Source: Polytrichum commune
Taxonomy: Eukaryota > Streptophyta > Polytrichopsida > Polytrichales > Polytrichaceae
Length of the DNA: 64,000 nt
Reading direction: 5' to 3'
Assembly (NCBI GenBank): GCA_950295325.1
Contig: OX485804.1
Span: 64,014,533 to 64,078,532 of the forward strand
Shown: positions 1 through 64,000 of the stretch, piece after piece
Numbering within the stretch: the first letter of the stretch is position 1
How the letters are laid out: each line of letters opens with the position of its first letter
The notes under the pieces: model-generated
What the model was told of the DNA's origin: nothing
The model's database searches: none
The model's input: the letters and a program-made list of their open reading frames with translations, nothing else
Translations under genes and position numbers: made by a program

Positions 1-139
1 AAGACACGTTGCACTCTTGATTGTTTTTTTTAGGGTTTGGTAGAAGTGCCTTAGATGAATTTTTTATTCTTTTATTCTTTTATGTTTTTATTTCTTTCTT
101 TGCACTCACTTTTCTTGTAGAATAATATGCACCATGAAA

Positions 140-470
140 GTAGTGCAAGAAGATTAGTGAATCCAAATTGTGTCCATAGTCATTTGCCTCATGATTTTCT
201 TGGAGCTCATTTGAACATTTTATTCAGTATCAAAGTGAAGATTCTCGGGCTCAAGAAGTGGTCATATAGGTTCTCCCAACCCTATTGATTATTGAACCTA
301 GAATGATTAGCACATTGTATCTGAGCACGTAGATGGCAGTCCAATCTCTTTCAAACAAATGCCGTTTTGGGTGTCATTTCTTAGACCCAAACCTAATCAC
401 AAACCACTCAAATATGGGTGTCTAGATTATTGTTGTGTTTGATTTAGGCACATCTACCTTATATGTGAGT
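140..470 (+). repeat. Dispersed repeat family R1, copy A
   Basis: This segment shares a long colinear series of words with copies near 20.0/25.7, 27.1, 27.7, 28.6 (reverse) and 35.0 kb. Shared landmarks in order are a 'catatgaa/catttgaa' block, 'tcaaagtgaagattct', 'gtcatatagg', 'attattgaacctagaatg', 'gtagtccaatctt' and 'accactcaaatat'. Copies are diverged, so this is an old family. No terminal repeats or coding capacity were found, so its class is unknown. Boundaries are approximate. Confidence 0.6.
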
Positions 471-625
471 GGTTGGCGATTCTCAACGCAAGTTGAGTAT
501 GACTTTTTTTTGGATTTAATGCATTGGATGCTCAGATTGTGGGGAGTAAATTGTGGACTCATGCAGTTTATTGGCAAAGCTAAGTAATGTTGTGCATAAC
601 ATTACTGAGCAGCTAGACGAAGATC

Positions 626-840
626 TTTTTCCAAAGAAAGAGGTTGCAATTAAAAACCTTTAAATCTATTGTTGCTTGTCAAAAAGTTCACAATACACAA
701 CCAAAGTGCTCCCAATAAACAAGGAATCCTGAAATTAAAGGATGGTTGTTCTTGCCCGATACCTAGTCCCACGAGACACAACCAAGGAGTTGAGTAATGG
801 TATGTGAACATGAGGTCTATGTTTATGCAATAATAACTTT
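626..840 (+). repeat. Dispersed repeat family R2, copy A
   Basis: This segment is similar to 2661-2870 in the same orientation. Shared words in order include 'ccaaagaaag', 'ttgcttgtcaaaaa', 'cccaataaac/cccataaac', 'aatcctaaaattaaag', 'tagtcccacg' and 'acaacca'. It may be part of a larger element that includes R1, because copy A of R1 lies directly upstream. Edges were judged by eye. Confidence 0.55.
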
Positions 841-1366
841 CCGTGCCCAGATTCTTGTCATGGTATCCAAATTTCTCTCGTTTGGTTCCCATACATGAAT
901 AATAGGAGACTAGGTAGAATAAGAAGCCCAATGTGGGCATCAAAGGTGTTTATGGATACTTCTTGGTAGACTTCGCAAATTCATTAAGATGCTAGATTAC
1001 AAAAACAAAAACAAAAACAAACTCAAAACCCACAAAATTGGAGTTTTTTGTTCCAGGTTTTATATGTACTAAAGTAGATGATGCTAAAATCGTCACTTTA
1101 AGTGTTGAACAAAATTATTATTATTAAAATTGTATTTAGTTTTATTTTAATAATAAACAAGGGAACTCATTGCACCAAAAATATCTGACTTAAATTATGA
1201 TAATGCAAATTCAAAATTTTATTGGTGGATGACCCAAAACCAACACATAAACGTGATATTTAAGTGGTGGATACTCTTAAGACCAATATATATGATCTTA
1301 TTGTGTGAAAACACTTTTAGGGTTTTGATATTGGGTGAGGTGTTGGTTTTAGCATTATCCACCTTA

Positions 1367-1936
1367 AAGGTTGTTTACATCATGGACCATGAAGTCGTCC
1401 CAAGGCCCTGTAAAATATAGATTGGTTGTTGAACTCGTCCCGGGACCACTTTGATTTACACCAAGGAAAAAAATGTCAAAGTGACCATGGAGTTCGAGGT
1501 CCCCAAAAAACATGTTTTAAGGCCTACATTATCCACTGACATGGTCCAACGGGTTTTGTTGTGGGAGAGGCAAAAGAGGTGCTCTAGTAGAAAAAGGCAA
1601 GGGCCCATGGCAAAGGAATGTTGTTGTAATAAGTTTATACTGATTTTTTTTTCTAGGAGGAAGAGAAGATGAAGACAAGAGAATGATCAAACTTGATGAT
1701 TTATTTCAAAATTGCCTTTTTTGAACATACATTAAAGAACTCAACACACTCACTATTTGGTGCATGGTCATTCCTCTTGGTCCACATTCAATTTACACTC
1801 AGTGAGGGGCCCAAAGGCTTTGTAAATTGGTGTTTTAAGAAATCGGGACCATGGAAGTTGGACCATGAAGTCGGACCATGGACAAAAGGCCACCTTCCAT
1901 GGTCTGACTTCATGGTCCATGGTGTAAACCAGCCCT
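1367..1936. mobile_element. Tourist-like MITE M1 (PIF/Harbinger type)
   Basis: The left end (AAGGTTGTTTACATCATGG) and the reverse complement of the right end (AGGGCTGGTTTACACCATGG) match, and the similarity continues inward through a shared GACCATGAAGTC block, giving an inverted repeat of about 30 bp. The element is flanked by TTA at 1364-1366 and TTA at 1937-1939, the 3-bp duplication expected of PIF/Harbinger elements. Length is 570 bp with no transposase, so it is non-autonomous. The right end carries an extra internal hairpin (1860-1882 against 1896-1918). Confidence 0.7.
1860..1918. repeat. Internal hairpin at the right end of MITE M1
   Basis: The 23-nt arm at 1860-1882 is the near-exact reverse complement of 1896-1918 (one mismatch), with a 13-nt loop. 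The arm repeats the terminal GGACCATGAAGTC block, so the right end of the MITE seems to have been duplicated in inverse orientation. Confidence 0.75.
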
Positions 1937-1939
1937 TTA

Positions 1940-4900
1940 GTTCCCCTGTGCTTTTTCTAACAAAACTGCTTTTGTTCCAATCTAATGGTTATTGTTGGCA
2001 GGACAAAACGTACATAAAGAATTTTAGAGTTCCTTCTGTTGGCGCTAGAGGTACTTGAAGCTAGTTATAAACTACACATTCAAATGTACCTTACAATGTG
2101 CATGAAAGATAGGGAATAGAATTCATCATGACATCAAATTCGACGTTAGAGATTTGAGTTATTTCATGTATGCAATGGAGATGGCATCATCCACATACTT
2201 CACCAAAAAAATATACATTAATATTTATCGTAGCATTAGAGATATTATAGCTACATAGCATAGTAACTAGAGTAGACATCACTTGAGAGATTATGCGTCG
2301 AATTTGTAGAGATATAAGACGGTGCAGATTTTTCCCGTGTACAAAAATGGAAATTAGGTGGATTACAACTTTTTCAATCATTTTGTTTCTTAACTAGAAA
2401 TTACTATGAATTTTTGAAGTCAAAAGTTGGTCTAGACGTATTATTAATGTCTAGAGTCTACCAAAACTGCTTATTCCTTCACACTTTTAGCACTCAGAAC
2501 TAGAACATGTGTCATGCCATTATTGGTGCCAACACGATCAAAACTCACTCCTAGCTTGATTAAAATCCAGTCGCAACTTGATAGAAATCCCGGTACCCTA
2601 TAGACTGTCGATGAGGTCCTAATCGGAATAGACACCTTTATTATAAGTAGCTATATGATGGTCTCTTTCCAAAGAAAGACGCTTTGATTAAAATACTATG
2701 TTATTTCATGGTTGCTTGTCAAAAACTTAACAGTTAATAACCTAAGTGTCCCCCCATAAACATGAAATCCTAAAATTAAAGAAAATTTGTTTCCATGTGA
2801 CACTTGGTCCCACGGAATGCAACCAACAAGATGTATAATGTTATGTACATGTTGTGATCGAATGTGCCTAATCTCATAACTCGTAAATGCCCAAGAGACC
2901 ATTATGTGCTTTTGTGATACATTCTTTAAAAAAAACTTCTCACCTACACAATCACATTTGCATTGGAATTCAAGTGGTACAATTCACGTTCTAGTGTAAT
3001 GGACAAGTTGAAATGTCTATGGGCCCCTTATCCAAGTTGTCCAATTCCGGTCCAAGATGACCCTAAACTATTGGGTGATATTGGAGAGGTACCCATTTCC
3101 AAATGGAATGGTTGGTGGTTTGATTCCCGCTGTGAAATCTTCTCTCTACTTGACGGAAAAAACTAGCTAGGGTAGGTAGGAAGCCAACAACCCACCCACC
3201 GCAAGGTAGGCAATAAACCTTACCCTGCACCAAGAAGATTCTTAAGCAAGGTAGGGCCAACGGGCTCAAAATCATGTCAGATTGCCTGACGTTGATTATT
3301 TATTTATTTATTTGTCCAATTCACTTCCTAATTTGCTTTGGATAAATTTTCCAGAATGACCAATCTCAAGTGCGAATTAGGCTTCTCTCATAATCTCAAA
3401 TATGTTAAAGTAAGTAAAGTTTGGCCATCCATGAATCCATGACATTGTTTAATCACCACATTAAGTTATATCCAAAAAAGTTTGTCAAAAGACCATCTTC
3501 ATCTTTGTGGCTAGAAAGTATCCATTTTTAGGATAATTATGTCATCCAAAATTTCAATAAATTCAATTGATGAGGACAAGCACAATTTGATGACTTGCTT
3601 TGCAAGAATGGCACACTTTGAAAAAGAAAGAAAGAAGATGTTGTGAAATGAAGCAAATGAACGAGACATGTAACTTGTATACAAATGTATTGTGCCGAAA
3701 CATATATAAGTGTACTTGTAAGCTGTATTATATTTTGAGGAAGCCTTGCATAGCTTTGTTTAAAAATAACTTCTTTAAAGGGCTATCTTACATTTGACAT
3801 GCGTTGAAGATTTTGAAATAACCCAGCTTGGTGTACGTGTCCAACAACTCGCTTGTGTTTACATATCCGTAATTAGAGGTTTTATTTTTAGGTATTGTGT
3901 GCTTAGATTTGAATTGTGGAGCATATTTTGGATCATACCTACATTTCATACTCCATATTGAGTACACCGACAAAGTTAATTTACAAGGAATAGGGTCATC
4001 TAAGATATCATTTTGATTCCTTAAAGGACATTCATGGGTGCTGTCAAAATTGTTCACCTTAGGATCAAGGAATGAAAAGGACAACAAAAATTAATCGAAA
4101 CGATCCTAATTTTTTTTCCTCACAATCATCATTCAAGTGTGTACCAATAGAACCAAAAATGTATTGCATACCAATTGTATAACTTTACATGTGGCACCAA
4201 ACATGGCCAACAATACAAAAAAACATGGCTACATGAAAAAGGAACGTTTAGTATTAGAGTTGGACATTAAAAAATATATGTATGGACACATGACACTTAC
4301 ACCAAGGTACTAGGATGCAAAACATGAAAAAATTGACCTCTGATGTACACTTGAATAGTAAAAATTGTCATTGATGTAGCCCAAACAAGTCATATGACCT
4401 CTTTACAAGTTTTATGACTTATCTACTCATTTCATAGGGAATTTATCCATTATTGGTGATTATTTAATAAGAAATAATATCTTTCTTGATAAAGCCTATG
4501 AACTACATACCTATTTATTTAAAATTTATTGATCAAATAATAGTAAATCATGATAAACGCCGAGATCCAATGCGACATAGTCCTTAAGTCCTTTGTCCCA
4601 AAAGTAGTACCCCAACCATGAATGGACCCATTATCTCTAAATGTTTGTCGAAAGGCTCATCACACTTATCACACATTTGCAAATCATCAATATTGTTTCA
4701 CCTTCTTTCCTCCCTCATGCTCATAACCACTATCATTAGGAGAAAACTTAACCATTTCAATCATCCATTACAACTTGTTCACTACAACTCATGGTTCATA
4801 AATAAATTATACTAGTTGTCAATCACAATTTTTTGGTTGTATTTATTTGGAGAATTGCAACCATAAACCTCCAATTGACAACCAAAGATGATTATACACT

Positions 4901-5356
4901 TATGCATTTTCTTGCCGTCAGTTGCAATGGACAAGTTGCACTACATGGTTAAAATGGACAAGTTTCCTCCTACTATATGTTCAGTGATGTAAAGCTAGAA
5001 GAGTCACTTTTGAGCCCCACTTAAGGTGAGTGGCGGTCTATTATGGAGACTTCAAGCACTTCAATATTTTATAACAAAATAAAAGTCACATGAACTTATT
5101 TAGCAAATGAAATAGAGGAACATGAAAATTGAATATGTTATTTTTGGAGTCGAGATGAAATATGTACATTTTCAATTTTATTTTATATCAATAAATTAGA
5201 ATCCATTATAAATGTAAAAGTTCTTGTTCATAGGTGCACTCACCTTATACCATATATTGGAGGAAAGAAAATCAATGGAGGTTGGTACAATTGTATGGAC
5301 ACATAGCCATAAATTGACTCGGGCTATCCTCATAGTAAACTTGAATCCACATTATG

Positions 5357-5360
<4 letters not shown>
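1940..5360. other. Intergenic DNA without supported genes
   Basis: AT-rich sequence with only short, unsupported open frames. It contains copy B of repeat R2 and a short TTTA run near 3297-3313. No RNA gene, domain or splice-consistent exon chain was seen. Confidence 0.6.
2661..2870 (+). repeat. Dispersed repeat family R2, copy B
   Basis: This is the direct-orientation partner of 626-840, with the same ordered words and scattered substitutions and small indels. The two copies are about 2 kb apart. No terminal structure was identified. Confidence 0.55.

Positions 5361-5436
<76 letters not shown>
5361..5436. repeat. (AG)38 microsatellite
   Basis: A perfect AG dinucleotide tract of 76 bp. The frames through it give artificial Ser-Leu or Arg-Glu runs and are not genes. 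Confidence 0.97.
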
Positions 5437-5438
<2 letters not shown>

Positions 5439-5667
5439 GACCTTAGTGGGATCAGCGTGATTGAAATGTCCGTTCGACCCACCCTTGGTATGATGTTCAT
5501 TGGACATAATATCAGTGGTGCAGGACTACTAATCCCTCTTGGGGTGGGCATTATAGTAACCAGGGTGATCAAAGTGACCATGGGAACTGAGTGACTAGAT
5601 GATCTTTGTAGTGGTGGGCTTAGTGTGGTTGTGGTGTTGTAAGGGTATATGATCATTTTTCTTCGTG

Positions 5668-5750
5668 AGGTGGCCGCCGAGTCATAAGACTTCTCAGTGG
5701 TTGATTATAGCATCACATGTTTAGTGGTCCGGGTTCAATCCGTGATGACC
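5668..5750 (+). other. tRNA-like sequence, candidate head of a tRNA-derived SINE
   Basis: A GTGGCCG-cc-GAGTCATAAG block resembles the A-box region of class II (Leu/Ser) tRNAs. About 45 nt later GGTTCAATCC matches the RNA polymerase III B box. The total length of about 83 nt suits a class II tRNA. The T-stem and acceptor stem do not pair well, so this is not an intact tRNA; a SINE head or tRNA pseudogene is more likely. Confidence 0.35.
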
Positions 5751-7540
5751 TTGTATTGTGATGTGAGTGACTTGGCATTTATTTTGTGAGTTACTTGGTA
5801 GGAAAGTTATATCCTATAGCCACTAGCCCCTACCGTAAGTTGTGACAGTTCCTTAGCCAATGTTGACATTTATTCTTTTGTAAACCTAATTATTTGCTAT
5901 TTGGTGGATATTTGGGGGTTGCTATGGTAGTTGTGTGTTCATTGGCAGTGGTTTGTTGTTTTCTATCCTCCTTTTGTGTAGATTTATGGACATAGCATGT
6001 TGTATGGCTTTGACGTTGATTGCCTCAAGTGTGTATTTGATGCTTAGCTTAGGGATTTTGAATGTTGTTTCAATACTTTCCATGAAGAAATGTGTGTGGC
6101 TGCCCTAGCACCTGTTGTGATGATTATTAATGGATCTACCTTCCAACCTTTGTTGATGACATTGTCTATTAGTGGTTTATATTTCTCTATATTTTGGATT
6201 ATAATTCCATCTGGTATTCTATCGTTACAGTATCATTATGTGTAACATTATACTCATTCACAATTGCTAGTGCACGCAAACTATCTTAACGCTAGTCCTT
6301 TCATTTACCAATCCCATGGAGTATAGTGGAAATGCTCACATACGTATGAATATGCAAAGAGAAGGTATGACCGTATTAGTATCGTGATCCTATTGTGGGC
6401 ACATCCACATACAATTTTGACCATTGGATCGGATCGCTCAAGTTGTGACATCATCCGGTTGGTGATTGCAAATCAAGTAGAGTGTCATTTCAAGTTTCAC
6501 AAATAGGCTTGAGATGTAAAACCTACGTGAGGTCAATATGAAGGTTTCTCCTTCATATTAAATGATGATCATATAGGCTCTTCCAATTGTGTTGATAAAT
6601 GAGCTTAAAATACTTAGTGTCTATAATTGGAGCTGAGAGGGAGTACATCATCTATTGATTCCATTGTAGCATGTAGATTTTTTGATGTCCACTCTTTACT
6701 ACAAGTAGGATGTCATATGCCAAGTCACAAATTCTAGGTGTGCAATTAAAAATAATAATCACATGAGAATATCTGAGTCCACCCTACCTCATCATTGGGG
6801 CGATTAAATTTCAACGTCCAAGGGCAACAACCACACCTAGCCCTCCAAGTAAGTCCAACTCTACATCAAACTTTTAATGGTCAAGAAGCACTCATCTATG
6901 AGTTCAAGCACATGATGTTAGATCAATATTTTCACATGAACGTGGACCCTACCGGACATGAATCCCCTTTACAAAATAGTGGGGGTTATGGTGTTGGTCT
7001 TACTGCCATACTCCTCTCTTGTTCACAAAGGAACCCCCGGGCCCACCTTTGCTTTTGCAATGGCAAGTGGGTGGGCGTGCCCAAAATATTAACTTCTAAC
7101 GTAGACGCTAGCGTTAGACTTAACTAATCATGATGACCTCGGGAACAACATTTATTAGTAAAGAGTAGAGAGTTGTTTAATGGAGATCTTGTGTGAGGTT
7201 CACAACTTTTCAAGAATAGAAATCATAAAAGTGCCTTGCTATCCTCCCCTTTGGCCATCATAAACACTCTAGAGGTTTTGCGAGGTCCTTTGAGTTTCCA
7301 AAATAAGTATAAAGGACCCACAAAGCATGCTTTGACATATTGAAAGTTTGCATTCCGTACGCAAAAGCTTTGGGGGTTCAATGTGGCATTGGTAGATGAG
7401 CGAGAACCAACACGGGAGCATATGCTAAGGTGGTGGACATTCTCAAAATCAACATGTACTCATAATTTAATGCAAGCGGAGTACATTGATTTTGCGTGGG
7501 TTGTTTAAGTTATAGTTTGAGCATGCACCCTCTTACCTCA
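5751..7540. other. Intergenic DNA with a repeat related to 27.7 kb
   Basis: No supported gene. Part of the stretch (about 6460-6610) shares words such as 'gtcat-tcaagttt', 'gaggtcaatatgaag' and 'atcatatagg' with the repeat copy near 27.7-27.9 kb. The open frame at 6795-7127 has no recognisable domain. Confidence 0.5.
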
Positions 7541-7620
7541 TGGAAGAACTTGGCATGTGCTCACTTGGAGGATGTCAGGAGAGCAGACCGAGGCTAAAGC
7601 AGCAGGTGTCGCCGCAAGTG

Positions 7621-7645
7621 GAGAGAGAGAGAGAGAGAGAGAGAG
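7621..7645. repeat. (GA)n microsatellite
   Basis: A short GA tract, the first of two on the upstream side of the fucosyltransferase gene. Confidence 0.9.
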
Positions 7646-8166
7646 GCTGCACCAGATTCACGATGCACGAAGGAAATCAAGGAATCAAGGGGGAACGTGC
7701 AGTCGGTAGGAGGGAGGGGGGGCGAGGGGGCACGTTTGAGAATTATAATAACACCGTAATTCCTCCGACTCGCAGCAGTCTTTCAAATCATAATATTAAC
7801 TCGAAGTTATGAACCTGCTATTCATAACTATTCCTAACCCTCCGTAGTCTTTCAAAAGTAATCATCTCTACAGTTTCTTAACCCCGCCGATCAGGAACTG
7901 GCCCCAAGATCATGTTTCTTTACTTCGTGAAGAAGGAAACTTGTCTCTGGTCGACAGGAACTGACTGAGGCGGCAGGCCAGCATTTTGTACAAGGCGCTT
8001 GGTGCGTTATGGAGTCGACGCCGGCCATAGGATACAGCAAGCTGCTTGCTCTTTTTCATGCGTGCAGGTGATCATCATCTGCGTTACAGGCCGCGTGGGG
8101 AGCATTTCTTGCGACATTTGATGATGAATGGAGAAGTGGACTGAGTGGACGTTCTTGGCAGCACCC

Positions 8167-8170
<4 letters not shown>

Positions 8171-8219
<49 letters not shown>
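8171..8219. repeat. (GA)24 microsatellite upstream of the fucosyltransferase gene
   Basis: A perfect GA tract of about 49 bp, roughly 820 bp before the start codon at 9042. GA/CT tracts are common in plant promoters and 5' leaders and can bind BBR/BPC GAGA factors. A regulatory role here is inference. Confidence 0.9.
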
Positions 8220-8221
<2 letters not shown>

Positions 8222-8541
8222 CTGGAGGATTAATCAATTAATTTTTTTAGTGTTAGGAAGCTTTTGAGGTTATGGGGTTAATAGCGGGGCATGGGGCTTG
8301 TTGTGACCCATCATGGCCTGAGGGGTAAAAGAAGAGAAGGGATAAGGCTGGGGAAATATATAATATCACCTGCATCATGTAGGCAGAGAGAGACAGACAG
8401 ACACCTGCATTGCCAGTCTGTGGCGCTATAGTGAAAAACTCACACTTTGGTGGTGGGAGTGACAAAAGCACGTCTTAAGCAGTTCCTGCACCAACCAGAA
8501 CTGATCCTTGGAGTGGAGGGGTGGATAAAGATCGAGTAACG

Positions 8542-8548
8542 GTATATA
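8542..8548 (+). promoter_or_regulatory. Possible TATA box of the fucosyltransferase gene
   Basis: A GTATATATG block lies about 495 bp upstream of the chosen ATG. A second AT-rich candidate (AAATATATAA) lies near 8356. If the first is used, the 5' leader is about 460 nt or contains an intron. The choice is not proven. Confidence 0.3.
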
Positions 8549-9041
8549 TGCAGCTCAAGATTGTCATATCTCCTCTTCTTACCAATGTCAATGATCATGC
8601 GGACTAATCCTCGGCATGCACGGAGCCTGCAGTGCGCGCGAAAGTGATGAGTGGCGTTGACTTTGAAACGGTGAATGGTGGTGCTGGTGCTGCTAGACCT
8701 GAAGGGGTGACGCTGTTGGTTAAGGGAATTGGGTATGACTGTCGATCACTGCACGCGGCCCGGCAATGTGGTTACGGCCTGCAGATGAATGGAGCGATCT
8801 AGTTGCTGCAAATGCAGGCTTATTTTTCTGTTGACATGTTATTGTCGTTCCTGGCGCCGTAGCGTGTGATCACAAAGGGTATGAATTGAATGAAGGGATC
8901 ACGAAGCGGAACTTGGGCATACCCTGGACGGGATTGGGGGCGCGATTAATTTATAGGGGCATGTCTGGTGGCTGTTGATGAGACACAGACGGGAGGGGAA
9001 CTCTTAGGATTCATCCATTCACCAGGTTGAAAGGGCCCACA

Positions 9042-11085
9042 ATGAAAGGAAAGAAGGTAGTTCTGGGTTCTCAGCGGAGTAAGTGGGCTTGGTTATCTGT
9101 GGTGTTGCTGGGGGGGATCCTCATGCTGAGCTTATTCGACATCCGGGAATCATCAAGAGAACTGAAAGCTTCCGAGGTCACGCTGCAGAGCCACACGCAG
9201 GTTACGATGCATGCAGCCGAAACTGACACCATAGGTATAAATGAATTGCTACTGTTGAGTATTTTTTGACAGTTTTTTCCAATTGCACTCTGTTTAACGT
9301 CGTCGTCAGTCACTGAATTGCCAAAGCAGCTCATGAGCAAAAAATTGTATTCTTAGCAGTTCTTCAGCCCCTCTCCAAATTGAGTGCCCGTTTGTGAAAG
9401 AATGTCACAATGCACTGCACCACGACGTTTGAGCTCCAGTGTGCTAATTTTCAGCCATGACAAAACTCTGCTCCGCGAATGATTTATTAAGGGGCATATG
9501 GCTTAGAAGAAATTAGTAGACAAAAGAAACACGGATTATAGTTTGACAAGCTGTTTCCAGATTCTCATAGGTAAGGCATGGGTGTGCAGATTGCGGCCCT
9601 GCGGGGTTTCCAGGAGAGTCAATACCGATTGCACATCAGTACCATCCTAAGGGCGCTTCGAATAGGTCGAAAGCGACGCTGCAAGAGTCATGTAAGAGCA
9701 AGTACCTGCAGCACTGCTTCTGGAGAGCGACGAAGCAGATTCCATCCCCTGCGTATTCGTCTGCGTTGCGGGAGTATGAGGAGATGCATGAGCGGTGCGT
9801 GAAGGGGCATAACCTCACCGAGCATTTCTTGAAAGGCACAACACCGGCCGGGTGCCAGTACGTGGTATGGCGGGACATGGATGGGAAGGGCAACCAGCTG
9901 ATCTCCCTCGTATCCGCTTTTGTGTACTCGCTGATCACGCACCGCGCTCTGCTCATCACTCCAGACGCATCCCTACAGCAACTGCTGTGCGAACCGTTCC
10001 CTCGCTCCTCATGGCTCGTGCCCGAAGGCTTTCCTGAGCAGTGGATGCGAGAGAAGTCAGCAGAGAATCAGCAAGACCTCTACACCCGAGCTGAAAACCT
10101 AACTCGGGGGAACGGCTCCATACTTCAACGAAACAGCAGCAAGGTGTTCCCCACCCCGAAGCACTTGAACGTCGGCCTCTCGAACTACAGCCCGCACCAA
10201 GCTCGCAGATTCTTCTGCCCCACGGAGCAAAAACTCCTCGCTCGCATCCCCTGGTTGCTCTTCCGCAGCAACCAGTTCAGTGCTCCTGGCCTGTACTTCG
10301 TGCCTGAGTTTCGGGAGCTTCTCAATACACTTTTCCCAGACAAGGCACTCTTCCTCCACACAGGGAGGTACCTGCTCAGCCCCACGAACGAAGTGTGGGA
10401 TCGAATCGCCCGGTACTATGACACATACCTCGCCACTGCGGATACCAAGCTCGGAATCCAGGTCCGCACTTGGACAAACTCATACAAGCCCATCATCAGC
10501 CATCACATCCTCCAATGCAGCATTGCAACCCAGCTTCTCCCAAACCTCATAAACCACAACACTTCATCTCACGACCCGAATCCGAATCCTAACGCCACCC
10601 CACCGAAGCGCATCGCGGTGTTGATGGCCGCGCTCGGCGCCGAGTATCATCACGACCTGCGCGAATCCTTCCTGGTGAATGAGAACGAAGGAAACCACCG
10701 TGTGATGGTAGTCAGCCCGAGCTCCGAGGGGAAGCAGCAGACGGGACTGCTGGAGCACGACAAGAAAGCCATCGCCGACATGTGGTTGCTCAGCTTCACA
10801 GACAACATCATCTCGTCGCCGCGGTCGACTTTCGGTCATGTCGCGCACGGGTTGGCGGGAATCACCCCAATTGTGTTCCAGCGATGGGGGATCGACGAGA
10901 GTCAGTTGCCGGATCAGCTTTGTGCATCAACCAATCTGCCCGGCCCGTGCTTCATCGATCATCCGGAGCACATGATCTGCCCCTTGGACGCACCGGGCGC
11001 CGGCGGCGTCGGCGACGTCGACGACAGTGTCCCCGAGGTCCGCCACTGCCTCCACCAGTGGGGCGTCGGCGTCTATGAGAGCTGA
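9042..11085 (+). CDS. Plant alpha-1,2-fucosyltransferase, GT37 (xyloglucan/arabinogalactan fucosyltransferase-like)
   Basis: Predicted Golgi type II membrane enzyme that transfers fucose from GDP-fucose to cell-wall glycans. Model: exons 9042-9234 and 9590-11085, 562 aa. The intron is GT-AG and the reading phase is preserved; an alternative in-phase acceptor at 9613 would remove 8 residues. The start is the first ATG, which gives a short basic tail and a signal anchor at about residues 15-32. Family signatures in order are SALREYEEMHERC (about 122-134), CQYVVWRDMDGKGNQ (about 153-167), the donor-binding GIQVRTW (about 353-359) and SSPRSTFGHVAHGLAG (about 473-488). Length matches plant FUT1-like proteins. 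Exon 2 is much more GC-rich than its surroundings. The substrate (xyloglucan, arabinogalactan protein or other) cannot be assigned from sequence. A decayed hAT element begins 200 bp downstream. Confidence 0.88.
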
Positions 11086-11277
11086 CGCCGACTACCGCCA
11101 CCAGCCGCCTCCCCTTTCTGACCCGAAATATAAATTTAGCGGAGTGTGTAAACGTCCCTGCTTAAACCTACAGGTAAGATTTAGAATTAGAGTTTGGATT
11201 GTGAAGGGGAGGGGGTTGGTGTAATGTTCTCTCAAATTGGGTTCTAATTAAGTAAAATAATAGCGTTAGCAAGTACC

Positions 11278-12033
11278 AACTAATCAAGGCCTCCTAAAAT
11301 GTGGCATTCTATTTTTAGACGTCACATTTAGATAATATAAGGTATCCTGGACATCGGAAATAAGAAGTGAATGTTTTGTTTGGAAACACTTCGCAAACGT
11401 GTCATTGGAGGTGTTCTTTGTTATGACACTACTGTCCAGCTTGTTGAGATGGCACCATGCGATTTTATTGATTCGGTTCTCGATCCATATCGAAGTCAAT
11501 TGACAAAGTTTTGGCCCCATGAGAAGATCAATCTCATTGAACGACATCAACACGAACTCTTCAATGTTCACAAGAGGGAACCCGGCTCCAAGCTCCTCAT
11601 TGATAAGCAGGATCATACAACATTCTTCAATACGAGATGGGATGATTTGAAGGGACTATTTGAGCATTTGCGAATGTTCTGCGGTGGATTGGCAAATGCT
11701 TTCACCAACACAACAAGCGTTGAGTCGGATTTTAGCATTCTGAAATGGGAAAAGATGACTTTCGGCAGTCAATGATGAACCTAACGTTGGAGGGCATCTT
11801 TCAGTCCAAGCAACACGGTGTTGTGATGGGAATTTATGTTTTGACTGGGTTTGATGATGGCGTTGGGGCCCGATAAAATGAGCAACTGACACTTTTACAA
11901 CTTACGTCACGAAAATTGATTAAATTTGAGGCAACTTGCCACTTTTGCCGCTTTTGAAGATTTTTGGACACCGAATTTAAGCTAAAATCGGTAAAATTGG
12001 CGTTTGCCATATCTTAGGAGGCCTGAACTAATT
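11278..12033. mobile_element. Short decayed hAT element with 8-bp target duplication
   Basis: The element itself spans 11286-12025 (740 bp). The left end AAGGCCTCCTAAAATGTGGC and the reverse complement of the right end CAGGCCTCCTAAGATATGGC agree at 17 of 20 positions. The flanks 11278-11285 (AACTAATC) and 12026-12033 (AACTAATT) agree at 7 of 8 bases, as expected for an aged hAT target duplication. It encloses the C-terminal part of a hAT transposase with a frameshift. It is too short to be autonomous and looks like an internally deleted derivative. Confidence 0.8.
11371..11876 (+). pseudogene. hAT transposase C-terminal fragment, frameshifted
   Basis: The open frame 11371-11775 reads into SVESDFSILKWEK (about 11717-11755), the pattern of a hAT C-terminal dimerisation region. 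It then shifts: the next frame continues with DDFRQSMMNLTLEGIFQSKQ (from about 11754) up to a stop at 11874-11876. One missing base explains the break. The N-terminal zinc finger and the catalytic core are absent. The fragment lies wholly inside the 740-bp element bounded by inverted repeats. Confidence 0.75.
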
Positions 12034-13384
12034 CCTCCTAATCTATATTTTTTCAATAGGGGGACTTTGACTCGAAACCCATAAGTTACTTTGTTTGGTA
12101 GGTCGAGTATTGGCTTTAAGTGGGTCATATTGTGACATGAATTGTAAATTTTGAAATCAAGATAGTGTAGTAGATTTAGGAATTCATTGAACTGTCAATT
12201 TCATCTCATAGTTTTTGCTTTCGTACTAAGAAATTAGGACTTGGAATCTCAAGCTCTCCAAAAGCAATTATTGCACCTAGTTTGGATCCCTTGTACGTGA
12301 CTCAATTATGGATTTCATGCGGGCACATTGTGGTGGCATGAGGTATAAAGTTAAACCCTAAACCCTACTAATGGCTACGGATTCAAATTTAGGGTTTCTT
12401 TGTATTCCTTTTTGAGGGGTTACACCCATGAATTTTCTTTTTCTTTTTCTTTTCTTTAGCCCCTCCTCTCTTTCCAAAGTTAATCAATGAACTTTAAACA
12501 TCAATTCATGTCATGGACAAATTGGGTTTCAAGTTTAAACCATGTTGGCCCTCTATTGGGATAATAGATATGTAAAGACTTAATTACTCTATGTAGGACA
12601 TTGCAATCCAAGGTTTCACCACAAGGTTTCTTGGCTACAAAAGACTAGGATTATATTAGACAATTTTCATGCCACTTGAGTAAGATAGTTATTCATTGGC
12701 AGAAAGTGGATTTGAGTTAGCTTTTGGTCTATGACTATGAGCGTCTACAAGGTTTGACACCAATAATCGTCATCTCTGGTTTTGGTTTCATATCCTTGGA
12801 GTTAGATAGAGGTATTTGAGGCTCAAGGGAAAGTAAGAACTTGGACTATACATTTAGTACCTGATAAATACTTTCAAAATCAATTCCATTCAATATACTA
12901 TCAGAATTGGTGGTGCTTGGATTTTGCTTCCCTGCATATCAAAGACTTGGGAATTGATGCATATGAATGTACCTTTCCATCCATCTATGTTAAAGGCTTG
13001 ACCTCCTATAGCTTTGTGATTTTCACATCTCAAATGTGTTTGACTAGACTAATTAAGAGTCTTTGCATATAATTTCAGTGTTAAATTAACTGGAAAAAAA
13101 AAACACCAGATGATCCATACTATTTCATGAACTATTCTTGCTGGATAAATGAGAGGTATGCTTGTATGCAACAATTTCCACTCTACATGTGAAATTTTTT
13201 CAACAAGCTTCTGATGCATTTTGTTGATTGAATCACATGGTGCATCGTTTGATTTAATCTTAATAGTAGTGTTTTCATATGCTATCAAATCATGGGCACT
13301 AGCGGATGACGATACACCATGATGATCTCTTAGAACCTTATAAACCCTCCACGGTGTCACATTGTCTAGATGCATGATGTCCAC
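12034..13384. other. Intergenic DNA, nothing coding seen
   Basis: AT-rich sequence with no supported exon. Near 12353-12376 there are two adjacent telomere-type units (TAAACCC TAAACCC), which may be a short interstitial telomeric motif or a telo-box. The minus-strand open frame at 13049-13384 has no recognisable domain. Confidence 0.55.
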
Positions 13385-13387
13385 TTA

Positions 13388-13915
13388 GGGCATGTTTAGA
13401 CTTGGGGTCAAGGCCATTGTGAACGAAGGCCAATATGTCCCATGTGGCATGCAAATGGGCCCCCAAGGCCATTAATAAGAAAGTAACCTACCTCCATTCA
13501 TTGCTTTCATGTGTAAACCTATTTAGGTGGGGTTGGGGCCATTTGGAGGCTGCAATTATGAGAGGGTTATGAGAGGTTCCAACGTACTCATAAACTATTT
13601 TATGGATAATGATTAAAGTATAATAAGTTTAGAATTTCTCCCCTCCTATTCAATGCTCAAAGAATAAACTACTACAAGCAAATTAAAGCTTTGACAATGG
13701 CCTCAACTAGAGGGAAAGAGTCCACAAGGTTGGGAGCTCTCTTTTCCAAGGCTTGAGGCCATTGTCATGATGAATAAAATAATTTATTTGTTAATTGGCC
13801 CCAACTCATGGTGTAAACTTGAAGAGGCGAGTCCCAGCCTCTCTACCAATGAGAGGAGTGGATTTCTTTCATCCCAACCCATTTTTGAGCCTTGACTCCA
13901 AGTCTAAACCCGCCC
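13388..13915. mobile_element. Tourist-like MITE M2 (PIF/Harbinger type)
   Basis: The left end GGGCATGTTTAGACTTGGGG and the reverse complement of the right end GGGCGGGTTTAGACTTGGAG match at 17 of 20 positions, and the similarity continues inward through GTCAAGGC. TTA flanks both sides (13385-13387 and 13916-13918). Length is 528 bp with no coding capacity. A TTA duplication together with ends beginning GGG is characteristic of PIF/Harbinger MITEs. Confidence 0.78.
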
Positions 13916-13918
13916 TTA

Positions 13919-15749
13919 GTCCCCATCAACCACATGACAATGTTCTTGAATAATATGTGTGACACCAATCTAGACATTGTCTTGTGACTTCTCCACAATG
14001 TCCACTAACCACTCTTTCTTGGCAAATGTCAATGCTCTCATGGTTTTGTTGTTGTGTTGCACATTATTTGCAAATTTGATCCTCAACCTCTTTACATGCC
14101 GCAATTATGTCGTCACTTTACCAACTAAAACATCTAAAGTAGCAATATGATTAAGTGAGTCGTCGCAATTAATAACGGCATGATCTTCTCCCACGATTGC
14201 TAACTTCTCCACCAAACCTTGCCACAAATCCTCAAAAAGTGTGCGCAATGTCAATGCCATGGTATGCACATCATGGGTCTAATGCATTGTTGAATGTAAG
14301 ACGCACATAAGCTACATACTCAGTCCAATGGCATTCAATGGAGGATGGGAAAATGCCCTGATTTTGAGCATTTGCTTTGAGGGTATGAAGATGAGCGATC
14401 GTAGTGTGTGGGCATTTGAGAGAAATGTAGGATTCACCAGTAGATTATTATTGGGTTCTTTCAAGGAAAAAACATTCAAGCAAAAAACTCGGATATTTCA
14501 TAATATATACAAGTTTTTTTTTGTAAGAGATTAGGTTTGTATTTGTAGAGGAAGAATATACATATGAGAGAGATAATCTCAGTTAAGAATAGAGTTGCAA
14601 TGTCATTACAAAGGCTTGGGACTGGAAATACCTTGTATAATGTAAAAGAAGTATATGGGATGGCTGAAAGTATAATTTTGCAACATTTTGCATTTTTGCA
14701 TTTCACATTTTGCAACATTTGTGATCCAATCACTTCTACATTTGCATCATTGAATAATTAAAATTTGATAACATTCCTACTTTCCAATGAGGATTTGTGC
14801 AATCCAAATTATAATTGCTTCTATGACATTCAAGGAGAATTTTGGCTTCATTGTTGAATTTCAAAACCACTCCCATCTTGCAATAAACTTGCCATTGACC
14901 AAATATATATATATATATAAAGAATTTCAATTATTAAAAATATATTACAATCACACATACAACAAGCTCCAAACATTTCAACTTGTAGGGAGTTTTTTAA
15001 ATAATAATTTTTTTAATGAGAAAAACCTTCTGCATCTTTCTAACTAGTTTGTCCTTAAAAAATTATAACTAAAAATAAATTAAAATAATTGTGACAACCA
15101 TTGATAATTGCTTCACTATCATGGTCTTGTGGAATTTGCATCAAGCCTACCTCCCAGAGGTGGGTCTCATACAAATTCCAACATATCATGCACCCTTATT
15201 CAAAACTTGCCATGTAGGACTTCGTATAGACTTTTCATCCACAAACTTTTCTTTGGACCTTTAGGCCTTCACCTCCTCTTGTGAAGTGAACTTGAACGGT
15301 CTCCGCCTTTTCAACCAATGAGAGCTCTTACATTGCAATGGTCATGGGCCTTCAGTCTTGTGTGTGAAGTGGCCTTAAATGGTGGACAATAGCAACGCTT
15401 ATATGCTGCATGTGCATTTTCACCAATACTTTACATGTCTACAAAGCAAAAATTATTTCCACTTTCCTTTCTGGATTTGCGCAAAACATGCCCAACAGAC
15501 TGTCCCAGCAGCTCAACATTGTGCAATCTAGTATTAGTCAACTATGTTGATAAGTTGATGGAAGACAAGTGCATAACCAAATACCTAAACTTCAAAGGTA
15601 GATGGTGCAACAAGGAAAGGCCATAAAATTAGGAACAGGGATGTCTGAGTTCGAGAATATTTCAACTCCATATCTCCTTGGAGTTACCTTTGAAGATTTA
15701 CTACTGCTAGATGGACACAAATAGACAGGAATATTACATCTTTGACCCA
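13919..15749. other. Intergenic DNA, nothing coding seen
   Basis: AT-rich, with short open frames on both strands and none with a recognisable domain or splice structure. A short TA run lies near 14902-14918. Confidence 0.55.
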
Positions 15750-15763
15750 ACAATTCTGGGCTG

Positions 15764-15846
15764 GGGCAAACCAACCCATACACTGGTTCCTTGGAGGCAA
15801 GGGTTTACGCATCCAACAAGGAACAAGTGTATGGGTTGGTTCGCCC
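15764..15846. repeat. Short foldback hairpin with flanking 9-bp direct repeats
   Basis: The 30-nt arm 15764-15793 pairs with 15817-15846 at 28 of 30 positions across a 23-nt loop. The 9-bp word ACAATTCTG occurs at 15750-15758 and again at 15852-15860. This could be a tiny foldback transposon with a target duplication, or a hairpin RNA (miRNA-like) locus. The sequence alone does not decide. Confidence 0.75.
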
Positions 15847-15860
15847 AAATCACAATTCTG

Positions 15861-16576
15861 CAGCCCCCAATCAGTAGTGCGTTTTTCACTTGAATGGCGG
15901 AAACTGCTCCATCAGAAGTGTAAACACAATAATCCATGCCACTCTTGCCATCAGATTTGATTCAATTCAGGTCATTCATGACCTTCATAGCCTTCACTAT
16001 GGAGATCTAACAAGCTAACAAGCAATTCAATTACCTTCGATACAGTGTGCATTGCTGTAGGCATAATACCACTAGGAATTCACAACATAATTTCCACTCA
16101 GATGCATTGCCAAGTAAAACCTGATTAGATGCTACAATTGAAGAATAAGCCACACAATAAACACAAAGGTGAAGATCAAAATGAGACTTTGCAATTCTCA
16201 GAGTCTACAATGTATTACAGATCGTTGTTCTTCTAGGATAGTAACTGTCATATCTGTAGGTTTCTGACTGCAATCCTACGCCAATTAATAGCAAATAAAT
16301 AGAAAGTCACTTGTCAATCTATAACTACAGGTGGTCTAAAGGTCAGGGGAGATGTTTCGCAACATCACCTTCCACAACTTGGGACAATTTAGAGAGGCTG
16401 AGACAATTTCGCATACACTGGTAGTGTGACTACATACAAGAGTAATGAAACAACAATTTGACATATGTGTACTCTTATGCATTGTTGAACCTTGTCAGAG
16501 CTCATGTGGAAAGAAGAAATAGGGGCGAAACCTGTTAAGAAGCAAGATCAATCAAGTAAAGGAGGGCGTGATTAAC
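15861..16576. other. Downstream flank of OST3/OST6
   Basis: No coding exon seen. The part nearest 16576 should contain the 3' untranslated region of the minus-strand OST3/OST6 gene. Confidence 0.4.
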
Positions 16577-17599
16577 CTAAGTCCAGCGAGTTGGCCAAAA
16601 TGCGTGAATCCAATAGCCTGTTTTCCAGTTATCAAGGGCGATGACCTTCCTGACCGCCACGAAACTCACGGTGATGACGACGAGCATCACAACGCGTTGG
16701 GCAACCTTGGAGCGCATCATGGGGGCAAAGTGGGTTACAAACCCTAGCAACACTCCCACGATGGTGTATAGGAAACCCACCACAAACCCCTCTGTTCCCA
16801 GCTGCATCCCTGAACCCTGGTAAAAGAACACCAGCTTCTCGGGGTTGTTGCGGTCCTGCATGAAGAGCGGCATTTTCCGAATGATGTTGTGCATGCCTCC
16901 AGACACACTGAAGAAGTAGATCATCAACGCAAGTGACAACCAAACCCTAGGCTCCCGCAACGGCGACTGGGGGGCGATCATCTGCCTGATCACGAAGGGA
17001 GAAGCCAGCACCAACAATGCTGTCAACGCCCAGACTTGATTCCTGGTCAAGGCTGGGGGGCGTTCGATTTCACCACAGTCTATCTTCGTTTTGGATGTCA
17101 TAAAGGAGCACATGCCCTCGGCATTTCGGGGAAACTCGGTGCCCATCTCCATGCTAGAATGTTGGTCGCCGCTCCCCATGGGCACATATCTCACATGGGG
17201 CAGCGTTTGCACTCCAAACAGCTGGAACACACCCTGCGCTTGCCTGAACTCCAAGTCGCAGAAGAACACCTTGCTCTCCGAAGGTTGCCCCTTATTATGT
17301 TTGATGTATGTGGAAGCCATCAACCCGAATTCCTTCCGAATCTCCTCCAGCTTCAGCTCCTTGTTGTTGCGAAGCTGGTGTGCATCGAAGAACAGAATGA
17401 GAGAGTAGGGACGCGGATCCGAGATCGACATGAAGCGCCGGAAGCCGCCTTCGTCCAACCGCACGACTCCATCCTTCGAGACGGTTTGCAAATGCACGAG
17501 CTCTGCCACGCGATCCTGGTTCGTATCCGCTTTGGCGATGCCCGCGATTAGGGCCAATACACTGAACAACCCCACCACATTCTGCAACTTCATACCCAT
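16577..17599 (-). CDS. Oligosaccharyltransferase complex subunit OST3/OST6 family
   Basis: Subunit of the ER oligosaccharyltransferase that transfers glycans to Asn in nascent proteins. The 340-aa protein is encoded in one exon. It has a signal peptide (about 1-24), a luminal thioredoxin-like domain (about 25-180) and four membrane segments (about 187-207, 217-236, 268-290 and 298-318), as expected for the family. Conserved plant-type blocks include YSLILFFDAHQLR, VFQLFGVQTLPHVRYVP, SVSGGMHNIIRKMPLF, VFFYQGSGMQLGTEGFVVGF and the C-terminal LDNWKTGYWIHAFWP. The redox CxxC of yeast Ost3/Ost6 and of TUSC3/MAGT1 is replaced by DAHQ, which is also the case in plant homologues, so a thiol-exchange role is doubtful. 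The start is the first Met; a second Met two codons later is equally possible. Confidence 0.93.
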   Translation of the reverse strand: MGMKLQNVVGLFSVLALIAGIAKADTNQDRVAELVHLQTVSKDGVVRLDEGGFRRFMSISDPRPYSLILFFDAHQLRNNKELKLEEIRKEFGLMASTYIKHNKGQPSESKVFFCDLEFRQAQGVFQLFGVQTLPHVRYVPMGSGDQHSSMEMGTEFPRNAEGMCSFMTSKTKIDCGEIERPPALTRNQVWALTALLVLASPFVIRQMIAPQSPLREPRVWLSLALMIYFFSVSGGMHNIIRKMPLFMQDRNNPEKLVFFYQGSGMQLGTEGFVVGFLYTIVGVLLGFVTHFAPMMRSKVAQRVVMLVVITVSFVAVRKVIALDNWKTGYWIHAFWPTRWT

Positions 17600-19141
17600 C
17601 GCAACCGAGACGGAAAACCTAAATTTACCTCAATCTCCCAAATGCCTCAACCCTCCAGCACTAATTCCTCGCCTTTGCCACCTCCCTCGCCATCCTCTCC
17701 TTCACCTTATGCTTGTCCTGGCATCCCAACAACCACACGATGAATGAATGCCACCCTATGTACTTGCCAAGCATGGCGTTATGCCATAGCCACAATTCAG
17801 CTGCAGCAAAAATATAGACAACAGCACATCCAATTCCATATTACAATCATAATATGTGAAGATGTCACTGTGGCACCATAGAGTTGGCAGATTATAAACC
17901 AAAGCTCCAGCCTAGTGATCGCACATTGTTGAAATTCGACCAAACCCTAAACCAACCATCTGGGACTTCAAAAAAAAGCATTATAAAGTAAAGACAGAAC
18001 ATGTATACATCTCTTCATCTTCTTCTAAGAGAATGGTTACGCAAAGACCACCTTAGCCACAGGTTAGCCAAAAGTGTGAATCGCCCTTTATCAACAAAGT
18101 ACAGGTGGAGATTAACCCCTAAAACGGACACAAATAGAAGGACAAACGGAGAGCTGCAAAACAACAAACCTGCTCTAGATTTCCTTTGACGATGACAGCC
18201 TATCAATGGGTAAATTATAGGACCTTCACGGTGCAACAGTGCGTCAAAATTGTTGATGTGTTCCTGCAGATCCTCTCACAAATTCACGTGGAACCCAACA
18301 ACTAAGTTATGTGTGTTCCTCTCAACGAATTTTTGGACCTCCATTAACGTTAAAATGCCTTGCTATTGTCACTGGAAGCTTATTGCGACCAGCAGAGGAT
18401 GTAACTCTCACATCCAATCTTCACATCATGCTCTTCTCTAAAAAAATGCATACATGGCACAGCAAGCACATCGAAGGCACAGAACTTGGAAGATTGCTCT
18501 GAACCTCGGTGAACTGTCAATGATTTCTTGGACCTCCATTGACCAGGTAAATTGTCTTCTCTTCTTGTTATCACTTGAAGCTCAGTATGAGCAGCGTAGG
18601 ATCATAACATCTCAATTTACTCATTCACAACTATCTACTCTGCTCCGTTTTTTTCCATTTTGGATCTCAGACATGTACTCCATAAAAGCGATGTTCAATT
18701 GACCAGGACGCGAAGTCTGATTCTTAAACTCCCGCTTTCGCTCTTCACATGCTCCTCTTTGACAAATGCAAATATGGCACAGCAAGCACATTGAAAGCAT
18801 TGAAAGCTTCCAGAGCTTCGAAGACTGATATGAAACTCGAAACCCCAAACCGAAAGCCATCCTTGTAAGCACACAAGGAAGAGTGAGGCGAAGGTTCTAC
18901 CTGAAGATGAGAATGTGAAAGCGTCACATTCTCGAGGAGCGCTGAAGAAAATTTGTTACATAATGAGGTTGTAAAGCATTCGCTTCCTGTTTTTTTTGTG
19001 GGTCGGGTCGATTGAAAGCTGACAAGAAAGTGGAAGGCAATGGACCCAGCTAACGATCGAGGGTAGAGGAGTAGAGGCCGAAGAAAGGGGGTTTGACCTA
19101 AACATACAGACCCATACAGAGCTTTTGACTCAACCCAAATC
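17600..19141. other. OST3/OST6 upstream region with degenerate direct repeats
   Basis: The part next to 17600 should contain the promoter and 5' leader of OST3/OST6. Further out, words recur in direct orientation: 'tggacctccatt' at about 18334 and 18527, and 'atggcacagcaagcacat' at about 18453 and 18773. These look like diverged copies of one unit. No exon is supported. Confidence 0.45.
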
Positions 19142-19296
19142 TAAGGGCCGGTTCGCATGGGGTCCCAAGTCCCACTCATGTTAGCAAGTCCCAACATGGA
19201 GGCAAAGTCCCAACTTAAAGTCTCATGAAATCGTTAAAAATGGTTAATTATCATTAAAGTCAAATCTTGATTATTTTTTGAAAAAATGTTCACAGG

Positions 19297-19349
19297 ACTT
19301 GTGTTGAGAGTTGGGTCTAGCTTACCTAGACCCAACTCTCAACACAAGT
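19297..19349. repeat. Perfect 24-bp inverted repeat with a 5-nt loop
   Basis: The 24-nt arm 19297-19320 is the exact reverse complement of 19326-19349, with a 5-nt loop. It lies inside MITE M4. It could form a cruciform or, if transcribed, a stable hairpin that feeds small RNAs. Confidence 0.95.
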
Positions 19350-19416
19350 TCCAAGCCTCACCTCCAAAAAGTGTTATCATGTGGACATCCATGTCATACT
19401 TGGGACTTAGGACTTA

Positions 19417-19561
19417 GGGCCGTTTTACACCTAGAGGCCAGGCCAATTCCCATGGAGGCCGATTGCATAAAATTTCAACCCCTTTTGGGTTGGAGGCCGG
19501 CCTCAACTATACATCATAATAAGATTATAACAAGGGGCGATTTTTTTCATGTGTAAAGGCC
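19417..19561. mobile_element. Nested small MITE M5
   Basis: The left end GGGCCGTTTTACACC and the reverse complement of the right end GGCCTTTACACATG share the GGCC-TTTACAC core with short indels. TTA flanks both sides exactly (19414-19416 and 19562-19564). At 145 bp it is the smallest of the group. It sits inside M4 and so inserted after it. Confidence 0.55.
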
Positions 19562-20007
19562 TTAGGGCCAAGAAGCCAGGCCCGATTCAATAAATCTAGG
19601 ATAATCCAACGGATCTAGCATAATTTAGCATAAAGCCGGTCATATTTCCACATAATCCAACAGATTTGGTTCGCTGAAAAATATCATGTTTTATTAAAAC
19701 AAAAATTGAAATTTGACATTAGCCCAGAGGCCAAGAATAGGCCCTCCATTTTGGGTGCACCCAATTCAATGAGCTTGGGCCATGTTAGACCATGCATTTT
19801 TTTGTAATGTAGTGTTGCAATGTAGGCATCCATGTTGTACTTGGGACTTAGGACTTGGGAGCTTTGGAAATTGGTAAGTCCCAACTTCCATGCTATCAAT
19901 GGTTGAGATTACACATATTGATCTCAAGTGACTTGGGGCTTAGGACTTGGGATCCCATGTAAATTGGCCCTTATAAAGTGCGACTTGGAGACCAAAGATA
20001 CACGGGT

Positions 20008-20301
20008 CTTAATTGGTTACTTTTCTTTACTATCCCGCTTCTCCTAGGACATAATTTACATGATTAGTATGAGAGGGATAGCAAATCCTAACCGAGTTTG
20101 TAGTTGCTTGCCTCGTAATTTCTAGGGCTCATATGAATATCGTATTCATTATCAAAGTGAAGATTCTTGTGCTCGTTAATTAGTCATATAGGTCCCCTTC
20201 CAAATAATAATAATAATGAATTATGTTGACTATTGAGATTAGAATGTTATCATATTTTGAGCATACAGTCCAATTTCTTTTACACATTTGTTCTTTTGGT
20301 A
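20008..20301 (+). repeat. Dispersed repeat R1, copy B, left half
   Basis: This copy matches R1 copy A and the copy at 27.1 kb up to 20301, then stops abruptly at the start of the 5.4-kb hAT element. The repeat resumes at 25698. The two halves join in register around one copy of TTTTGGTA. Confidence 0.7.
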
Positions 20302-20883
20302 CAATGTTCAGGGAGAACCGGCGGCTCTTTACAAATGAACCGATTGGTTTGGACAAAAAACAGGATATGGAAGAGTGCAGTCGGATGGGCATCCGATCCA
20401 CCATGGGAGGAAACCGGATATTGACGGGTAGTCATTTTGAATTCCCGGATAATTCATGGGTTCAATGTGTAAGTCCCCGGATAATAACCGTCCCCCCGAG
20501 GGTATCGGCAGATACCAGCCGATCACCGGGGGTATGTGCCAGATCCCGGCCATGTATGGGGAGGGTCATGAGGGAGATAGGGGTCCCTTCCCCCCGCCCT
20601 TTCTGAACTCATTTTCCACTATTCCGAGTCTCGTCCTCCTCTCCTTGGCCCTTCTCCTCCCCTGAGGCACCGTTGTGGCCCTCCCCCATCTCCCTCCACT
20701 CCTTCAACATTGTTGCGGCCCTCCCCCATCTCGCACTCCTCTCCTTCAACATCGTTGGGGGCCTCCCCCACTGCCCTGTCCTCATTCAACATTTGTTGCC
20801 CTCGCATCATTGTCCAACTTCAGTCGCACTCCGACTCCCACACTCCGATCCTGCCCCCTACGGCGAACATGTTTGCTTTTGAG

Positions 20884-21650
20884 TTGCTTGTTGGTCTAGG
20901 GGTTATGATGTATTGGTGGGTTGATAGATTGAGTTCCTTGTTGGTTCAGGTTGATTGAGTTCCTTTATGGTGTAGGGGGTTAGGATGTATTGATTTAGGT
21001 TGATAGAGTTTCTTGTTGGTCTAGGGGTTAGGATGTATTGGTGGGTTGATAGATTGAGTTTCTTGCCGGGTTTAGGTTGATTGAGTTGTTTGTTGACCTA
21101 GGGGTTAGGATATATTGGTGGGTTGATTGATTGAGTTTCTTGTTGGTTTAGGTTGATTGAGTTGTTTGTTGGTCTAGGGGTTAGGATGTATTGTTGGGTT
21201 GATTGAATGAGTTGCTTGTTGGTTTAGGTTGTATTGTTAGGTTGATTGATAGTGTTTCTTGTTGGTCTAGGGGTTAGGACATATTGTTAGGTTTAGATTG
21301 ATAGTGTTTCTTGTTGGTTTAGGTTGATAGAATTTATTGCTAGTTTAGGTTCATATAGTTTCTTGATGGTCTAGGGTTTAGAGTTTCTAGCTGGTTTAGG
21401 TTGATGGAGTTTCTTGCTAGTTTAGGTTGATAGTGTTTCTTGTTGATTTAGGTTCATAGAGTTTTTTGTTGGTTTAGGTTCATAGAGTTTCTTGTTGGTC
21501 TAGGGTTTAGAGTTTCTTACAGGTTTAGGTTTATAGAGTTTCTTGTTGGTTTAGGTTCATAAAGTTTTTTTTGTTGGTCTAGGGTTCAGAGTTTCTTGTT
21601 GGTTTAGGTTGATAGAGTTTCTTGATGGTCTAGAGTTTCTTGCTTTGTGA
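20884..21650. repeat. Degenerate minisatellite inside the hAT element
   Basis: Roughly 25 imperfect units built from TTTCTTGTTGGTTTAGGTTG and ATAGAG, with length variants that insert a GGGGTTAGGATGTATTGGTG block. The basic unit is about 26 bp and the compound unit about 60-70 bp. It starts about 580 bp inside the left end of the transposon. Confidence 0.85.
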
Positions 21651-24045
21651 ATACTTGTTGATTTGGTTGTTTTGTGATTGTGTTGTTATTTTCAGATTTA
21701 ATGTTCGTATTGGTTGGGTGTGCAGGAGCACGATATTGCATCAATATATGGACACATTGAAATTGGGTTTTATTTGTGATTATCTTTAACTTGGCCATTG
21801 GTAGATTAGTTGTAGTTGTTTTTTCTTCTTGGTTGTGTTTCTATTATGTTTTCTTTGTGATTGTATTCTAAGATATTTGTGCACTCTAGGAATTTTATTT
21901 TCACATGGTGAAAACATAAAAATCCGTGCACACTATATTGAAAAACAACTCATAGAGTGATAACTCAACATTTATTCATACATCATCATCATCTGAAGAT
22001 TGTACCTCTCGTCCGGGTTTGACTCCATTGGAAATTGTTGTGAATCAGTGGAATGATGCATGGTATAGTAAGTTTGATTGGATTGAAATTTGATTCTATA
22101 ACGGGTAGGGTTTTTTTGCAAAATTTGTAGATAAAAATGAGGTAGATCAACCTTCATCATTGTGGCAGCATTAACATTTGAATATCAATATTTCAAGACC
22201 ATGGAAAGAATGTAAAGCATAGACGTTTGCCTCGGACAATGTAGAAAGGCGAACGAACAATGAAAAAAATATTGTAGAGGCGAATCGAGCATGGGATAAA
22301 ATCATACATTCTTTGTTCCAAACAACGTATTATGTACGGAAGAAAGTCATTCATTTTTATAAGTCCTCTGGTTTGTGTTTTTTGCTTGTAAAGATTAAAG
22401 CTAATATATCGGAGAAATTTTATCATGATGAGGAAAATGTGGTGAGATTTTATTTTGCATCTCATTAGTGGTTCAAAAAAATTGTTAGATAGGGTCCGAG
22501 ACTCTAGGTTTTTTAGTATTATGATTTATGACTCTACAGATATAATTGTAATAGGTTATTTTATTGTCTTTACTAGTTTTGTAAATAAAGGTCTTAATTA
22601 TTGAAGAAAAATAAAATTATGCATACATAACATTTAAAACATTAACAAGAAGCATTAAGAAATTAAGACCAAATTTTGACAAATATATGGAATTTGGCTC
22701 CGATGAAGCATCGATGATGATCGGTGATGTAAAGATTTAATTTGATTTTTCTATCGAATTAACATAGTATTAATAGTAAATAGAATATAAATAGTAAATA
22801 TTATATCGGTTGGATAAGTTGGGAGTTAGAAATTAGCTTAATAAGTAATCCTAATAGAACAAGCGTCAACAGATTATTATAGAATTATTTTATGATTAAC
22901 TTAATTAAAAATAATAATTGAGTGGTTGGTGAGGCTATGGGTTTAGGATATTCCAAATCCAAAATTATTATGCAACATAATGATTAATTGAGTGAAATAA
23001 AACGATATTGATTCGTAAGGATATCTCTTTTATTTAACCGATTTGCTTCGATGAGAGAATATACAATTTGACAAGTGTCTTTTGACATTATCATATCAAA
23101 ATATGATGAAGTATTTTGGACGAAAAGAATCAACAGTGATTAAGATGATCCAATATGAAGGAGAACGTGGCGAGGGGAAATACCACGGAAGTGTCCAACT
23201 CCACCACGTGAAACAATCATATTTAATTGGCATTGAAGTCGCTTCAACATCACCATTTTTTCATAATGAAGTTATTTCTCGGTTTCGGGCCTTTAGAAAC
23301 CTAAATTCCTCAAAGTATAGTCATTTGTTTTCTCCAAATGACTATCATTTTCTATCATTTTTATATTTTTAGGTAGGTCTCAAAGTTATCTCTTTATTCA
23401 TACTATTATTGTTTAATTCTAAAATATTCACTAAAAGTTATAAACATTTCCATGTGGCAACTCATATAAACCTCATTTCTTCATATTTCATTTCAAATAA
23501 TTAGAAGTTGTAAAATATTATATTAGTGTTCGGTCCCTTTTGTATTAAATTCTAATAGTTTAACTATATTTTAAGGTCTAGATTACCGATTCCAAGGTAA
23601 CCAAGCTTAGGTTGGGCTAATTGAATGATTAGGAGGCTAACTATAACATTTTCACTCACAAGACTTTCGAACCTTAGAAAATATTATTTGTGAAATAAGG
23701 ATAAGCACGATTCAATCCTTTGGTATGGAAACCAAGGGGGTGCTTACTTTATCTTTGAAGCAAACAAAATCGAATTGCTCTGTGTTTGAAAGAATATGTA
23801 TTTTTTTTAATCTTCGTCCATTATGTGACATATGAGACAAATTTAGTGGCTATGGATGCAACAATAGTTGGACCTTGCAAAAACATATATAGATAAATAA
23901 ATATGTTATTAAATTTAGTAATAATATATTTTAGAAAATCATGTAAGAGAAAAAATGCATGATTTTTATTACAAGAATAATTTGTTTATTGTACAAAATA
24001 TTTGAAAAATATCACAAAATTAAATATTTGTCACAGTAGCAAACT
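21651..24045. other. Interior of the hAT element, coding remnants uncertain
   Basis: AT-rich sequence with short frames. A plus-strand stretch near 22287-22380 (reading AWDKIIHSLFQTTYYV before breaking up) may be the N-terminal part of the same transposase, but this is weak. The frame 23082-23372 is not recognised. Confidence 0.35.
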
Positions 24046-24986
24046 TTGATAACCTTTTGTGATTCTTTAAAGAACATTCCGACTTATTTTAGAAACAATC
24101 ATGATGTTATGAAAGATGGTGTTGGGTTTAATATATTTTTAAAAAATTACCTTCAAGTACATGTATTTACTTCATTTTTTATTGTTATCTTACATATTTT
24201 ATCCATGTTATCACATTTATTTCAAAATAAATTTATGGACATAACTATAATAGGTTTGGTGGTAAAGACCGATATTGTGCAAATATGTATGCTCTTCATT
24301 AATGAGTCTACGAATTGGAAGAATGAGACCTTTATTGTGCAAATCGGACATCACATTTTACCGGAATTTGGTCTTGGAAGAAGATATTTAGGGAGGCTAT
24401 CGAACGAAATTAAGGGAGGTAAATTTTATGATATTGAAATGATACGGAATTGAACAAAACAAGATCTTATGGATGCAGTGGTTTTTCAAGAGCATTTTGT
24501 CTTAGCGGTATCCAATGCATTAGAATCTAGATTTGAGGACAACCATATCAAAACAGTATTTAAAGTGTTAGATCCGACTAATATGTCGTCTAAACAAGTT
24601 GGCATAACTAATTCGGGGGTGGTTGATTTATAATTGTTATATGACCAATATAGAGTTGAGCATGAAATTGAAGGAAGAAAGATCCTTCCATTAATAAGTT
24701 ATAAGCAACTATCGATTGGTTGAATCAAAATTTCAAATATTTTTTGTCAATAATCACTTGGAATCACACCTTAAAAATAAATTATGAGAATTTCTTAGTT
24801 TTAGCCAAGGTAGCTAAAATACAATATATTAGCACATTGAGTTGTGAGAAAGCATTTTCAGTCCAAAATTATATAATTTTTAAAAATATATATATATATG
24901 TTAACAAAGAATTTGGAAAGTATTTTGCGGGTTGTTTTAAAAAATGCCAATTGAAGATTGTCATGAAATCATTCATGAAATCATAG
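24046..24986 (+). pseudogene. hAT transposase pseudogene (ZNF862-like type)
   Basis: The first frame (24046-24453) holds a stretch resembling the middle of ZNF862/C17orf113-like hAT transposases, ending in LGRRYLGRLSNEIKGGKFYD. The same frame continues past a stop with SNALESRFEDNHIKTVFKVL and DPTNMSSKQVG, typical of this group, then meets further stops at about 24630 and 24719. A frameshift leads to 24720-24986, where ISTLSCEKAFSVQNY matches the hAT C-terminal signature. At least three in-frame stops and one shift make it non-functional. It lies near the right end of the transposon, on the plus strand. Confidence 0.8.
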
Positions 24987-25697
24987 GAATATGAAAAACA
25001 ACAAGAAATTTAGGTATTTATTCTCTTACCCAGAACGGTATCCATGTGGAGTTGTTGGTTCCGAGCAAGAAGATAATAATTTGTTGTGATTTGTGCATGA
25101 AATGTAAATTATTGTGTTGGTGATTATTTGTACTAACTTAAACCCTTCTTGTCCTCAATGGTTTAGGGTCATCTAAGTGTGTAAGAGGATCATGAATGTG
25201 TGTTTTTTTGTTTTATATTAGAACATGTGAAGTCATTCATATATTAAAGAAGTTTATTGTTGTGAGTTTGTGTTCTATTGTATGACATGTGTATAAGAAT
25301 ATGTGTGGAATATGAGTTGTTGATCTTTGTAGTCATAGAGTATTTGAAAACATTGGTGGTTTGAGGGGTTGTAAATCCTTAGCCCCCAACTGGTGGGGGA
25401 TACTTGAACCAGGTCCAATTCCTGCTAAGGATAAATTAATTATTTTGGTAAGGGAATATAATTTAGTTGAGAAATATATAAAAATCGGCCAAGATATTAT
25501 TTAAACGGATTTTTTACCGGCCATCTTTTTACATCCGGATTTCAACCAAGGAAAAATGCCAAGTGGGGGAAATGAACCGGATGAACTTGATGGATCCAAC
25601 CCAAACCAACAAATAATATGTAATAACCGGTTGGGGCCCATTTTAATCAATTATTAGAGAGTTCGTGTGAAAAATCTCCTCGAACATTGTTTTGGTA

Positions 25698-25830
25698 TCA
25701 ATTCTTGGGGCCACACATAACCACATTCCACTCAACTATAGCCCAACTACAGGTGTCCGATTAAGATAAATAACACAATTAGGTATGTCTACTTTGGAGT
25801 TGACATACAAAAGAAAGTTGTGAATGTTGA
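25698..25830 (+). repeat. Dispersed repeat R1, copy B, right half
   Basis: R1 resumes here directly after the hAT element and its target duplication, with 'tcttggggccacaca', 'ccactcaactata' and 'tgtccgattaagata', in the same order as in the uninterrupted copy at 27.4 kb. Confidence 0.7.
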
Positions 25831-26403
25831 TGTTAAGACTATATCTATATGGCTATAATTAAAAAAAACACGTTAGTAAAACTAAAAATTGTATTTAGTG
25901 TCATAAGGTATTTTATGTCATCATGGCAACTTTTCTAATGGCATTTCTTAGAAATAAATTAACAAGTATTGTCATGGAAGATTGAAATGTGGATGAAATC
26001 CTTGCCATTTATTTAAACAAAGTTTGGCACATTATGCGTCTTGATAGTTTTGTGATGACATATTGTCATGGATGACTGAAACTTGAATGAAAAATCACTT
26101 AGTAAGTGACAATAATTGCAACATTGTAAATCTTTAATGTCCAATTGGTTTTTTGTGCAAGGAATGACAAACAAGGTTAGGTTTACATTTAGACTTGGTG
26201 ATACTACATGGGCAATTTACATTCGTAGTGAGCAAGACAAATAGCATTGGTGACACTAAATACAATATTTAGTGTAGTTATCATCATAAACAAGTTTAGA
26301 CAAATCAAAAGTGTGATTTTAATTATGTTGGTCAACAAAAAGAATATACTAAAGTGTTAGAGATGAGCTTGAGATGAGCATGTGAAGAGTGAAATAGGAG
26401 TTA

Positions 26404-26982
26404 GGGCTACTTCACACTATGGCCGAAAGTCGACAGGCCGTCGTTTTCCATCAATTAGATTGCAAGAAACCAAGAATTCGGCCTCTCCACCCTTCACACT
26501 AGAGGCCAAAGTCCAAAGGCCGTTGCAATTAGAAATGCCTACATGGCAATACTTTTTGACCAAGGCGACGGACTCTCGAAGGAAGTTTGGGTCGGACATG
26601 AATGGAAATCCAAACTATAGTGGAGAGGCCGTCAATTTTTTTCATAAAAAAAATCAAATGTTGACAAGATCTTGGCCGTTAGATTGGAGGGGTTGTTTTG
26701 GGCAAGGAAATAAAGTGGGATGCTCCTTCTTCCTTTGAACTTTGGGCTTGGCCTTTGGAGGCTTCAAACTATGGCCATCCGAGTCAAGAGGCTGTGGGAG
26801 TTCATGGCCAAAGGTTTGGACTTTGGGCTTGACCTTTGTAGGCTTCACACTGTGCCTGGCCGAAGGCTCCAATTCCTATATTTTATTGATTATTTTCAGT
26901 CCATTGCTTTGGACTCTCAACAAAGTTTGGCCATTCAATCCCACGGCCTCACGACTTGGACAACCATGGTGTGAAGCGGCCC
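26404..26982. mobile_element. Tourist-like MITE M3 (PIF/Harbinger type)
   Basis: The left end GGGCTACTTCACACTATGGC and the reverse complement of the right end GGGCCGCTTCACACCATGGT agree at 16 of 20 positions. The flanks are TTA (26401-26403) and TTG (26983-26985), one base from a perfect TTA duplication. Length is 579 bp. The interior repeats 'aggccg' and 'ggcttca' words and has no coding capacity. Confidence 0.7.
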
Positions 26983-27139
26983 TTGGAAACACGCCATCTT
27001 CTTTTTAGCCCTAAAAAGTTGGCCCACCATGGCAAACTGGTTCACCATCTATTATTCAAAGGGGGTTCATTACCCACAACGTTGCAATCTATGTGGAGCA
27101 TCAATGTGTAAGTGTAGGGTTAAAACGGGCACTAATGTA

Positions 27140-27560
27140 GATGGCTCTTAAATGGTTATTTTTACCAACTAGCCCCACTTCTCCTAGGATAAGAAGCACG
27201 CGTTGAGTACAAGATGATTAGCAAAATCCAAACCAAGACCATAGCCACTTTCCTCATAATTTTATGAGTTCATATGAATTTCTTATTCATTGCTCATGCT
27301 CATTGAACAATGATATAGGGTCTCCTTATAATGTTGATTATTGAGCCTAGAATGGTTATTAATTTTTGAGCACGTAGTCTAATATTCTTTTAAATGCATA
27401 TCTTTGGTTATCTGTTCTTGGAGCCACACCAAACCACATACCACTCAAATATAGATGTTCGATTGAGATAAGTAACCAAATCATGCATGTCCATCTTATC
27501 CATATATATGCAAAACGTTTATGATATTACACTTTCCATGTGAGCTGCATATTTGTCTTT
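27140..27560 (+). repeat. Dispersed repeat R1, copy C
   Basis: The longest uninterrupted copy. It begins near 'ttaaatggttattttt', passes 'cttctcctaggata', 'gattattgagcctagaatgg' and 'ccacataccactcaaatat', and ends near 'gtccatctta'. It serves as the reference for the empty site of the hAT insertion. Confidence 0.65.
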
Positions 27561-27689
27561 TTTTGCAAAGGTTGGAAGTGCTTCTTAAATTTAGATCTTC
27601 TCAAATTCAAGTATGAGATGAAGAATTGTTGCTAATGTGGCACCATTTTCCCGTTAAAATTTATTAGGTACGTGGGTCTATCTTGGGCT

Positions 27690-28050
27690 CTCCCATCTCC
27701 ACATACATTTTTGCCATAGTAATTTAGTCTCATATGGTCATCAATTATGAATCACATAGATTGTCATCTCAAGTTTGAATCTGGAGCCAAGGAGTAAGAG
27801 GTCAAAATGAAGATTATCATTCTCTTTAAATGGTTAGGTAAACTATGTTCTCTTGTTTTGTTAACCATTGAACCTAGAATGGTAAAAGAATGAATGTTTT
27901 GATCATATAGTCCAATCTAATTAGAACACGTATCTTTTCGTTGTCCATTATTAGCTACAAGCCTTTGCCATATACCACTCAACTATATGTGTCTAATTTA
28001 AGAAAAGTGATCACACGACGCCCACATAAACTTACATTACCATAGATGGC
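27690..28050 (+). repeat. Dispersed repeat R1, copy D
   Basis: A second copy almost in tandem with copy C. It shares 'gaggtcaaaatgaag', 'accattgaacctagaatgg', 'tagtccaatct' and 'ataccactcaactatatg'. Its left part also resembles the segment at about 6460-6610. Confidence 0.55.
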
Positions 28051-28246
28051 TCTCTATTATGACACAAAATAATTATTTTCCCCTCAAAAATTGCCACATG
28101 TCATGCTCACATTTGCCACAACATTCCATGTAGTATCTCACGTGGAAACTTCGTTCCGGCACATGTAAAGGTGAAATAGGAAACCCTTCTACAATTGTTT
28201 GAGGGAGCAATCTTCAAGTTTAGATCCAGTCTCTATGAACCCTAAA

Positions 28247-28581
28247 ATGGGTCTATATTATTAAGGTTTGGGTCCAAGAAGCTTTAAGTTCCAAACCACC
28301 CCTTCAATGGACTTGAGATTGAACTTGAAATTGAAGGGTTGGTTACTCAAACTACAAGAAGTATTTTCATGAGTGAGGACAACCAATAGTTGGCGGGAAA
28401 GTGATGGCACATTATTGCCACTTTGTTGTTTCATATCTGTAACACAAGATCGCATACCCTATCGGAGGTAATCTCATCGCATTCAACCAATAAGATTGCT
28501 GAAATTTGGAGTCTCTTTGATATTGGACCCTAGTGTAAATCCACCCTAAGCTTATCAAACTTGGACCCTAAAAAAGGACCC
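28247..28581. repeat. Possible short inverted-repeat element
   Basis: The left words 'gggtct...ttaaggtttgggtccaag...aagcttta' recur in reverse complement near 28545-28581 as 'gggtcc...ttagggtccaag...aagctta'. The match is gapped and no clean target duplication was seen. Confidence 0.3.
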
Positions 28582-28599
28582 AACACGACACGACCATAC

Positions 28600-28980
28600 C
28601 CATGCATGCATGACATCACCTAAGTCAAATATTTATCCTAATTTGACACCTACATTTGAGTGGTATGTCATTTTGTGTGGCTTCAAGAACGGATGTAAAA
28701 AGACACATTTAGTAAAGAGATTGATCCACATGCTCAAAATATGATAACCATTCTAGGGTCAATAGTCAACACTTATATGAACATTTAACGGGCACTATAA
28801 TTTTCACTTTGGGAATGAATAAGATAGCCATAGGAGGTCCGAAAATTGTGAGGAATGTGGCTAGGCGCTCGATTTGGATTTGCAAAGCATTGCATACTAA
28901 TCGCGTGTTTCTTATCCCAGGAGGAGTGGGCTAGTGGGAAAAAGTGACCATATGAGACCCATCTAGCTTACCATCATCCA
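28600..28980 (-). repeat. Dispersed repeat R1, copy E (reverse orientation)
   Basis: Read on the minus strand this segment follows the R1 order: 'cactagcccactcctcctggg', 'atggctatcttattcattccca', 'ttgactattgaccctagaatgg' and 'accactcaaatgtagg'. Copies C, D and E lie within 2 kb of each other. Confidence 0.6.
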
Positions 28981-29535
28981 TGCCACCTGGCACCTACCAT
29001 GACATGGGGTCATTCAACCCCACAAGAGTAGCTCCTCGCCGAACAAAGCAGGTCCATAACTGTTGTCTCTCGCTCCGCTCGTTGTTTTTCCTCCTCTAAT
29101 TTCCAATTCTTCACACTCCGTCTCTACATCCGTTGCTCCACACTGCCAAGACACTTGATGCTGTCGTAGATCATTAATGTTTAGTCAAACTAATTTTATG
29201 TCACTCCTGCTTAAGGTTAGCGGAGATTACTCGCAGCAAACTTGACGCCCTAACAATGCTGGCAGGAATGAGGGCGGAAGAGTGAGAGCAAGTTTTCATT
29301 GGAAAATTCTGAACCCTTTACTGATGAAGGTGGCGGAGAGTGGTTCTATGTGAAGTGCAGCCGCGACCTATTTTGGTTTCGTGTTAGTGAGGGGGGGGGG
29401 GTGGGGGGGAGGGGAGAATTGAGCAACAGAGCGATGATAGTGTGAATTAGGGTTTTGGGTTCTGGAGATTTGTGGTGCGTCAAGGGTTTTGGTTTGATTT
29501 TTGATGCGTAGAGTTTTGATGCCCATGCCCATGCC
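28981..29535. promoter_or_regulatory. Upstream region of the RS-rich gene
   Basis: This should contain the promoter and 5' leader of the gene starting at 29536. The composition changes from AT-rich repeat DNA to mixed sequence near 29040. A strong G-run lies at 29391-29414. No clear TATA box was seen. Confidence 0.35.
29391..29414 (+). other. G-run with G-quadruplex potential
   Basis: Eleven Gs, then T, seven Gs, A and four Gs, about 120-145 nt before the ATG of the RS-rich gene on the same strand. It could form a G-quadruplex in DNA or in the 5' leader RNA. The exact G count may be subject to sequencing error. Confidence 0.7.
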
Positions 29536-32500
29536 ATGAGGTCGCCGAGCATAACGCGGTTGAAGGATGGCGGTGACGAAATTGAGAAGAAATGTCGTGT
29601 TGCGGAGATTGTTGGACTCCGAAATACGCAGAAATCATCGAATGGAAAAAGCTCCTCCAGAAGTAGTCGCCATGTGAAGGCAAGCTCGAATGGGTCAGGA
29701 TCAAGGTCTAGGAGCAGCAGCAGCAGGAAGCGAGAAAGAAGCGAGAGCTCAACGCCTTCAACGGGCAGCGAGAGAGACACAGACTGGACCACTTCAGTTG
29801 CATCTTCTTCGTCTTCATCTGATTCTGACACGGATGGTAGGAAATCTAAGAGAAGGAAAAAATCATCGTCACATGTAGGCACGGGCAGCAGTACCAATGA
29901 GTCGTCTACAGATTACTCGACCTCGGATGCGGAAGGAACTACTCGGTATGCTTGTCTCTCTTAAGAGAAACTCCCCTTGTATTGTATATGTCACTCTGAC
30001 AGATGCATGTATGGGTATGGCTAGCTTCTGAGGTCATGGGAGGAACCCTCTTCACCGAGATTTCTCCTGTGACTCTGTTTTTTTGTTTGAAATTGTTGTG
30101 TGGATGTGGACGTTGATTGATTTTGCTTACTAAAAGGAAAGAAGAGGAACGATCACACAAAGGAGAGCACTGATTATAAGGGGTCAATGAGGGCACATTA
30201 TTTTGCAACGAGTCTTGTGTAGGTCTTTTAGTTTATGCACCTCCATTGAGAATCTACGTTGTTTGTTCATCCTTTGAATTTCCTCTTCGTACTTTGCAGA
30301 TGGTAACATTTACTTTTATTTATTGACCTCAGTCCTTGTACCTCAAGGTTCTGAATTCTCATGGCATGTTAATCACCTTGATTTGTCATAAATTGTAGGT
30401 ATTTCTGCCCACATTAGGCCTCAGACTTGAGAGCTCAACTACCTTACTAAAAGTGTACTTCTTCGGATCATTACTTCTATATTGTGTGTCCGTTGCTCAG
30501 GAAGTATTATGGTTATACTTAGGAGCTACAGCATTTTGCAATGCTGTATACCTCCGTAAGGGTAGATAATTCTGAGTACTTCTGCCTTTTGATAATTGTG
30601 TGGGTGGAATTGCAGTAGGCACAAATCCAGCAGTAGCCGAGAAAGGAAATCAGGGCGCAGGAAAGAGAAGATAGATAGGAGATCCAAGACAAAGGAAAAG
30701 AGGCGGCACCGAAGTGGGAGTGTAAGAGAGAAGGAATCTTTGTCAAAGAAAGGTCGAGACAGGGAGAAGGAAAGGCATAAAAGGAAGGAGAGGCACATTA
30801 AACATAGGAAAGAGGGCGGTAAAAAAAGAACAAAAGAAAGAGCAGAAGAGGTGGTTGTTTCTCCAGAACAGGAGATTGTGAAACCGACTTTTGCCCGGAC
30901 ACCACTTCAGGTGCTGCTCAGACACACATACTAGGAGACTGCTTTGTTTTTTTCTGGGTCAATCCCATAGAATGCAATTTACATCTTTCACTCAGAAGTC
31001 TGATTTACAAATGTGTAGTTGAATGAGGATAGTTCAATGTGAATGTCACCACCAGCCACACTCAAGGCCGTTTAGTTGCATTTGAAATGGTCTAGAAATG
31101 TGGCATGTAGGTTATGCCTCATTCTCTACCTGAACAATTGAGCTTTTTCTTAAAATTTTGACTGGACGGAGTCTTTGTAAGAGGTCTAGGTCTTTAGGGG
31201 TTGGCGGTATCATGGATCACGATAGTCCTGGATTGATAGTTTGTCAAAGACTATGAAGAGGCTACGAGTGCAGCTGAAGCTGCTGTAATTGGCAAGACAA
31301 TCTGGATTATCAAAGCTGCCATTTTCATAAGTTCTCATCTTGAGGTTTGTTAGTTCAGTTTCCTTTTAGTTGCAGACAGAATCTGGATGAGGCTGAACAG
31401 TGTTGTGCTTTATTTTGGATGGGTATCTCAGGCCACAATGGATGCACAAGAACAGCAAAAGGCATTGATAAGGCGTAATGCAGAGCTTGCCAAGGTTAGC
31501 ATCTAGTCCCTTATTTTGTTCCCAGTCATTGTGTTCATAAGTCTTATAAACTTTCTGAATTGTTCAATGTATTGAACCAGCTGTATGTAGATTTCCTAAC
31601 ATATTAGGTTGCAGGCAAGGCTAGCAAGTGGGGATCTACAGAGAGCAAGAGATGAACAAGCAGAGATGCAACGACTTTATGGTGCTGTTGATTGGAGGTA
31701 TGAGTTTCCATCCATATTCACCTGGACTGGCTGAATTGTTACAAGATTGGAATGGAAGTGCATCTTTGTCAGTAACTTAATGTGACATATTCCCATTAGT
31801 CCATCTGTATTTGGAGGCTCTTGTGACAGAAGTGCCACAAGTGAGTCTTGGCCATGTCAGGGTAAGAGAGTGGAATGTGACAATAAACAAAAGATGGTGA
31901 ATATACTTAATAAGTAACTCCACTGTTTGATTTAGTGAGAGTTCTTGAAAACTTGACGTATGATAGTCTCAGTTGGGAGCCTATATCTGTTAATTACATT
32001 CGCTAGACCGCAAACTGGCATTAGCACATCATTAAGGTATAGGTGAACATTTCAATTGAGTATTTCTCATCGAGCTGTGTTTGTCATCAATTGAAACAGA
32101 GCTACCAAGAAGCTACGGACGGAGAAAAAAGTATGTGACTTATTACTGAAACTTTTTTTGTTTTCATGAGCTTGCCAAGGCATGTTGATCTTGTGTCAAA
32201 GAAGTCTGTCCTTGTCTTTACAAAGATGGTAACATGCTATCTATAGAAGTAAAGTGTGGCTGTGATTTAGTAAGTTCAGGCAAAAGATAGGATGTTCAGA
32301 TGAAAGCTAAGCAGGGCAATGTCATGTATTGTTCTGTGAGATTGGATGGTTAATACCCTCTCTGCTGGTCAGACTGAACACTTTGCTTGAAGGCCCTAAA
32401 GTGTGCAATTTCTGGCTTTCAGAGATTGGAGAGGACAATTGCAGCTGGCAACAAGCTTGCTAATATGGAGGAGCGAGAAATCGCTCGCATGGATGCATTT

Positions 32501-32876
32501 CGTGTTGCGGTAAGTTTTCCGTTAAGTATCGTGTCTCACACTTCCCCACTTTGGACATATGAACTTCAGATAAATAGACTCCCTCTATGTGCCTTGATGT
32601 CTAGATGCTATGAAGTTTTAGCCTTGTTTGAGTGATTTTGTGAGTACTATTACAGCTCCTTAACCAAGGTAGAGGAGTGTGGGTGGGGGGGTTTGAGACT
32701 GTGCTTGGCAGCTAGGATTGCCAACAGCTGAAGCACAACGTCAGGCCGAATGGAGAGCAGAGGCTACACGTGCTTTGGCAGAACAAGAAGCGATTATGAA
32801 GGAGTCAACTCCTCTTTGTTCATCTGGCAGACCGCCAAAGCACTCTGTCATTGGACCTCGCCTGCCTCATCGATAA
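29536..32876 (+). CDS. RS/KR-rich, coiled-coil protein, probably nuclear; family not recognised
   Basis: Model of eight exons: 29536-29945, 30616-30910, 31240-31344, 31432-31494, 31615-31697, 32100-32130, 32423-32509 and 32712-32876; 412 aa. All introns are GT-AG and every junction keeps phase. Exon 3 is the weakest (poor pyrimidine tract, hydrophobic content); skipping it also keeps phase and gives 377 aa. The N-terminal third is Ser/Arg-rich with acidic patches (about 40-135). Exon 2 is a Lys/Arg/Glu block of SR-like character. The rest is helical and charged, including AQEQQKALIRRNAELAK, ANMEEREIARMDAFRVA and LGLPTAEAQRQAEWRAEATR. The protein ends in PRLPHR. The composition suggests a splicing-associated or other nuclear protein, but this is inference. 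Confidence 0.72.
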
Positions 32877-35360
32877 GGATTTTAGCAGTGAGATTAATAG
32901 CGTACATTTCCTCTTCCCCTGCACATCTCGTTGGCCTTAACTTTTACATGCATACGACTTGAGTACCTGCAAGTCGAGCATCAGCACAAGATCAAACATT
33001 GACAGTACAAGGCACATCTCAACACTGGGAATGCTTCCCTTTGAACCAACAAATTTAGGAGTCTATGTTGATATGTTGGGATTACATGGTTCACAGCTGC
33101 AAGCTAGTTCTGAATTACCCAGGGGCCATTTTTACCTTCAAGTTTACTGAAGCAATCTAAATTCAGCCCTGTGCTGATTTACACAACCATCCAAGGTGGT
33201 TTTCTTCTTGTAGTACAAACAAAAAAGCTCTCAAATGCACCTGATAAACCTCATATGTAACCAATAGACATGGTACTATTTTACTCAAGTCCTTCACTGT
33301 ATGTTTACATAACATTGATTTGAACAGCAATTAAGTGTGGCTTGTTTATTGTGTCCATAGATTGTGTTTGAATTTTGGTGCTGTCGAAGTTGGCAGAATT
33401 CTCCATTCTTTTTCTTGGATAATTCTGGGCTCTTGTAACTGTTGTTGTGTATCTTTCAACACTTTCAAAAATGTGAGTTTAGAGGATTCACAGGATAGAA
33501 GGATTTGATTACGGCCATAGGAAAAGTTACAAATGGATTAGAAGTGAATAGGTAGATGAATCAAAGTCACCATCATATAAACTCCTATTTTGTCTTTGAT
33601 GTACACCACCATGTGTAGGGGCTTATTGAGACTTGACTTTCATATGTCAAATCTGAACCACGTAATTAGCATAATCTGTGAATATTCCTTTGTTTAGCTT
33701 TCCTTTGTTGGATCTGCACATCACCAAAAGTCAAGTTTACCTAACAGAAGTAAAATGTTTTTCTAGATGCATCCACCATAAGTTCATTCAACTTTTGCAA
33801 ACAAATGGATCTCCTTAGCATTGAGGAGTACAATACCGCCAAACAACACTTGACCTAAAGAACTTGTCACACCAAGACACAGTCAAAAAGGCAAATATTG
33901 AATTTCACTATATAATTCAATCCCAGGTTCCCACATGGGGTTTTACTGGGTCTCAATCCATCCAAAGATAGCGTGTGGGGATCTCTTTTTATTTCTTATT
34001 CCCCTTCTTTATTTCAACGAAATTGTGAAGAATAATACACCGCAATCTTGAGTTTCATAAGTTCTACTTAGAACTTATAGGAGGCAAATGACATGTTACA
34101 TGTGAAAGGACAAAGTCCAAGTGTTCTTCACCACATGAAAATCTCCTACTTGGGTTGACTCTATTTTCTATTAAAAGAAGACGTGAAAGACTACATGTAA
34201 AGAAAAAGAGATTGGTGAGCCAGATCTATCCATTTGAAGTTGAGAGTTCCATTTTGAGATGTTAAGAGTGCTAAAGGATAGAATTCTTAAAAATCTTCAC
34301 TTTCTACTATGGTGATAAATAAGTTTTTTGTGGTGGTATTTTAAAGGCCACTTGACATGATTATTTGTGAGTTTCCTGTGAATTATACAAAGATGGCAAG
34401 TAAACAATCCCGAGTGAAAGTTATAAGTGAAAGAAAATAAAATCAATGAGCAAGAACTCTCCATTTGAAGACGAGAGTTTCACTTTGACATGTTTTATTG
34501 AAACTCCTATTTTTCTAGAAACATTTCAAGTATTATTCTAAGGATGAATATGATGATGCATTAGTTAGGATGGCCAAAAAGTCAATGGTCAACACCAACC
34601 ACTTCTAGGCACACCTATATAGAGTAACCACTTAAGAAAATCCATTATTATAACATCGGATTTGTGCAATTTTTTTCCTAGATTTATTACACACTAGAAG
34701 AGGCCAAACCTCCTAGAAGCAATTATAAGATGCTCATCTACCTTAGGCTAAGGTATGTGAGTATTATTTGAATTGGTTTTCATGTCCTCCAACTTCTAGC
34801 AACTAGATTTACATGACAAAACTCATGTTGCATAGCAAATCTATAATGGAGCACATGCAAAAACCATATTGAAAATCAGGACTTCCCTAATTTAGTTATG
34901 ATTTTCGGAACTGAATGTTTGTTGATTTTTAAACTAGATACAAAAGTTCTTCCAGTTGTACTCACTATTGATTATAGAGTAGTTATTAATAGTTGAAGAC
35001 ATAGTCCAATCTTTTTTTTAACATATGTCTTTATGATGTGTGCTCTTTGATCCTCACTGAACCACATACCAATCAAATATAGGGGTCTGATTTAGAAAAC
35101 GAGACACTTAGACCCAGCAACCTTAATGAGAGTAGTATGTTTTTGCTGTAATTAACTGAGCTTACGTTGAAAGTTTGAAAATGTGAAAAGCCTCAGTTTT
35201 CTCATCACTTTTGTGAGAAGCGAGGTTCAAGTTAACTTATGTGGGTGAAAGCTTCTTTGTGGATTTCCAAAGTTGAAAATCGGCACCACAAAGACAAAGC
35301 CGAGTGGAAGGCATGAAAGAAGGAGCGACCTTGCCAGGAACGATCCCACTCTAACTTAAC
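32877..35360. other. Intergenic DNA between the RS-rich gene and the sacsin gene
   Basis: The first few hundred bases should be the 3' untranslated region of the RS-rich gene. The rest is AT-rich with no supported exon. A partial R1 repeat lies at about 34960-35110. Confidence 0.5.
34960..35110 (+). repeat. Dispersed repeat R1, partial copy F
   Basis: Contains 'ctattgattatagagtagtt', 'gacatagtccaatctt', 'cctcactgaaccacatacca' and 'tcaaatataggggtc' in R1 order. The left part of the family is missing. Confidence 0.5.
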
Positions 35361-37079
35361 TTAAGTTCGTTCTTTCATTCTTTCTCTCGTTCTTTCGTTC
35401 CTTCTTTATTCCTTTCTTTCTTTGCATTCTTGCAAGCCTTTGCTTGTTTCGCACAAACAAAACAGCAAGCCGGCAAAGGCAGCCTACTTTCAATCTTCCA
35501 AGCTTTCATCCTCTTCACTGCACCTTGCTTGCAAGTTTGCAGAAACTTGCGCAACAATCTTGCAAAATTTCACGCACCTCGATTGCAATTCTGTAGCTAC
35601 AGGGGTTTTCCTTTTCGAGTTCGGAGGTGGGTTTTTCAAAATCATTTTTTTCCTCGCATCGGATGGGGTTGAAGGTGGGAAGGATGATGTTTTTTTGAGT
35701 CACTTGTGTGCGTAAGTGTGTGTGATCTAGCCGGTAATCCTCATGTGTCGGTGGCCTCATCTCCTGCTGTCAATTGATTTCTTTTTTTCACTCCTGTCCA
35801 CGACGTTTCTCTGTTTCGGTAGAATTTGGATTCGTAGAAGGTAAGTGAATAGTGAAGCATTGCATATCTGCAAAGAATCTTTTGAAGCGGAAGTGAAGAA
35901 TTGAGGTTGTGTTGTGCCGCTATGTTGGATTTCCAGTTCAGGTTTCTGGTTATGAGTGAAGCCTTCCGATCCAAGGAGACTTCACTATAGTCAAGCTACA
36001 CCCATCTCGTTTATAGAGACAATTAGTTTTGAAAGGAAATCAGTTTGTGTGATATGTACTTCCAATCGGGAAATCTAATTCCAACTCTGGAAGCCCTAAA
36101 CTTGGATTTGAATGTGCAGAATTTGCCTGGTTGTTCTGAACATAACATTACATCAGTGTTGACCTAATGCACATTTGGTTCATACGATCATCATCCATCT
36201 CTTGTCTGATGGTGCGATTTGTTCGGGTTTTTCAGGCTCATTGATTCTAGTTGGCTGGGATTCTGGTGCCGGAAGAAAGATAAAAATTCCCTCTTCGTCT
36301 GCAGGTACTCTTTTTTCTCTTTAATGCATCATCACTTGCTGAATTGGTGCTTCGAATTCTAATTTTTGTATCAGCACATATCTGCATAATCAACATTGCT
36401 ATTACAGTAATAGTCCATGTTGTACGAATCTCTCTACATGCATCCTGTCTTTTCTTGTTTGAACAGGTTGCAGGGCTCATATAGGTGCACAAAGTTCTGG
36501 TCCTGTTCTTCTATATATCTGGTGGAGAAGTGAGTGGACTCATTCTTCAAGAATTTGAGGCATTGCATGAACACCAATACATCAGTTGCCTTTGTGAACT
36601 TGAAAAGTTTGCTATAGAGAAATGGAGGTCAAGAGTACTGAAGAGGCTTTCCCAAACTTTCTACACTATGTGTCAACACTAGAGGCATACATATTGTGCT
36701 GTCAAAATGACTACCTGATGGATTAGCCATCAAAATGAGGCCGTGTTGATTTAGATTTATATGGGTAGCACAATAATCAATATGCATTGAATATTGATGT
36801 ATTTTGGGGCACGGCTCTCTTTTTGCCTACAGGATCAGAGGCTGAAGGATCTGATGATCCTATGGACGCCAATCAAGGGGATGTAAGAGCAGTTACCGAA
36901 GTAAGAACAACTTTGTGGTGGCTTTCAAAGAAGTTCCAGATCAAAGAGGAAGAACATGCTGGTAGTTTGGAGGAGGAAGGGTGCTGTCCAAGTGGGATGC
37001 ATATCTGAAGAATGTGAAAGAAGCTGGTTGAGGGCCAGTTTAAGATTTTTGTGTGGAGGAAAAACCAGATTCTGGTCCA
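35361..37079 (+). promoter_or_regulatory. Sacsin-gene promoter and probably spliced 5' leader
   Basis: A pyrimidine-rich TTCTTTC/CTTTCTT tract at about 35366-35425 is typical of plant 5' leaders. Likely splice signals follow: TTCAG at about 36236, GCAG/GTACTC at about 36305 and a strong pyrimidine tract with CTACAG at about 36831. The leader is therefore probably multi-exon, but its start and exons cannot be fixed by eye. Confidence 0.4.
36862..37008 (+). other. Possible upstream ORF (48 codons) in the sacsin leader
   Basis: An ATG at 36862 opens a 48-codon frame (begins MDANQGDVRAV, ends GCCPSGMHI) that stops 71 nt before the main ATG at 37080. If the leader is retained through this segment, it would act as an upstream ORF. 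The peptide is not recognised. Confidence 0.3.
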
Positions 37080-40000
37080 ATGGATCAAGATTTTGGGTTC
37101 GCAGAGGATTTTGGGCAGAAGGTAGATTTGACCCAACGCATTCGGGAAGTACTTGCAAACTATCCTGAAGGAACCACCATTCTTAAGGAGCTTATCCAGA
37201 ATGCCGATGATGCAGGAGCCACTCAAGTGACTTTTTGCTTAGATCGGAGGCAACATGGAACCGAATCATTGGCTTATGGACCTCTGGCTGAGTGGCAAGG
37301 GCCTGCTCTGCTGGCGTGTAATAACGCAGAGTTTAAGGAAGAGGATTTTGAGAGCATTTCAAGGATTGGTGACAGCAAAAAGCGTGGACAGCCCTGGAAA
37401 ACAGGGCGTTTTGGGTATGACTCATATCTCAATGAGGAAAGGGTTCTTGTTTTTTAACTTGTTTCTTTTCTTAATAGCTGTATACCCTGGAGAATGTCAT
37501 GATTGAGTTGTAGACTGTTTGACATAGTTCAGATGTGCTCTCAGGTTGATGCTGTGGGTGATGCCAGATGTTGTTGTATATCAAAGTCTTTGGAGTAGCT
37601 TACACTGAAGCATTGGAATGAAAAGTAGCTATTATATCTCTTGCAGAGAGTAATGGCAAGAGTTGTGTGCCTTCACAGGATTGGATTCAATTCTGTCTAC
37701 CACTTATCAGACCTACCATCTTTTGTAAGTGGAAGATATGTGGTCATGTTTGACCCACACTGCAAGTTTCTTCCCCGTGTGTCCTCAGCGAATCCTGGGA
37801 AGAGGATCGACTTTGTAAATTCTGGAGCACTGAAGATGTATAAAGATCAGTTCACCCCCTATTGTGCTTTTGGATGTGACATGGAGTCACCATACTCAGG
37901 CACCTTGTTTCGATTTCCACTACGTAGTGAGCAGCAAGCAGCAGTTAGCCGCCTTTCGAGGCAATCGTACTCAGAGGAGGATATGAGCAACTTGCTCTAT
38001 GAACTTTACGTAGAAGGAGTTTCTGCAATGCTTTTTCTGAAGAATGTGGAGGTTATAGAGGTTCATGAGTGGCATGCAGGTATGTCCAAACCTCAACAAG
38101 TATATTCATGTAGAATAAATACTCCTACCACTGAAATAAGGTGGCATCGGCAAGCATTTTCAAGAATATTAAGAGCACCTCCACCTGCTACACTTGATGC
38201 TGGAAACCATACCGATGTTTACAGTTTGGAGTTCATCAGTGAGGTGCTCATGGGATCTCGGCAAGGAGAAAAGAGGATTGAGTCCTTTTTGATAGCTCAA
38301 TGCATGGGAGCGGCAGGAAGCAGAATAGGGGTCTTTGCAAAGAGTGCAAAGAATTACGACCTGCATTTAGTTCCCTGGGCGTCTGTAGCCGCCAAATTGT
38401 CCAGCACAGACCAGAAGGTGGAGTTTCATTACCTCTGGTACAATCAGCATGCATTGTGATTCCCATGAGAGGTTCCAAGTGTTGAAGGGGAACCTTGTGA
38501 TGTGAAGCATGAGTTTCCATGTGCACGTTTGATGGAATTTCTGGAGGGACTAGACTGGCAGCTGTGGCTTGTGCTTCTACAGAAAGTCTTTGGGGCACAG
38601 CAACCAGCAACTGGTTTGTATGGGTAGTTTTTGTAGGGTTTTAATTAGTAATGTGGGCTTCTAGTCTTTGTGATTTGATGTTTTATCTAAAGCTTTCAAT
38701 TCGGCCCCTATCTGTGTGTGCAGACTGAGGAGGGAGTTGCTTTGGATGGGCAAGCTTTCTGTTTTCTACCTATTCCAGTAAAGACAGGGCTGCCTGTGCA
38801 TGTGAATGGTTACTTTGAGTTGTCATCAAATCGCCGTGATATATGGTACGGTGCGGACATGGATAGAGGAGGCAAGTTGAGATCTGATTGGAATAGATGT
38901 CTATTGGAGGATGTGGTGGCTTCAGCATTTTCAACGTTGCTAGGAGAGGCTACTAAGCAGCTTGGACCCATTGATTTATACAATTCTCTCTGGCCATGTG
39001 GAAATTTTGTGGAACCCTGGCTAACAATGGTGAAACGATTCTATAGCATTGCTGCAGAGCTTCCCTTGCTTCATACATTGGCTGGGCATGGTCGGTGGAT
39101 AACTCCTCAGCAAGCCCTATATCATGATGAAGAGTTTGTTGATGCAGAGGGGTTGGCAACTGCCCTCATTGCTGAAGGTTTCCCACTTGTCCGGCTCTCC
39201 ACTGCATTAAGGAACATGATGTTCAAATTCTGTGTACCCAATCCTAGAATGGTGTTGCCAACTTTGATCCGAGCTCAATTGCGCAAGCCTGGAAAGCATG
39301 GAGGTTTAGTTGAACGAAGTAATGCCTTAGTTTTGCTAGAGTACTGTCTGGGGGATGTGATTGACAATGAAGCTGGAGAGGTTCTTTGTGGGTTGCCACT
39401 TGTTCCACTTGCAAATGGTAACCTGGGAGTATTTGGAAAGCGGGGTGACAACAGTGTGTACCTGGTTTGCACGGAATTAGAATTCCAATTATTGAGAAGT
39501 CTCCCAGATAAGCTAGTTGACCAGACTATTGGTGAGAAATTAACAGAGAGGCTTCATAATATTGGAAGTGGTTCAGATTCAAACTTGTGTTGTCTTACAG
39601 ACAGAATTTTGGTGCAGCTCCTGGATCGCTTGTTACCTCCTGAATGGAAGTGTATACAGGAGGTGGAGTGGAAAAGAGAACCCCATTCAAGACACCCCAA
39701 ACAGGACTGGTTGGTTTTGTTTTGGCAATATGTTAAGGGTAATAGCAAGGATTTGTTAGTTTTCAAAGACTGGCCAATTCTGCCTACCAAAGGTGGTCAT
39801 CTTTGTGGACTTCAGGTTCCCTCCAAGATTATAAGGTCAGGAGTATGGAGCCCCAGTCTGGAAAGAATATTAGTCAAACTGGGTTGCCGAATATTAGAGG
39901 ACAGTGTGGGAGTTGAGCATCCCAATTTATTAACTCATGTGCATGATGGAACTGCGGCTGGTATTGTGGACACTATATTTGCTGTTGCTTCACAGCGGCT

Positions 40001-43000
40001 GCAAAATCTTCCAAGTAGTTTTGAAGCCCTCAACATTGCTGAGAGGCGTGAATTGCGGGAGTATTTATCTGATGCAAGGTGGAATGGAGGTAATCAGATG
40101 AATGAAGCACGGCTGGCAGTTGTGAAAGCTTTCCCAATATTTGAGGTATTCTCTGGTTCAGACATCTCGACGACTATTAGTGTTGATCTTGTACGTGCAA
40201 AACTATTTCTCTCTCCTCTGGGTATGGACGATTCTTTGCTAGGTCCTGAGTTTCTCCGCACCTACTCAGAGAGAGAAGTAGAGTGGTTGGCAGGGCCACT
40301 TAAGGTTACACGCTTGGATAGACCCATTTTTTATAAATGGAGAGTGCTGAACCGTCTACATGAGCTTACACCTGAGCTTCGTGACAGTATGATGCTGTGC
40401 ATCTTGAGAGAGCTTCCCCAATTGGCTGCAGTTGATAGCAGCATTCGTGAAGCATTAAAGCAGCTCGCGTTTGTCCCTACTGCCAGTGGAACTCTGCAAA
40501 CCCCAAAGACGCTATATGACCCACGTAGCAATGAACTCACGATGTTACTAGATGATCAAGAGTCATTTCCGGCGGGAGTGTTCAAGACAGATGAAGTTCT
40601 GGACATGCTCCATGGACTTGGCCTGAAGGTTGCGGTCGTGCCAGAGACTATACTTCAGAGTGCACGACAGGTAGAAGCTCTTATGTCAACAGATGGTGAG
40701 AGGGCTCACTTGAAAGGGCAGGAGCTGTTATCTTATCTGGAGCTGAATGCAGGTCGATGGCTACCACAACAACCTTCAGACGACAGTAACAAAACACGAG
40801 GTCGTATGCTTCAGAAGCTATCCACCATTTTTCAGATTCCTGATCCTGCATTGGAGGCATCGTTGACCAGGTTCTGGCATGATCTGACAAACTTAAGTTG
40901 GTGTCCTGTACTGGTGCATCCTCCCCACCCCCATTTGCCATGGCCTTCTGTGGGAAGCTTGGTGGCTCCTCCGAAGCATGTGGCGTTGCAAGATGACATG
41001 TGGCTTGTTTCTGCAAGCATGCGGATTTTGGATGGGGAATGTAGGTCCTCAGCGTTGGCCTCGAAGCTTGGCTGGTTGTCACGGCCATGTGGAAGGATGT
41101 TGGCAGCACAGCTGTTGGAGCTTGGAAAGAACCATGTTGTTGTGCAGGATCGATCGTTGGGTCAGGTCTTAGTGGTAGTGGTGCCGAGAATATACACATT
41201 GTTGAATGAGATGCTTGGGAGTGATGAAGTGGAGATTGTGAAAGTAGTGTTGGAAGGAAGTCGATGGGTGTGGGTAGGTGATGGCTTCGCCAATGTTCAA
41301 GAAGTAGCCTTCAGTGGACCCCTTCACTTGGCTCCGTATCTCCGTGTCATTCCTGCAGATCTCGCCGTCTTTAAAGAGCTCTTACTTGAGCTAGGCGTTC
41401 GTGAGACACTCACACCTAATGAGTTTGCTTATATTCTGTCAAACATGGCAAAAGACAAGCAAGGGTCACCCTTGGACTCTCAGCAGCTCAGTGCAGCAGT
41501 TTGGTTGGTCCAGCATTTGGCTGACCTTCACTTCAATTCCCAGGAGGTGGTTGCATTTGTTCCAGATGCAAATTCTATCCTGGTTCCTGCTCTGGAGCTT
41601 GTGTACAATGATGCGCCTTGGCTTCCCAACTCAAAGAATTCGATTGGCTTCCCTGCAGCAGGGTCTACAAAAACCTCAACAGGTCCCAGATTTGTGCACT
41701 CAAAGATTTCAACAGATGTTGCAGAGAGAATGGGTGTACGTTCATTACGGCGGATGCTTCTAGCTGAAAGTGCAGACTCAATGGATTTAAGGCTACATGA
41801 TGCTGCAGAAGCCTTTGGTCAGCACGAGGCTTTAACAACACGGCTGAAGCACATTGTAGAGATGTATGCAGATGGTCCAGGTATTTTGTGTGAGCTGGTA
41901 CAGAATGCTGATGATGCCGGGGCCAGGGAGGTCAGCTTCCTATTGGATAGATCTGAGTTTGGGACGTCCTCGGTGCTATCACCCAATATGGCAAATTGGC
42001 AAGGCCCAGCACTGTACTGCAGGAATGACTCTGTTTTCACGGCTAGAGACCTCTATGCAATTTCCCGGATTGGGCAAGACAAAAAGCTAGAGAGACCGTC
42101 TGCTATAGGTAGGTTTGGGCTTGGGTTCAACTCTGTATATCACTTCACTGATATACCTGGTTTCATTTCTGGCAGTAACCTGGTTATGTTTGATCCACAT
42201 GCCTGTAATCTTCCTGGTATAATGCCCTCTCATCCTGGCTTGAAAATCAGCTTTGTGGGCCGAGGCTTACTTGAGCAGTTCCCAGATCAGATGCGTCCGT
42301 ATCTGCTGTTTGGCTGTGATTTACAGAGGCCATATCCGGGGACTCTCTTTCGTTTTCCTTTACGAACAGAGAAAATGGCTGCATTAAGTGAGATTAAGCA
42401 GGAAGCTTACAGTCCAGACGATGTTTTGGCGCTATTTTGGTCTTTCAAAAGCAGTGCTGAAGAGGCATTGTTGTTTCTTAGAAATGTTGCCAACATCTCG
42501 GTGTACGTTCGTGACAATCCTGACAAAGAAATGGAACTGCTCTATCGTATTGAGCGTGCTGTGACACCATCGCGAAATCAAGTCTACGAATTTGTGCGTG
42601 GTGATTTACAGAATCCTATAGACAAGGAACAGTTCTACAAGAAGCTTGTTAAAACTTCTGAAGCTCACCTACCTTGGCAGTGTCAGAAGGTGCAATTAGT
42701 GCTGACAATGCCTAGCCTACAACAGTCAGAGGAATGGCTAATCAGTAATGCTATGGGTGGTGGGCAAGCTAGGGAGCAGGCAATTGCTCCAGAGAATCGA
42801 ATTCGCGGGTTTGTGCCTTGGGCTGGAATTGCTGCTCCATTACAATTATGTCAACTGGCAAATAAAGCAGCAAGTAATGCAGAAAATGAGGAAGCAGTTC
42901 AGTCTGTTGATGCCAATGGTGCACAAACTGGCAGTTCTGATGGCAAAGAGGGATTTGAGGGGCGTGCATTTTGCTTTCTTCCTTTACCAGTTAAGATTGG

Positions 43001-46000
43001 CCTACCTGTTCACATTAATGGATATTTTGAACTTTCTAGTAACCGCAGAGACATATGGTATGGTGATGATATGGCTGGAGGAGGCAGATTGCGATCTAAC
43101 TGGAATCGGTGCTTATTAGAAGATGTGGCGGCACCTGCTTATGCTCGATTATTGAACGAGGCAGCTCATGAACTAGGGCCTACAGCTAAATTTCATTCCC
43201 TCTGGCCCACTGGCTCTGTGTCTGAGCCTTGGTTATCAATGTCGCACCAAGTGTATAAGTCAGTGGTAGAATTAGACCTGCCTGTGCTTTACACAACAGC
43301 AGCTCGAGGAAAATGGGTGTCTGCAAAGCGAGCCGTTTTTCCAGATAATAGCTTTCCTGATGCACAGGAACTAGGAGAAGCCTTGGCTGCTGTGGGGCTC
43401 CCTATTATCACCGCTCCAAATGCAGTGGTCTGTAAGTTTCAAGAAACTTGCCCTTGGCTAAGACACCTCACCCCGTCGATGCTGCGTAAATCACTTGCTG
43501 GCACAAGACGTGCTTTGGGAAGTCAAACGGCCAATGTGATGGCTCTGAACTACTGCTTGACTGATGTGGGAAATACAGATGCTGGAGAAAAGCTGCAGGG
43601 TTTATCACTTATTCCACTATGCAATGGAAGCTTTGCAACAATCATATCAGCTGGAGCAGGGGAAAGGTTATTGGTAACTGGTGATGATGAGTACGAGCTC
43701 CTGAAACCTTTTGTTCCATACATGCTTGTAGATCGAAGCATAGCAATTGATGTGCTTGAAAGGTTATACACCATTGCAAAGCATGGAGGCACAAACCTGA
43801 CTCCACTAACAGGGCAAGTGCTAGAAGAGCTCCTTTCCAGACTAGTGCCAGCTGAATGGCGAGGTAAAGGGATGGTGACATGGACTCCAGGTGAAGGAGG
43901 CCATCCTACAGTGGAGTGGATGGAGCTACTATGGAAGTTCTTCGATTCCTCTTGTGAGAATTTATCTGTCTTCTCAGAATGGCCACTCTTACCAACCTCA
44001 GATGGCCAGCTGGTGCGGCTGGTGAAGAATTCACGGGTGCTAAGAAATGATGGGTGGAGTGAGAACATGCTCAGTGTGCTGCAGAAAGCACAGTGTTCCA
44101 TTTTGAGGTCTGACATGGACATCAAGCATTCAACCCTGGGGGAGTATGTGCAAGATGGGTCAGCTTTTGGTGTTTTGGATTCATTTCGAGCAGTGGTGAC
44201 TGGGAATTTGAGGTCCCTGGCTCCTTTGTTACAGAATGCATCGGATGGGGAGCTTCGGGAGCTTCGCAGCTTCTTGTGTCAGTCCAAGTGGTTTGCAGCT
44301 GGCAAGATGCAGGCACCACATATTTGTATTCTTCGGACGTTGCCCATCTTTGAGTCGTATTCAGGGAGTGGACGTAAGTTTGTGGACTTGCCTGAGAACA
44401 AGCGGTGGTTTGCTCCAGATGGTGTTAGCGAGGACTTATTAGGGGAGAATTTTGTTCGGGTGGAGTCTGAAAGGGAACAGGATGTTCTGATGATGCATTT
44501 GGGCATCACCAAGCTCACTCGGGCAGCTTTCTACCGAGACCACCTGTTTAGTAACATTGCGCAGGTTCCTCTGGTTGTCAGAACTCGTGCAATGCTAGCT
44601 GCCATTCAGGATTTCCCAAAACTAGTCCAAGAGGACCCAGCATTTGTAGAAATCATGACTAATTTGCCCTTTGTTTCCACAGCACAAGGTTCTCTTTTAG
44701 CTCCCAAAAGGTATGGAAATACTTGTCCTTTGGGAAGTTCGTCACTATTATATTTGTGGCTCTTCTGAACATTTTGTTTTAGTATGGCTGCTTCTGTGTG
44801 ACAAGGTGAATTATGGTAGAGGTCCATGTTGTTAGGCTGATCTTTACAGTATCAAATCAAGACCCTCTTAACCCATTGAACTGGATTCTATATGCATACA
44901 GGTTGTATGACCCGCGGGTGCTGGAGCTTCAGACACTTCTTAACAAGGATGCGTTCTTTCCTTCAAGTGAGTTCACAGCTGAATCTGTGCTGGATGTGTT
45001 GGTGCAATTGGGCTTGCGGAGGTCCTTGGGCTTCAGTGGCCTTCTTGACAGTGCACGGTCTGTGGCTATGATAAGTAAAACAGATAAAATTGAAGCTGTC
45101 CGTCGAGCCAAGGCCTTATTCATGCATTTAGAAGACTTCCAAATGCCGAAAGCTTCCAATTCTGATGATGATACACTCCCTGACAATGTCAATGAGGATC
45201 ATGCTGTCAACTCTGATTCTATAAATAAAGCCTCAACTGGATCAGGAACAGAAGTCCGTCAATTTGGCAATGGGACACATTTAGTGCAGGATCTAGAAGA
45301 TGATGAGACAGAGTCACAGTTCTGGTTACAGTTGGGTAGTATAAGCTGGTGTCCTGTGCTCACAACTGCACCTGACAACAAGCTTCCTTGGCATCGAGTG
45401 CTGGACCCTATTGTGGCTCCAAAGCTTGTGCGCCCACAATCACAAATGTGGCTTGTTTCCGCAACAATGTATATACTTGATGGTGAATGTCGATCAGCAG
45501 AGTTGGCAACGAAGCTTGGGTGGAAGGAGAGTCTGAATGCAAGCATCCTGGCAGTGCAAATTGTTGAGATATCAAAACACTATGCTCAATGTCGAAAGGA
45601 GTTGGCTGAGGGATCCGAGGTCCTCCAGGAGATTAACGCAACTCTCTCAAGGGAGATCCCTTCCATCTACAAGCTGCTGCAAGATAGGGTTACCACACAA
45701 GACTTGACATCTTTGAAGGAAATTCTTGTAGGAGTTTCTTGGGTGTGGGTTGGAGATGGGTTTGTCTCCCCAAAGGAGCTTGCATTTGACTCACCTGCTC
45801 ATTTTCATCCCTACCTTCATATAGTACCAACTGAGATAGTGCAATTCAGAGTCCTGCTCAGCACCTTTGGTGTCCGTGAAACCTTTGAGGCTATTGATTA
45901 TGCACGTGTTATGCATTGTATTGCCCGAGATACAAAGGGAGGTGTTCTTGGTCCTGAGCAACTTACGTTTTGCTTCAGAGTTCTCGAAGCACTTTCTGAG

Positions 46001-49000
46001 GTCCTGCCTATGCAAGGTGGCAGCAGGAACATTGTTGGCTCGTTATTAATACCTGATTCTTCAGGGGTTTTGGTTCTGGCAAAGGACTTGGTATATAACG
46101 ATGCTCCATGGTTGGCAAAAAGTGCCTTGGGAATGGCAGGAATGCGGCGATTGGTTCACCCAAACATTGAAAATGAGTTGGCAGAGCGATTGGGTGCCAA
46201 GTCGCTTCGATACTTGTCCCTTGTAGACCAAGAAATGACCAGTAATTTACCTTGCTTGGGTACCCCTGCTATTTCTGAGGTCCTCTCAGAAACTCGGAAC
46301 AAAGATCTCCTTCTCTTTGATCTTCTCGAGATAGCTGATTGCTGCAAAGCCCACAAGGTTCATGTTATGTATGATAAGAGGGAACATCCTCGACAATCCC
46401 TCCTTCAGCCTAACTTAGGTCAGTGCTCTGTGACTAAAGCAAAATCTCAGTAATTTAAATGGGTTTTCATGAACTATTGAGGGGTCATATGTGAAGGCTT
46501 GGTTTTTGTGAAATCAGACCTTGAGAACTAGATACGCCCTTGATCCACTAATGGTTGCTGTCCTGGGGTAGAGTGATATGGTAATTACTGTTGGTTTTTG
46601 CTCATCTAAGCAAGTTTCTGCAATCTATGTCTTGTACATTTGGTTGCTGGAAGATACGTGCTCTGCAGAAGTTGCTGATGCTAAGGATGTTGCATTATTC
46701 AGGTCCATTCCAAGGTCCAGCCCTAACAATTGCATTTGAAGGAGTAGTTCTGACCACTGAAGAAGTGTGCATTCTTCAAACAAATCCTCAAGCTAAGTTG
46801 CGGGGACAGCTGTGTCAATACGGAACTGGCCTTTTGGGTGCTTACCATGTCACAGAGCTTCCTTTTGTTGTCTCAGGCGGTTGCCTATACCTTTTTGATC
46901 CACCTGGCCAGGTTCTTGCATCATCGCTGACTGATGGACGAGCTTCTCCTTCAAATGGAAACCCTGTTGGAAAAGCTTATGCTCTCAAAGGTGCATTCCA
47001 CTCTCTGCTTCCATCTGTAGCATTTTTGTGTGTAATTTTTATCTGCTATTTTCTTTCACTATCACTCATAGTGGGCTTATATGTTAGGCATATAAGACTT
47101 TTCCTTGTACTCATTGGGACTTTTTGTTGGGAGTCGATTCCTATCGGTTGTTTTGCATACAATAAATATTTTCTTTCCACTTGTGGGGCATGCTCGGAGG
47201 TAGTATTCAAATTTAAAATGAAGAGCAATTTATTTCAGTTCATTGAGGGCCAAACTCATTTTAGCACCTCGTGGCATGCCAAAGTGAGTTTTCACCTGCA
47301 TCATCTAAATGCCTTATAGGTAGGCCAGTCCCCAATGTTATTCTAAGAAATCTTTAGATCTTCAACTGAAAGTGAAAGCCTGAAACTATTGAGGAAAGTT
47401 GAATTTCATCATGTGAACCAGTGAATGAAGTCCCTAATCACCTCCAGCCTTTGTAGATTTTTGGTACTGGGTTCACCATGTTACAAACCTGGACGTTCAT
47501 TTAATAGATTAATTTTGAGCTCTTTGTGGGTGATGTCATACTAGCTCAAATTTCCTATCAGAGTTTGGCAAGAGTAGTTTGAGTTGGAAATTCATTCCTC
47601 GGAATATGTTCATGGCAAATGTCCACTCCATGCATGGGTTTTGTCTCCATTAATGTTCATGGTGCCGCCAGGTGTGGTTGTGGATGTAGAATAAGGTTTT
47701 AAATTAAATCAATCACAAGTGCACACTTGCTGCAATGTGGGGCCTTTGATAATCACTTCTATATTAGCTTATCATGAAGTTACATGTACCAGGTACGGAC
47801 TTGGCTCAGAGGTTTTCCGATCAATTCCGTCCATTGCAAATTACCCAATTGGTTTCATGGGCAAAGGAAAATACGACCATTTTCCGTTTCCCATTACGCT
47901 CAGCAGAACAAGCTGCTGATGGTAAGTTCAAGACCAGTGTAGAATGTACAGATGCAAGTGTTGCTTGCATCCTGGACAATTTCAAGACCTGTGCCTCAAG
48001 TGCATTGCTGTTCCTGAAGACAGTGGAAGAGGTAAAAATCTCTTCCTTGATGTGTTTTTGTGAGCTGGAAGAGTTGACCTCACATATTATTTCCACTGCT
48101 TTGTTGTCATGGTCTCCATGTTCTAGAGAGCACGAAAATCTAGGATAGTGTGAATATTTTACCTCCCCTGCACAAGTAATTGGCGTTGGACTGGCATCCA
48201 GGTCTCTGTCACAGTTTGGGAGGAAGGAGAAGCTGCGCCACATGAGTTGTTTGGAGTGCGTGTGGATCCTGCGCGATCTTTGCTGCGACATCCCTTTCAA
48301 GAGAAGAAATGGCGTAATTTCAAGTATCAGCTGTCCAGCATATTTGGGGGGTCCAGCTCAGCTTCTAAAGTGCACACGATTGATGTACTTCTTACAGAGG
48401 ATGGAAATCAAATGGTTGACAAATGGCTTGTTGTGCAGTCCCTTGCATCTGGCCATACTCGTGACATGGCTTTGGACAGGTATGTTCATCCTTAGTCACA
48501 TTTTGACCTCTTCACACATGTTCATAGTGAGATCAAAGTTTTCTGAGGTGTTCAACTTTCAAGGCCATATGTCCTTAGTGCTATTCTGTGACAGTGTCCA
48601 TTGCCCATACAGGTCATCACAATACATGAGGTTGCAGTCTGAATATCTCTGTTCCTTACTTCCTTTTCTTCTGTAGATTTTTCATAGAACTATTCTTCAA
48701 GTATGCAAGGTCACTGGCATGTTAAGGGATGTTACATTTTTGCAATGCATTTTAATTCATTTGGAGGGCAGTATCATGGTAAATCATGAGATAGGACTTC
48801 ATGGACGACATTGTTCTCAAGAACCTATTTTGTGAGTCATAACCACTTTAGGTAGCAGGGATTCTGCCTTGTCTTGCAAACATCTCTTCACTAAAATTCT
48901 GCAATTTATCCTTGTTTTTTAAAATTAAAATTATTATTAATTTCATGTGAAAGCACTGTAGCTTCATTGCTTGTGTGCTGAAGTCATGGTATTTTGTGGC

Positions 49001-52000
49001 CCTGGTTGCAGGAAATATTTGTCATACAATCTGACTCCAGTTGCAGGTGTAGCAGCTCACATGTCACGGAACGGAAATGTTCATGTGTCAAGTAACGATG
49101 GTTGTATTTTGTCACCATTGCCTTTGCCTTTGTTGACTGGGCTACCTGTGACAATTATGGGGCACTTCATGGTTTCCCATGGTGGACCTCGTCACTTGTT
49201 TAACAGCCTGACCCCACCTGACTTGACAACGAATATCGATAAATCTTACCATGGATCAAGAGCTTCAGTTGAGATTGTTGCAGCTGCTTGGAATAAAGAG
49301 CTCTTGGCTTGTGTTAGGGACTCGTATATTGAACTCCTTCATGAGCTTCAAAGATTAAGGCAGGATCCCACTACATCGCGAGCCGATCCACCAATAGGTC
49401 GGGGTCTTGATGGCACATATGGAATGCCTGCTGAGCGGGCCTATTCATTCTGGCCAAGATCACGAGCTTTGATTTCAAAGGGCTCTGAAGAGCCTGGTGC
49501 AGTTGACAGACATTGTTTCGCAGAATGGTTAATAAAGCCCATGTATGTGCGGCTGGTGGAGCTTCCAATGTGGCAACTACAGGAAGGTGCTATGACGAAG
49601 GCCACAGATGGGATGTTTTTATCGCCCCCAGATGCAGAACGACAAGGCATGGCTCCCCCTGCAAGTGTTTGTGATTTTCTGAAGACCCACTACCGTGTGT
49701 TTGCAGTGCCTTTTGAACTTACAAAGGAAATGGAAGCTGCAGGAGTAAACGCAAAGGAGCTGACTCCCAAAATGTTAAGAACATTACTCAGAATTCCATC
49801 AGTTGCTGCAGCTGTCCCTTCTGTCGAGACACAGGTGGACCTGCTGGAGTTTTGTTGCACTGATCTTCTTTTGATGAATGACACCAGTGGTCCTACATCT
49901 TCTCCCCTGACAGGGTCGTCTATAAATTCGGAGAGGCAACCTGATGGAAATGATTTGCAAAATGACACGCCCTTGTTGCAACATAATAATACAAGGGTGC
50001 CACAAGTTGCTGCTGGCGCTTCCAGTATTAGATCCTCTCGTGTCTCGCAACAAGAATCACGGGCAGTACAAAGGGCACCAGATGGCAATCCTTTGGACTG
50101 GTTGTCTGACATTGGGAGGGCAATTGCAGACCTAAGTGCAGGTGTACTCACAGATATGAACAGGGATAGTGAAATCACCCAGGCTCCAGCTATTGCATCA
50201 GAAGATAACTCAATGTTGAACAAGGCTTTAGTTCTTGAACTGAAGGGGCTGTTATGTCCGACTGCTGCAGTGAACCGTATGGCAAAGCTGGGTGTGGATG
50301 AACTTTGGGTGGGAAGCAAGGAGCAGCAAGATCTCCTCCCTGGAATGTTGTTAAGGTTTGTGCATTCACTATGTGTAGAGCGCAGTGTTCTCGCAGATCT
50401 CTTTCACAACCACATGTTCCAAAACCTTCTGAAGCTACATCCGTTCTCATCCGAGTTGTTGGCTGCCAATCTTGGTGCTGCACTTCCCAAACATTGGCTG
50501 CCACGAGGAGCTGTTGCAGCTGCGGCTCCTTGGGTGGGTTGGACTGCTGATAATAGCAATAACAGTCCAATGACTGGTCCAACTGCAGAATGGATTCGTA
50601 TGTTCTGGAGGAATGTAAATGTGACGTCTACAGCAGAGCTCTCGCTTTTCTCGCAGTGGCCTTTAATTCCTGCCGTAACCTCAACACCCGTCCTCGTGCG
50701 CGTTGGACAGCGGCATCTGGTTTTTGTGCCACCAGTGCCAGAGCGGTGGCTTGATCACACAGGAGGGGAAGAGGATGCTTTGACAAGCAATGATTTGGAC
50801 GGAAGCACAAGGGGTTACTTGGAATTGGAAAGGCAACATCCATGGCTGCTGCCGTTACTGCGGAACTGTAGCATTCCTGTCTATGATCGGCAGTTCGTGG
50901 ACTGTAGTGCTTTGGACATTTGCATGCCACTGCCTGGAAAGTCTCTTCCTCAGATTGTGGTTTCAAATTTCCTGGCACTTCAGCAAGCGGGATGCTTATC
51001 TCCTTCCGATCTTGCCCTTATGCCAGCAGATTGTGATGCTCTCTTCTCTCTCTTTGCTTCTTGTACATCTGCAGCAGTTTCGTCCATCGGGTCTACACCG
51101 TCAGTCTACAGTCCTGAGGAGCTCAATCTCCTTAGATTACTTCCTATTTACAAAACATGCCAGGGTGGTTATGTGTCCTTGGACCAAGAAGTGCATTGCA
51201 TAGTTCCCCCAAGTGTGATTTTTCAACCAGATGATGCACTTTGTCTTGAATACCGGGGCATATCAGAAGGCGGTTCACTCTATCAGGCTCTGGGCATCCC
51301 GGAGCTTGCAGATTATGAAGTCATGGCAAGATTTGCTTTGCCTGGGTTTGAAGGCCAGCCTGAGCGGGAACAAGAACGTATACTCGCCTATCTCTACAAC
51401 AACTGGTCGATTTATAAGGAGCATGAGAGTGTTGTATCAGCTCTACAAGAAACCAAGTTTGTACGCACAGAGGTTTCCAACCAAATGAACCCTGGAACCA
51501 GAGACGTAACTTTGTTAGTCCGGCCTGTTGATCTGATGGACCCAGCCAACCCTCTTCTGAAGCAGATTTTTGCGGATGAACCTGACAAGTTTCCAGGGCC
51601 AAAGTTTGCTACACCAGGATGGTTGGTTATCTTGCGGGCAGCAGGATTGCGGTCATCTGTTGACCCTCCTCTGCTGCTTGAGTGTGCGAAGAAGGTGGAG
51701 ATCATGGGAAAAGAAAGCCTCGAGAACTCTGAGCTAGCAGATGACTTTGAGCCAGAGTTTAATGCAGGCAGCAATAATGGAGTATCAAGTGAGGTGTGGA
51801 CCAGTGCTGGCATGCTGACAGAGGCACTTCTGAGCAATTTTGCGTCCATGTATGGGACCAATTTTTGTGAAGCATTGGGCCGCATCGCATTTGTGCCAGC
51901 TCAGCGGGGTATACCAAGCAGTAGTGGCTCTGCTGGCAGCGGTAGGAAGGTCCTGGCCTCTTACAACGAGGCTGTCATATCAAAGGATTGGCCCCTGGCT

Positions 52001-55000
52001 TGGACTTGTGCACCAATACTTGCCAGGTCAAATGTAGTTCCCCCTGAATTTTCCTGGGGAGCATTCCGTCTGCGGCACCCCCCCACATTTTCAACTGTCG
52101 TGAGACACCTTCAGGTTTATTCTTATCTGGATTGTCTAAATATTCTGGGTGTGATGCGTACTTGTGTGGCTGATTTTATATGAGCTTTTGTGTGTAATCT
52201 TTTCATGCTGGAACCAGAATGTCCAATGCGGAAAATGGCTATGGTGTACAGAATGCATCATGTTAGTGTGGTGAAAGTTGCAAATCAAATTGATGTTGCA
52301 GCATGCAATACCATTTCATCAACTTGTTTATCAGTTATCCAATGACGAGTTAATGGGAATTCCTTATTGTATGGTTGTTATATATTGTTCTTTTGTAATA
52401 CTTCACTTATGAATGCATTGGATTTGAATGCCAGACTCTCTGTTAATTCATTTTGAATCTTCACAAAATATGCTCGTCCTTCTGAGTCTTAATGTCAGAA
52501 GGATCTTCATTGTGGATAGTAGTTTACATATTTATTGGTTGACTGGGGCTTGAACTAGAGAAACTTGTATGTTGTCTCAGCAAGTATATATTCTTCTTTT
52601 CTTGTGCGTGCAGATGGTGGGGAAAAATGGAGGTGAGGACATCCTAGCAAGATGGCCCAATGGCAAGGGTATAAGATCAGTAGAGGATGCCTTTGGTGAT
52701 GTTCTTAAGTATCTTACCAGCTCCTGGGATGGCCTCTCAAACTCTGGTAAGAGTATCTTCACTTTATCTGCGCCCAAATTTGATGAATGTATTTACTAAA
52801 ATTTGTATTTTAATGTTCAGATAGTCATCATTTAGATTGATGTGCAAAGCAAAGAAAAATATCAATTTTGATGCTGTACAATCACTATAATATTCTGTAT
52901 TTGTGCTTTGTCAGACAAAGATTCTTTAAGAGGATTACACTTCATACCTGTGTCAAATGGGACACGTCTGGCAGCAGCTGGTTCTCTATATGCTCGGCTG
53001 GGCATGGATCTAGCGCCTTTTGTATTTGAACTACCGAGCACCTATCTTGCACATGTGGACATACTGACTTCACTGGGCATGAAAGATTCCCCTACATATG
53101 AAAGCATGCAAGCCTTACTATTTCAGCTGCAAAAGTCATGCGGATACCAGCGGCTTAACCCCAACGAGCTTCGAGCTGTTCTACGTATTCTGCACTTCAT
53201 TTGTGACAAGACCAATAGGGCCAACTCAAGTGTAAACCATGTGATTCCGGATCCTGCGAAGGATGCTGTTGTGCCTGATAACAGTGGCAGGCTATTGCAA
53301 GCAACAGCATGTGTGTATGCAGATTCGGCAGGTGCAAGTCTGGTTGGAAAGATTGACTCTTCTCGCGTAAGATTTGTTCATCCACATGTTCCAGAACAGC
53401 TTTGTGCTGAGCTGGGTGTTCGAAAGTTATCCGAGGTTATTGTGGAGGTAAATGTTATTTTTATTATTATTTCTATATTTGACCTCATTTAAGATGTGCA
53501 TGTAAAGATTCATCATGCCTTTGATAGTCCAACGTTTGTTACTAAAGTCAGTGTTTCGTAATCTAGAATAATCATCACCCAGTCCAAAGAAGCAGCATTG
53601 CTTCTTCAGGAATTTCATGTCTACAGCAATAGCTATCAGAATCGTACGGGACGACTATCTAATTTATGAAAAAATCATTATAACTTGTTGTATATGTCAA
53701 TTGCATGCAGGAACTGGATGAGAACAAGTCACTCGAAATGTTAGACTCGATCGGTTCCTTCTCACGGACTTCGATTGCAGAGAAGTTGCGAAGTCCTTCA
53801 TTTGCAGATGCAGTCTGGATGGTTGTACAAGAAGTAGGTGAGGGAGTACCATCTTTGAAACAATTGTCAAATAAAGAGAACCTGGTAAAGTCTCTTAGCT
53901 TTGCAGCTGATGGGCTTTGGTTCGTTCGGCGGCTTTACACACAATTCTTGATGCTACCAGGAAGGCAGGATGTAACGCGGCAGAAAAGGCCATTCTTGAG
54001 CAATGATCCTGCAGAAATGGGGCACCGTGTTTTTGAGTATGTCGACAAAGGAAGAGACCGAATCTTAATTGCCACACCCTTGCAGGGTGTCACCTTGCCA
54101 GATTTGCTTGCAGTTGTTGTGAGTCGCCTCCTCGGAAGCCCTTTAACGCTTCCAATCGGTCCACTCTTCACAGCATCGGCAGGCACAGACATGATGACTG
54201 TATTGCAGGTTCTTAGGTTAGGTGCAAACGTGAATAAAGGGGGCAAGAGCGGTATGGAAAACAGTGGAGTTCTTGGGATGGAATTGGTGGGGCCAGATGC
54301 TGCATTAGTGCAGTGCCATCCATTACGACCCTTCCATGCAGGCGAAATCGTTGCATGGCGATCTGATAATCAGGTAGGTTTGCGATATGGACGTGTCCTG
54401 CATGATGTGCGTGCCTCAGCAGGCCAAGCTCTCTATCGGCTCGAGGTCGAAACTGGGCTGAATGAGATTCGGATGCTTTTGTCCTCCCAAGTGCTCTCAT
54501 TCAAAGGTACAGCTATGGCCGTTGCTTCGCCACCTGCAGATCTTGAATCTGAAGCAAATGAGCTGCAAGCAGCTGTCAGCAATTTAACAGGTGTCATCAG
54601 GCGTCATGCGGAGCCAGGGATTTCATCTGAAGCTACGTCATCAGAAGGTCGTCAGGTGCAGGTGTGAATCTCCTGAGTTGCAAATAGGACCTGAGCTTTG
54701 ATACTATAGATTGCATAACATTCTCTAGTGGTGTAGTGGGTGTTCTCTTAGATAAGCATCTTGGAGAGTATACACTTGGCGAGTATTCTTTTTGGCAAGG
54801 TCTTGTAAGTTGAAACTTGGTAGATGGGAGAAGGTTTTGTGTCCAAAAATAGGCAACCAGGAGGTGTTGACCTATGCGAGCTTGCCACTTGACTATCCTT
54901 TGCATTCATGTATGTAATCAAGGACCTTGGAAATCTATTCTTGAAGCTTGAATAGGAAGAGAATGTCCGTACCAATGCTTAAGAATATTATGCATTTGTG

Positions 55001-56956
55001 AGAATCATACAAGCATTTGCTTGTGAATATTCTAGGTATATACCAACAACCACCATTAAGGTTGAATGAATGCTGATAATACACACCAATCCTGCTATTT
55101 GCCTTCTGCTTCTTCTTCCATTTCATAAGGTAGATGCAATGCATGACATGCCTTTTGAGGGGACTTGATACAGGAACAGGTTCAACCACAGGAAGCAGAC
55201 AATGTTCCTGCAATAGAGGTGGTGCGAGCTGTTAAGGACATGCTGGCCGCTGCTGGGCTGCCAATGGGTACAGATCAGACAGCACTACTAGAACAGTCAT
55301 TGTCATTACAGGAGCAGCTCACTGCAGCTGACAGAGCACTCGTGGAAGAGCAGGTGCAACCTCCCTCCAAAACTCACTGATATCTTGCATTCATGAGTTG
55401 AAGGATTCCCATGTGTTATGTGATTGCTAAATTCTTCATGTCTGTTGCTTTCTGCTATTTTGGCTTCTGATAATGGTTTGAGGTTGAAGGTTGGGTCCCA
55501 GCCACTAGCAGTAGGACCTGATGTATTACCCTGAGGCATGGATGTGCATGATAGCAATGATGAGTCTGTAAATTTAAAACACTAGTCATCTGATGTGGCC
55601 ATGATGCTGCACCAAAACATAAACTGGTGAAGGATATTTGCGATTTATTTTCTACCTTAGGCAACTTTGAGGGAATTTGGGTTAGAATATTAGTACTCTA
55701 ATTATGGTAAATAGCATGGGAAGATGTATATTGTGACTTACCCTGGGCAGCCCTATAATATGGCCCACAGCATACATCATCACGCAGGAAAATAGTGTGC
55801 AACCCTAGTTACACTTGTCATGCAGCTGTGACATACGCAGCTTCTTCCACCTCTGTTGTGCAGAACTGAGAATTCACAGTTTATGGCGATATTGTGTACT
55901 GAATATTTGTGAGATGTTCCTAACAGTTGAGGGAATGTTATTTCACATCAATCTTTTTAGACGTGAACTCGATATCCCTACTTTGGAGCCCTTTCAAAGG
56001 CACACCATCCTCAATCCAATAGAAACATTGTAACCTACAACATGGGCCTTTGATATTAATCACTGTGGGTCGGTCAATAGCATTCACCCACAATATTACT
56101 TCCAATGTTCTTAGTATGAAAATAAGCTCAATAATGTGGCCCACAGTATCTGCCATAATCACTATAGCCAAAACCACACAGCTGTTTTGGAAATAGATCT
56201 CCTTGCTTTTGCTTCTTAGTACGCTTCATTAGGTTAGTTTTGGGTTGTTTTGTTTTTGTTTTGTTGTGAAGCCATGATTTCTCATTGTCACTCATACTGA
56301 TTGCGTTTGTTTGTCATTGTCATTGTCATAATAGTGTGCACCCACAATATTATCACCAATGTTTTTATCGTGGAAATAAGCTCAGCAGTGTGGCCCATAG
56401 TAATTAACATAATTAGTATAGCCTACACCACTCACAACTGTCTTGGAAATAGCTCTCCTTGCCTTTTGATTCTTACTTAGCTTGCTCAGGTTTGTTTTGG
56501 ATTGTTTTGTTATTGTTTTTGTTGTGTTGTGCTTTGCTCTGTTATGCTGTGATGTGTTTCATTGTGATTGTACTTCTTTTGCTCTAGTTGCCCCGGTTAC
56601 GGCTATTAGACAGAGTCCATATCTTAATTGAGGCAGTAGCATGCAGGTGAGGAGACTCTCTGATTCATGCTAGTGTTGGCAAACATAGGTGTTATTTCTG
56701 TTCTTTTTTTTTTTCATCATACTGATTTTGTCACTTTCTTTGTCCTTGTCATTGTCAGGAAAAATCAGAGACTGCAGGCAAGGAGGCCGAGGCTGCTAAA
56801 ACAGCATGGATGTGTCGCGTCTGCCTTGCAAATGAAGTGGATACTGTAGTGACTCCTTGTGGGCACGTCCTGTGCCAGAGGTGCTCAGCGGCAGTCTCCC
56901 GCTGCCCTTTTTGCCGTCGACCAGTTACAAAGTCACAACGGATGTACCGCCCATAA
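37080..56956 (+). CDS. Sacsin-like giant protein with GHKL ATPase repeats and a C-terminal RING finger
   Basis: Thirteen exons: 37080-37414, 37679-38417, 38724-44710, 44902-46418, 46703-46990, 47793-48031, 48202-48479, 49012-52114, 52614-52746, 52915-53447, 53711-54661, 55174-55353 and 56759-56956. All introns are GT-AG, phase is preserved throughout, and the product is 4,826 aa, close to plant homologues such as Arabidopsis At5g23110. Three sacsin repeats are visible. Repeat 1 has ELIQNADDAGA (37-47) and GRFGIGFNSVYH (109-120). Repeat 2 has ELVQNADDAGA (1415-1425) and GRFGLGFNSVYH (1487-1498). Repeat 3 is degenerate, with LLEIADCCKA near 2828-2837. The C-terminus is a C3HC4 RING (C4780 to C4813: CRVC, CGH, CQRC, CPFC). 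Animal sacsin instead ends in DnaJ and HEPN domains. The expected role is an ATP-driven chaperone coupled to ubiquitin ligation, by inference. The start is the first ATG in frame with the repeat. The exon 11 end could be 6 nt shorter. Confidence 0.92.
47141..47305 (+). repeat. Foldback repeat in sacsin intron 5
   Basis: Lies in the intron 46991-47792. It matches the reverse complement of about 60560-60750, sharing 'ggttgttttgca', 'ctttccacttg', 'gctcggaggtagt' and 'gaagagcaa-ttatttc'. Its centre is self-complementary ('aaactcattttagcac' against 'gccaaagtgagttt'). It is probably a MITE-like family with at least two copies here. Confidence 0.6.
56082..56531 (+). repeat. Tandem duplication (period about 254 bp) in sacsin intron 12
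   Basis: The segments about 56082-56275 and 56336-56531 share 'acccacaatatta', 'aataagctca', 'gtggccca', 'tagcc-acaccac', 'tcttggaaatag-tctccttgc' and a TTTTGTT run. The offset of the first shared word is 254 bp. A weaker third relative (gtggcccacagcataca-type words) lies near 55757. The repeats lie in the last and longest intron (55354-56758). Confidence 0.7.
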
Positions 56957-59452
56957 AATCTTGGTACCTTCCATAAAACTGAGACATCACATTCTCAAGT
57001 TTTGATCATCAGCGTTGTAATCTAGACACATTCTCTTGGTAGAAGTTTTGCAAGTAGTTAGCCTGATTGAATTGTAGAGACCTGAGGATTAGGCTTGGGT
57101 CAAGCAAGGTCTTGTACATATAGGTTGGTAGTCATTTTTTGAACCAATTTGGAATACTCCACATTACTGAAGGCTACGGACATTACCTGGCCTGTCGATG
57201 TAAAATTGTTACGTAGATTGATGGACAGGGTTAAGTGTAGCATGAATCTTGACCATCAAATATGATCGAGTTGCAGAGGTAGGATAGGCATTCCTGGTAT
57301 TCTTTTTCAAGAATTCACATCAACTTGAACTCCTGATACCCATGCAAAAGAAAATGATGTGCCCCAACAACGAAGTTTGCCAAGAAATGAAGAATAGATG
57401 TAATTTAAAGTCTTCATTTTATCTTTCATGGGATCGTGAACAGTCTGCGAAGCTAATGGAGGACCTTGGACTTGTCATAATTGAGGAGTTTCATTTGTTG
57501 ACTCTATATGTTGACCAAGGGGCAAAGACAAACTTATATGTTCACTTTTGTGGTGAAGAAGTGCTTAGCAAGGAAAAAGGTGATCCTAGATGTTTCTTCC
57601 AGTTTTACTTTCCATCCCAATCTACTTTGCATTCCAGATGGTTTGATACTTTCTTGTTATATTCTAGACTTTGTTGCAAATCATAATGATAGCTTTTAGA
57701 TCACAATAATGAGGGAACAAGGATACATGTCATACATTTCTTAACTTTTGTGAAAGAAAATTGAACCAAACTGCAAGAAGTACACCGTTTATGGTATTTA
57801 GTGTCACATGCATAATAGTCTCACTTGCCCTATTTTGAGGCATATGCTAGTTACATTGATGATTAACAACTTCATCATAAGTGTCAACTCATGACACTTG
57901 CTGTTCAAGTGCGCTTATTAATATCTTGGCATGAGTATGTTCGATAATGTTGTGAGGTGGATGCATATGTTACACAATGGTCTACAAGTTGACTAATGTG
58001 TATACTTGACATTAGTATGCTCAAGAATTTGGTACATATTAGAATGTAAACACATGACACTTGTCATTAGCATGCTCAGTAATGCATTCCCCATTGCATA
58101 CTAGAATGTAAAACTATCATCTCAAGCATCCCAATGCGGTACGCTTGTCACAATGTAAATAAAATTTCATTTGAAGAAGTTACTTATTTCGATGAATAGC
58201 ATCATATTGGCAATTAGTGGACCTGACACTTCGAGAACTCTAGCCATCTAGTTTAGGCCCTTCTTAGATAGTGTATGTGATACTAAGTACCATACACGGT
58301 GTAGAGTGGCTATGTAGTTGTTGACCACCATCATATTAAGCTCATTTTGAACCCTTTACAATCATTCCAAGAGATGACTCCAATGTTAGCATTGATGTGA
58401 GTTAAGGTGTTGCTTCATGTTCAAGTTAATCAAATCTCATATTTAAATTTGTAATAGACATCATGAGAATTAGAGGGACTTGAAAGACTATTGCCTCCTT
58501 TCAGAACTTGAATAGGACAAACTTGCTCACACTTGATATCCTCCAAGAACATGCCTTGAGGTTCCCACACAATTGGTTGAAAGTATATGGAATTGGCGGC
58601 TTAGCCTCAAAGTTCCCATGGGATCTAGGTTAAGGCATTGGATCTAAGCCACTCTTACGATCATTGCACTTGATTGGCAGCCAAAGTTGCCCTCTACGAT
58701 GGGCAAGCAATCCTAATATGAACAATGAGGAGCAAACTCTGGTTTGATGCTTGTTGTACACTCTAAACTCTGAAATATCACGCTTATGGCAACTAAAGTG
58801 CACGTGATATTAAGGAGTTATGTATTGTTAATATGGATGCGTGATAAAAGAAAATTAGTGTAGCATGTGACATTATGGAAAAACACAAAGTCAATGTTGC
58901 AATAATGACAATAATGACAACGTGATGCATGTGGTTTGATTTTAATGTCCAAACCCATGATAAATGGGAGGCAAACATGACAAGAAGGGGTTTGATTTAC
59001 GGAGTTTAGAGTGTATTTCAATTGACGATTGACGATTTGCTTCACGCTTGTGATTGCCACCCAGAAGGTGTTCAATGCCAGCAGCAAGCAGAGTCCGTTG
59101 AAAATTGTGTCCGATAGTTTCGAAACATTTCCGAAAGTGTTGCATGGACATCCTAAACACATGTTGGCGCAACGAAGAAAAGAGACTCGATTGCACACTG
59201 TCTACAATGCTTTGATGAACTTAGTAGAATCCCTGGCTCATGCATGCGCGTGCGGGCTCTCACTAGGGGTTGGGAGGGTGTTTATGTAGATATACTGCTG
59301 CGATTTGGAACTGTTTGGGTTCAGGGGGGCAGACGGGCATCGGATTTGAGCATAATAGGTGTCCACATTACCAAGTGCTTGCAAACTACACACATTCAGA
59401 GAGCATGCTTGTAGTGTATGCTGTTTGTGATTGTTTGGGTCCCCGGAGGAAA
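56957..59452. other. Intergenic DNA between the sacsin gene and U2 snRNA
   Basis: The proximal part is the sacsin 3' untranslated region. Beyond it only short unrelated frames occur (for example 57342-57686), with no recognisable domain. Between 57880 and 58090 a word of the type 'acatgacacttgtcattagcatgctca' recurs two or three times in diverged form. Confidence 0.5.
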
Positions 59453-59644
59453 GGGTTGCGCCACCGAAGGAAGTAGTGCAGTACCAAGGCGACGCGCGCG
59501 AGCCCTGACAGCAAGCTGCCGAATAAGCTCGCACCCGAGAAAAATTAGATTAATATCATGAGTCTCGATGAGCCTCGTATCAGATATTAAACTGATAAGA
59601 ACAGATACTACACTTGATCTTAGCCAAAAGGCCGAGAAAGGTAT
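59453..59644 (-). ncRNA. U2: U2 spliceosomal snRNA
   Basis: Read on the minus strand from 59644, the sequence begins ATACCTTTCTCGGCCTTTTG and continues through the branch-site recognition segment GTGTAGTATCTGTTC, the near-universal 5' part of U2. Stem-loop IIa is present as GAGGCTC-ATC-GAGACTC with one G-A mismatch. The Sm site AATTTTTC lies at 59546-59539 (nt 99-106), where it is expected. GC-rich 3' stem-loops follow, ending near GGTGGCGCAACCC. The length of about 192 nt fits plant U2. The 3' end is estimated. It base-pairs with intron branch sites in the spliceosome. Confidence 0.95.
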
Positions 59645-59670
59645 GCTTCTCTATTCCTCACCCTTCCTTC

Positions 59671-59714
59671 TTGTATCTCGCCAAAGCCCTTTCGCCTTAC
59701 AGCCCATATGGGGC
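59671..59714 (-). promoter_or_regulatory. Candidate plant snRNA promoter of U2 (USE and TATA-like)
   Basis: On the minus strand, GCCCCATATGG at 59714-59704 (about -60 to -70) matches 7 of 11 positions of the plant snRNA upstream sequence element RTCCCACATCG. A weak TATA-like CGAGATACAA lies at 59680-59671 (about -27 to -36). The spacing is right for a plant pol II snRNA promoter, but both elements are imperfect. Confidence 0.5.
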
Positions 59715-60507
59715 AACACTACATTGCACTCTTCCTTCTTCAACTGAATCGTCAACTGTTCCCCGTTTATATATCTTGGCTCCTTCAATTTCCTCACGTC
59801 TGCAGATTTCTTAGCATGGGCACAGTGTGCTCAATGCTCATTCATGACAGTCAGTTGTGGGCATTCATTCATTCATTCGGAGAGCATCCGTCCGTGGTTT
59901 CGATGAATGTGGATGTAGGCGTTCATCCATTTCTAGTTATGGTCGTCTCCTTCTACTTCTCCGCCTTCGACGACGTCGTCTTCTTTCTTCACTTTCTTGT
60001 CACGAAGGTGGCAGCTAGCTGTTTCAAGAAATGCAAGGATGAGTGTTTTGCAGCTGCTGGAAGTGGCATTCTGAGTTTCAGCTGCTGTGAGAAATGCTTT
60101 CAAAAGAATTTTTTGGAGAAACAGTTTAGTGCCGGTGGTGGGTTCGTGGGAGCTGTGCTGGAGCTTCTTGGTGGTTTCAGCAATGGCGGGAGAATATCTT
60201 AGTTGGAGTCTTTGAGGTAACCATGCATGTAGCTTTGGATGTTGTATCGAAGAATAGAAAGTGGGAAAACTTCAGACAATGCTGAGAGGTTCAAATGTTG
60301 CTGGATTTTTGCCAAAGAAATCATACCTCGAACAATGCCTTGAAGTAAGGGGGGGGGGGGGGGGGGGAGGTGTAACTCAAACTCTTCTTTCTATGTCCTC
60401 AAGCTCTCTCGTTCCACGTGAGTGAGACTTCCAGCTCAACATCACTTGTGGTTGGAGAGTTGGTTTTTTTTCATACAACACCTTCCATGTTTGGTAAGTT
60501 TGGGTGC
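59715..60507. other. Intergenic DNA upstream of U2
   Basis: A plus-strand frame (59708-60202) encodes a Cys-rich segment (CFKKCKDECF, then CCEKCF) but overlaps the U2 promoter and has no recognised domain. A 19-nt G homopolymer lies at 60349-60367. Confidence 0.4.
60349..60367 (+). repeat. Poly-G tract of 19 bases
   Basis: An uninterrupted run of G. The length is prone to sequencing error. The flanks show no gene. Confidence 0.85.
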
Positions 60508-60750
60508 ATGCTTGGAGGTAGTAGTAGTGTGGAGGTTTGAACAAAGAAGGAACAGTCTATAATGGTTCATTGAGAGTCAAACTCGTTTTGGCATGACAAG
60601 AGGTGCTCAAAATGAGTTTCGCTCTTATGAACCTCACGAAATAAGTTGCTCTTCATTCAAATCCAAACACTACCTCCGAGCAGGAACCATCGCAAGTGGA
60701 AAGAAATAATAAATCATTGATATTTTTTGCAAAACAACCAATGGAACATC
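60508..60750 (-). repeat. Foldback repeat, second copy of the intron-5 family
   Basis: The segment 60508-60590 ('tgcttggaggtag...aaactcgttttggcatgac') is the imperfect reverse complement of 60595-60682 ('aggtgctcaaaatgagttt...actacctccgagca'). The right part and its continuation to about 60750 match the repeat in sacsin intron 5 in opposite orientation. Confidence 0.6.
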
Positions 60751-60948
60751 GAGTCAAAAAGGATAACTCTTATGGTTTTGAATTTTATAATGATGATGCT
60801 GTAGTAAGAATTATGTATCCCCTTCTTAGAAGCGTTCCACTGGTTTTGGATGTTCCAGCAAAAAGAGAGATATTATTTCTAAGGCGTGCCAAAGAAAGAA
60901 GACTCTGGTGAAGAAAACAGCAATTTGGCAGAAACAAAGCAATGCACA

Positions 60949-60955
60949 TATATAA
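60949..60955 (+). promoter_or_regulatory. TATA box candidate for the gene at 61085
   Basis: TATATAA in a CACATATATAACAGTG context, 130 bp before the ATG. Initiation about 30 bp downstream would give a leader of about 105 nt. Confidence 0.45.
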
Positions 60956-61084
60956 CAGTGTCAGGTAGGAGGAAGCTCCAACAAGAATTAGACCACCAAG
61001 GTGGAAGAAGTTTTGGCATTGTATCTACCTTCACAGAAAAGTTGATGTTAGGTAAACCCTAGCATTTCTATCCGGTCTTTTGCC

Positions 61085-62368
61085 ATGGAGGGATGGCCAG
61101 CATCATTAGCTTGTGCGGCTATGGCAGCTATGGTTTCACAAGTTAGCACAAAGCATTCACCATTGGTAATAGGATTTGTAGGAGCAGCGGTGGCACTCGG
61201 CTGGAACTCATCCAAGCAATATTTTTTCTTGACAACCTCATCAACTACCAAGACTGAAGAAACGTCATCATCACCATCATATGATCCAGAGGAGTTCCTC
61301 AATGACATGAGGTCTAGTCAATCCGATGAGGTTTGCATGAAGTTCAATTCTACGGAGGTTCCCTCATCTCCACTTGCAATTCCGGAAGGCCACAAGGCAA
61401 GAACTGCAACAGAGGATGGAAGTGAGGTGGACGAGGATTGTGCAAATCAAGTGGACTGCCTCCCTTCTTGTGATACAAATTTGCAAGGAGTTTCTCTAGA
61501 ACCTCTAATCGTTGAGAGTATCCAACCTTTGCCAAGTGAGTCAGACAGGACAGAGGTTGAGGTTGCCAGGCCAGAAAACAAAGTGCAAGAGGAAGATGGA
61601 CATGAAGACGAGCTAATCGGTTTCTTGCAAAACTCGGAGGTTGCATCACCACATGCTGCTCTCACTTCTGCGTTGGAAGAGATGAATAATGTGACAACCA
61701 CAGGAACTGAAGTCCTTGAGTCTGTTGCAAGCCCTAGGGCTCAACCTGCAGGGATTACAGAGGAAGGCACTCAGGAAGTTCTCGATTCAACTTCGCTACT
61801 CCAACCCCAATCAGTGGCAGTGGACGTTGGTGGAGTAGTGGAAGGACACACTTCGAAGATGCCATCTCTTGTTGACAAATTCGAGGGGTTTGAGGTTGGC
61901 TGTGCGGAGCTAGTCTTGGAAACTGTAGCCCTGGGCATGGGAAGTGTGAAGAGGATTTGCGAAGAAGTTGGAAACACTTATCTGATTGATGGACTGGTTC
62001 AGAGTGATGGAAATCAGGCTGAAAGCATGCATGACGTTGTTGGAGATGGGGCAGAGAAAGATGTCTCTAATTTCTTGTCATCGGATGTATTGTTGCCTGA
62101 AGTATTGCCAGAAATGTTATGCGAAAACGCGACCGTTGGTGATGCGATTGACCAGCAAGAACTGACAGATCCTGATGACAAGATCTTCAAAGCCCTAACC
62201 AAGGATGCTGTGACGGAAGGTGTGAGACTGGCAACAGAGCAGCATGTGGCTCGGCTGCGGGCTTACGATGAATATCTGGCGGATCCAAAGGTCTCTCCAC
62301 ATATGAAGTCTCAGGTCATGCGAGCGAAGTCCGCTCTTCAGAATTTTTATGATTTGGAATTTCAGTGA
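61085..62368 (+). CDS. Intronless acidic protein of unknown function with an N-terminal hydrophobic segment
   Basis: A single 427-codon frame from ATG to TGA, longer than expected by chance and with balanced coding composition. A hydrophobic N-terminus (about 5-18 and 25-40, including LVIGFVGAAVALGW) could be a membrane anchor or organelle signal. The middle (about 50-370) is low-complexity, acidic and Ser/Thr-rich and probably disordered. The C-terminus is a conserved-looking helical segment with HVARLRAYDEYLADPKVSP and MKSQVMRAKSALQNFYDLEF. No family is recognised. A TATA-like box lies 130 bp upstream. The alternative of a spurious frame is unlikely but not excluded. Confidence 0.7.
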   Translation: MEGWPASLACAAMAAMVSQVSTKHSPLVIGFVGAAVALGWNSSKQYFFLTTSSTTKTEETSSSPSYDPEEFLNDMRSSQSDEVCMKFNSTEVPSSPLAIPEGHKARTATEDGSEVDEDCANQVDCLPSCDTNLQGVSLEPLIVESIQPLPSESDRTEVEVARPENKVQEEDGHEDELIGFLQNSEVASPHAALTSALEEMNNVTTTGTEVLESVASPRAQPAGITEEGTQEVLDSTSLLQPQSVAVDVGGVVEGHTSKMPSLVDKFEGFEVGCAELVLETVALGMGSVKRICEEVGNTYLIDGLVQSDGNQAESMHDVVGDGAEKDVSNFLSSDVLLPEVLPEMLCENATVGDAIDQQELTDPDDKIFKALTKDAVTEGVRLATEQHVARLRAYDEYLADPKVSPHMKSQVMRAKSALQNFYDLEFQ

Positions 62369-63317
62369 AAGGAACGAACTCTGCTGCAATTCCCCCCTAT
62401 CAAATCTCACCTTGCCACTCTTCCATCTTTTGACCATTAACTGCTTGTGGCCAAAGTAATGCAGGTTCCAGTACATGCTAGTGGCAACACATGCTTTTGA
62501 AGACGAGACCGTTTGAACTTTCTCAATGGCCTCTGAATCATCATCCTGTCAAAAAAGTCACGGCCACAATTTAGTGTGAGCAGGGGCACAACAGAAGACT
62601 GGCTTCACAGCCCAGCATGTATGTGTAACAGATTCGTCACCCAATTTGCAGCGAGGATATTAAGAAGCTGCAAGTCAAGGAGGAAGCCAACATTGGAGGT
62701 GACACCTCATTGGTGTTAGGTGAAATGACAAAATTCATGTGGCTCACAGATTCTGAAGTGGAATTTCCTGAGAACACTAGCAATTGGAGATAAACCTTTA
62801 TCAAATCTGCATGCTTCAACCTACCTTCTTCCCCACAAAGTTGACAAATTAAACCTAAAAATCTCCAAGAGCATAGAATTCTGGAATTATAATGTCAGGT
62901 TGAAATGCAGCGGAGGTGTTGTACTGCCTCCCTTTGGACATCCATATGTATCTTTCTCCTCTCTCAAGCATTGGAGCTTCCATGTACATGAGTTCCTTTG
63001 TAGACCCCTGCGTTTGCATGTTTCTCCTTTGCTGTCTGTAGATTTTGTTGACGCGATTGCGGTATTTTTGTTTATGCAGATGTGGTCTGGTTGGCCCATG
63101 TCGGTTGCCACCTTCACCCTGGTTACAACAACTTTGGGACATACATTTTTGAATCCTTTCATAACTGTTGTTGCACCTTTCATAACATGTGATTATGCAT
63201 AAACTTATTCCCCAAGAGTTGGCGTGCTCACCAAATCTTTCGAATGTGCTTATGTCATGAGTGTGGCATTTTAGTACTTGAGATGTGCGTGTGTGTCTTT
63301 GAGCATGTCCATATCAG
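62369..63317. other. Downstream flank, nothing coding seen
   Basis: The first part should be the 3' untranslated region of the preceding gene. Overlapping short frames on both strands at 62855-63202 have no recognised domain. Confidence 0.45.
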
Positions 63318-63599
63318 TGTTGAACTGGTAATGTTTTGTAATCATCGAGGAGGAGGCTTATAGCCTCTTCCCGAAATGCCGCACTCTGGGGCGCCCACGT
63401 CACCTTAACCTTTGTTAGGGTTAGGGTTTGTTCTTTTTCATACCACTTGGGTATGTATAATGAGGATTTCACATTTTTTTGATACCAACAGGATATGGAT
63501 ATTTGTGGATACGTTTGTTTTCCAATACCATTCGAGTATATATACCATGCAAGTTCTTTTGTATCTAGCTGAAATTCCTTTAATATCAATATGATTACA
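63318..63599 (+). mobile_element. Candidate Copia-type LTR (282 bp)
   Basis: Begins TGTTGAACTGGTAATG and ends ATATGATTACA, giving the TG...CA borders of an LTR. A TATATATA motif lies at about 63535-63542. It is followed directly by a sequence resembling the initiator Met-tRNA primer-binding site. No gag frame is open in the remaining 400 bp, so the element is decayed, a TRIM or a chance match. Confidence 0.4.
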
Positions 63600-63600
63600 A

Positions 63601-63612
63601 TGGTATCAACCC
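63601..63612 (+). other. Primer-binding-site-like sequence after the candidate LTR
   Basis: TGGTATCAACCC matches the plant Copia primer-binding site TGGTATCAGAGC at 9 of 12 positions, and its position one base after the candidate LTR end is as expected. Confidence 0.4.
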
Positions 63613-64000
63613 AATAATAGCTCAAGTATAGGAAGATTCTCTCACCTATCTACCCACCAAGTTCCAATGTTTGATTGGTATTACAATTTTGGTTAAATTC
63701 TTGGAACCCCTTATTGATGTTGATTGTTGATACCACACATTCCCATATACACCAGCTCAACATTGGTCCATGGTACATTGGTACAATTGCAACATCCTCC
63801 ATTTTATGATTGAGAAGAGTGAGATACATGCACCTAATACAAATATTCAAAAGCTCACGTAACCCATATAGGTTGATAGTCGGTCTGGCACAAAAAAATT
63901 CTAAAAACAAATGTCAGATTATTTTGAAAAAATACAAGACAAAATTTGCGGGAATTACTTCAATTTACCTTATGCTTTGGTTGGAGTATGGTAAACTCTC

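Follow-up and report, generated by a model that had tools for sequence, protein, structure and literature searches.

In the window analysed here, that is, the whole 64-kb stretch of DNA, a dead hAT cut-and-paste transposon lies inserted in an older repeat, R1, of a plant genome that is probably from a moss. Close to its right end, past the transposase gene, the element carries a tRNA-like module without an anticodon arm, which is shared by five related hAT families of the host genome (the window's own and four others, all of one transposase clade). Comparison of these copies indicates that the module is very probably a real, conserved tRNA-like structure. What it does can be suggested more tentatively. 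Taken as a whole, the statement that this is an old hAT with a C17orf113-type finger and a tRNA-like module, for which a role as a t-element is the likeliest single reading, is one to which we would give somewhat less than an even chance.

The element and its insertion site

The element spans 5,388 bp on the + strand (20302-25689), and its boundaries, which a preliminary description had claimed to be exact to the base, are borne out by the recurrence of its ends in the genome, by the target-site duplications (TSDs) and by the empty site. The 8-bp duplication consists, as had been claimed, of exact copies of TTTTGGTA, an 8-mer that occurs four times on the + strand of the window. Target preferences in the Ac or Buster groups of hAT are nTnnnnAn or nnnTAnnn; TTTTGGTA fits neither fully, in a comparison for which few TSDs are at hand. 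The short inverted ends do match; they are longer than the 8 bp originally quoted, since CAATGTTCAGGGAGA on the left and CAATGTTCGAGGAGA, read on the minus strand on the right, are identical at 13 of 15 positions.

Both ends recur elsewhere in the genome. With a left-end query whose bases 9 and 10 are the first and second bases of the element, 26 of 41 non-self match rows start at one or the other; with a right-end query whose base 330 is the element's last, 6 of 40 non-self rows stop exactly there and the remainder stop a few bases away or earlier. Nine of 16 fetched relatives have a TSD matching at 8/8 (five) or 7/8 (four) positions. The seven with 6/8 or fewer comprise five that each lack one end (L002, L010, L011, L015 and L016) and two without a good TSD though both ends are near (L004 and L013). 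In a control using another copy's TSD, 8/8 was reached in 0 of 272 comparisons and 7/8 in 5 of 272. The empty site, rebuilt from the left and right flanks with a single TTTTGGTA between them, aligns across the junction in all eight R1 copies fetched (out of 40 non-self rows of the R1 genome search) and at three places within the window, in agreement with the proposal that R1 is interrupted at precisely this point. Two observations had been named as speaking against the boundaries: no other copy sharing both ends, and an R1 alignment that fails to resume at 25698. Neither holds, since other copies do share both ends and R1 does continue at that base. The old, inactive element entered R1 by ordinary cut-and-paste, making the 8-bp duplication; in itself, it is an ordinary hAT fossil.

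Features of the element and its flanks (positions in the 64-kb window)
Feature	Position	Strand	Remarks
Host repeat R1, left part	19995-20301	+	
Left target-site duplication	20294-20301		TTTTGGTA
Left terminal inverted repeat	20302-20316	+	CAATGTTCAGGGAGA
Tandem array, 5' part of element	20879-21638	+	unit length about 26 bp; further periods also reported
Transposase gene remains	21902-25080	+	by similarity; three changing frames, many stops; split by nested insertion
Nested insertion of another repeat family	22725-23759	+	1,035 bp; unclassified
Remnant of hATC dimerisation region	24741-24869	+	weak (E 0.11, 12.8 bits)
tRNA-like module without anticodon arm	25375-25433	+	acceptor stem, D-like hairpin, T-arm
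Right terminal inverted repeat	25675-25689	-	CAATGTTCGAGGAGA on minus strand
Right target-site duplication	25690-25697		TTTTGGTA
Host repeat R1, right part	25698-25800	+	resumes directly after duplication; right limit approximate

The transposase gene is broken, as originally reported, and its affinities are best read from relatives. In L012, a member of the window's family, the zf-C17orf113 finger (PF25431, 32.9 bits) is followed by DUF4371 (34.1 bits), both over cut-off and in the domain order of the ZNF862/C17orf113 type, and hATC falls just under the cut-off (20.3 bits). The intact 755-amino-acid transposase of L031, from a related family, passes for the finger and for hATC (PF05699, 25.8 bits against a cut-off of 21.4), with DUF4371 below. 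These three domains in relatives justify the term "ZNF862-like", used from the outset, at the domain level only (human C17orf113 being, as we assume, ZNF862-like), and they support the assignment of a C17orf113-type zinc finger to the transposase of the window's family. Searches for transposase relatives in viral and prokaryotic contigs gave 4 and 23 pattern stretches, respectively, none of them confirmed, and a PDB sequence search with two transposases yielded nothing at E up to 1.

Two features were absent from the preliminary description, the tRNA-like module and the nested insertion. The nested repeat is about 1.48 kb long in two other copies, the window copy being about 460 bp shorter. 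Its copies have TGTGA-like ends, and a plausible short duplication around it was seen, by eye, in one copy only. The insertion is absent from 11 of 16 relatives, which keep both its sides without the insert.

A tRNA-like module shared by five families

The acceptor stem of the module pairs 25375-25382 with 25425-25432 and is followed by an unpaired A at 25433. When both window strands were scanned strictly for the structure, this was the only site found; the modules of L036 and L012 fail the same scan. Single-sequence folds match the tRNA-like shape for most, not all, of seven modules: the best fold of the L005 module lacks the T-arm and that of the L044 module lacks part of the acceptor. The fold z-scores are modest, at or below -2.0 in three of the seven and -0.56 in family E. 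The Rfam tRNA model aligns end to end (positions 1-71) with the modules of L031 and L037, the anticodon part missing, at 18.5 and 16.4 bits against a threshold of 29 bits; in L037 two unrelated Rfam families score slightly above tRNA (17.9 and 17.3 bits).

Three simpler identities were rejected. The missing anticodon arm, the Rfam scores below threshold and the failure of ARAGORN to find any tRNA in the window stretch or in 14 loci exclude a true tRNA gene; Rfam run on the whole element likewise returned one chance match and no tRNA. A chance hairpin is at odds with the single strict-scan site in the window and with the genome, where the strict pattern has at least 235 copies (118 + 117) and its reversed control none (0 + 0). 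Nor is the module part of the transposase coding region, as in L031 it lies on the sense strand and starts 106 bp past the stop codon of the transposase.

Seven loci had been fetched solely for their PF25431 finger, and four of them (L031, L032, L036 and L037) contain the module. A covariance model matches the window and 25 of 28 fetched loci of the module clade at E below 1e-4, L015 weakly (0.021), and L002 and L016 not at all; ten of the 28 served to build the model, which makes their match automatic, and eight (L038-L045) had been fetched for the module. None of the 17 other loci (eight R1, four light-harvesting, two nested-repeat and three of another PF25431 clade) matched at E up to 1. 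On contigs C1 and C2, a same-strand module of the strict pattern follows 0-4 kb downstream at no fewer than 4 of 53 PF25431 places, and a further one lies at 4.6 kb; the random expectation is a mean of 0.066 with a maximum of 2 in 2000 draws. Seen from the other side, at least 5 of the 82 modules on these contigs are near a PF25431 place. Our TSD script did not find the ends of L031, L032, L037, L038 and L045; for L031, L032, L036 and L037 it gave other 8-mers, which seem to be chance matches.

Covariation points in the same direction with varying force. Strand swapping among six representatives picked by hand gave pairing at least as good as the true arrangement in 4 of 720 permutations, counting that arrangement itself; the figure is the same for the acceptor (43/48 Watson-Crick) and the inner D stem (30/30). 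Changes on both sides occur in 10 of 18 pairs across 24 distinct rows, a value that 0 of 500 shuffles reached; this alignment was fitted to the structure and includes weak rows as well as one spurious row from the minus strand. A MAFFT alignment gave weaker covariation (4 pairs, a level equalled or exceeded in 18 of 500 shuffles). Sliding the structure by one column left the score the same on that alignment (0.153 vs 0.152) and gave 0.163 vs 0.176 on the structure-fitted one.

What the module may do

A t-element-like role in RNA processing is our tentative, putative explanation. In the sense transcript the module would serve as a t-element whose acceptor and T-arm direct cleavage by RNase P and/or RNase Z. 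Such a cut might fix the 3' end of the transposon RNA or prevent read-through between element and host. One could envision, with slightly more reserve, that the whole hAT clade of this plant, probably a moss, keeps the anticodon-less tRNA mimic as a putative RNA-processing signal, recruiting host tRNA-maturation enzymes to shape transcript ends even in non-autonomous derivatives. Among eight loci fetched around pattern matches, L038 is the only one with a transposase frame of at least 150 amino acids. The module numbers are thus more than a role confined to transposase mRNA can account for, although hitch-hiking near the element end would account for them.

The many copies in similar, non-autonomous elements also suit a plainer history, in which an ordinary old hAT inherited, without function, a piece of tRNA captured once by the ancestor of the clade. 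In a tree of eight transposases the module carriers form one side of a 100/100 branch, which also favours this history. L016, a short derivative partly keeping both end regions, lacks the module, and within the window's own family (A, 13 rows) conservation is only slightly raised, at 0.90 against 0.86 in the surroundings (acceptor 0.97). However, the transposases of the five module-bearing families have only about 47-68% of residues in common and the other 3' sequence is mostly unalignable, whereas the module aligns: 7 of 10 family pairs have a 3' match at E below 0.001, in six of them the module alone (the exceptions are A-E and B-E, without a significant match, and D-E at only 0.005). Stem changes are matched, and neutral drift over such a distance should have erased the module. 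We consider a functionless relic rather unlikely.

Position raises a different possibility, namely that the module works as DNA, offering the transposase or host factors a hairpin or a subterminal recognition site. Its 3' end lies 256 bp from the right end of the element, it is kept in non-autonomous copies, and other hATs have subterminal motifs; here AACCGG and CCGGAT are clustered, with 5 and 6 occurrences in the two 300-bp ends where the window's counts predict about 0.07 and 0.13. Yet a tRNA would explain the T-loop, the GG in the loop of the D-like hairpin and the unpaired A that follows the acceptor better than would a plain DNA palindrome, and the structural scan found no counterpart at the left end; we consider a DNA role unlikely. 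Still less probable, and indeed doubtful, is a reading in which an A- and a B-box within the module form an internal promoter for RNA polymerase III or bind TFIIIC, so that the element is insulated or a small RNA is made. GGTTCAANTCC fits what we take to be the B-box consensus, and a four-T run lies within 60 bp in three of eight modules, the window's included; it is missing from that distance in the other five, and without an anticodon arm the boxes would be unusually close by the spacing generally known.

Relation to known systems

An open-licence literature search returned no report of a tRNA-like module in a hAT element; for ZNF862 hATs in plants it returned only work on intron gain, and for C17orf113 nothing. 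PF25431 takes its name from C17orf113, and the hATs that bear it are probably related to the animal ZNF862/C17orf113-type genes. Such hAT-derived genes share the PF25431 finger with the relatives studied here, which differ in being mobile families, with inverted repeats and TSDs, in a plant genome. A plant hAT survey reported none in Physcomitrella (PMC6027215), whereas the host genome, one light-harvesting protein of which has its nearest counterparts in chains of that moss, has at least 138 matches over cut-off to the PF25431 finger, a single transposase type. Passages in two moss papers (PMC12454661, PMC11704416) offered no lead on the host or on hATs, the term "hAT" being absent from the main text of the latter. 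BuT2, of the Tip group of hATs with DUF4371, has an 8-bp TSD, short inverted repeats and a transposase with DUF4371 and hATC (PMC3942097). The window's family has TSD, short inverted repeats, DUF4371 and hATC in common with BuT2-like hATs; in contrast to BuT2, it has an N-terminal zf-C17orf113 finger and the tRNA-like module near the right end.

Precedents for the role proposed for the module come from two systems described in PMC11658184: the t-elements of plant mitochondria, tRNA-like structures that adjoin a protein gene and are not tRNA genes, and the mascRNA of MALAT1, a tRNA-like structure inside a longer transcript unit. Unlike the mitochondrial t-elements, the module belongs to nuclear transposons, has no anticodon arm and is a putative processing site; unlike mascRNA, it sits in a transposon, the longer transcript being presumed and its cleavage putative. 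Should the proposed role prove true, transposon expression would be coupled to the enzymes of tRNA processing through a conserved tRNA mimic carried by DNA transposons.

Boundaries and target-site duplication

The 5,388-bp hAT copy is an insertion flanked by a target-site duplication, and its boundaries had been placed to the base: TTTTGGTA frames it on both sides at precisely the positions claimed (table). Its inverted repeats are imperfect, spanning at least 15 bp with 13 matching. Other copies sharing the ends were found in the genome from which the window comes (408 Mb in 64 contigs, nearly all of it in seven of 42-78 Mb). Of at least 41 non-self match rows to the left-end query (407 bases), 26 start at element base 1 or 2; of at least 40 to the right-end query (338 bases), 6 stop exactly at the last base, both totals being lower bounds. 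In 16 copies fetched for comparison, the 8-bp duplications outside the ends agree at 8/8 positions in five, 7/8 in four and 6/8 or fewer in seven, this last group including L002, L010, L011, L015 and L016, which are truncated at one end, as well as L004 and L013. When another copy's duplication was swapped in, 8/8 was reached in 0/272 cases and 7/8 in 5/272.

The preliminary description further held that the element interrupts the older repeat R1 at exactly this point. The R1 alignment does resume at 25698, and an empty site rebuilt from both flanks and one TTTTGGTA aligns across the joint in all 8 fetched genomic R1 copies (drawn from at least 40 non-self rows); it also aligns at three places within the window. 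From about 25881 another, abundant repeat starts, roughly 190 bp past the element (2,204 first-pass candidates, 40 scored). Identity of full-length end matches elsewhere in the genome peaks at only 87%, suggesting an old copy. The finding as first given is correct; on its own it describes an old and unremarkable hAT insertion, apart from the notable type of its transposase. What sets the element apart is a tRNA-like module near its right end.

Features of the element and its surroundings (window coordinates)
Feature	Position	Length	Remark
Left duplication	20294-20301	8 bp	TTTTGGTA
hAT element	20302-25689	5,388 bp	between two TTTTGGTA copies
Nested insertion	22725-23759	1,035 bp	other repeat family
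tRNA-like module	25375-25433		8-bp stem ATCCTTAG/CTAAGGAT, fold prediction
Right duplication	25690-25697	8 bp	TTTTGGTA
Very abundant repeat	25881-26100		

Internal anatomy and transposase type

AACCGG and CCGGAT motifs cluster in both 300-bp ends, as expected of hAT subterminal regions, and a tandem array of roughly 26-bp units lies in the 5' part. Eleven of the 16 copies keep both sides of the nested insertion without the insert; in L008 a relative of it sits inverted some 100 bp further on, and in the remaining four the region is deleted. Two other fetched copies of the nested family measure about 1.48 kb, with some 460 bp more internally than the window piece. This family, noted in the window piece, in L025 and L026 and as the relative in L008, has TGTGA-like ends. 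One member of the element's own hAT family, L016, is a derivative of about 0.8 kb that partially matches both end regions and lacks the module. Without the nested insertion the element would measure 4,353 bp, inside the 2.5-5 kb range given for hATs (PMC3942097).

The transposase is broken, as had been claimed: alignments to relatives' proteins shift among three frames, meet many stops and cross the nested insertion. Its assignment to the ZNF862-like type is borne out at the domain level by Pfam matches in relatives. In the family member L012, a 527-residue frame contains the finger zf-C17orf113 (PF25431; 32.9 bits, cut-off 29.5) and DUF4371 (34.1, cut-off 32.1), and a second frame has hATC at 20.3, below the cut-off of 21.4. 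In L031, of a related family, a 755-residue frame without stops gives zf-C17orf113 at 51.6, hATC above cut-off at 25.8 and DUF4371 below it at 28.7. The finger is named after C17orf113, which we take to be a human ZNF862-like protein. This transposase type is abundant here, since the genome holds at least 140 finger matches, at least 138 of them over cut-off (150 scored of 176 candidates; 3 of the 138 only with neighbours in frame). No match to the finger was found in 14 control genomes, one known to be a cyanobacterium. A plant hAT survey lists none in Physcomitrella (PMC6027215).

L031 and its relative L032 are 96% identical over 4 kb, both with repeats of about 250 bp upstream. L033, L034 and L035 form a second, distant zf-C17orf113 clade with open frames of 745-781 residues; the 96% protein identity of L033 and L034 suggests recent activity. 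Neither structural scan nor covariance model found the tRNA-like module in these three.

A tRNA-like module conserved across a clade of transposons

A comparison of the element with seven loci from other families bearing PF25431 revealed a single short shared stretch, the module. Its predicted shape is that of a tRNA without the anticodon arm: within the 8-bp stem lie a hairpin whose loop has GG and an arm of 4 bp closed by a 7-base loop, and an unpaired A follows (-23.2 kcal/mol, z -2.1). Seven further modules folded singly give z from -0.56 to -2.39, two folding incompletely into the shape. Neither ARAGORN nor an Rfam search found a tRNA within the element. Against the modules of L031 and L037, the Rfam tRNA model aligns over its positions 1-71 except for the anticodon part and scores 18.5 and 16.4 bits, both below the threshold of 29; tRNA ranks best in L031, and two unrelated families score a little higher in L037 (17.9 and 17.3).

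Scanned strictly for this structure on both strands, the 64-kb window returned the module site only; among relatives, L031, L032 and L037 pass and L036 and L012 fail. Genome-wide the strict pattern has 118 + 117 copies, its reversed control 0 + 0, and since part of each stem is fixed in the pattern, its information lies in the free positions alone. With a covariance model of 11 modules, the window and 25 of 28 clade loci match at E <1e-4, L015 being weak and L002 and L016 without match. Ten of these 28 are in the model and eight were fetched by pattern; of the ten free of both (L002, L004, L007-L010, L012, L015, L016, L032), eight match, seven at E <1e-4. None of 17 non-clade loci (8 R1, 4 light-harvesting, 2 nested-repeat, 3 of the other PF25431 clade) matches at E up to 1. 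The light-harvesting loci L027-L030 and their neighbours (contig C5, 1.75-1.85 Mb) form a cluster of 14 genes with equal domain score and one open frame each; weaker matches cluster elsewhere in the genome. Among the 60 of 648 chain matches listed for one light-harvesting protein of this genome, the multi-domain chain 9vfj_2, scoring over two stretches, ranks first, followed by 8htu_U and 7xqp_a (459 and 457 bits), with the next at 436. 7XQP comes from Physcomitrium patens (PMC12589708), and 8HTU carries the label PpPSI-L (PMC10005731). Together with the seven large contigs, this single protein tentatively points to a moss host.

Among the 3' regions of the five module-carrying families, A to E, 7 of 10 pairs match at E <0.001. 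In six of these the alignment is confined to the module or a portion of it; in the sister pair C-E the match covers module, neighbourhood and terminus. D-E reaches E 0.005 in the module, and A-E and B-E show no significant match. In family A, conservation of the module exceeds that of its neighbourhood only slightly (0.90 vs 0.86). Standard pairs make up 102 of the 106 in the stems of six hand-picked representatives, and re-dealing strands among them pairs as well or better in 4 of 720 ways (the true one included), for acceptor and inner D stem alike. Twenty-four distinct rows, in an alignment fitted to the structure and including a spurious minus-strand L012 row and weak rows, show two-sided changes in 10 of 18 pairs (shuffles as high, 0/500); the true structure pairs in 89.5% of cells and slid structures in 38-54%, the covariation score of the +1 slide (0.163) being near the true 0.176. 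A smaller MAFFT alignment is weaker, with 4 pairs, 18/500 shuffles as high and a +1 slide equal in score.

Among the carriers, exact 8-bp duplications around CAATG-like ends occur in L036 (family E), L039-L041 (D), L042 and L043 (C) and, by eye, L044 (B2, a relative of B). In family B (L031) element ends were looked for and none found; its hAT identity rests on its domains. A tree of eight transposases splits five module carriers from three others by a branch with 100/100 support. When eight loci surrounding pattern hits were fetched, a transposase frame of at least 150 residues turned up in L038 alone, so many module copies are non-autonomous.

Possible role of the module

In L031 the module lies in sense orientation and starts 106 bp beyond the stop codon of the transposase. 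It may act as RNA. Five of 8 modules have no T-run within 60 bp, which speaks against a Pol III unit. A role at the DNA level is possible, as is a functionless relic. By analogy with plant mitochondrial t-elements and mascRNA, both of them tRNA-like and substrates for cleavage by RNase P and RNase Z (PMC11658184), we tentatively rank definition of an RNA 3' end as the module's most likely role, a reading possible rather than probable. The open-licence literature searched yielded no report of a tRNA-like module in a hAT element.
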